From Candidatus Oceanisphaera merdipullorum (GTDB lineage: Bacteria; Pseudomonadota; Gammaproteobacteria; Enterobacterales; Aeromonadaceae), in NCBI GenBank assembly GCA_018883865.1, contig JAHLFI010000078.1, positions 1 through 35,857 on the forward strand: a stretch of DNA of 35,857 bases, read 5' to 3'. The notes under the pieces were generated by a model. That model had not been told where the DNA came from and did not search any database. It was given only the letters and a program-made list of their open reading frames with translations. Below are positions 1 through 35,857 of the stretch, piece after piece. The first letter of the stretch is position 1; every line of letters starts with the position of its first letter. The translations under genes were made by a program, and so were the position numbers.

Positions 1-36
1 AGTGAAAAACCCTAAGCGATTGAAGCTAAATTACTC

Positions 37-1302
37 TTATAACGCTGGAGGTGTACCTTCAGCGTTAGAAAGAATGGCATCAATTTGTACCAAAGCATTC
101 ATAGGGATAGCAGAAACGCCAATGGTTGTTCTTGCAGGAAGATCGGCGTTGAAGAAAGTGGTGTAAACGTCGTTTACCGCATCAATATCTTCAATGTTTT
201 TCAGCTGAATATTGATTTTAACCGCGTCGTCCATTACGTGGCCGATACTTTCTACAATCGCTTTAATGTTTGTTAAGCACTGCTTTGCCTGCACTGCTGC
301 ATTACCAGCGACCAGAGCACCGGTTTTAGGGTCTACAGGTAATTGTGCTGAAAGGTGATTGTAATGAGAGAAGGCGACCGTTTGAGTCGACAGCGCACTT
401 TTAGGAGCTGCGTCCGTGTTGTTCGCCTTGATGACGATGCCATGTCGGTCTTCAACCGCTTGTGGGGGAGTGCCATCTCCGTGTGACACAACCGCATCAA
501 TCTGTACCAAGGCATCCATAGGTAAAGCGGATGCTGCAATTACGGTGCGTGCAGGCACATAAGCCACGGCTCTGGCAATGGACGAGTCTGGGAAAAATGT
601 GGTGTACACTTCGTTGACGGCATCAATGTCAGCAAGGTTTTTCAGGAAGATATTTACTTTAACAATATCGTCAAAGGGAACGTCAATGCTTTCTAAAATT
701 GCCTTGATATTCTTCAAACACTGGCCAGTTTGTTCTTTTATCCCACCCGCTACCAGCGCACCTGTTTTTGGTTCAACAGGTAATTGAGCTGAAATATTGT
801 TGTAATGAGAAAAAGCCACTGTATGGGTGGAAGTTGAGCTGGCTGGCGCATTTTCCGTGTTTTTGGCTACTTTTACCAGATCGCAAGGCGCTTGTGGTGT
901 TGTACCTTCGCCGTTTGAAACAAGTGCGTCAACTTGCAGTAAGGCACCATCCAGAGGCAAAGCTGCCACTGCGACAGTGGTGCGTACGGGAAGGTAGTTC
1001 TGGAAAAATGTTGCGTAAACGGCGTTTACAGCGTCAATGTCAGCAATGTTTTTCAAGAAGATATTAATCTTCACAACATCGTTCATCACGTGGTTGATGC
1101 TTTCCACAATAGCTTTAATGTTCTTAAAGCACTGCGTTGCTTGTTCGGTAATATCACCAGCAACAATGGCACCCGTTTTAGGGTCTACAGGTAATTGAGC
1201 TGAAATATTATTGTAATGAGAAAAAGCGACCGTTTGTGTAGATACAGAACAGACTGGTGCATTTTCCGTGTTTATTGAACGCTTAATAATAGTGCCACTC
1301 AT
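37..1302 (-). CDS. Triple-domain RidA (YjgF/YER057c/UK114) family protein
   Basis: 421 residues made of three tandem RidA-like domains, roughly residues 11-131, 148-275 and 295-415. Each repeats the same landmarks: SHYN(N/H)(I/L)SAQLPV(D/E)PKTGA, NIKAI(V/L)ESI, the DIDAVN-VY-TFF helix and a P(A/V)RT motif. The arginine of that motif (Arg107, Arg252, Arg391) matches the substrate carboxylate-binding Arg of RidA imine deaminases. The late acidic residue is Asp (VDAL, IDAV, IDAI) where classical RidA has Glu. Domain 2 carries about eight extra residues before its PARTV motif. Ordinary RidA is about 130 residues and forms a homotrimer with active sites between subunits, so one chain could fold as a pseudo-trimer (inference). 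The ATG follows AGGAG at good spacing. The gene lies downstream of the urease operon but is separated from it by a terminator, so it is probably an independent unit. Family assignment is firm; substrate is unknown. Confidence 0.9.
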   Translation of the reverse strand: MSGTIIKRSINTENAPVCSVSTQTVAFSHYNNISAQLPVDPKTGAIVAGDITEQATQCFKNIKAIVESINHVMNDVVKINIFLKNIADIDAVNAVYATFFQNYLPVRTTVAVAALPLDGALLQVDALVSNGEGTTPQAPCDLVKVAKNTENAPASSTSTHTVAFSHYNNISAQLPVEPKTGALVAGGIKEQTGQCLKNIKAILESIDVPFDDIVKVNIFLKNLADIDAVNEVYTTFFPDSSIARAVAYVPARTVIAASALPMDALVQIDAVVSHGDGTPPQAVEDRHGIVIKANNTDAAPKSALSTQTVAFSHYNHLSAQLPVDPKTGALVAGNAAVQAKQCLTNIKAIVESIGHVMDDAVKINIQLKNIEDIDAVNDVYTTFFNADLPARTTIGVSAIPMNALVQIDAILSNAEGTPPAL

Positions 1303-1429
1303 ATCGATATATCTCCTAGTTGATATAATTTAACTATGTTTCAGTTTGGTTTCAGTTTGACTCAATTCTACCGTCTTCTTTTTAGCCCATATGGCGCTGG
1401 TAATAGTTCAAGACGGCACACTTAAATTT

Positions 1430-1461
1430 AAAAAGCCGCACGAAAGTCCGCGCGGCTTTTT
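1430..1461 (-). terminator. Rho-independent terminator after the urease/hupE operon
   Basis: A perfect 10-bp stem (AAAAAGCCGC / GCGGCTTTTT) with a 12-base loop lies 38 bases past the hupE stop. It ends in a T-run on the minus strand. The symmetrical A/T flanks could make it work in both directions. It separates the urease cluster from the RidA gene. Confidence 0.85.
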
Positions 1462-1499
1462 GGACTTGCCCTTATGGGACAACGTTATACTTGGGGGGA

Positions 1500-2084
1500 T
1501 TAGCCAGCAGCCAATACACCACCAATAACCGCAACCACACCACCCAGTGCACGGGTGATACGATTATCGGCTTTCAGCATCAGGGTACCTAGGCCACGGC
1601 CAATAAAAGTAATCGCTAACGTGGCGATGACGAAGCCAGTCATGTAAGCCATCAGGCTAGCACCTTCGGTCATTTCAGCACCGTGGGCATAACCATGGGT
1701 AACCATGAACAGCGCCACTAGGGTGCCGCCAACGATGGCAGGCAGTTTTGCCATGGTAGCTATCAGTATGCCGGCCAGCAGTACCGACATAGCGATACCC
1801 ATTTCCACGCCAACCATGTTTACGCCAGCCCAAGCGATGGCTGCACCCAGTACCATTCCACCCACGACAAAAAACGGCGTGCCGCGTTTCATTGCGGTGC
1901 TTTGGCGTATACTCCAAAAACCGATGGCGGCCATGGCCAGCAGGTGGTCAAGGCCCATCATAGGGTGCATTAAACCGCTGAGGAAGCCGCTGTGGGTGTG
2001 CACGTCATGGCCTGGGTGAGCTACGGCTGCGGTGGCGGTTAGCATTAGACCTAGGGTCATTAGCAACTTAGTCATTCTGTTCAT
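1500..2084 (-). CDS. hupE: HupE/UreJ family nickel permease-like membrane protein
   Basis: 194 residues with an N-terminal signal-like hydrophobic segment ending near residue 22. A His-rich stretch follows (His23, His26, His29, His31), then the family signature HPMMGLDHLLAM around residues 40-51. The rest is about five further hydrophobic segments, including a second His cluster (THGYAHGAE). HupE/UreJ proteins are secondary permeases or metal-delivery proteins for nickel enzymes, and this one is the last gene of the urease operon, which fits nickel supply for urease. The ATG is preceded by GGAGA. A 73-base gap separates it from ureG. That gap has a small palindrome (ACAGTTTACTGT, 2105-2116), so some independent expression is possible. 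Family assignment is firm; transport specificity is inferred from context. Confidence 0.88.
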   Translation of the reverse strand: MNRMTKLLMTLGLMLTATAAVAHPGHDVHTHSGFLSGLMHPMMGLDHLLAMAAIGFWSIRQSTAMKRGTPFFVVGGMVLGAAIAWAGVNMVGVEMGIAMSVLLAGILIATMAKLPAIVGGTLVALFMVTHGYAHGAEMTEGASLMAYMTGFVIATLAITFIGRGLGTLMLKADNRITRALGGVVAVIGGVLAAG

Positions 2085-2157
2085 GGTGTTCTCCGTTTGT
2101 TCTTACAGTTTACTGTTAAATTATGTTAAGACTGTGTTTTGAGCAGGGCAGGACCGC

Positions 2158-2796
2158 TTAGGCAGTAATGCCCACTTTGCCGGGTCTGCGCTCGGGCAGC
2201 ATGCCCTGCTTCAGGATGAAGCTAATGATTTCTTCTAAGCCTACGCCGTCGTACAGGTTGGCAAATACGAACGGGCGTTCACCGCGCATTTTCTTCGAAT
2301 CGCGCTCCATTATGTCCAACGAGGCGTGCACATATTGGGCGATGTCGATCTTATTAATGATCAGCAAGTCCGATTTGGTAATGCCGGGGCCGCCTTTGCG
2401 GGGAATTTTGTCACCGGCCGATACGTCGATCACGTACAGGGTCAGATCAGACAGTTCCGGGCTGAAGGTGGCCGATAGGTTGTCGCCACCCGACTCCACT
2501 AGCACCAGTTCCAGATTGGGATGGCGTGCTTGCAGGTCGTCAATCGCAGCCAAGTTCATGGAGGCGTCTTCGCGGATGGCGGTGTGCGGGCAGCCGCCGG
2601 TTTCTACGCCGAGAATACGGTCGGCGGGCAGTGCGTCGTGTTTCAGCAGAAAGTCAGCGTCTTCACGGGTGTAGATGTCGTTGGTAACCACGGCGATGTC
2701 GTAGTGGTCTTTCAGCGCTTTACACAACTGGCGCAACAAGGCCGTTTTGCCGGAACCTACTGGGCCACCTACGCCTACTCGTAAACAATGTTTCAT
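2158..2796 (-). CDS. ureG: Urease accessory GTPase UreG
   Basis: 212 residues. UreG is the SIMIBI-class GTPase that carries nickel and, with UreD, UreF and UreE, drives GTP-dependent assembly of the urease active site in the cytoplasm. Visible motifs: P-loop GGPVGSGKT at residues 10-18, metal-binding Cys69-Pro70-His71 in GGCPH, the VESGGDNL segment, [13 protein letters not shown] and the guanine-recognition NKID. The frame is open 25 codons further upstream. I chose the ATG at 2796 because it follows AAGGA and matches the usual UreG N-terminus; the upstream codons lie between and over the end of ureF. Length is normal for the family. Confidence 0.96.
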
Positions 2797-2827
2797 TGCG
2801 ACTTTTCCTTCAGTGAGGTCGAAGCGA

Positions 2828-3535
2828 TTAGCTTCGGAATAATCTTGAATACTGGGTTTCATGCTGAGCACTGCCGAGGGCCAGGCCCGGTAAAATCGGG
2901 CCCAGTTGCTCGTCGGTTAGCGCCAGTGCGGTGTCAATCGCAAGCACCAATTTGGGGCGCAATAGCTCGTTTAAGCGTTGCGCCGCAGTATGCCCCAAGG
3001 GCATGGCTTTGCAAGCCACCGCCAACTGATTTTCTAGCCAGCCCCAAGCAAAACCGAGCAAGCTCTGACGTACCGGCACTTGTCGTTGGTGTGCGACCCA
3101 CGCAAACACTGTAACGTAACCGGGGTCTTCCGGCAGTTGGGCGTGGCCTAACTCTGCCTGAGGTTGCAGCGACAAACTGGTAAGCAAGCGCATCAGTGCC
3201 AGCCCTAAACGGGAGTCTTCATCGCTAAGCTCGGCGGTTTCACGGTTGGCGTGCAGCCAGTCGTTCCACTGTGCAAGGCCGTTGCTGTCACCATTGGCCC
3301 AGCATGTTTGTAAGCGTGCTAGCACCGGCAATTCGCAGCGGCTAAGCCCATCTTCGAGCACGCCTTCCAGCCATTCGCCCAACTCCTGTTCGTTGCGCAC
3401 CCAGCCCAACTCAAATGCACTCTCCAAACCTTGTGACCATGCAAAAGCACCAATCGGCAAGGCTGGGCTGATCAATTGCATCAATCCCAGCAGTGCGAGA
3501 TCACTGGCCACTACTGGCTGGTTATCAGTGTGCAT
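2828..3535 (-). CDS. ureF: Urease accessory protein UreF
   Basis: About 235 residues, mostly helical. UreF bridges UreD and UreG in the urease activation complex. The typical N-terminal segment is present ([21 protein letters not shown], residues about 14-34), followed by [12 protein letters not shown]. The frame stays open well into ureE, reaching 3649. I placed the start at the ATG at 3535, which overlaps the ureE stop by 11 bases and gives a normal family length. No strong ribosome-binding site is visible there, so translational coupling to ureE is likely and the exact start is uncertain: in-frame ATGs exist 4 and 6 codons upstream. Confidence 0.92.
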
Positions 3536-4061
3536 GGCTATGGTCATCGTCATGGGAATGACTGTGCGAATGGCCATGAGAGTGACTATGGGCATGTCCG
3601 TGCTCATGCTCACGACCGGCCTGAGCGTAGGCACCGGATTCAGGATCAAACGGAGCCTGATGATGGCTCAGCGTTGCACCTAACAGTACCGCTAGCTCTT
3701 CCAGAACGTGATCCGGCGGGAAGCGCACCCAATGGCGGCCATCGGCGTCTGCCCCCAAGGCCAGTGACACGTGGCGGTTACCTAGGTGGAAGCATAGCCG
3801 TGCCAGTGGTAAGCCGCTGGCGATGAACGCAGTAGTAACCGGCTCATCGGCGGCACAGATGCGGATCACTTCGCCATTGCTAGCTTGCAGCAAGTCGCCA
3901 TCACGCAGCACTGGGCCGCGATCGAGGAACAGGCCCACGTCGTGACCGTTGTCAGTCACCGCTTTCAAGCGACCGCGAATGCGCAGTTCATAAGGCAAGG
4001 TCAAGGTGTCGTGCACTTCTGCCTGAGGATTGCTGTCAATTCTCTGTATTAATTCAAGCAT
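3525..4061 (-). CDS. ureE: Urease nickel metallochaperone UreE with His-rich tail
   Basis: 178 residues. UreE binds Ni(II) and hands it to the UreG/UreF/UreD complex. The N-terminal domain (about 1-75) has the RxRGRLKAVTDNG and LDRGPVLRDGDLL pattern. The C-terminal metal-binding domain has CFHLGNRHVSL, including the conserved His of the LGNRH motif. The last 29 residues contain 13 histidines alternating with Ser, Gly, Glu or Ala, plus a DDD block, forming a Klebsiella-type nickel-binding tail. The DNA encoding the tail contains the start region of ureF in another frame. The ATG follows AAGGA. The 20-base gap to ureC indicates one operon. Confidence 0.96.
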   Translation of the reverse strand: MLELIQRIDSNPQAEVHDTLTLPYELRIRGRLKAVTDNGHDVGLFLDRGPVLRDGDLLQASNGEVIRICAADEPVTTAFIASGLPLARLCFHLGNRHVSLALGADADGRHWVRFPPDHVLEELAVLLGATLSHHQAPFDPESGAYAQAGREHEHGHAHSHSHGHSHSHSHDDDHSHAH

Positions 4062-4081
4062 GTTAATTCCTTACCTGCGGT

Positions 4082-5785
4082 TTAGAACAAGTGATAGCGC
4101 TGTGCTAATGGCAACTCTGCCAGCGGCTCACAGGTCAGCAACTCGCCGTCTGCGCGCACTTCATAGGTTTGCGGATCTACGGTCAGTTCTGGGCAAGCGT
4201 CGTTCAGTTTCATGTCGCTCTTACGCATCTGACGGACATTTTTAACCGCCACCAAGGGGCTCTTCAGACCCAGCCTTTCTTCCAGCCCAGTGTTCATTGC
4301 GGCCTGACTAACAAAAGTCACTCGGGTTGCAGCTGCGGCACGACCATAGGCGCCAAACATACGGCGATAATGTACCGGTTGTGGCGTTGAGATCGAGCCG
4401 TTGGGGTCACCCATGGCTGCGCCGGCAATCATGCCGCCTTTCAGTATGGTCGACGGTTTGACGCCGAAGAATTTCGGTTTCCACAACACCAAATCTGCCA
4501 GTTTGCCGATTTCGATGGAGCCGACTTCATGGCCCACACCGTGGGTAATGGCGGGGTTGATGGTGTATTTGGCGATGTAGCGTTTCACGCGGAAGTTGTC
4601 GGTGCCGCGCTCTTGGTCTTCCGGCAACAGGCCGCGCTGTAGGCGCATTTTGTGCGCGGTTTGCCAGGTGCGGCACACCACTTCACCGATACGACCCATG
4701 GCTTGGGAATCCGAAGAGATCATCGAAATCACCCCCAGGTCGTGCAGTATGTCTTCGGCGGCAATGGTTTCGCGACGGATGCGAGAATCAGCAAAAGCCA
4801 CGTCTTCTGGAATATTCGGATCCAGGTGGTGGCATACCATCAGCATGTCGAGGTGTTCATCAACCGTATTGATGGTGTACGGGCGCGTCGGATTGGTGGA
4901 CGACGGCAATACGTTAGGCAGGCTACAGGCGACGATAATATCGGGCGCGTGACCACCACCGGCACCTTCGGTGTGATAGGTGTGAATACAACGATCTTTG
5001 AAGGCCGCCAGAGTATCTTGCACAAAGCCGGATTCGTTGAGGCTGTCGGCGTGAATGGCGATCTGAATATCGTAACGATCGGCCACATCCAAGGCGTTGC
5101 TGATGGACGCGGGTGCGGCGCCCCAGTCTTCGTGAATTTTTAGGCTCATGGCACCGGCTTTGACCTGTTGCTCCAGTGCTTCTGGCGCGCTGGCGCTGCC
5201 TTTGCCGAGAAACCCGATATTGATCGGTAAATCGTCCACCGCCTGCATCATTTTGCCCAAATGCCACGGGCCTGGGGTGCTGGTGGTCGCCAGAGATCCG
5301 GTAGCTGGACCGGTGCCGCCGCCGATCATAGTGGTGAGGCCGCTCATTAGCGCTTCATCCACTTGCTGCGGGCAAATATAGTGCACGTGGGTATCGACGC
5401 CGCCAGCGGTAAGGATATGACCTTCACCGGCGATGATTTCAGTACCCGGCCCGATGACGATGCTGATATCTGGTTGGGTATCCGGGTTACCGGCTTTGCC
5501 GATGGCCGCGATGCGACCGTTTTTCAGGCCCACATCGGCTTTAACTATGCCCCACCAGTCGATGATGATGGCGTTAGTGATGACAGTGTCCATCACAGCG
5601 TCGTCGCAACGCTGGCTCTGGCCCATGCCATCCCTAATCACTTTGCCGCCACCGAACATTACTTCTTCACCGTAATGGGTATGGTCGTGTTCTATTTCGA
5701 TCCACAATTCGGTATCAGCCAGACGGATCCTGTCACCGGTAGTCGGCCCATACATATCCGCATACGCTTGCCGAGAAATCTTCAT
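4082..5785 (-). CDS. ureC: Urease subunit alpha UreC
   Basis: 567 residues, full length. This is the catalytic subunit that hydrolyses urea to ammonia and carbamate using two nickel ions. All ligands can be read at positions one lower than in the Klebsiella enzyme: His133 and His135 (HVHYI), carbamylated Lys216 (SLKIHEDWG), His245 (AIHAD), His271 ([10 protein letters not shown]) and Asp359 (SSDSQAMGR). The catalytic flap His is His319 (MVCHHLD). The start ATG overlaps the ureB stop (ATGA), so the subunits are translationally coupled. Nothing suggests loss of activity. Confidence 0.98.
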
Positions 5786-6117
5786 GTTGCTGTTCCTTCT
5801 TTCGAGCTCTTATCTAGTGGTCCCATCACCTCACCACGAAAGCCGTAAATGTGGCGTAGGCCGGAAAACGGAATCAAGGACACTTCACGGTGTTGGCCCG
5901 GTTCAAAACGGATCGCCGTACCCGCCGCAATCGCGAGGCGGTAGCCATAGGCTTGCTCTCGATCAAAGCGCAACGCCGAATTGGTCTCAGCAAAGTGATA
6001 GTGGGAGCCGACCTGTATAGGGCGGTCACCTGTGTTGGCGACACTGATGTTGATGCTTACGCGTCCGACGCACAGTTCAATGTCATCGCTCTTCAGTTGG
6101 TATTCACCAGGAATCAT
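5782..6117 (-). CDS. ureB: Urease subunit beta UreB
   Basis: 111 residues from the ATG at 6117. It begins MIPGEY, the standard UreB N-terminus, and continues with [28 protein letters not shown] and a [17 protein letters not shown] segment. UreB is a structural subunit of the (alpha-beta-gamma)3 urease core. The frame extends five codons further to a TTG, but that extension carries the AGAGG ribosome-binding site for the ATG, so the shorter start is preferred. The gene is 11 bases after ureA and overlaps ureC by 4 bases. Confidence 0.96.
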
Positions 6118-6128
6118 GGCAAACCTCT

Positions 6129-6431
6129 TCAAACAATGGGGTTATGAACGGTGACCAGCTTGGTACCGTCGGGAAAGGTGGCTTCGACCTGCACGTCATG
6201 GATCATTTCGGCAATGCCGTCCATTACGTCGTCACGGGTCAGAATTTCTCGGCCGGCACTCATCATATCAGCCACGGTGCGGCCTTCACGGGCGCCTTCC
6301 ATGATGGCGCAACTGATCAGCGCAATCGCTTCGGGGTAATTCAGCTTAAGTCCTTTGGCCTTGCGGCGTTCGGCAAGCAGCCCCGCGGTAAACAACAGCA
6401 ACTTATCTTTATCTCTTGGTGTTAATTCCAT
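6129..6431 (-). CDS. ureA: Urease subunit gamma UreA
   Basis: 100 residues, exactly the family size. It begins [24 protein letters not shown] and contains [24 protein letters not shown] and the C-terminal [18 protein letters not shown]. UreA is the small structural subunit of urease. The ATG follows GGAG at 6 bases. It is 100 bases downstream of ureD, the widest gap in the operon apart from none being seen elsewhere of that size, and that gap holds an inverted repeat (see 6503-6524). Confidence 0.97.
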
Positions 6432-6502
6432 TGCTAACTCCGTAGCCGTCGACGTTCTGTAGTGATGACCTATGCCATTTAACCGGCATAGATGATGTTC
6501 GG

Positions 6503-6524
6503 CGTCAAAGCAGGTGCTTTGACG
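6503..6524. repeat. 22-base near-perfect palindrome between ureD and ureA
   Basis: CGTCAAAGCA and its exact complement TGCTTTGACG flank a 2-base centre (GG). It sits 7 bases past the ureD stop (read on the minus strand). A smaller inverted repeat, TATGCC/GGCATA (6471-6476 and 6485-6490), lies nearer ureA. No T-run follows, so it is not a standard terminator. It could be an operator or a processing hairpin that sets the ureD:ureABC ratio. Confidence 0.6.
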
Positions 6525-6531
6525 TGAGTAT

Positions 6532-7440
6532 TTAGGTCAGCCAGATCCGAGGTATGGTAGCCTCGTGTCCGGTCAGCCGCGGGCGCAGAATAACTCGCGC
6601 CTGCTGAAACAAATCCCATATTTCGTTGCGCTCATGGCCGAGGTAGCGAACCAGCAGCACGCCTCGGCGATAAGTTACCGCCCAGCGACTGCTGGCGGGT
6701 AGCTGGGCACGCAGCGCTTCGATAGCTTCAGCGGGATCGGCCAAGCCCATCGCCCACAAAGTAGCGTGCACGGTCGCACCTCCTTGGCCCCATTTACCGG
6801 TGAATCGGCGATGGCAGGGGTCCAGAGACTGGCGCTCTAACCATAAGGGACGGCCATTGCGGGTAACCTGAAAGCGTTGTTCGAGGTGGCCGTTGACGAA
6901 CGGTAGCTCGCTGGCGGGGCGGCCGAGGCCAAGAATTTCCCAGCCCAAGCACTTGGCGTCGTCTTCCAGTTCGATAATGAAGGTTTGCTTGCCGCGGGTA
7001 CCGTCGAAAGCCAGAGTTTCCTGAGGCAACCACTCCAGCGTAGCACTAGCAGCCACTTTCAGGTGGGTGTGTTGAGTCCAAGCGACGCCGTTAGTGTCGG
7101 CTCTATAGAGTTTGTTCGCGGAAGGTGTGGTCAACAGGGCATGAGCGCCTGCCGCCACTGTGACATCAACGTTGAGCGCATCACCGCTGACGAGGCCACC
7201 GGGCGGGTGTAATAGATACACATGACAGCAGCCGTCACGGCCTTCTGGGTAAAAAGGCCGCTGCACGCGCAACGGCCCAAAATGATGGGCTTTGATCATA
7301 CTGGTGATGGTGGCGTCGCCGTTCGAGCGAGCAGCAAATCCCAGTGTTAAAGACGCCGCCCAGTGGCGGCCAGCATCAAAGCGATGCCCAGAATCCACGA
7401 CTGGCCGTTGTTTTACAGGCATAAAAGATAGAGTCGTCAT
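6532..7440 (-). CDS. ureD: Urease accessory protein UreD
   Basis: 302 residues from the ATG at 7440. UreD (UreH) is the scaffold that binds apo-urease and the UreF-UreG complex during nickel insertion. Characteristic segments: [56 protein letters not shown] and a C-terminal LWxxxRPxLTG-like stretch. A GTG four codons upstream (7452) is also possible. An AAGG lies 11 bases before the ATG but directly abuts the GTG, so the ATG is favoured. It is the first gene of the operon; its promoter must lie in 7441-8116. Confidence 0.94.
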
Positions 7441-8116
7441 GTCATCGAACACCTTTTGATAAACCTAGCATCTCTGCTTAAGCAGCAGTCGATTTTCCCG
7501 ACAGGCAGGAATGTAAACTGAAGATAACAGAATGATCTCGAACGTCCACGGTTAGGTTGACGGGTTCGGCTTAATCTGCCGCCGACAGTTATCAGCTTGC
7601 GAGCATTCATTTTTGGAAAATGGTATAGATAAACTTCGTATATAGATTAGGGCGGAGACGAACGTCTCTGGGTGTGTTTGCCAATTTGAGGAACTCAAAG
7701 GCCTGAAAAAAACAGACTTTTCGAACCACCAGCTGTGCCCTGTGCCGATGATATCGCAATGATAAATAATAATCTAGGAACTAGGTCGCAATTTTGGGAA
7801 ATTCATCTACCAGCCTTGGCTGCAGATAACTCGGAACTCAAGAATAGGCAATAAAGCTCGTCTCTGAATCTCAGGATTAAATACCGACGAATCTAACTTG
7901 AGGCGTCTGTCAAACAGGATGCAGCTTGTCCGTTCTGCTTGGCGCATTAACTAATAGATAGTCAGTAAACCGTGAAGTATTTATTTGAACTCCGTACGCT
8001 TTTGTTTTTTAAGTTAATAGTATGTTGGTTTTCCGTAATAAGACTATTGAAGGTGGCGATGTTTCCTGCTCTAATCGCGCCCGTTTCTTCACTTTTTTTT
8101 GCAAGGGTCCCTGTCC
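7441..8116. other. Divergent intergenic region between the urease operon and the urea transporter
   Basis: No convincing gene is present. It must contain the promoters of ureD (minus) and the transporter (plus). Visible structure: a 12-base palindrome CTGCTTAAGCAG at 7474-7485, 34 bases upstream of the ureD ATG; GAGACG-AA-CGTCTC at 7655-7668; and CAGCC-TT-GGCTG at 7811-7822. I found no clear sigma-54 promoter (TGGCAC-N5-TTGCA) and no strong sigma-70 pair. The short open frame starting at 7972 overlaps the transporter start and has no protein-like features. Confidence 0.6.
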
Positions 8117-8962
8117 ATGGGTCTGTTGTTCTCACTGCTGAATTCTATCAGCCAGATCTACTTTGTTAATCGTCCGATATCTGGTTTATTGATCACGCTT
8201 GGTGTGTTCTGGAGTGCCCCTTTCATGGGGCTGGCCATGGCGATTGCCACCCTAAGTGCCGTGTTATTGGCCGAAATACTTAAGTTTAATCCCACATTAC
8301 AAGCAGAGGGCCGCTATGGTTTTAACGCCGCCTTAGTCGGCTTGGCGTTGGCGTTATTTGCTCCACCTAGCCTCTGGGTATTAGTGGCGTCTGCCGTGCT
8401 AGGCGGTTTGTCCGGCTTAATTTATGGTCTGTGGAATAAGCATGTGCAGTTTTCTTGCTATACCTTACCCTTTAACTTATTGATTCTGCCTTGGTTATAT
8501 TGGAACGGTCAGCGGATTGCCGATGAGGTACCCCATGATTATGAGTTTCCACTATCTGCAATCGGGCAGGTGATTTTCTTGCCGGACACGGTGCCTGCCA
8601 TCATGGTGTGCGCGGCTTTATTGTGGGCTGGTATTGGCATACTGGGCTGGGCCTTTGTGGGTGCCTTAGTGGCTAGCGGCACCGCCACTTTTTTGCTGAT
8701 TAATCCTGAATACATTAACTTTGGTCTGACCGGTTATAATGGCGTGTTAGCCGCCAGTGCCATGTTTTGGCATCGTTTGAAACCATATTGGAGCGTAGCC
8801 GCCGCCGTGATTGCCGGTCTGATGACGGCTTTAGTGCTAAAAACCGGCCTGCCGATGTTAACCATGCCGTTTGTGTTGGCATGCTGGCTGTGTTTAGGAT
8901 TACGCAGTATTTTTTGTTATTACCAGCATAAATTTATGCCGAATAAGGATTATTTATCATGA
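8117..8962 (+). CDS. Urea transporter (UT/Yut, SLC14-like family)
   Basis: 281 residues, strongly hydrophobic with about ten membrane segments. The internal two-fold repeat of UT channels is readable. Each half opens with ISQIYFVNRP (early) or IGQVIFLPD (middle), carries a GxNxxL signature (GRYGFNAALVGLAL; GLTGYNGVLAASAM) and ends with a TxPF motif (YTLPFNL; LTMPFVL). These proteins are passive urea channels of the inner membrane. It is slightly shorter than characterised bacterial UTs. I chose the ATG at 8117, preceded by AAGGG; the frame also opens at a TTG six codons earlier. It is divergent from the urease operon, so imported urea would go straight to urease. Confidence 0.9.
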   Translation: MGLLFSLLNSISQIYFVNRPISGLLITLGVFWSAPFMGLAMAIATLSAVLLAEILKFNPTLQAEGRYGFNAALVGLALALFAPPSLWVLVASAVLGGLSGLIYGLWNKHVQFSCYTLPFNLLILPWLYWNGQRIADEVPHDYEFPLSAIGQVIFLPDTVPAIMVCAALLWAGIGILGWAFVGALVASGTATFLLINPEYINFGLTGYNGVLAASAMFWHRLKPYWSVAAAVIAGLMTALVLKTGLPMLTMPFVLACWLCLGLRSIFCYYQHKFMPNKDYLS

Positions 8963-9825
8963 AGTTAGGATTTATTGGTATAGGTCTAATGGGCAATCCC
9001 ATGACCCAGCGCTTATTACAAGCAGGCTTCGCCGTTACCGTATGGAATCGCAGCGCCGACAAGTTGAGCGAAGTGCAGGCCGCGGGCGCCACTGTAGCTA
9101 ATTCTATCAAAGAGTTAGTTGAGCAAGTGGATGTGATTTTGCTGTGCGTTGCCAATACCGAAGTGGTAGAAACTGTGGTGTTTGGTGCCGGTGGCGTTGT
9201 TGAATCTGGCCGTGCCGAGCAGTTGCTGGTGGATTTTTCTAGTTCAGATCCCACCGCCACACGCGAGTTTGCCGCCAAATTAAAAGCCGCTTGTGGCATT
9301 AACTGGGTGGACTCGCCTGTTTCCGGTGGTGTGGTGGGGGCAGAGCTTGGCACGCTGGCCATTATGTGTGGCGGCGAAGCGGCAGACATAGAGCGTATTC
9401 AACCCATTTTGGCGCCACTTTCACAACGTGCTACCCACATGGGGCCAATCGGTGCCGGCCAAGTGACTAAAGTCTGTAACCAGATGATAGTGGGCTGTAA
9501 CTTACTGGTCTTGGCCGAGATGATGGCACTGGCCAAAGCCTGCGGTGTGGCGGCGGATAAAATTCCTGAAGCACTGGCGGGCGGTTTTGCCGATTCTAAG
9601 CCGATGCAAATTACCGGTCCGTTAATGGCCGCTGAGTCAGACCCAGATCCTAAGTGGCATGTGCGTACGCTACTGAAAGACTTAGACATGGCAGTTAGTC
9701 AAAGTAAGCTCGAAGGTACCGCAGTGCCTATGTCTGGCTTGGCGGCCCAGCTAATGCGCCAACACGGTAGCAAAGGTTTCTTAGAGCGCGATCCAGCCAC
9801 TTTGATTAAGCTATACAAAGACTAA
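8959..9825 (+). CDS. NAD(P)-dependent 3-hydroxyacid dehydrogenase family protein (HIBADH/tartronate-semialdehyde reductase-like)
   Basis: 288 residues. The N-terminal Rossmann fold has GFIGIGLMG (GxGxxG at residues 7-12). The substrate-binding signature DSPVSGG is at 118-124, and the catalytic lysine is Lys171 in GAGQVTKVCNQ. The C-terminal all-helical domain ends with LLKDLDMAVSQS. Length and motifs match the beta-hydroxyacid dehydrogenase family, which reduces or oxidises 3-hydroxyisobutyrate, tartronate semialdehyde or related compounds. Its ATG overlaps the urea-transporter stop (ATGA), so the two are translationally coupled. The substrate cannot be told from sequence; the context hints at ureide or glyoxylate metabolism, where tartronate-semialdehyde reductase acts. 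Followed by a strong terminator. Confidence 0.88.
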   Translation: MKLGFIGIGLMGNPMTQRLLQAGFAVTVWNRSADKLSEVQAAGATVANSIKELVEQVDVILLCVANTEVVETVVFGAGGVVESGRAEQLLVDFSSSDPTATREFAAKLKAACGINWVDSPVSGGVVGAELGTLAIMCGGEAADIERIQPILAPLSQRATHMGPIGAGQVTKVCNQMIVGCNLLVLAEMMALAKACGVAADKIPEALAGGFADSKPMQITGPLMAAESDPDPKWHVRTLLKDLDMAVSQSKLEGTAVPMSGLAAQLMRQHGSKGFLERDPATLIKLYKD

Positions 9826-9848
9826 TCGCGACGTTAAACAGATTAGAT

Positions 9849-9873
9849 AAAGGAGCCGCAAGGCTCCTTTTTT
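9849..9873 (+). terminator. Rho-independent terminator after the urea transporter / dehydrogenase pair
   Basis: AAAGGAGCC-GCAA-GGCTCCTTT: a perfect 9-bp stem, 4-base loop and T-run, starting 24 bases after the dehydrogenase stop. Confidence 0.92.
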
Positions 9874-9924
9874 ATTTTACGGTTCAGACTTGTCTTATTT
9901 AGTGAGTTTCTAAACCCGCGCACC

Positions 9925-10194
9925 GAGGCAACTGGGTAGTCCACTCCGACACGCTTCGTGCACTTCCTTGTGACGCTCAGCACATGACGTCCCTGTCATG
10001 TGATGGTCGGCGTAGACTATCCCTGCAGCCTCTTTATAAAGTTAAGAATCATCGGCTGGCAAAGTTAACAGATAACTCAGGTGTTAATGGGAAGGCAGAA
10101 GGCCTCTGCTCAGCCGACCATCCGCGTCAGGGATGACGAGGTTGAGCCTACAGGGAAGTATTCACGGCGAGTCGGAGGGGTATGCCTTCTGCCT
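9925..10194. repeat. Copy A of a ~270-bp dispersed inverted-repeat element (two nested hairpin units)
   Basis: Two units of about 105 bp in opposite orientation: A1 at 9925-10032 and A2 at 10093-10194, with a 60-bp spacer. Each unit is a long imperfect hairpin. The A1 outer arms are GAGGC...GTAGTCcACtCCGAC and GTCGGCGTAGACTA...GCCTC; the A2 outer arms are AGGCAGAAGGC and GCCTTCTGCCT. Inside A1 is a perfect 8-bp hairpin CACATGAC-GTCCCT-GTCATGTG (9981-10002). Inside A2 is CGTC-AGGGAT-GACG (10125-10138). The reverse complement of A2 aligns with A1 along its length (CTCCGAC, CACTTCC/TACTTCC, GCTCA, TCCCTG, GATGGTCGGC). The same architecture recurs at 21780-22044. It lies between two terminators in an otherwise gene-free interval and has no coding potential. 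Confidence 0.88.
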
Positions 10195-10232
10195 GACTTA
10201 CGCCACAAATATCAGAAAAATGTATAACCAAT

Positions 10233-10257
10233 AAAAAAGGAGCCCTGCGGCTCCTTT
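10233..10257 (-). terminator. Rho-independent terminator of the hem operon
   Basis: AAAGGAGCC-CTGC-GGCTCCTTT, with a T-run when read on the minus strand, lies 27 bases past the hemY stop. The stem is identical to that of the terminator at 9849, facing it across the repeat element. Confidence 0.9.
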
Positions 10258-10283
10258 ATCGTTGTACTGAACATTGCATTTAA

Positions 10284-11564
10284 TTAAGATTTTTGCAGCT
10301 GCACCGTCGTTTTTTTGGCTTCAGTTGCAGCAGTTTCTGATGCCGCCACTGAAGCTGCAGGCCCTTCAGCTTTCGCAACTACAGCTACCGCTTTGGTGAG
10401 CGCTAAGCCTTGGCGATAATAGTCGTTGGCTTGCTTCACATCTTTACGCTGCTCGGCCAGGCTGGCTAGCAAAATGTAATCATTGGCCGTCGGCTGCAAC
10501 TTGATAGCTTGCTGCAAGTGCTGCTCGGCAAGCTCTGGCTTATTATCTTTTAAATACAACTGACCTAAGGTCGAGTGCAGTTCGGCAGAAGACTGCTTCT
10601 TGGTTTTCTTCTCTAGGTTAGTCAGCAGAGGATGATAATCGCTGAGTTGTAACTTAGTGAGGCAGGCTAAGAATCGTGGATCTGAGTCTTTATTAATGCC
10701 CTCTAACAATAACTGCAATGCTTCTTGATGGGCTTTAATTGCAATTAACCGCTCACACAAAGGCACTAGAATATCCGCTTGGTATTTTTCTTTGCGACCT
10801 AAACCTTGCCATAGAGCGATTAAGCCAGTGCTGCCTTCGGTGTTAGCCACACTATCAAACCAGCCGGCATAAGCTTGCTGCTTAAGTAAGCGGTACTCAG
10901 GCGCTTCAATTAAGCCTTCGCTGGCTAAGGTGTCGATACTGGTCATCAGCTCAGGCCATTGGCCGGTTGCTAAGTAAATATCTTTTTGTAGCTTCAACAG
11001 TGCCGGATGACGGCCGTACTCTTTGCTTAATTGCTGTATGCCAATTAAGGCTAGATCGAGCTGGCCTTGCTGATACTGCAAACGAGTCTGAGTTATGCCG
11101 ATTGCCAATCCGGCTTGTGGATTCTTCTCCTGAGCCAAGCGCAAATAATCATCGCGCTTAGCCTCATGGCCTAGCTCTTGGGCGGCGTTGGCGGCACTTA
11201 AATAGTTAAGCAGTGCTAAGTCATTATCCTTAGCGCCTTTCAACAACATCTTTTCTGCTACTGCATAATTTTCGGCCACCAAAGCCTGCATACCGCTTTG
11301 AGTGTATTTCACTGCTTTGCGGCGGCGACGCCCCACAAACCAATTGCGGGTCTTATGGCCTATGCCAAAGATGCGGCCCAGCAACCATTCTATAAACAGC
11401 AACAACACATAAAACAATACCAAGGAGACCACAAATACGGTAGCCGTGGTTTCTATGGTATAGCTGCCAACCGCTAATAACATATAGCCTTGCTGGTCGG
11501 TAATGTTAGGCCCAATAATTAGGCCGGCGGCCAGTATGGCGATGATAATCGCAAGACGTATCAT
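10284..11564 (-). CDS. hemY: HemY, inner-membrane TPR protein of the hem operon
   Basis: 426 residues. Two N-terminal membrane segments (about 3-19 and 40-63) surround the family motif GYMLLAVGSYTIETT. An RRRRKA positive cluster follows, then a periplasmic or cytoplasmic stretch of tetratricopeptide-like helices (for example LHSTLGQLYLKDNKPELAEQHLQQAI near 325-352). The last 30 or so residues are Ala/Thr-rich and low complexity. This is the proteobacterial HemY_N family, not the Bacillus HemY oxidase. It is proposed to help coordinate heme-pathway enzymes. It starts 10 bases after hemX and ends the operon. Confidence 0.9.
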   Translation of the reverse strand: MIRLAIIIAILAAGLIIGPNITDQQGYMLLAVGSYTIETTATVFVVSLVLFYVLLLFIEWLLGRIFGIGHKTRNWFVGRRRRKAVKYTQSGMQALVAENYAVAEKMLLKGAKDNDLALLNYLSAANAAQELGHEAKRDDYLRLAQEKNPQAGLAIGITQTRLQYQQGQLDLALIGIQQLSKEYGRHPALLKLQKDIYLATGQWPELMTSIDTLASEGLIEAPEYRLLKQQAYAGWFDSVANTEGSTGLIALWQGLGRKEKYQADILVPLCERLIAIKAHQEALQLLLEGINKDSDPRFLACLTKLQLSDYHPLLTNLEKKTKKQSSAELHSTLGQLYLKDNKPELAEQHLQQAIKLQPTANDYILLASLAEQRKDVKQANDYYRQGLALTKAVAVVAKAEGPAASVAASETAATEAKKTTVQLQKS

Positions 11565-11574
11565 GGATTTCCCC

Positions 11575-12885
11575 TTACTTGCCAGTTAACAGGCGTTGTA
11601 ATCTGTCATCCAGCAACTGCTGCAATTTATCTTGCGCACTAAACTGCTGTGGATACTCGACCTTGATGGTTTCACCGGCGAGCTGCTTGATTTGCTCCAG
11701 CATAGTTTGACGAACGCTATCATCGGCAAAGTAGGTGGTTAACCAAGCACTGGCCTGAGCAAGTGAGTTGTCATAAATATCCTGCTGACCGCGATACACA
11801 GCCAGCTGCGCTTGCAATAGTGTGCCTTTTAGATTTTCAGCTAAGTACCAGTGTTGCTGTGGAGACAATAAGGCTTCCACCTTGCCATCGCGACGGCGCA
11901 CGGTCACAAAATTTTCGCTGAAGCTATTCCAGCTTTTTTGTAAGTTGGCTTTCCAGTCGCTTACCGAGTTCGACACGCTAAAGTCTGGCTCTTCAGTTTC
12001 GGCCATAATCACCTTGTTTAACTTTAGCTGGTCTACTTGATTGCTGAGGCTATTGAGCTTGATCACTATACCGTCACGGTCGACGCTGGGTAACGCTTTA
12101 ATGGCGGCGATGTCCGCAGACAGTGCCTCTCGAATTGGCGTTAGGCTGGTGTCATTTACTGCAGCCAAACGGCTGTCAGCCTCGGCCAACATCATGGCGG
12201 CAGATTTACCGTCTTGCTCTAGCCACAACTTACGGCCCGCCATACGCACTAAATACTCGGCTTCTGCCAGCATCCAGTCGTTGGGGCGCTTGGTGTCTAG
12301 GTCTATTACCTTGCGCGAGACCCCAGCAATTTGCTCATTTAAACTCTCTTGCTGACTGGCGATATGGGCTAATTGCTTGGTTTGTTTCGTGTCGGCGGTG
12401 TTCAGCGCGTCTTGTACTTGCTGCTGTTGGGCTTGTAGCTGTTGCTGTAATTGCTGGAGCTGTTCGGCTTGGGCTAGGGAAGCTTGATGGCCATGCCAAT
12501 ACACAATAACGGCCAAAATTATGGCGATGACGATGGCGATAATGGCCAGTATCTTGCCGGAGCCTGAAGATTTAGCTGCTTTATCGGATGCAGGAGGTGG
12601 CTGTGGCGGTGAGTTGGCGCCACTGGTGCTAGGGCCGCCCATGTTAGTACTACTCTTAGGGCTGGCGGCTTTTAGGTCAGCGGCTGTGCCTTGAGCCTGA
12701 GTGCTGGCGCTCAGGACAGCTTCTGGTTTGGTGTCTGCATTATTATTGGTAGCTGCACTGGCAGGCGCCATTGCCGGCGCACTCGCAGATGTACCTCTAC
12801 CCGCAGTAAGGGGAGTCTTGTTTAGTTCAGCGGATCTTGTATTCGAAGATTTCTGCTCTTGGGTGTTATCAGTCTTGTCTGTCAT
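11575..12885 (-). CDS. hemX: HemX, membrane-anchored coiled-coil protein (putative uroporphyrinogen-III C-methyltransferase family)
   Basis: 436 residues. The N-terminal 95 or so residues are low complexity and rich in Ala, Ser, Thr, Pro and Asn. One membrane segment follows (ILAIIAIVIAIILAVIVYW, about residues 113-131). Next is a Gln-rich coiled coil (QLQQLQQQLQAQQQQVQ, about 142-158), then the conserved HemX core with DWMLAEAEYLVRMAGRKLW. Although often labelled a methyltransferase, no SAM-binding motif is visible; a structural or regulatory role in the hem operon is more likely. I chose the ATG at 12885, which follows AGAGGA; the frame stays open 9 codons upstream. It overlaps the end of hemD by 17 bases. 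Confidence 0.88.
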   Translation of the reverse strand: MTDKTDNTQEQKSSNTRSAELNKTPLTAGRGTSASAPAMAPASAATNNNADTKPEAVLSASTQAQGTAADLKAASPKSSTNMGGPSTSGANSPPQPPPASDKAAKSSGSGKILAIIAIVIAIILAVIVYWHGHQASLAQAEQLQQLQQQLQAQQQQVQDALNTADTKQTKQLAHIASQQESLNEQIAGVSRKVIDLDTKRPNDWMLAEAEYLVRMAGRKLWLEQDGKSAAMMLAEADSRLAAVNDTSLTPIREALSADIAAIKALPSVDRDGIVIKLNSLSNQVDQLKLNKVIMAETEEPDFSVSNSVSDWKANLQKSWNSFSENFVTVRRRDGKVEALLSPQQHWYLAENLKGTLLQAQLAVYRGQQDIYDNSLAQASAWLTTYFADDSVRQTMLEQIKQLAGETIKVEYPQQFSAQDKLQQLLDDRLQRLLTGK

Positions 12886-13627
12886 TGGGTTTCCTCTCAT
12901 CCAGAGCGGCAATCAGAGCCTGATTGGATGCACCTTCTGCATTTATGAGCTGAGTGAAGCCCAGCTCCTTGGCTTCTTCTAGTACGCGTATGCTGGGCAC
13001 AATCAATAAACGGCTTAGTAGCCAGTCTTTTGTGCTGGGCGTTGCCAATTGCGCTATATGGCTTAATAAACCACCACTGGTGATGATAATACTGTCCACA
13101 CCTTGGCTCTGCCAGCTTTTCAATAATTCCCTTTGCGGATCAGCACTATATTGACGGCGATAGACTTCACAATAGTCGACGTGAGCTCCTCTCTCGGTCA
13201 AGGTTGGCGCTATCATGTGCCGCCCGCCGTTGCCGCGTAAAATGACCACCTTACGCTTTGCTAAAGACTCCAAGCCGGGCAGGGCGATAATACCCTCGGA
13301 TCTGGGGTCGTCCGGCACAGCCGCACCCTTTATGCCGACGGCAGCAAAGGCATTACCCGTGGCTTCACCCACCGCTATGTAATGAGCTTGAGGCCAAGTT
13401 AATCCCATTTTTAGCAATGCATTATGAGTAAAGTTTACTGCGGGTACGCTGACCGCTATCACATAATCGTCCGTCGTCAGCGATCCTAATAGTTCGGGTA
13501 AACGGCCTAGCTCGGCACCCTCAACAAAGCTGAGCAAAGGGCTGGTCAGAGTTTGATGGCCAGCCGCTCGCAAAGCCTGACTTAAACTACTGGCTTGGGG
13601 CTCGGGGCGTACCACCAGCACACTCAT
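12869..13627 (-). CDS. hemD: Uroporphyrinogen-III synthase HemD
   Basis: 252 residues, normal for the family. HemD closes hydroxymethylbilane with inversion of ring D to give uroporphyrinogen III. Visible features: [17 protein letters not shown] at the N-terminus, ALLKMG and [11 protein letters not shown], the interdomain [32 protein letters not shown], and [13 protein letters not shown]. It shows the weak but characteristic HEM4 pattern. The ATG overlaps the hemC stop by 4 bases (ATGA). Confidence 0.95.
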
Positions 13628-14553
13628 GACTCATAAACCTCGGCGAGTATTTTGTCGGCACCACGAGCTAACAGACGTTTAGCCATTTCTGCACCCATTT
13701 CTTTACCTTGAGTGGCAGGCCCGGTCATTTCTTCAAAGATGATTTCGGTGCCATCTGGGCGACCCACTAAACCGCGTAGCCATAATTGATCGCCTTGCAG
13801 TTCGGCATAAGAGCCAATAGGCACCTGACAACCGCCTTGCAGGCCTTTATTCATGGCGCGCTCCGCTTCTACTCGTAAACGAGTTTCCTGATGATCTAGC
13901 GGTGCTAGCAAGGCCAGTAGCTCGGCGTCATCGAGGCGGCACTCGATACCCACGGCACCTTGGCCGTTGGCGGGCAAGCTGTCTTCTGGGCTCATTAAGC
14001 TGGCGATGCGCTCTTCTAGCTCTAAGCGCTTCAGGCCAGCGGCGGCCAAGATAATAGCGTCGTATTCGCCGTCATCCAGCTTGCGTAAGCGAGTTTGCAC
14101 GTTGCCCCGCAGCACTTTGATTTCTAGGTGCGGATAGCGAGCGCGTATTTGGCATTCGCGGCGCAGGCTGGCAGTACCCACTACGGCACCGGCAGGCAGC
14201 TGCTCTAAATGGGTATAGTGATTAGAAACAAAGGCATCACGGGCGTCTTCACGCTCGCAAATTACCGTTAGACCCAAGCCTTCTGGGAATTCTACCGGCA
14301 CGTCCTTCATCGAATGCACGGCGATATCGGCTCTGTCTTCTAACATGGCTTGCTCTAACTCTTTGATGAAGAGCCCCTTACCGCCAATTTTAGCCAAAGG
14401 GGTGTCGAGCAACACATCGCCCTGAGTGGTCATGGGCACCAGTTCAACGGTAATGTGTGGGTGCAGCAATTCCAGCTGCTCTTTAACAAAATGAGCCTGC
14501 CACAGCGCTAACAGACTCTTGCGCGTAGCTATACGTATGATGCGATTTGCCAT
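13624..14553 (-). CDS. hemC: Hydroxymethylbilane synthase (porphobilinogen deaminase) HemC
   Basis: 309 residues. HemC polymerises four porphobilinogens into hydroxymethylbilane using a covalent dipyrromethane cofactor. Key residues sit at the same numbers as in E. coli: catalytic Asp84 (VHSMKDVP), Arg131-Arg132 (ASLRRECQ) and cofactor-attachment Cys242 ([10 protein letters not shown]). The first gene of hemCDXY, divergent from cyaA across 194 bases, as in other gammaproteobacteria. The minus-strand upstream region has GATAATAT, a plausible -10, near 14592-14600. Confidence 0.98.
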
Positions 14554-14682
14554 TTGAATATCTTCTCTATTTTCACTAATGAATCGATATTATCATTCCT
14601 GTGCCGTCATTACAGGGGTCAAAGCCGCTTAGGTCTGATCTTGGGCGGGATAGTGGCGACATATATTGTCCATCTATTGCCG

Positions 14683-14704
14683 AATTGTTACCATGATCAC
14701 ACTT
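14683..14704. promoter_or_regulatory. CRP-binding site candidate upstream of cyaA
   Basis: AATTGTTA-CCATGA-TCACACTT fits the CRP consensus TGTGA-N6-TCACA with a perfect right half (TCACA) and four of five bases in the left half (TGTTA). It ends 43 bases before the cyaA start. A weak promoter (TTGGGC at 14641 with TATTGT at 14664, spacer 17) lies just upstream, which would put the site downstream of +1. This suggests cAMP-CRP feedback repression of cyaA, as known in enterobacteria. The site is seen in the sequence; its function is inferred. Confidence 0.6.
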
Positions 14705-14747
14705 TTGACTCGATTCGGGTCTGTGTGGTCCACCAAAGGCCGGAACT

Positions 14748-17267
14748 TTGCACACTAATATCCATCAGCATTTAGCGCGATGTGAGCAGTTTAATGCGCA
14801 AAAACAAGCCCATGCCCTCGAGGTCATGAGCCGTTACGGGCAGCAGGTCTTTCAACTACTGCCGGTGTTGCTGCATTACCATCACCCCCTGTTGCCCGGT
14901 TTCGTACCGGGTGATGTGCCTGCGGGTGTGTGCCAATTTCTCCCGAACGAGCGCCAACAAGAGTTTATTGACGACTTATGCCAAGCGGCTAACGGCCACC
15001 AAGGCTTAGAATCTGGGCAAAACGAAATTTTTGGTCTGTATTGCATGGGCAGTACTTCTTCTATCGGCCAAAGTCTGGACTCAGATCTCGATGTCTGGGT
15101 TTGCTATTCTCATACCCTAGCTCCCGAGCGAGTAGCTTGGCTGCAGCAAAAATGCCTGCTTATCTCCCAATGGGCCGCGCAACGTAAAGTTGAGCTGAAT
15201 CTGTTTCTTATCCCAGATAACAAGTTTCGCACCGACAATCAGCAGTCGGTGCAAGGCGAAAGCTGTGGCAGCGCCCAGCACTTGTTACTGTTGGATGAAT
15301 TCTATCGTAGCCACTTAGTGATAGCCGGTAAGTGCCTGGTGTGGATGTTTGCACCCGGGGGCCTAGGCCCACGTTACGACAGCTTTGTGGCGGAGCAATT
15401 TGCTAACGGCACCCTCAATCATGATCAATGGCTGGATTTGGGCGGCTTTGCCCGCATTCCGGCGGAAGAATATTTTGGCTCTGCGCTGTGGCAGCTCTAC
15501 AAGAGTATTGACTCGCCTTATAAGGCGGTGTTGAAAACCATCCTCATGGAAGCTTACTCCCACGAATATCCGGATACTCAGCTGTTGTGCCGGGATCTAA
15601 AGGCGCACTTACAAGAAACAGACCGGCTGGATGAGCGCCAAGATCACTATTTGTTGATGCTGGAAAAGGTGACCGGCTATCTAAAGTCGATTAATGATGA
15701 AAAACGCCTAGATTTGGTGCGCCGCTGTTTCTATTTGAAAGTGTCTCAAGGCATAGATTTAAGTCAGGATCGCTACGCCAAACGACGTCAACAAATTGAG
15801 AGCTTAATTTCGGCATGGGAGTGGCCGGCAGATAAGGTCACCTTGCTCAATAACCGTGACCACTGGAAGGTGGAGCAGGTGCGAATGGCTTATAAAGAGC
15901 TGCTCGAAGCCCTGATGCTCAGCTACCGTAATTTAATCCAATTTGCCCAACGTAATCGCATCAGTGAATCCATTAATCCCGAAGATATCGGTATCTTATC
16001 GCGCAAGTTATACGCCGCCTTCGAAAATTTACCGGGCAAGGTGCAGCTGCTCAACTTGGGCATAGCGCCGGACTTATCTGAGCCAAATATCAGTTTGGTG
16101 CAAGTGCCCACAGGCCGTCTGCACGAGGCGGGCTGGTATCTGTATAAACAAGGGTTAACCGCCACCGAGTTGATTGGTCACCAGCCTCTCGAACACAGTC
16201 GTTATGCCAGCAAGTTGGTGGCCTGGGCGCATTTTAATGGCCTCTTGAATAGCGACACCGAGCTGGCGCTGTTTAATCAAGATACAGACGTGAATTTAGC
16301 GCACTTACGGGAATTTAGCCGCGATCTGGCAGACTTCTTCCCGGTGCGCGCCCCCGCACCCAGCAATTTGGCGCTAAGCCGTCCTTGTGAAGTACGCGAG
16401 CTAGGCATTTTTCTAAATCTAGAATCGGATCCCACTGCCCAGTGGCGCAGTCGTGCCATTAAATTTACCACTAAAACCAGCGATCCTTTTAGTTTCGGCC
16501 AGCAAAGAGAAAACCTGATCGGCTCCATTGATATCTTGTATCGCAACTCTTGGGATGAGATTCGCTCCTTAAACTTTAGTGGTGAGGGCGCGGTATTAGA
16601 TGCCTTAACGGCTATCTTGGGCAAGATGCACCAAGGCGCTACGCCGCCAGAAAGTGTGCGAGTGTTTTGCTACAGTCAGAACTTTCGTATCCTGATTCGC
16701 ACCCGATTTGAGCTATTAATGAAAGAATGCATCGGCTTAAGACTGTCGCGAGAGCAAGAGAGCACAGTAAAAACGCTACGCTTGGGTCGCAGCGATCACG
16801 ATATTTTCTTTGAACGCCGCGGCGTGAGTGTGCAAAAACAAGAAATACCTGAGTTTACGTCTTTATCCGACCGCCCAGCCGAAAGCGCAGACACAGTGCA
16901 GCTTGACCCACAGCAAGGCAAGCCGGTGCCAGAAATCGTCGACGTGTATGCCAGTGAAGGCTTGATGCAGTTTTTCTTCGAAGACAGCGGTGACGACTAC
17001 AATCTCTATATTCTGGATGAGGCGAATCGAGTCGAGGTATATCGGCAGGTGGCGGGCAGTAAAGATGAGCTAGTACAAAGCATTAACCGCTTTTACGCTG
17101 CTAACCAGCAAGTTGCGGGTCAAAGTCGCTTTGCACATTTTAATCTGCCCCAGTATTACGAAATTGTTGAGCAGCAAGGGCGGCAGAAAGTGCTGCCCTA
17201 TAAGACGATAAAAGAGGGCCGAGACGATGCCCAACCCCTTCGGGGAGCGATAAGCTTTAAGCCGTAA
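14748..17267 (+). CDS. cyaA: Class I adenylate cyclase CyaA
   Basis: 839 residues (E. coli about 848). It makes cAMP from ATP in the cytoplasm and thereby feeds CRP. The catalytic nucleotidyltransferase motif is GSTSSIGQSLDSDLDVWV, residues 101-118, with metal-binding Asp113 and Asp115. Other class I landmarks: LLHYHHPLLPGF, LLLDEFYRS, EEYFGSALWQLYKSIDSPYK, LVRRCFYLKV, and the regulatory C-terminal half with DLSEPN and NSWDEIRSL. The start is TTG, preceded by AAAGG at 8 bases. E. coli cyaA also uses an inefficient TTG, so the weak start appears conserved as a brake on synthesis. Confidence 0.97.
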   Translation: MHTNIHQHLARCEQFNAQKQAHALEVMSRYGQQVFQLLPVLLHYHHPLLPGFVPGDVPAGVCQFLPNERQQEFIDDLCQAANGHQGLESGQNEIFGLYCMGSTSSIGQSLDSDLDVWVCYSHTLAPERVAWLQQKCLLISQWAAQRKVELNLFLIPDNKFRTDNQQSVQGESCGSAQHLLLLDEFYRSHLVIAGKCLVWMFAPGGLGPRYDSFVAEQFANGTLNHDQWLDLGGFARIPAEEYFGSALWQLYKSIDSPYKAVLKTILMEAYSHEYPDTQLLCRDLKAHLQETDRLDERQDHYLLMLEKVTGYLKSINDEKRLDLVRRCFYLKVSQGIDLSQDRYAKRRQQIESLISAWEWPADKVTLLNNRDHWKVEQVRMAYKELLEALMLSYRNLIQFAQRNRISESINPEDIGILSRKLYAAFENLPGKVQLLNLGIAPDLSEPNISLVQVPTGRLHEAGWYLYKQGLTATELIGHQPLEHSRYASKLVAWAHFNGLLNSDTELALFNQDTDVNLAHLREFSRDLADFFPVRAPAPSNLALSRPCEVRELGIFLNLESDPTAQWRSRAIKFTTKTSDPFSFGQQRENLIGSIDILYRNSWDEIRSLNFSGEGAVLDALTAILGKMHQGATPPESVRVFCYSQNFRILIRTRFELLMKECIGLRLSREQESTVKTLRLGRSDHDIFFERRGVSVQKQEIPEFTSLSDRPAESADTVQLDPQQGKPVPEIVDVYASEGLMQFFFEDSGDDYNLYILDEANRVEVYRQVAGSKDELVQSINRFYAANQQVAGQSRFAHFNLPQYYEIVEQQGRQKVLPYKTIKEGRDDAQPLRGAISFKP

Positions 17268-17347
17268 GTTAAAGAAAAGCAGCCTGAGCACCAAGGTGTA
17301 CAGGAACGCATGGAAGAGCTTAAAAACGACCAGTGATAGAATTTTGC

Positions 17348-17374
17348 GGGGTAAGATTTTATCCCTAATAATTT
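17348..17374 (+). terminator. Possible terminator after cyaA
   Basis: GGGGTAA-GATT-TTATCCC forms a 7-bp stem (one G-T pair) followed by TAATAATTT, about 80 bases after the cyaA stop. It is AT-rich with no clean T-run. The remaining 17375-17451 interval contains the CCGTG micro-repeat and no gene. Confidence 0.35.
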
Positions 17375-17451
17375 AGCTCTGTTCGCTGTTCTCTCTATTT
17401 TTCCGTGCGTTCTGTGTTCTTCCGTGGCAAATACATCTTTAGTCTATAAAT

Positions 17452-17763
17452 TTACAGCGCCAGTTCAGTTTTACCTTGATGCTTAGCTTGTAAACTCAGC
17501 CAGCTTAGTAGCTCGTGACCTTGACGATTATCGATCCATTTATCGTCTTTTAGCGCAAAATGATGGCCATTTTCGCGCGTCGCTAGCCAAATTTGATGCA
17601 GCGGCTCTTGGCGATTAATCACAAATTTAATATTGTTTTCAAAGGTCAGCGTCATCACGCCGCCTATGGTTTCGCAGTCAATATCGACACCACTGTTATC
17701 AATACTGGTTTCAATGTGTTGGTAGATGGCGTCAGCCAAGGCATGAAACTCACTGTCTTTCAT
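17452..17763 (-). CDS. cyaY: Iron-sulfur assembly protein CyaY (bacterial frataxin)
   Basis: 103 residues. It has the frataxin-fold signature: an acidic first helix (MKDSEFHALADAIYQHIE), VDIDCETIGGVMTLTFENN, INRQEPLHQIWLATRENGHHF and WIDNRQGHELLSWLS. CyaY binds iron and modulates IscS-dependent Fe-S cluster assembly. The frame is open 23 codons upstream, but the ATG at 17763 follows AGGAAG and fits family length. It is divergent from lptM-lysA and convergent with cyaA, as in enterobacteria. Confidence 0.95.
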   Translation of the reverse strand: MKDSEFHALADAIYQHIETSIDNSGVDIDCETIGGVMTLTFENNIKFVINRQEPLHQIWLATRENGHHFALKDDKWIDNRQGHELLSWLSLQAKHQGKTELAL

Positions 17764-17835
17764 GATCTGCTTCCTATTGCTTTTGAGGATATGAATGAGA
17801 TTATAAGAGTCTGTAACCATAAGCACAGTCATCCT

Positions 17836-17958
17836 ATGAAGATATTCAAGTTAACCACATTGATAGCATTATGCCTAAGTTTGTCGGCATGTGGTCTGAA
17901 AGGGCCGCTAACTTTGCCTGAAACTGAACAGCAACCCTCTCACCTTGAGCAGTCGTAA
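17836..17958 (+). CDS. lptM: LptM (YifL) small lipoprotein
   Basis: 40 residues. A signal peptide is followed by the lipobox LSAC (Cys19) and the family motif GLKGPL. LptM is an outer-membrane lipoprotein that assists maturation of the LPS translocon LptD-LptE. It is placed directly upstream of lysA (11 bases), the standard position. No strong ribosome-binding site is visible before the ATG. Start chosen by the signal peptide; the frame extends far upstream over cyaY, which is not meaningful. Confidence 0.9.
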   Translation: MKIFKLTTLIALCLSLSACGLKGPLTLPETEQQPSHLEQS

Positions 17959-17969
17959 AGGAATACACC

Positions 17970-19226
17970 TTGGATTATTTTAATTATCAAACTGATGGCC
18001 GTCTTTACGGTGAAGCCTGCGATTTAAGCGCGTTAGCCGAGCAATATGGCACTCCGTTATATGTTTACTCTCGCGCCACGCTGGAGCGCCATTGGCATGC
18101 CTTCGACCAAGCCGCCGGTGACTTTCCGCACCTGATTTGCTACGCGGTAAAAGCCAACTCCAACCTAGCGGTACTCAATGTGCTGGCCCGTTTAGGCTCA
18201 GGCTTTGACATCGTCTCTAAAGGCGAACTGTGTCGCGTGCTGGCCGCGGGAGGCGACGCTTCCAAAGTCGTCTTTTCTGGTGTGGGTAAGCGCGTCGATG
18301 AAATCGAGTTTGCGCTCGAGCAAAACATCTTCTGCTTTAACGTGGAATCTATCGCCGAATTAGGCCGTATCAACGAGGTTGCCGGCCGTATGGGCCGTGT
18401 GGCACCGATTTCGATTCGCGTAAATCCAGACATAGACGCCGGTACTCATCCTTATATCTCGACTGGCCTCAAAGAAAATAAATTCGGTATTCCCATCGAA
18501 CAGGCGCAAGACATCTATCGTCAAGCGGCGGAAATGAAAAATCTGGCCATTCACGGTTTAGATTGCCACATTGGCTCCCAATTGACCGAAGTTGCGCCAT
18601 TTTTAGAGGCGGTTGATAAGTTATTGGTGCTGATAGACGCGCTGGCTGCAGATGGTATTCACATCAAGCACTTGGATGTGGGCGGCGGTTTGGGTGTGCG
18701 TTACGACAATGAAACGCCGCCCGAGCCAAAAGACTACGTGCAGCAAATTAAGACCAAACTGCAAGGTCGCCAGTTAACGCTCTTGTTTGAACCCGGCCGC
18801 GCCATCGCCGCTAACGCCGGTGTATTACTGACTCGCGTTGAGCACTTAAAACCCGGAGAAGCGAAAAGCTTCGCCATCGTCGATGCTGCCATGAACGACC
18901 TGATTCGCCCGGCCTTATACAGCGCTTGGCAGGCGATTATTCCGTTGGATAAAACCCTAGTACGTGAATCCGCCATCTACGACATAGTGGGCCCGATTTG
19001 CGAGACCGGTGACTTTATTGGTAAAGACCGTGAACTTTCCATCACCGAAGGCGACTTACTGGCGGTGCGCTCGGCCGGTGCTTATGGCTTCGTGATGGCG
19101 TCTAATTACAATAGTCGCCCAAGAGGCGCTGAGATTATGGTTGATGGCGATACTGCCACTGTGGTGCGTGAGCGTGAACAACTCACCGACTTGTGGCTAG
19201 GTGAGCACCTGTTGCCCGAGGCTTAA
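17970..19226 (+). CDS. lysA: Diaminopimelate decarboxylase LysA
   Basis: 418 residues, PLP-dependent fold-type III enzyme that converts meso-diaminopimelate to L-lysine. PLP-lysine Lys61 is in YAVKANSN. Other motifs: SGFDIVSKGEL, IRVNPDIDAGTHPYISTG-KFGI, HIGSQLTE, LDVGGGLGVRY, EPGRAI, the substrate-binding PICETGDF and the C-terminal GAYGF. The start is TTG with a good AAAGGA 7 bases upstream. It forms an operon with lptM and dapF. LysA acts on the product of DapF, which makes the DapF anomaly next door notable. Confidence 0.97.
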   Translation: MDYFNYQTDGRLYGEACDLSALAEQYGTPLYVYSRATLERHWHAFDQAAGDFPHLICYAVKANSNLAVLNVLARLGSGFDIVSKGELCRVLAAGGDASKVVFSGVGKRVDEIEFALEQNIFCFNVESIAELGRINEVAGRMGRVAPISIRVNPDIDAGTHPYISTGLKENKFGIPIEQAQDIYRQAAEMKNLAIHGLDCHIGSQLTEVAPFLEAVDKLLVLIDALAADGIHIKHLDVGGGLGVRYDNETPPEPKDYVQQIKTKLQGRQLTLLFEPGRAIAANAGVLLTRVEHLKPGEAKSFAIVDAAMNDLIRPALYSAWQAIIPLDKTLVRESAIYDIVGPICETGDFIGKDRELSITEGDLLAVRSAGAYGFVMASNYNSRPRGAEIMVDGDTATVVREREQLTDLWLGEHLLPEA

Positions 19227-19235
19227 GGGGAATTT

Positions 19236-20063
19236 GTGATCCACTTTTCCAAAATGCAGGCCCTCGGCAACGACTTTATGGTGGTCGATGGCATCACGCA
19301 GAAGGTATTTTTTAATCCCGAGGTGATTCGGCAATTAGCCGATCGTCATTTTGGTGTGGGGTTCGATCAGCTGCTGCTGGTTGAGCCGCCCTACGATCCG
19401 GATCTAGACTTTCATTATCGTATTTTTAATGCCGATGGCAGCGAAGTGCAGCAGTGTGGTAATGGCGCTCGTTGCCTAGCCCGTTTCGTGCGTCTCAAAG
19501 GCTTAACCTATAAAGACCGCATTAGCGTCAGCACTCAAAACGGCCATGTGACGCTGACCTTAGAAAAAGATAATCAGGTGACGGTCAACATGGGTATCCC
19601 AGAATTTGACCCCGCCAAGATCCCCTTTAAGGCTCAAAAGGCCGAAAAAACCTATTTGGTGCCCTCGAGCTTACAAACTGTGCTTTGCGGAGTGGTGTCT
19701 GTGGGCAGCCCGCACTGCATCATCGAAGTGGACGACATTAGCTCCGACTTAGTGAAAGCCTTGGGCCCTGAATTGGCAAGCCATGAACGTTTTCCGGAGC
19801 GGGCGACCGTGGGTTTTATGCAAGTGGTGAATGGCCGAGAAATTAAGCTGCTTAGCTACAGTGCGAATGCCGGCAAGGTGTTAGCCAGTGGCAGCAATGC
19901 CTGTGCCGCCGCCGTAATGGGCATGTATTGGGGCAAGCTTAGCGATCGGGTGCAAGTGCACTTTACCCACGGCAGCCTGACCATAGCTTGGCAAGGCCCA
20001 GGCAAGCCTGTGTATATGACAGGCTCGGCTGAGCATGTGTTTGATGGACAAACTAATTTATGA
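19236..20063 (+). CDS. dapF: Diaminopimelate epimerase DapF with altered catalytic loop
   Basis: 275 residues, normal length. DapF interconverts LL- and meso-diaminopimelate with two cysteines as acid and base. The N-terminal half is canonical: [25 protein letters not shown] with the first catalytic Cys74, and [13 protein letters not shown] with the conserved His160. [14 protein letters not shown] is also normal. The second catalytic loop is not. The family reads roughly YERGxGET-ACGSGACAA; here residues 208-225 read [18 protein letters not shown]. So the second catalytic Cys is Ser218, the conserved Glu-Arg is Ser209-Ala210, and the GET Glu is Lys214. The frame is uninterrupted on both sides and the C-terminus ([21 protein letters not shown]) is normal. 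GTG start after AAGGGG. Epimerase activity is doubtful. Confidence 0.9.
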
Positions 20064-20818
20064 GCAAGCAAGTCGGCGCTACCTTAGCCGATCCTTTATT
20101 AGCGGCTGAACCCTTGTTAGCGGTTGAGCTTGAGCTAGCAACTGAATTCGGCTTGAGCGATGCGCATATTGTCGATTACCTTCAAGCCGAGCCCGACTTT
20201 TTTGCTCGTCAACGCGGCTTGTTGGCGCAACTGCGAGTGCCTCATCAAGAGCGCGGCAGTGTGTCTTTCGTGGAAGCCAAGCTTGAGCAGCAAAAATTAC
20301 GTATCTATGAGCTCGAAGATGACATTACCGGGCTGTTGACGGTGGCTGGTGAAAATGAGCGTATTTTTCGGGTGTACATGGATCTCATGCCCCAAGTATT
20401 CGAATGCCTGACGGTGACTGAACTTGAGCTGTGCCTGCGCCGCTGCTTGCAAGAACAATTACGTATTCCTGCGTTGCGCTTGATTGTGGATGCCCGTACT
20501 TTTCCTGCAGCGGCCAGCCCGGCTAGCGAGCAGCTGGAACGCTTGTATCGCGAGCGCATGGCCAGCCAAAGTGAATACCTTGGCCGACTGGGTAAAGAAG
20601 AAAAATTACGTTTATTTCAAGACTCATTGGTGAACTCTTGTGCCTTAATCCGCTTGGGCGCTAAGGGGGAGCTAGGCTTATTGGCTTTTGGCAGTACAGA
20701 TGCGGGCCACTATGGCTCAGATATGGATACCTTTTTGATCAGTCAATTAGCCGATGTGGTGGCGCGTGTCTTACCAAGGCTAGTCGCTGCCGAGTTTGAC
20801 GCTTATGACGGCCGCTGA
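20060..20818 (+). CDS. yigA: DUF484 family protein (YigA-like, GAF-like)
   Basis: 252 residues. It matches the DUF484 family found between dapF and xerC in gammaproteobacteria. Visible features: [29 protein letters not shown], a coiled segment [25 protein letters not shown], and a GAF-like C-terminal half with [46 protein letters not shown]. Its molecular role is unknown. The start ATG overlaps the dapF stop (ATGA), indicating translational coupling, and the end overlaps xerC. Confidence 0.92.
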
Positions 20819-21749
20819 AGCTCAAGATAATACTGACCGCGGGTCGATGGCGCTAACGGTGGCTATCGAGGATTTTCTCGAATATTTGCGCGTTGAGCGA
20901 CAGTTAAGCGTGAATACTCGCACCCATTACGGCCGCAATCTCAAGGCCATGGCAGAGCAGTTAAGCGAACTGTCTTTGCCTTCTTGGTCTGAGCTCACCA
21001 TTAATCATGTGCGCGGCATCGCCACGCGCATGCACAAAGGCGGGTTATCGCCGCGCTCCATCGCCACCAAATTAAGTGCGCTGCGTAGTTTTTGTGACTG
21101 GCTAATCATCCAAGGCCGGCTGCAGGCTAATCCGGCGCGCGGCGTGAGTGCGCCCAAACAAGGCCGACCGTTACCGAAAAACCTCGACGTGGATGAGCTG
21201 CACCAATTAATGGATATCGATGAGTCAGACCCACTGGCGATTCGCGATCGTGCCATCATGGAGTTGATGTATTCTTCAGGCCTGCGCTTGGCGGAATTAG
21301 TCGATTTAAATCTGGGCGATATTCAGTTTGATGAGCGCCAAGTACGCGTTATTGGTAAAGGCAATAAAGAGCGAATTCTACCTGTGGGCCGTATGGCGCT
21401 GGAATGGCTAGAAAAATGGCTAAAGGTGCGCGATATGCTGGCCGGCGGCGAACAGTTTGCCTTGTTTGTTAGCCAGCGCCAGCGGCGCATCAGCCATCGC
21501 AGCGTGCAGCTGCGCATGGCCGAGTGGGGCGCTAAGCAGTCATTATCCAGTCATATTCACCCGCACAAATTACGTCATTCATTCGCCACCCATATGTTGG
21601 AGTCCAGCGGTGACTTGCGTGCGGTACAAGAGCTTCTCGGCCACGCGGATCTTGCCACCACCCAGATCTATACCCATCTGGATTTTCAACATTTAGCCAA
21701 AGCCTACGACAACGCCCACCCTAGGGCTAAGCGCGATAAAAATGAGTAA
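20805..21749 (+). CDS. xerC: Site-specific tyrosine recombinase XerC
   Basis: 314 residues. With XerD it resolves chromosome dimers at dif. The N-terminal SAM-like core-binding domain covers about 17-105 and the catalytic domain the rest. All catalytic residues are readable: Arg161 (SSGLRLAEL), Lys185 (GKGNKER), His254 and Arg257 ([12 protein letters not shown]), His280 ([10 protein letters not shown]) and nucleophile Tyr289 (IYTHLD). I chose the ATG at 20805, overlapping the DUF484 end by 14 bases. A later ATG (20847) is possible and would be nearer the usual XerC length; neither has a strong ribosome-binding site. Confidence 0.96.
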
Positions 21750-21772
21750 TACCAGCGTGAGCTGGTAATTAT
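21750..21772 (+). terminator. Hairpin, probable terminator after xerC
   Basis: TACCAGC-GTGA-GCTGGTA, a 7-bp stem with a GNRA-type loop, begins right after the xerC stop and is followed by AATTATTGT. It is a weak terminator or a 3'-end stabilising hairpin, directly before repeat copy B. Confidence 0.5.
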
Positions 21773-21779
21773 TGTCAAG

Positions 21780-22044
21780 GAGGCAGCAAGATTGCCTCCG
21801 CCAACACGCTAACCCACATCCATGTGACGCTCGTCAAATGTCGTCCCTGATATTTGACGGTAGGCTACGACAATTCCTACTGCCTCTTAAGGCTTAGCCG
21901 TCTGCAGATTGCGTTATCGAGATACTCAGTGGCATAGAAGGGATGAAGGGAGCTGCTCCCCCGACCATCAGATAACAGGGACGTTATGTGTTTGAGCGTT
22001 ACAGGGAAGTACTTGAAGCGTGTCGGAGGAGTAGACCCTTTATC
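21780..22044. repeat. Copy B of the ~270-bp dispersed inverted-repeat element
   Basis: Same architecture as 9925-10194: unit B1 at 21780-21886, a spacer of about 55 bp, and inverted unit B2 at 21942-22044. B1 outer arms are GAGGCAGCAAGATTG and its partner CAATTCCTACTGCCTC. B2 outer arms are GATGAAGGG...CTCCCCCGAC and GTCGGAGGAG...CCCTTTATC. Short blocks shared with copy A include TGTGACGCTC (21823-21832), CGTCCCTG (21842-21849), TACAGGGAAGTA (22000-22011) and GTCGGAGG (22022-22029). The internal B1 hairpin is GTCAAATGTC-GTCCCT-GATATTTGAC (21833-21858, ten pairs, one G-T). The B2 internal hairpin is CAGATAAC-AGGGAC-GTTATGTG (21969-21990, one mismatch). The element sits inside the conserved xerC-yigB interval and splits what is often one operon. 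No coding potential. Confidence 0.88.
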
Positions 22045-22116
22045 TGATTTTTGATGGCTAAACAAAGTAGAGCCGTTATGTAATCGGTTTGATGGACATA
22101 TTTAAAGGAAACCCCT

Positions 22117-22824
22117 ATGCGCTTTTATAAACGACTGATGCCGGTCAAGGTGATCAGCTTCGACTTAGACGACACCTTATATGACAACGTGCCTGTGATA
22201 ACGGCGGCGGAGGCTTGGTTATTACAGGCGCTAAAAAATCATCGGCCTGAGTCCACCTTATTGGATGCCAATAATTTGGCCGAGATTAAGCGCCAAATAT
22301 TAGCGGCGGAGCCAGAGCTGAGCCACGATGTGAGCGCACTGCGACTGCGGGTATTAACCCAAGGCCTACGCCAACAAGGCGTGGATCAGGCGGCGGCCGC
22401 CACCATGGCTGCAGAGTTCTATCAGGGCTTCTTAACCGAGCGCGGCAAAATTGAAGTGCCTGCAATCAGTCATCAAGTGCTCACCGAGCTCGGCCAGCGC
22501 TATCAATTAGCGGTGATCACCAATGGCAACTTGCCAATAGAGAACACCGCCTTGGCGCCTTACTTTAAGACGGTATTACGCGCCGGCATCGATGGTCGCA
22601 TGAAGCCGGCTGCCGACATGTTTAATCTGCTCGCCGCACAAACCGGCGTGCAAGTCTCAGAAATTCTGCACATTGGCGATCATATTAATACTGACGTCTT
22701 AGGTGCCGTGCACGCGGGCTGCCAAACTATTTGGCTAAATGACCAAGGGCGCTCTGCCAACGATTTACAGTGTTTACCTCATGTTGAGCTGGAACGGTTG
22801 GAGCAAATGCTGGAGCTGTTATAA
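22117..22824 (+). CDS. yigB: HAD-family phosphatase YigB (flavin-pathway phosphatase)
   Basis: 235 residues. HAD motif I is FDLDDTLYDN (nucleophile Asp16), motif II VITNGN, motif III Lys in GRMKPAADMF and motif IV HIGDHINTDVLGA. N-terminus MRFYKRL and overall pattern match E. coli YigB, which dephosphorylates 5-amino-6-(5-phosphoribitylamino)uracil in riboflavin synthesis and also FMN. The ATG follows AAAGGA. It lies between xerC and uvrD as in enterobacteria. The last 30 bases overlap the probable uvrD promoter. Confidence 0.93.
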   Translation: MRFYKRLMPVKVISFDLDDTLYDNVPVITAAEAWLLQALKNHRPESTLLDANNLAEIKRQILAAEPELSHDVSALRLRVLTQGLRQQGVDQAAAATMAAEFYQGFLTERGKIEVPAISHQVLTELGQRYQLAVITNGNLPIENTALAPYFKTVLRAGIDGRMKPAADMFNLLAAQTGVQVSEILHIGDHINTDVLGAVHAGCQTIWLNDQGRSANDLQCLPHVELERLEQMLELL

Positions 22825-22825
22825 T
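22798..22825 (+). promoter_or_regulatory. Sigma-70 promoter candidate for uvrD
   Basis: A consensus -10 box TATAAT (22820-22825) overlaps the yigB stop, with TTGGAG (22798-22803) 16 bases upstream as -35. Initiation would fall near 22832, just before the LexA-box candidate and about 27 bases before the uvrD ATG. Confidence 0.6.
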
Positions 22826-22834
22826 CCCCGCCTA

Positions 22835-22850
22835 CTGTAAATAAACTCAG
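22835..22850. promoter_or_regulatory. LexA-box candidate in front of uvrD
   Basis: CTGTAAATAAACTCAG fits CTGT-N8-ACAG with a perfect left half, three of four bases on the right and an AT-rich centre. It lies immediately downstream of the predicted start of transcription. uvrD is an SOS gene with a LexA box in E. coli, so the position is meaningful. Confidence 0.6.
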
Positions 22851-22858
22851 GAGTTGTA

Positions 22859-25027
22859 ATGGATGTATCCAGACTGCTTGACGGCATGAACGACGAGCAA
22901 AGGGAGGCGGTGGCCGCCCCCGCCCAGAACATGCTAGTGCTGGCCGGTGCCGGCAGTGGCAAGACTCGGGTGCTGGTGCATCGCATTGCGTGGCTGATGC
23001 AGGTAGAAAACGTGCCTGCCTCGGCAATTTTAGCGGTGACCTTTACCAATAAAGCCTCCGCCGAGATGCGCGGTCGGGTTGAGCAACTGCTGGGTGGTCG
23101 ACTGTCTGGCCTTTGGTTGGGCACCTTTCACGGCCTAGCCCATCGTTTACTGCGCGCCCATCATCTGGATGCCAATTTGCCCCAAGATTTTCAAATCCTG
23201 GACTCAGACGATCAACTGCGCCTGCTGCGCCGCATTCTGAAAGGCATGAATCTGGATGAAAAACAGTGGGCGCCGCGGCAAGTAGCGGGCTTTATTAATG
23301 CCCGCAAAGACGAGGGCTTAAGGGCCAAAGACATTCAAATCTTGCACGATCCTGTGCAGCAGACTTATCAGCGGATTTATCAGGTTTATCAAGATACCTG
23401 TGACCGTGCCGGTTTGGTGGATTTTGCCGAATTACTGCTGCGTGCTCACGAACTTTGGCTCTATAAGCCGCATATTCTGGCCCATTATCAAGACAGATTC
23501 CGCCATATTTTGGTGGATGAGTTTCAAGACACCAACAGCATTCAATATGCTTGGCTGCAGATGCTGGCCGGCACTCAGGCGCGGGTGATGATAGTGGGCG
23601 ATGACGACCAGTCTATTTATGGCTGGCGCGGCGCTCGGGTGGAAAATATCGCTCGTTTCTTGCGCGACTTTCCGGGCTCGGCCACCATTCGCCTCGAGCA
23701 AAACTACCGCTCCACCGCCACTATTCTCAAGGCCGCCAATACACTGATTGCCAATAATACCGAGCGCATGGGCAAAGAGCTGTGGACCGAAGGCGAAGCG
23801 GGCGAAAAGGTGTCTATCTACGGCGCTTATAACGAGATGGACGAAGCGCGCTTTGCGGTGGGGCAAATCCAGCAATGGCAGCAACAAGATAATGTGCTGA
23901 GCGAAGTGGCGATTTTATATCGTAATAATGCTCAGTCTCGGGTATTAGAAGAGGCGCTTATTCAGGCGCGTTTGCCTTATCGCATTTACGGTGGCTTACG
24001 CTTCTTCGAGCGCCAAGAAATTAAAGACGCGCTCAGTTATTTGCGGCTAATGAATAATCGCGGCGATGAAGCGGCTTTTGAGCGTATCGTCAATACGCCC
24101 ACCCGTGGTATTGGTGAGCGCACCCTTGGGCTGGTACGAGAAGCCGCGCGCGATCGCCAACTCACTATGTGGCAGGCCGCTTGGGCCTTGGTTGAAGAAA
24201 AGGTGTTGAGTGGTCGCGCAGCTTCTGCGGTGAGTCGCTTCTTGGCTTTAATCAATCAATTGGAAGACGAGACCCGCGAGCTGCCATTACACGTGCAAAC
24301 CGACCGCGTGATCGAGCTGTCGGGCCTAAAGGCCATGTATCAGGCGGAGCGTGGCGAAAAAGCTCAAGCGCGGGTGGAAAACTTAGAAGAGCTGGTGAGT
24401 GCTACTCGTCAATTTACGCCCTCGGAAGACGATGATATGTCTTTGTTATCGGCGTTTTTATCTCATGCGGCATTAGAAGCGGGCGAGGGCCAAGCCGATC
24501 AGTTTGACGATGCGGTGCAATTAATGACGCTGCACTCGGCCAAAGGCTTGGAATTCCCGCTGGTGTTTATGGTGGGCGTAGAAGAGGGCATGTTCCCCAG
24601 TCAGCAGTCCGCAGAAGACAGCCAGCGCCTAGAAGAAGAACGCCGCTTGGCGTATGTGGGCATGACCCGCGCCATGAGCAAATTATTTATTAGCCACGCA
24701 GAAACGCGCCGCGTCTATGGTAAAGAAATGTTTCATCGCCCTAGTCGCTTTATAAAAGAGCTGCCGAATGATTGCTTAGAGGAAGTGCGCCTCAAAGCCT
24801 CGGTGAGCCGTGCCATGCCCAATGGCCGTTTTAGCCAAGACCGTGTGCAAGAAACCTTTAATGAAACTGGTTTTCGTTTAGGTCAGCGGGTGCTGCATCC
24901 GAAATTTGGCGAAGGTGTGGTGTTAAACTACGAGGGTGCCGGCGATCACAGCCGCGTACAAGTGAACTTTGAAGATAACGGCAGTAAATGGCTGGTGACT
25001 GCGTATGCGCGGCTAGAGGCGCTGTAA
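22859..25027 (+). CDS. uvrD: DNA helicase II UvrD
   Basis: 722 residues, 3'-5' superfamily 1A helicase for nucleotide-excision and mismatch repair. Motif I/Walker A is AGAGSGKT (29-36), motif II VDEFQDTN, motif III DDDQSIYGWRGA, motif IV RLEQNYRST, motif V TLHSAKGLEFPLVF and motif VI RRLAYVGMTRA. The C-terminal segment GQRVLHPKFGEGVVLNYEG...RLEAL is the Tudor-like domain that in UvrD/PcrA contacts RNA polymerase. The ATG follows AGGAG. A dedicated promoter and LexA-box candidate lie just upstream; a terminator follows. Confidence 0.98.
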   Translation: MDVSRLLDGMNDEQREAVAAPAQNMLVLAGAGSGKTRVLVHRIAWLMQVENVPASAILAVTFTNKASAEMRGRVEQLLGGRLSGLWLGTFHGLAHRLLRAHHLDANLPQDFQILDSDDQLRLLRRILKGMNLDEKQWAPRQVAGFINARKDEGLRAKDIQILHDPVQQTYQRIYQVYQDTCDRAGLVDFAELLLRAHELWLYKPHILAHYQDRFRHILVDEFQDTNSIQYAWLQMLAGTQARVMIVGDDDQSIYGWRGARVENIARFLRDFPGSATIRLEQNYRSTATILKAANTLIANNTERMGKELWTEGEAGEKVSIYGAYNEMDEARFAVGQIQQWQQQDNVLSEVAILYRNNAQSRVLEEALIQARLPYRIYGGLRFFERQEIKDALSYLRLMNNRGDEAAFERIVNTPTRGIGERTLGLVREAARDRQLTMWQAAWALVEEKVLSGRAASAVSRFLALINQLEDETRELPLHVQTDRVIELSGLKAMYQAERGEKAQARVENLEELVSATRQFTPSEDDDMSLLSAFLSHAALEAGEGQADQFDDAVQLMTLHSAKGLEFPLVFMVGVEEGMFPSQQSAEDSQRLEEERRLAYVGMTRAMSKLFISHAETRRVYGKEMFHRPSRFIKELPNDCLEEVRLKASVSRAMPNGRFSQDRVQETFNETGFRLGQRVLHPKFGEGVVLNYEGAGDHSRVQVNFEDNGSKWLVTAYARLEAL

Positions 25028-25064
25028 CACTCAGTTCTAAACCGCCATCTTTAAGCTGCCAGAT

Positions 25065-25099
25065 AAAAAAGCACCAAGCATTAAGCTCGGTGCTTTTTT
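25065..25099 (+). terminator. Rho-independent terminator after uvrD
   Basis: AAAAAAGCACC pairs with GGTGCTTTTTT over 11 bp, with an inner AGC/GCT extension, starting 38 bases past the uvrD stop. The long A and T runs would allow function on both strands. Confidence 0.9.
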
Positions 25100-25187
25100 A
25101 TTGGCCAAGGTTGGTACTCGACGCTCACGGCTATCGGCTAAGATTTTATTTAGAATATAAACACTGCTCGTAATGGAGATAAGGCCA

Positions 25188-25601
25188 ATGAAAATTCTTA
25201 ACATTGTGTGGGTGGCGCTAACTTGCTTGTGGTTAATCGCCTGTAGCCAAGGTGATAGTGGCAAAGGTATCAGCGTGGCTGACCTGCAAGGTCAATATAA
25301 ATTCGAGCTTAAGCAGGATACTGGGCAGACGCGAGCAGAGTTGGGTTCTGGTTTTAAGGGAACGGACTTTAAAAATACGGGCGTTCAAGATAAGGAGATT
25401 TTGTTTACCTTAGGTCCCAATTACATTGCCTTTGGCGACGATAAGCAACCGCTCGATCAGATGTCGGTGCAAGAGGTAGGCGATGAAAAGCTCCTAGTGC
25501 TCAAGGTTGCCGATAAAGAGATGAATTTAAAAATTATTGATAAAGAAACCTTGTTTTTAAAACAAGGCTCGGCGCTTGGCATCTTCACCCGAGTTAAATA
25601 A
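25188..25601 (+). CDS. Small lipoprotein of unknown function
   Basis: 137 residues from the ATG at 25188. A signal peptide (MKILNIVWVALTCLWLIAC) ends in a lipobox LIAC (Cys19), followed by a short Ser/Gly/Asp linker. The remaining 110 or so residues are polar with no cysteines, predicted mostly beta (QYKFELK, EILFTLGPNYIAFG, KLLVLKVADKEMNLKIIDKETLFLKQ). I do not recognise the family. The pattern resembles small lipocalin-like or DUF-type envelope lipoproteins. A GGAG lies 9 bases upstream; an ATG five codons earlier is less likely. It stands alone between the uvrD terminator and the macroglobulin gene. Confidence 0.8.
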   Translation: MKILNIVWVALTCLWLIACSQGDSGKGISVADLQGQYKFELKQDTGQTRAELGSGFKGTDFKNTGVQDKEILFTLGPNYIAFGDDKQPLDQMSVQEVGDEKLLVLKVADKEMNLKIIDKETLFLKQGSALGIFTRVK

Positions 25602-25799
25602 CAGTGATTAACTGCTGAAGTCTAAATAAGGAGCAGTCGATAAATTCATATTTAGCGCTTGCAGCACACTGCCGTCATTAATTGAATGTTTAGCTTTAAA
25701 TCAATCTGCGTGGCAGGATTAGAAAAAGTTTACTTTTTATCACACAGCCTCGTCTTTACGGCTGCGTTTAGTGTAAGACACAGTCGATGGAGTGTGGAA

Positions 25800-28700
25800 A
25801 TGTCGTATGGACGCGGAATAAAAATGGGTGCGCTTTTACTCGCCGTGCTGGGCTTCACTTGGCCTGGTATCAGTGGTGCGGCAGAGTTAGTGCCCTCTCA
25901 ACGCTTCGTGATGGTTGAAGATGTAGACTTGCCTGGTGGCGATATTAGCTCGCAGTTTGATACCACTTTAGCTGCCTGCCAAAAAGCCTGCATCAGCAAC
26001 ACGGCCTGCGCCGCCATTACCTTTAATAAGCGTAACGGCTCCTGTTTTTTAAAGGCCGAGTTTAGTGAAACGCAACCCTATGCCGATGCACTCTCCGCTT
26101 ATCTACTAAAATCCGCGCCCGGTGCGACCGCCGTGGCGCAAACTCGAGCCAGCGAGTTGAGCTTCTTGCGCGGCACTGATCTTGCTCAGGCTTATGAATC
26201 GGCTATCGGCCTTGCCGTGCGCCACCCTGCTCGCGAAGGCTCGGCTGCCGACTATGCAGTGCTGGCCGAGAAGGAAGAAGCCAGCGGCAATATGCTGCGG
26301 GCCAGTGAACGGCTAGGTGTCGCCTTAAATATGACAGATGCGCCCTCAGATTGGGCGGAATATGGTCGATTATTACGGCGGGCGGCGGCGCGGGATGACA
26401 GCAAAAAAAGTGAATTGCAGCAGCGTGCGCTGCTGGCCACCATTAATGGCTATTTACGTGCCGATACCCCAGATTTACGCCATCGCCTGTTAGTGCAACT
26501 GGCGGACATTTTAGAAGACAGCGATCGGGGCCTAGAAATGGTACCGGCACTGCGTCTTGCCCAGCAAATAGAAAAGCGCACCAGTACCCAAAGCGCCCTA
26601 GATGAAGCCATTGGCAAATATGGTTTTAGAGTGACAGAGCACGACGTGCAATCCGACAGCGCACAGCCGCGTATTTGTGCGCAGTTTTCTGATGACTTAG
26701 CCAAGACAGACGTAGCATTCGATAAGTTTGTACAGCGGGATGCGAAGGGCCTAACGGTGGAAAAAGTAGGCGCGCAAATGCTGTGCGTAGAAGGCGTAAG
26801 CCACGGCGCCCGTTATAAGCTGACTTTTAGAGCCGGCATTCCGGCCGCCGATGGCCAAACTACCACTAAGCCGGTGACCATTAACGCCTATGTGCGCGAT
26901 CGCAGCCCCACTTTGCGTTTTTCAGGTCGCGCCTATGTGTTGCCCAAAGTGGGTAAAGATGCCGCGCTGCCCATTGAGGCGGTGAACACGGCCAAGGCCG
27001 AACTCACGCTATTTAAAGTCACGGATCGCAATATCTTGCGTGCCATACAAAGCGAATATTTTGGCGAGCCCATGTCTTATTGGCGTGAAGAGGATTTTTC
27101 TAGCCAAGTGGGCGCCGAAATTTGGCAAGGCCATGCCGATCTTGCCATGGAGGTGAACCGCGATATGACCACGCGCTTGCCGATGGCGGATGCCTTGGCG
27201 GGCCAAGGCGCGGGTATTTTTGTATTACGCGCCAGCATACCCGGCAAAGAAAGCTATGACGTGCCTCCCGCATGGCAGTGGTTTGTGGTTTCGGATCTGG
27301 GTATCAGTACCTTAAGCGGCACCGATGGTTTGCATGTAGTCGTACGCAGCTTGGGCACGGCCAAGGCCAAGTCTAAGGTGGCGGTCGAGCTGCTGAGCCG
27401 TAGTAATGAGGTGTTAGGCACGGCCACCACAGACAGCCAAGGTTATGCCAGTTTTCCTGCGGCACTGACCCGTGGCGTGGGTGCGCTGGCGCCAGCCATG
27501 GTGGTTGCTAAAGAGGGAGCAGCTAAAGAAGGCGAAGCGGACATGGCCTTCTTGTCGCTCACAGATCCCGAATTTGACCTGTCGGATCGGGGTGTCGAAG
27601 GGCGTGAGCCTGCGCCGCCGATTGATGTGTTTTTAACCACGGATCGTGGCGCCTATCGTGCCGGTGAAACGGTTTATGCCACGGCACTCAGCCGAGACGC
27701 CAATGCCAAGGCGATTGATAGCTTGCCGCTGACTGCCATTGTTAAGCGCCCAGACGGCGTGGAATATTCCCGCGTGGTAGCAGACGATGCCGGCAGTGGC
27801 GGCCATGTATTTGCCTTACCCGTGGCCGGTAGTGCCCCGCGCGGCGTGTGGCGACTAGAGATAAAGGCGGATCTGGATGCACCTGCATTAGCCACGCAAA
27901 CCTTTTTAGTGGAAGACTTTTTACCGGAGCGCATCGATTTTACCCTCAGTCTGCCAACGACCGCAGTGCGCCTAGGCGATAGGCCTACGCTGACGTTGGA
28001 TGCCAAATATTTGTTTGGTGCCCTAGGTGCAGATTTGAGTGTGGAAGGATCCGTTACCTTGCGTGCTAGCCAAGGGCTGAAGGCGTACCCCGGCTATCAG
28101 TTTGGCTTGGTGGATGAGCCGTTCCAAACCCAGATGGAAAGCTTTAGCGGCACGCGTACCGATGCCAAAGGGCGTGCCGAGATAAACTTAACCCTGCCCG
28201 ATGTGGCCGATCCCTTGCGGCCATTAGAAATGACGGTAGTGGCGCGCGTAGCTGAAGGCTCAGGTCGACCGGTGGAGCGCCACCTGACGCGCGCAGTGCA
28301 ACCCAGTGCGGCCATAATAGGTGTGAAACCCTTATTCGATGGGGTGGTAAAAGAAGGCACTGATGCGCGCTTCTCACTGCTGGCCGTCGGGCCTGATGAA
28401 ACGGCCACGGCTATGTCAGTTACCCCCATGGCGGTCATCTGGGAATTATCACGCATTAATACCCACTATCAGTGGTATCAGGAAGACGGTAACTGGCGTT
28501 GGGAGCCGGTGAGCAGCCGTGAGCAAATTAGCAGCGGACGTGCCGACCTAAAAGACGCGGTTGAGATAGCCGCCGCCGTTAGTTGGGGTGAATACGAGCT
28601 GGTAGTGCGCCAAGCGGACGGGGGCGATGCAGCTACCTCCAGTCGTTTTTATGCGGGCTGGTATGCACCGGCAGACGTTACCTCAACCCCGGATACGCTG

Positions 28701-31340
28701 GAGTTATCCTTGGATAAATCTGCCTATAAACCCGGCGAGGTGGCGCAGTTACGACTGGTGCCCAGAGCCGCGGGTAAGGCGCTGGTTTATGTATTATCCA
28801 ACCGCTTAGTCGCCATGAAAGTGGTGGACGTCAAGGCTGGCGAAAACACCATCAAACTGGATGTGACCGACGAATGGGGCACGGGCGTTTATGTGTCGGC
28901 GACTGTGCTCAGGCCCATGGATGTGGCGGCTGGGCGCAATCCGGCCCGCGCCTTAGGCTTGGCTCATGCCGGCGTGGCACCGGGTAACAAGGCGCTGACG
29001 GCTACCGTAGACGTGGCGGCCGAAGTGGCGCCTCGTGGGCCTATGGACGTGGCAATTAAGGTCGAAGGCGTCGCTCGTGGTGAAACCGCATACGTCACTA
29101 TTGCCGCCGTGGATGTCGGCATTTTAAACCTCACCGCCTTTACATCTCCCGATCCCAAAGGTCATTACTTTGGCCAGCGCAAGTTAGGGGTGGGGATGCG
29201 TGACCTATATGGGCGTTTAATCGATGGACTAAGTGGCGCGGTCGGCACTGTGCGCTCCGGCGGCGATGCGGCGGGCCAAGCCCGCATGCAAACCCCACCG
29301 CCGACCGAAGAATTAGTGGCCTACTTTACCGGCCCAGTGACGGTTGATAAGGACGGTTACGCCCGTACTAGCTTCGAACTGCCGTCTTTTAACGGCACGG
29401 TTAAGATAATGGCGGTGGTGTGGTCGAAAACCGGTGTCGGTCAAGCCAACGCCGAGGTGCTGGTGCGTGATCCGGTCGTGGTTACCGCTTCCGTGCCGCG
29501 CTTTATGGCGCCAGGGGATGAAAGTCGCATGCTGCTGGAAGTGATCCATGCTACTGGCCCTGCAGGCAAAATGGGGTTAAGCGTCTCGACCAAAGGCTCG
29601 ACAGCAGGGGCGGCCATTGGCTTGACCTTAGGCGAAGTGCCTTCGAGCTTTGAGTTGGCCAAAGGCGGTAAAGCTAAATTTTCCGTGCCCATTACGGCCA
29701 CGGCCGAAGGGTTACAAAGCGTGACGGTTAACTTAACCACGCCCGACGGCAAGTCGTTAACCAAACAGCTGCTGATACCGGTGCAAAGTGGTGACCCAGA
29801 AGTGGCGCGCACCCAACGGTTAGAGCTGGCCGCAGGCGATAGTTTCACGCTGGATCAGTCGGCCTTTAGCGACTTTATCGTTGGCTCTGGCTTGGCCACG
29901 CTGGCGGTCGGACCCATAGCGCGCCTAGATGTGCCCGGCTTGCTGGCGGCACTGGATCGTTATCCTTACGGTTGCACCGAGCAAGTGACGTCGCAAACGC
30001 TGCCCTTGTTGTACTTCGATGACGTGGCCAAGACCATGCAGCTGAAGGGCGCGGATAATCTCGCGCAGCGTATTAAGGGTGGCGTGAGTGAAGTGCTGAC
30101 CAATCAAAGCGCAGAAGGCGGTTTTGGCTTGTGGGGACCTAGCTCAGGTGATTTTTGGTTGGATGCTTATGTGACCGACTTCTTGAGTCGTGCCAAGGCG
30201 CAAGGCCACGAGGTGCCGGATCTGGCGTTTCGCTCGGCGCTCGATAATTTACGCAATCGCGTCAACTACACCGCCGATTTTGACAACGGCGGCGAGGCGC
30301 TGGCCTATGCGCTTATGGTGCTAGCCCGTGAAGGCGCGGCCACCATAGGCGACTTGCGCTACTACGCCGATGTGAAAGGCGATGCCTTTGCCACGCCTAT
30401 GGCACAGGCGCAATTGGGAGCGGCGTTGGCGAGCTATGGCGATCAAAAACGCGCCGATGCCATGTTTACTAAGGCAGGTAAGCGAATTAAGGGGTATCAG
30501 TCACTGGGTGAGGGACAGACTTATCGCACCGATTACGGCAGTCGTCGCCGCGATGTGGCCGGCGTCTTGGCCTTGGCGGCAGAAGCGAAATCAAATGCGC
30601 TGGATACCGAAGCGCTGGCGCTCGCCTTGCTTGCCAATGGCAATACCTTATCGACCCAAGAGGCCAGCTGGACCTTGCTGGCCGCTCACGCCTTAATTGG
30701 GCAACTGGGCAGCGACGGTGTTACCTTAAACGGCAGCCCAGTCGACGGGCCTTTGGTGCGCGTGTTAAAAGCAGGCGCAGACTTGTCCGAAGAGAGCAAG
30801 GCGCTAACGGTCAGCAATGGCTCGACACGCCCAAGCACACTCACGCTCACCACGTATGGGGTGCCTAAAGTACCGGGACCCGCCACAGGCAATGGTTATG
30901 CAATTAACCGACAATACTTCACCATGACGGGTGAGCCGATTAACTTAGATGGCGGCGTGAAAGCCGGCGATCGCATGGTCGTTATCTTGGAAATTGAACC
31001 CTTTGGTAAGGCAGAATCGCGCTTAATCATGGCGGACCCACTGCCTGCCGGATTTGAGATTGATAACCCTAACTTGTTGCGCAGTGGAGAGCTACGCGGT
31101 GGCGAAGCAGGCGGGCTGAATTGGCTGGACGTGCAAGAAGATACCGAGCATACCGAATTCCGCCAAGACCGCTTTATTGCCCAAGTGGATTGGTCTGGCA
31201 ACAAGACACTGCGCCTAGCCTATGTGGTGCGCGCCGTGTCACCGGGTAGCTTCCATCATCCCGCGGCGTCAGTTGAAGACATGTATCGACCCAATTATCG
31301 CGCGCAAACGGCCGCTGGCCGCGTGACCATAGCCGAGTGA
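25800..31340 (+). CDS. Large bacterial alpha-2-macroglobulin (thioester type) with N-terminal PAN/Apple-like module
   Basis: 1846 residues, longer than E. coli YfhM (about 1650). A signal peptide (about 1-28, MGALLLAVLGFTWPGISGAA) lacks a lipobox Cys, so the protein is probably soluble in the periplasm. Residues about 34-95 form a PAN/Apple-like module with Cys60, Cys64, Cys70 and Cys82 (AACQKAC, CAAITFN, GSCFLKA). A long run of beta-sandwich macroglobulin domains follows. The thioester motif is YGCTEQ with Cys1392 and Gln1395, inside the alpha/alpha toroid domain (QSAEGGFGLWG). Such proteins covalently trap attacking proteases. I chose the ATG at 25800, preceded by GGAG at 7 bases; the frame opens 38 codons earlier without a signal peptide. 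It overlaps pbpC by one base. Confidence 0.93.
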   Translation: MSYGRGIKMGALLLAVLGFTWPGISGAAELVPSQRFVMVEDVDLPGGDISSQFDTTLAACQKACISNTACAAITFNKRNGSCFLKAEFSETQPYADALSAYLLKSAPGATAVAQTRASELSFLRGTDLAQAYESAIGLAVRHPAREGSAADYAVLAEKEEASGNMLRASERLGVALNMTDAPSDWAEYGRLLRRAAARDDSKKSELQQRALLATINGYLRADTPDLRHRLLVQLADILEDSDRGLEMVPALRLAQQIEKRTSTQSALDEAIGKYGFRVTEHDVQSDSAQPRICAQFSDDLAKTDVAFDKFVQRDAKGLTVEKVGAQMLCVEGVSHGARYKLTFRAGIPAADGQTTTKPVTINAYVRDRSPTLRFSGRAYVLPKVGKDAALPIEAVNTAKAELTLFKVTDRNILRAIQSEYFGEPMSYWREEDFSSQVGAEIWQGHADLAMEVNRDMTTRLPMADALAGQGAGIFVLRASIPGKESYDVPPAWQWFVVSDLGISTLSGTDGLHVVVRSLGTAKAKSKVAVELLSRSNEVLGTATTDSQGYASFPAALTRGVGALAPAMVVAKEGAAKEGEADMAFLSLTDPEFDLSDRGVEGREPAPPIDVFLTTDRGAYRAGETVYATALSRDANAKAIDSLPLTAIVKRPDGVEYSRVVADDAGSGGHVFALPVAGSAPRGVWRLEIKADLDAPALATQTFLVEDFLPERIDFTLSLPTTAVRLGDRPTLTLDAKYLFGALGADLSVEGSVTLRASQGLKAYPGYQFGLVDEPFQTQMESFSGTRTDAKGRAEINLTLPDVADPLRPLEMTVVARVAEGSGRPVERHLTRAVQPSAAIIGVKPLFDGVVKEGTDARFSLLAVGPDETATAMSVTPMAVIWELSRINTHYQWYQEDGNWRWEPVSSREQISSGRADLKDAVEIAAAVSWGEYELVVRQADGGDAATSSRFYAGWYAPADVTSTPDTLELSLDKSAYKPGEVAQLRLVPRAAGKALVYVLSNRLVAMKVVDVKAGENTIKLDVTDEWGTGVYVSATVLRPMDVAAGRNPARALGLAHAGVAPGNKALTATVDVAAEVAPRGPMDVAIKVEGVARGETAYVTIAAVDVGILNLTAFTSPDPKGHYFGQRKLGVGMRDLYGRLIDGLSGAVGTVRSGGDAAGQARMQTPPPTEELVAYFTGPVTVDKDGYARTSFELPSFNGTVKIMAVVWSKTGVGQANAEVLVRDPVVVTASVPRFMAPGDESRMLLEVIHATGPAGKMGLSVSTKGSTAGAAIGLTLGEVPSSFELAKGGKAKFSVPITATAEGLQSVTVNLTTPDGKSLTKQLLIPVQSGDPEVARTQRLELAAGDSFTLDQSAFSDFIVGSGLATLAVGPIARLDVPGLLAALDRYPYGCTEQVTSQTLPLLYFDDVAKTMQLKGADNLAQRIKGGVSEVLTNQSAEGGFGLWGPSSGDFWLDAYVTDFLSRAKAQGHEVPDLAFRSALDNLRNRVNYTADFDNGGEALAYALMVLAREGAATIGDLRYYADVKGDAFATPMAQAQLGAALASYGDQKRADAMFTKAGKRIKGYQSLGEGQTYRTDYGSRRRDVAGVLALAAEAKSNALDTEALALALLANGNTLSTQEASWTLLAAHALIGQLGSDGVTLNGSPVDGPLVRVLKAGADLSEESKALTVSNGSTRPSTLTLTTYGVPKVPGPATGNGYAINRQYFTMTGEPINLDGGVKAGDRMVVILEIEPFGKAESRLIMADPLPAGFEIDNPNLLRSGELRGGEAGGLNWLDVQEDTEHTEFRQDRFIAQVDWSGNKTLRLAYVVRAVSPGSFHHPAASVEDMYRPNYRAQTAAGRVTIAE

Positions 31341-33394
31341 TGATACGGGTTTGGCGATTATCGGCTTTAGCTTCCCCGCTGACCTTGGTGCTGGTGCTCT
31401 GGTTTGCCGTCGAGGCATTTGCTGCTTGGGTAGCAGCCACTGAGTTGCCCAACTTAAGCGTGGCAACCTCGGTTGAAGTATTGGCCCGAGATGGCCGCTT
31501 GCTGCGTGCTTATACGGTGGCCGATGGTCGCTGGCGCATGGCAGTATCGCCTGATGCCGTAGACCCTGACTTCACCACCATGCTGATCGCCTATGAAGAT
31601 AAGCGATTTTACAGTCATGGCGGCGTTGATCTGACCGCCATACTGCGGGCACTCGTGCAAGCGGCACGCCAGCGGCGCTTGGTGTCGGGCGGCTCCACTT
31701 TGACCATGCAAGTGGCGCGCTTATTAGAAGACAGCGGCACCGGCCAACTCAAGGGCAAGCTGCGCCAAGCTCGGGTGGCACTGGCGCTGGAGCGCCGCTT
31801 AACTAAGGCGCAGATTTTACAGCTGTATTATCAGGTGGCGCCCTATGGCGGCAACCTTGAAGGTGTGCGCGCCGCGTCTTTGGCGTATTTTGGCAAGGAG
31901 CCGCAGCGCTTAACCACAGCCCAAGCCGCACTCTTGGTCGCTTTGCCCCAATCGCCAGAAGGCCGTCGGCCAGACAGATTTGCCAAAGCGGCCGCGCTTG
32001 CTCGAGAAAAAGTGCTGGCGCAGGCGGTCATGGTGAGGGTGATTCAGGCCGAGCAAGCGCACGCGGCCAGCGGCGAGGCTATTCCTGCCCGCCGCCACGC
32101 GTTTCCTGCACTGGCCCCGCACCTAGCCGACCGCATAGTGGCGGCGGCCCCTAGCATGCAACGGCACCACACCACGCTAGATGCTGCCTTACAAGTTCGC
32201 CTCCAAGAATTAGCCACCCAAGCGGTGGCCGCCCATGGCGACCGGCTGCAGGTGGCAATAGTGGTGGCTGAGCATAAAAGCGGTGCAGTGTTGGCCTCGG
32301 TCGGCTCGGCGGCGTATCGGGCCGATGCCCGCTTAGGCTTTGTCGATATGACTCGCGCCGTGCGCAGCCCAGGCTCTACCTTAAAGCCCTTAGTTTATGG
32401 CTTGGCGTTTGATGAAGGCTTGGCCCACCCCGAAACCTTAATCGAAGACAGAGCCATGGACTTTGGGGGTTATGCCCCACAAAACTTCGATAAAATCTTT
32501 CGTGGCGAAGTGCGTATTCGTGATGCGCTGCAGCTGTCGCTCAATCTGCCAGTGGTGGCACTTACAGATGCCTTGGGGCCGGCCAAGTTAATGGCAGGAT
32601 TACGTCGCGCCGGCGTAACGGCACGCGTGCCGGGCGGTAAACCTGGCCTCGCCGTGGCACTGGGCGGCGTGGGCGTGAGCTTAGAAGACATGGTGGGCCT
32701 GTACGCTACGCTAGCGCGCGGCGGCGTGGCGAGACCTTTGCATTTTACCCAGCAAGCCGTGGATAAAGATGCGCCAGGGTTACGGGTCATGTCAGCGGTG
32801 GCGGCGTGGCAAGTGGGTGATATTTTGTCGGGCGTGGCGCCACCCATAGGTGCACCGGTCAACCGCTTGGCCTATAAGACCGGCACCAGCTATGGTCACA
32901 GAGATGCTTGGGCCATCGGCTTCGATGGTCGTCATGTGATCGGCGTGTGGATGGGCCGAGCCGACGGCACGCCGGTGCCAGGGGTGTTTGGCGCAGACTT
33001 AGCAGCACCTCTGTTGTTCCAAGCCTTCGCGCGGGTGAAGCGCAAGTTAGACTCGTTACCCTTGCCGCCGCCCAGCACGCTTATGGTGGCCAATGCCAGC
33101 TTGCCACAACCACTGCGCAAGTTTAGGCCACGGCACGCGGCCTTTACCGCCGCCGATGCTCCTAAGGTGGATTTTCCGCCCGATGGTGCCGAGGTCGAGC
33201 TGATGGCTGAGGGCATATTATTACGCGTGCGCGGCGGCGTTGGCCCCTTTACTTGGTTAGCCGATGGCAAGCCGGTGGTGGTCAGCGCCCGCGGGCGAGA
33301 CCAGCTAGTCAAGATGCTGGGTCCGGGATTTGTGGAACTATCGGTCATCGACAGCAGGGGCCAATCGGCACAGGCCAAAGTAAGATTGCGCTAG
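31340..33394 (+). CDS. pbpC: Penicillin-binding protein 1C (PbpC)
   Basis: 684 residues, bifunctional peptidoglycan synthase. One N-terminal membrane anchor covers about 9-33. The glycosyltransferase (GT51) domain has YEDKRFYSHGG with catalytic Glu86, and GGSTLTMQVARLLE. The transpeptidase domain has SxxK (Ser346-Lys349 in SPGSTLKP), SLN and KTG (513-515). A C-terminal beta domain of the PBP1C type (about 590-684) ends in VELSVIDSRGQSAQAKV. The ATG shares its A with the macroglobulin TGA stop; a GTG one codon earlier is also in frame. The macroglobulin-PbpC pairing is widely conserved and suggests repair of the wall after envelope breach. A strong terminator follows. Confidence 0.96.
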   Translation: MIRVWRLSALASPLTLVLVLWFAVEAFAAWVAATELPNLSVATSVEVLARDGRLLRAYTVADGRWRMAVSPDAVDPDFTTMLIAYEDKRFYSHGGVDLTAILRALVQAARQRRLVSGGSTLTMQVARLLEDSGTGQLKGKLRQARVALALERRLTKAQILQLYYQVAPYGGNLEGVRAASLAYFGKEPQRLTTAQAALLVALPQSPEGRRPDRFAKAAALAREKVLAQAVMVRVIQAEQAHAASGEAIPARRHAFPALAPHLADRIVAAAPSMQRHHTTLDAALQVRLQELATQAVAAHGDRLQVAIVVAEHKSGAVLASVGSAAYRADARLGFVDMTRAVRSPGSTLKPLVYGLAFDEGLAHPETLIEDRAMDFGGYAPQNFDKIFRGEVRIRDALQLSLNLPVVALTDALGPAKLMAGLRRAGVTARVPGGKPGLAVALGGVGVSLEDMVGLYATLARGGVARPLHFTQQAVDKDAPGLRVMSAVAAWQVGDILSGVAPPIGAPVNRLAYKTGTSYGHRDAWAIGFDGRHVIGVWMGRADGTPVPGVFGADLAAPLLFQAFARVKRKLDSLPLPPPSTLMVANASLPQPLRKFRPRHAAFTAADAPKVDFPPDGAEVELMAEGILLRVRGGVGPFTWLADGKPVVVSARGRDQLVKMLGPGFVELSVIDSRGQSAQAKVRLR

Positions 33395-33406
33395 ATCAGC
33401 AGGAAT

Positions 33407-33435
33407 AAAAAACCGAGCATTAAGCTCGGTTTTTT
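33407..33435. terminator. Bidirectional terminator between pbpC and rarD
   Basis: A perfect 12-bp stem (AAAAAACCGAGC / GCTCGGTTTTTT) with loop ATTAA lies between the convergent pbpC (ends 33394) and rarD (ends 33450). A and T runs on both sides serve both strands. Confidence 0.93.
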
Positions 33436-33449
33436 ATTTCGCAAAGAGC

Positions 33450-34352
33450 TTAAAGTGGTGTGCGTACTGTCTGTTTTTTTCGCTGTTTAATGCCATCCCA
33501 GCTATAAATCATCAAGGAACACCAGATCAGCGCGAAGGTAATAATCTTATCTGTAGTCAAAGGTTCGTCGTAGAGAGATACGGCCACTAAAAACATCAGG
33601 CTGGGGCCAATATATTGGAAGAAACCCAGGGTTGATAATTTGAGCCGTTTTGCGGCACCGGCAAACAGCAACAAGGGTACCGTGGTCACAAGACCAGCTG
33701 AAATTAACCACAAATTAGTATTAAGTGAATTAGCGCCAAGATGGCTAGTGGGGGTGTCGGCAATAAAGAATAAATAAATGGCCGCCAAGGGTAGTAGTAC
33801 TAGGGTTTCTAGCATCAAACCGGCAATGGGATCGACAGGCACTTTCTTACGGATTAAGCCATATAGACCAAAGGTCATAGCCAGCACTAAGGCTATCCAA
33901 GGCAAGCGACCAAATACTACTAATTGCACCAGCACCCCGCTGGTAGCCAAGGCCACCGCAAACCATTGGATCGGTCGAAAACGCTCCCCTAAAAACAACA
34001 TAGCCAACACTATATTGAACAGCGGATTTATGTAATAGCCAAGACTAGCATCCAAGATATGGTTGCTATTCACCGCCCAAATATACACCAGCCAATTTAA
34101 GCCAATAATCACAGATGACAGCGTGAGCAACAGCAAATTCTTCGGCTGGCGTAATACTGCGCGCACGCTCGGCCATATCTTTAGCGCACTGAGCAACAGC
34201 ATTAGTAGTAAAAAAGACCAAATGACGCGATGGGTTAAAATCTCATAAGCGGGGATCTGGGTCAGCTGCTTAAAATATAAAGGTGCTATGCCCCACAGCG
34301 TATAAGCACCGATCGCATACAGAGCACCGCGTGTCGCCTGATCTTTGTCCAT
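33450..34352 (-). CDS. rarD: RarD, EamA/DMT-superfamily transporter
   Basis: 300 residues with about ten membrane segments in two EamA repeats. The RarD N-terminus is clear (GALYAIGAYTLWGIAPLYFKQL, then EILTHRVIWSFLLL), with NWLVYIWAVNSNHILDASLGYYINPLFN and SLGFFQYIGPSLMFL-like (LSTLGFFQYIGPS). RarD is named for a chloramphenicol-sensitivity phenotype; its substrate is unknown. ATG start with only a weak AGAG upstream. It is convergent with pbpC and divergent from the secreted protein gene. Confidence 0.93.
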   Translation of the reverse strand: MDKDQATRGALYAIGAYTLWGIAPLYFKQLTQIPAYEILTHRVIWSFLLLMLLLSALKIWPSVRAVLRQPKNLLLLTLSSVIIGLNWLVYIWAVNSNHILDASLGYYINPLFNIVLAMLFLGERFRPIQWFAVALATSGVLVQLVVFGRLPWIALVLAMTFGLYGLIRKKVPVDPIAGLMLETLVLLPLAAIYLFFIADTPTSHLGANSLNTNLWLISAGLVTTVPLLLFAGAAKRLKLSTLGFFQYIGPSLMFLVAVSLYDEPLTTDKIITFALIWCSLMIYSWDGIKQRKKQTVRTPL

Positions 34353-34778
34353 GACTCTATCTTTAACAGTAAAATAGTCGGCTATTGTAGCGAAATTTTC
34401 GTTAACGCACCTGCAATTTTATGGCATAAGATATCGTTTATATGGTTAAGCGAAATGTAATTAAAATTAAAAACTATAATAATTAATGTCGTGAGGGTAT
34501 TTTGTCAACTTTTGTCGTAACTACTTTATTTTTTTAATTTTTTAGAAAATAGCGGTGGAGTTTAGAGATGCTTCTAGACTAATCTTACTGCTGGATAAAA
34601 CGGTGGTAATACATTAATCCTTAATTTAATTCTGAAGGTTTATCTGACGCTGTCACTATGTGCTCCATAACGCTATATGTATATTTATTAAGTGCTTAAT
34701 AGTGGGTTTTAATTTTTATGATGGTGCCACTTTTATTTGTGGTTTGCCGATGGTTTATTTTATCTAGGTGATAAAACG
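34353..34778. other. AT-rich intergenic region between rarD and the secreted protein gene
   Basis: 426 bases, much more AT-rich than the surroundings. It has long A/T tracts (34440-34550, such as TTTATTTTTTTAATTTTTT) and several TATA-like stretches (34671-34700). No gene of meaningful length is seen. It must carry the rarD promoter (minus) and the promoter for the gene at 34779. The A-tracts could bind H-NS-type proteins (inference). Confidence 0.6.
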
Positions 34779-35171
34779 ATGAAATTATTTTTAGCAGTGC
34801 TGTGTAGTAGTTTTTTATTCTCGAACGCATGGGCTAGCGAAGTGGAGGCGACTAACTTTGTTAGCTTAAGTGCCGAACAGGCCAATACTGCAGTTTTCTA
34901 TATAAAAATGCCTACCGGATCTGTGGCCACAGTGTCGCTCGCAGGAAACGACAAGTTTGTCAGCTCCTCGGGTGCCGCGGGCGTGGGCATAGAGTTCGAA
35001 GATAAAATTGCCTTCATCAGAATAAACGACATTAGTAAGGTATCGGTAGGCTTAGCTACTGAATGCGGGCTTGGGCTTTCCATCGTTATTGAGCAAGTTG
35101 ATAGCGAAGTGGATATGAAAGAAATACAACCTAAGGTACACATTTCTGCTCCCGACGTTTGTCAAAAGTAA
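34779..35171 (+). CDS. Small secreted protein of unknown function
   Basis: 130 residues from the ATG at 34779. A clear Sec signal peptide (MKLFLAVLCSSFLFSNAWA) has a probable cleavage AWA-SE. The mature part (about 110 residues) is predicted beta-rich (TAVFYIKMPTGSVATVSLAG, KIAFIRINDISKVSVGL) and has just two cysteines, in ATECGLG and the C-terminal PDVCQK, which could pair. I do not recognise the family. AGGTGAT precedes the ATG; the frame opens 14 codons earlier without a signal. The AT-rich upstream region and lack of partners suggest a recently gained gene (inference). Confidence 0.78.
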   Translation: MKLFLAVLCSSFLFSNAWASEVEATNFVSLSAEQANTAVFYIKMPTGSVATVSLAGNDKFVSSSGAAGVGIEFEDKIAFIRINDISKVSVGLATECGLGLSIVIEQVDSEVDMKEIQPKVHISAPDVCQK

Positions 35172-35368
35172 ATTTTCTACAAGTGCTGCCTAAGCTCCTC
35201 TCTGCTGACCGGCAGCTTAACTAGGCCACGTAAGTTGTGTGGCTGCAAAATGCCCGCAGTAATGAACATAGCTAGTTGTTGATAAGCAAAAAATGCTCAA
35301 TTAAGCGGGGCATTTCTCCAGCTTAGGTGTAAGCGGCTTGGCTTTTATTGAGCCATTTTGCTGCAAGC

Positions 35369-35397
35369 TTCATTGTTTGGCCCCCCTGTTCTACAAT
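35369..35397 (+). promoter_or_regulatory. Promoter candidate for recQ
   Basis: TTCATT (35369-35374) and TACAAT (35392-35397) with a 17-base spacer lie 30 bases before the recQ ATG. The -35 box is weak. The rest of 35172-35426 holds no gene; AAATGCTC/GGGCATTT (35291-35315) may be a weak terminator for the preceding gene. Confidence 0.4.
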
Positions 35398-35426
35398 GCA
35401 GGTCCGCTTTTACCCTGCAGGTTGAA

Positions 35427-35857
35427 ATGACTCCCTTGACTGAACAAACGGATTCCGTTGCTATTCCCGACACTCCTTTGGCGGTGTTGCAGCAGATATT
35501 TGGTTACCAGAGCTTTCGTGATGGTCAGCAAGAGATCATAGATACAGTGATTGCCGGGCGCGATGCCTTGGTGATCAAGCCCACGGGTGGCGGTAAATCC
35601 ATCTGTTATCAAATTCCTGCCTTGTTGCGCCCTGGCCTCACTATTGTGGTCTCGCCGCTGATCTCTTTAATGAAAGATCAGGTGGATAGCCTAGTGGCCA
35701 ATGGCGTGGCGGCGGTATATATCAACAGCACTCTTAGTCGTGAGGTGATGCACAATCACTTAACGGCCATGCGTCGTGGCGAAGTAAAATTGGTCTATGT
35801 GTCGCCAGAGCGCTTGCTGCAGCAAGAGTTTATGGAGCGACTGGGCGAGCTGGAACT
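35427..35857 (+). CDS. recQ: ATP-dependent DNA helicase RecQ (5' part, cut by the window end)
   Basis: 143 codons are present and the frame is open at the window edge. RecQ is a 3'-5' helicase of the RecF recombination pathway. The start of the helicase core is typical: VLQQIFGYQSFRDGQQEIID (motif 0), KPTGGGKSICYQIPAL (Walker A), VVSPLISLMKDQVDSL (motif Ia), NSTLS and VYVSPERLL (motif Ib-like). The ATG follows AGG at 6 bases. About three quarters of the protein, including the RecQ-Ct and HRDC domains, would lie beyond the window. Confidence 0.95.
   Translation, partial: MTPLTEQTDSVAIPDTPLAVLQQIFGYQSFRDGQQEIIDTVIAGRDALVIKPTGGGKSICYQIPALLRPGLTIVVSPLISLMKDQVDSLVANGVAAVYINSTLSREVMHNHLTAMRRGEVKLVYVSPERLLQQEFMERLGELE

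Follow-up and report, generated by a model that had tools for sequence, protein, structure and literature searches.

A probably inactive diaminopimelate epimerase kept under purifying selection in an Oceanisphaera clade that carries a dehydrogenase bypass

The stretch of DNA analyzed here (the window: 35,857 nucleotides of contig JAHLFI010000078.1 from Candidatus Oceanisphaera merdipullorum) raises the question of why a gene for diaminopimelate (DAP) epimerase should persist with an intact reading frame while residues that would make its product an enzyme have gone. The gene, dapF (19236..20063, + strand), has a GTG start and encodes 275 amino acids. With 275.6 bits against TIGR00652 (cut-off, 114.65 bits), the product is a member of the DapF family, and it is 63-64% identical to the Escherichia coli DapF structures. 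Its former catalytic loop (E. coli positions 207 to 222; 19857..19904, +; residue numbers of the window protein are those of E. coli plus one) carries Ser-Ala in place of Glu208-Arg209 and Ser in place of Cys217. When the ORF and codons were rechecked, the loop proved to be as the initial annotation had described it, with the codon for Tyr208 (window numbering) at 19857-19859 and an AGT codon for Ser218 (window numbering) at 19887-19889. The first catalytic Cys (73 in E. coli, 74 in the window; 19455..19457, +), which is lost in the relative L020, and His160 (E. coli His159) were again found unaltered. Two changes in the substrate pocket had not been on that annotation's list, namely Asn157 to Ser (19707..19709, +) and Asn190 to Thr (19806..19808, +), both in the E. 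coli numbering that is used hereafter.

Scored against the active-site and substrate-binding residues of DapF, five of the 13 conserved active-site residues are altered in the window protein (Asn157Ser, Asn190Thr, Glu208Ser, Arg209Ala, and Cys217Ser), including four of the seven that bind substrate (Asn11, Gln44, Asn64, Asn157, Asn190, Glu208, and Arg209). One study names Gln44, Asn11, and Glu208, together with the equivalents of Gly74, Asn75, Gly218, and Thr219, as DapF active-site residues (PMC12039745). An active epimerase requires two catalytic cysteines, at 73 and 217, and the second of these is Ser here. At 119 sites conserved in at least 97% of 105 live DapFs, a set that can include near-duplicates of one species, the window protein departs at 18; the 16 canonical relatives from its genus, themselves within the 105, depart at none (15 of them) or at one (the remaining relative). 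Judged by these residues, the window DapF is almost certainly dead as an epimerase, and the loss of Cys217, Glu208, Arg209, Asn157, and Asn190 bears out the inactivity that had been suspected from the loop. The fold is predicted to be kept: the model has a mean pLDDT of 89.8 (about 70 in the loop block) and a TM score of 0.95-0.96 to E. coli DapF, which is weak for the loop because the input alignment consisted mostly of live relatives, and it scores 0.96 against DapF from the complex with RppH (6d13) and 0.93 against the engineered C217S DapF 2q9j. The second dapF that the initial annotation had proposed to seek was found neither by a protein search of the genome at E values up to 10 nor with PF01678, whose two matches are two halves of this same gene, so that the window copy is the only one found.

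The surroundings of the gene are those of an ordinary dapF. An intact lysA, encoding meso-DAP decarboxylase, lies at 17970..19226 (+; TIGR01048, 537.8 bits), and the end of dapF overlaps a gene at 20060..20818 (+) that we take to be of the DUF484 type (NF008203, 133 bits, below the cut-off of 254 bits for that model), followed by xerC at 20796..21749 (+; TIGR02224, 365.7 bits). The order lysA-dapF-DUF484-xerC is the usual arrangement and is complete in the window. The first 450 bases of dapF (19236-19685) are 88-96% alike per 150-base block between L001 and L002, compared with 78-88% in blocks of lysA and 59-81% in blocks of the DUF484-type gene, and dS between the same two is 0.47 in dapF and 1.06 in lysA. 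Local recombination or codon constraint may underlie this high 5' likeness; the silent changes along dapF, sought as an explanation of the few 5' differences, gave no pattern consistent across pairs. Elsewhere in the window, positions 5353-5638 (+) match the 5' ureB small RNA family (RF02514, 117 bits) antisense to a urease alpha gene, which may reflect only the conserved coding sequence of the other strand. Positions 37-1302 (-) encode a single chain of 421 residues that contains three stretches of Rid type. At 25686-33394 (+), a frame of 1884 residues with no NCBIfam match at 1e-20 lies directly 5' of a gene for penicillin-binding protein 1C; the two presumably form the usual macroglobulin-pbpC pair.

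Named relatives place the genome with Oceanisphaera and Zobellella in the Aeromonadaceae. A dapF is present in all 23 genomes of the genus, and the second Cys is lost in six of them: the window genome (G000), G021, G013, G002, G018, and G011, with Ser in five and His in one. No member of the six has Glu208 and only G011 retains Arg209, whereas Cys73 persists in five, the exception being G018, which has Ser at both Cys positions. Sixteen of the 23 dapFs are canonical, and that of G014 is frameshifted. These six genomes group as a single clade (SH-aLRT, 98), and since all six show the loss and two of them are single-contig assemblies, the ruined loop is no sequencing error or chance event. No second DapF turned up in any of the six, either by protein search or with PF01678, for which nothing further scored above 12.5 bits. 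In addition, Oceanisphaera pacifica DM8 (L030) has a DapF that is the same as that of G011 in the alignment. Within the clade the loops differ: one variant is common to two genomes and others read FHCHGEEVLASG, HGQSGNEVLASG, and HGRGTGETRSHG, which makes five different loops, counted up to position 218, among six genomes. The pocket residues Asn157 and Asn190 are altered in one and two members, respectively. As far as these alignments tell, the loop is a released site with no new fixed motif. Nor has Ser217 been fixed as a replacement catalytic residue, given that the position is His in one relative and that Ser occupies both Cys positions in another. G011, with His217 and a retained Arg209, may have lost its Cys separately. 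A survey of close relatives for a shared Ser loop, which the initial annotation had called for, therefore gave a divided answer: the ruin is common to the whole clade; its wording is not. The frameshift in G014 (L023/L024) falls right at the catalytic loop, in a genome that lacks ddh and has dapD and dapE, and may be a draft error or a recent loss.

It had been supposed that a cell with such a DapF would need another epimerase. Another source of meso-DAP is indeed needed, but the one that was found bypasses epimerization. Among the 23 genomes, meso-DAP dehydrogenase (Ddh; TIGR01921) is above cut-off in exactly the six with a ruined loop and in none of the other 17. The Ddh of the window genome (G000:C3:48812-49786) scores 474 bits against a cut-off of 180.6 and matches the solved meso-DAP D-dehydrogenase 3wyb over its full length with 481 bits. 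In all six genomes ddh is flanked by the same two neighbors, which we take to be mioC-like and S1-domain genes, and the other five clade copies are 81-88% identical to that of the window genome, compared with 60-62% for five copies from another family; the common neighbors and this pattern of identity fit a single gain of ddh in the ancestor of the clade. Ddh converts tetrahydrodipicolinate to meso-DAP in one step, with no epimerase.

The distribution of the succinylase route is the mirror image. The 17 genomes without ddh all have matches above cut-off to both dapE (TIGR01246) and dapD (TIGR03536), and the six with it have neither above its model cut-off; the E. coli-type dapD model TIGR00965 has no match above cut-off in any of the 23. 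A match of 98-111 bits to the dapE model, below its cut-off of 361.8 bits, occurs in all 23 genomes and is for that reason another gene. DapD-like proteins with 192-194 bits, under the 375-bit cut-off of TIGR00965, were seen in two clade members, G013 and G021 (L113 and L114). In two live relatives examined, dapD sits between two set genes, presumably dbpA and glnD; between the same two genes of G013, G002, G011, and G000, no trace of dapD was found (gap of 73-517 bases; best E value, 6.4). The assembly of the window genome is 93% complete, and the absence of dapD and dapE agrees in four members listed as 100% complete (G002, G011, G013, and G021). Ddh is thus very likely the source of meso-DAP in the clade, to judge from these gene inventories, and LL-DAP, the substrate of DapF, is most likely without a source among the genes searched. 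The correspondence of ddh, dapD, dapE, and dapF within the genus counts as one event, as the six genomes are a single clade.

If the gene has nothing to epimerize, its sequence might be expected to decay, and the initial annotation had considered a drifting gene. The frames argue otherwise, being intact in six of six clade genomes, as does dN/dS, which is far below 1. In the three unsaturated dead pairs it is 0.136 (0.084-0.199), 0.142 (0.085-0.213), and 0.118 (0.042-0.242), with all bootstrap upper limits below 0.25; of all 15 dead Oceanisphaera pairs, the other 12 are near saturation, with 0.065-0.174 where defined. The divergence of G000, G021, and G013 postdates the loss by parsimony, because the Ser loop is shared with G002. 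Eight live pairs from the genus, picked by the analyst, have values of 0.03-0.12, so that the dead pairs lie above most of them and constraint is partly relaxed. In neutral simulations with 2000 runs at each level of change, the number still free of stops was 23 at 0.235 changes per site, 0 at 0.7, and 419 at 0.07; the first and last of these levels are half the silent distances of L001-L002 and L002-L003, respectively. Low dN/dS together with the scarcity of stop-free neutral runs at the two higher levels points to selection on the amino acid sequence: the dead DapF is under purifying selection, though less strictly than most of its live relatives. The frameshifted dapF of G014 was left out of the dN/dS values, the site counts, and the count of state changes.

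The same combination recurs outside the genus. Ddh (E values up to 1e-50) was found in 24 of 394 genomes of the order, 20 of them in one family (f3, which we guess to be Succinivibrionaceae), one in another (G047, family f26), and three in the clade described above, of which an even draw had placed only three of the six genomes in this set. A DapF-family match occurs in all 21 ddh genomes outside the genus and is above cut-off in 20; that of G047, a genome with Ddh, has the canonical Cys pair. At the native place beside lysA, nine of the 20 f3 genomes have a dapF with the canonical Cys pair, ten have a full-length gene with a ruined site (L183, L186-L193, and L217), and one is truncated (L185). 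The calls rest on different residues: in L183, L186, and L187, where Cys217, Glu208, and Arg209 are still present, the verdict is based on Gly in place of Cys73 and His in place of Gln44; L217 retains Cys73; and L193, in which both Cys still align, is counted as dead because nine of its 13 active-site residues are gone. A second DapF, of foreign type and with canonical Cys, is present in nine of the 11 genomes with a ruined or truncated copy (nine of the ten in which the ruined copy is full length), and none of the nine canonical genomes has a second DapF match. In f3, where all 20 genomes studied have Ddh, a dead DapF is predicted by the presence of a foreign DapF (9/9) and not by Ddh alone. 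The foreign-type genes (L174-L177, L179-L182, and L184) sit outside the native locus, and the nine genomes that harbor them have Ddh as well.

Selection is visible in f3 as well, in pairs picked by the analyst (seven dead, six live, and five foreign). Of the four closest dead pairs, L186-L187 has a dN/dS of 0.063, and the three among L188-L190, which have C73G and C217N in common, give 0.081, 0.071, and 0.073; L183 against L186 and L187 gives 0.105 and 0.119; and the most eroded pair gives 0.33. Five live pairs fall at 0.07-0.19 and the five foreign pairs at 0.05-0.11. On a tree of LysA and RppH from 43 genomes, from which G047 was left out, the fewest state changes are six; this is a quick tree with 15 of 40 inner branches starred and several long rows. 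Loss of catalysis with retention of the protein recurs in a second family of the order.

What the dead proteins have kept may indicate what they are kept for. Of the 119 conserved sites, 23 are retained by every one of the 16 dead DapFs (L185, as truncated, L194, as the same gene as L184, and L030, whose DapF does not differ from L022 in the alignment, were left out of the site counts). Seven of the 23 lie in E. coli positions 49-58 (EPPYDPxxDF; 19383..19412, +), where they are every conserved site, and such clustering arose in 31 of 20,000 shuffles. Four of the seven are not common to foreign DapFs, one of which shows an alignment gap there. This suggests that the segment is a group-specific surface, as opposed to part of the common fold, and marks it as a candidate partner-binding patch, which may be a contact for RppH. 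Active-site residues are significantly over-represented among the changed conserved sites in only three of the 16 dead DapFs (Fisher P < 0.05), a weak enrichment. Retention of universal and gamma-specific sites showed no single direction across lineages (0.80/0.91 in oc, 0.88/0.81 in g44, 0.77/0.69 in g60, 0.53/0.57 in g37, and 0.42/0.54 in g50), and the partner is not settled by this comparison.

RppH is the RNA pyrophosphohydrolase that starts 5'-end-dependent mRNA decay. In E. coli, RppH is bound by DapF (Kd, about 5 nM) and stimulated by it. Replacement of both catalytic Cys by Ala (C73A/C217A) abolishes the making of meso-DAP but leaves the binding and stimulation of RppH in vitro, and the overproduced mutant exerts its effect in cells by way of RppH (PMC4227774). 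A second report describes a dimerization mutant of DapF that is without activity and likewise still binds and stimulates RppH (PMC7144940). The 2014 E. coli work proposed that the main role of DapF might be stimulation of RppH and not the making of meso-DAP (PMC4227774). An rppH gene is present in all 23 genomes of the genus and in the 21 ddh genomes outside it, and the copy in the window genome encodes a protein with 71% identity to E. coli RppH. Because every genome searched has the gene, whether its DapF is live or dead, rppH does not tell the two groups apart.

We consider it probable that the dead DapF has a selected noncatalytic role, and, by analogy with E. coli, we lean toward stimulation of RppH as that role. 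In the explanation that we favor overall, with moderate confidence, the ancestor of the six-species Oceanisphaera clade would have gained ddh; since Ddh makes meso-DAP in one step, the succinylase route would have become needless, and dapD and dapE would have been lost. The catalytic residues of DapF would have been lost after the bypass, and the protein would have been kept as a pseudoenzyme for a task that needs its fold and surface and no active site, most likely the binding and stimulation of RppH. Against this explanation count G210 of f3, whose sole dapF is truncated although rppH is present, the dN/dS of 0.33 in the most eroded f3 pair, the partly relaxed constraint in the clade, and the weak enrichment of active-site residues among the changed sites.

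A noncatalytic role other than RppH, whether with another protein partner or as a stable scaffold, has a small but appreciable probability: what has been shown is purifying selection and not the partner, and the seven retained sites at 49-58 would suit any partner, but RppH, bound so tightly in E. coli, is the only noncatalytic partner of DapF found in the literature consulted, as far as its accessible text goes. It is improbable that the gene is instead a slowly decaying relic whose frame is kept only since a stop would hurt translation of the DUF484-type gene and xerC downstream. The overlap with the next gene, a dN/dS higher than in most live pairs, the drifting loop, and the f3 family, with L191-L193 eroded to merely 35-47% identity with the window DapF and L185 truncated, would all fit such a relic. 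Translational coupling, however, preserves the frame and not the amino acids, and dead pairs in three separate groups show dN/dS values of 0.06-0.14, the three species with C73G and C217N keeping theirs at 0.07-0.08; moreover, dapD and dapE have gone from the same clade in which dapF stays.

Some dehydratases of the proline-racemase fold have Ser at the second Cys position and keep the first Cys, and the presence of Cys73 in five and Ser217 in five of the six clade members would fit a new enzyme with another substrate. Against this altered reaction, which the initial annotation had raised and which we hold to be very unlikely, stands the variation of the loop from species to species: five different loops in six genomes, one member with Ser at both Cys positions and another with His217, and pocket Asn157 changed in one and Asn190 in two, with no conserved new active site visible. 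That the window protein still epimerizes DAP has a negligible probability despite its intact predicted fold. Cys217, Glu208, and Arg209 are conserved in at least 97% of the 105 live DapFs, and neither dapD nor dapE is above cut-off to provide LL-DAP. E. coli DapF without its two Cys converts no LL-DAP (PMC4227774), and a Cys-to-Ser change is a common means of hampering catalysis for crystallography (PMC12039745).

If the reading in which the dead DapF is kept as an RppH activator is true, natural selection acts on the DapF-RppH link far outside E. coli, and these lineages are natural separation-of-function experiments, in which the epimerase is lost and the protein is kept. Their dead DapFs would let the noncatalytic surface be read and make the 2014 proposal directly testable. 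The wider idea that DapF is, in these gammaproteobacteria, an mRNA-decay factor first and a wall enzyme second, kept as a dedicated RppH activator once superfluous and several times independently, could equally well prove right or wrong. An annotated dapF is in any case not the same as a working epimerase, as the window protein passes the cut-off of the NCBI equivalog model (TIGR00652).

In the literature searched, which left most subscription papers outside its reach and was in part accessible only as partial text, no earlier report of a catalytically dead DapF kept in nature appeared among the matches listed; no paper on Oceanisphaera and diaminopimelate was found there either, and a search for DAP epimerase as a pseudoenzyme gave a single match that is, by its abstract, unrelated. 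Pseudoenzymes, pathway replacement, and the catalysis-free RppH role of DapF in E. coli are already known; the natural, recurrent loss of DapF catalysis with the protein kept is new. Compared with E. coli DapF (TIGR00652 and PF01678; 4ijz and 6d13), the window protein is alike in length, fold, gene order, sequence, first Cys, His159, and the dimer residue R36, but it is without the second Cys, Glu208, Arg209, Asn157, and Asn190, and the feeder genes dapD and dapE are absent. The Haemophilus influenzae C217S protein (2q9j) has the same Cys-to-Ser change and keeps the DapF fold; there the change is single and engineered, whereas here the whole loop has drifted. The E. coli laboratory mutant C73A/C217A (PMC4227774) is likewise a DapF devoid of catalysis whose host has RppH, whereas the loss seen here is natural and fixed in several lineages. 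Finally, the route by which Ddh gives meso-DAP directly (TIGR01921 and 3wyb matches) is the dehydrogenase variant of the DAP pathway, which differs here from its usual form in occurring in a gammaproteobacterial clade where the replacement left dapF behind.
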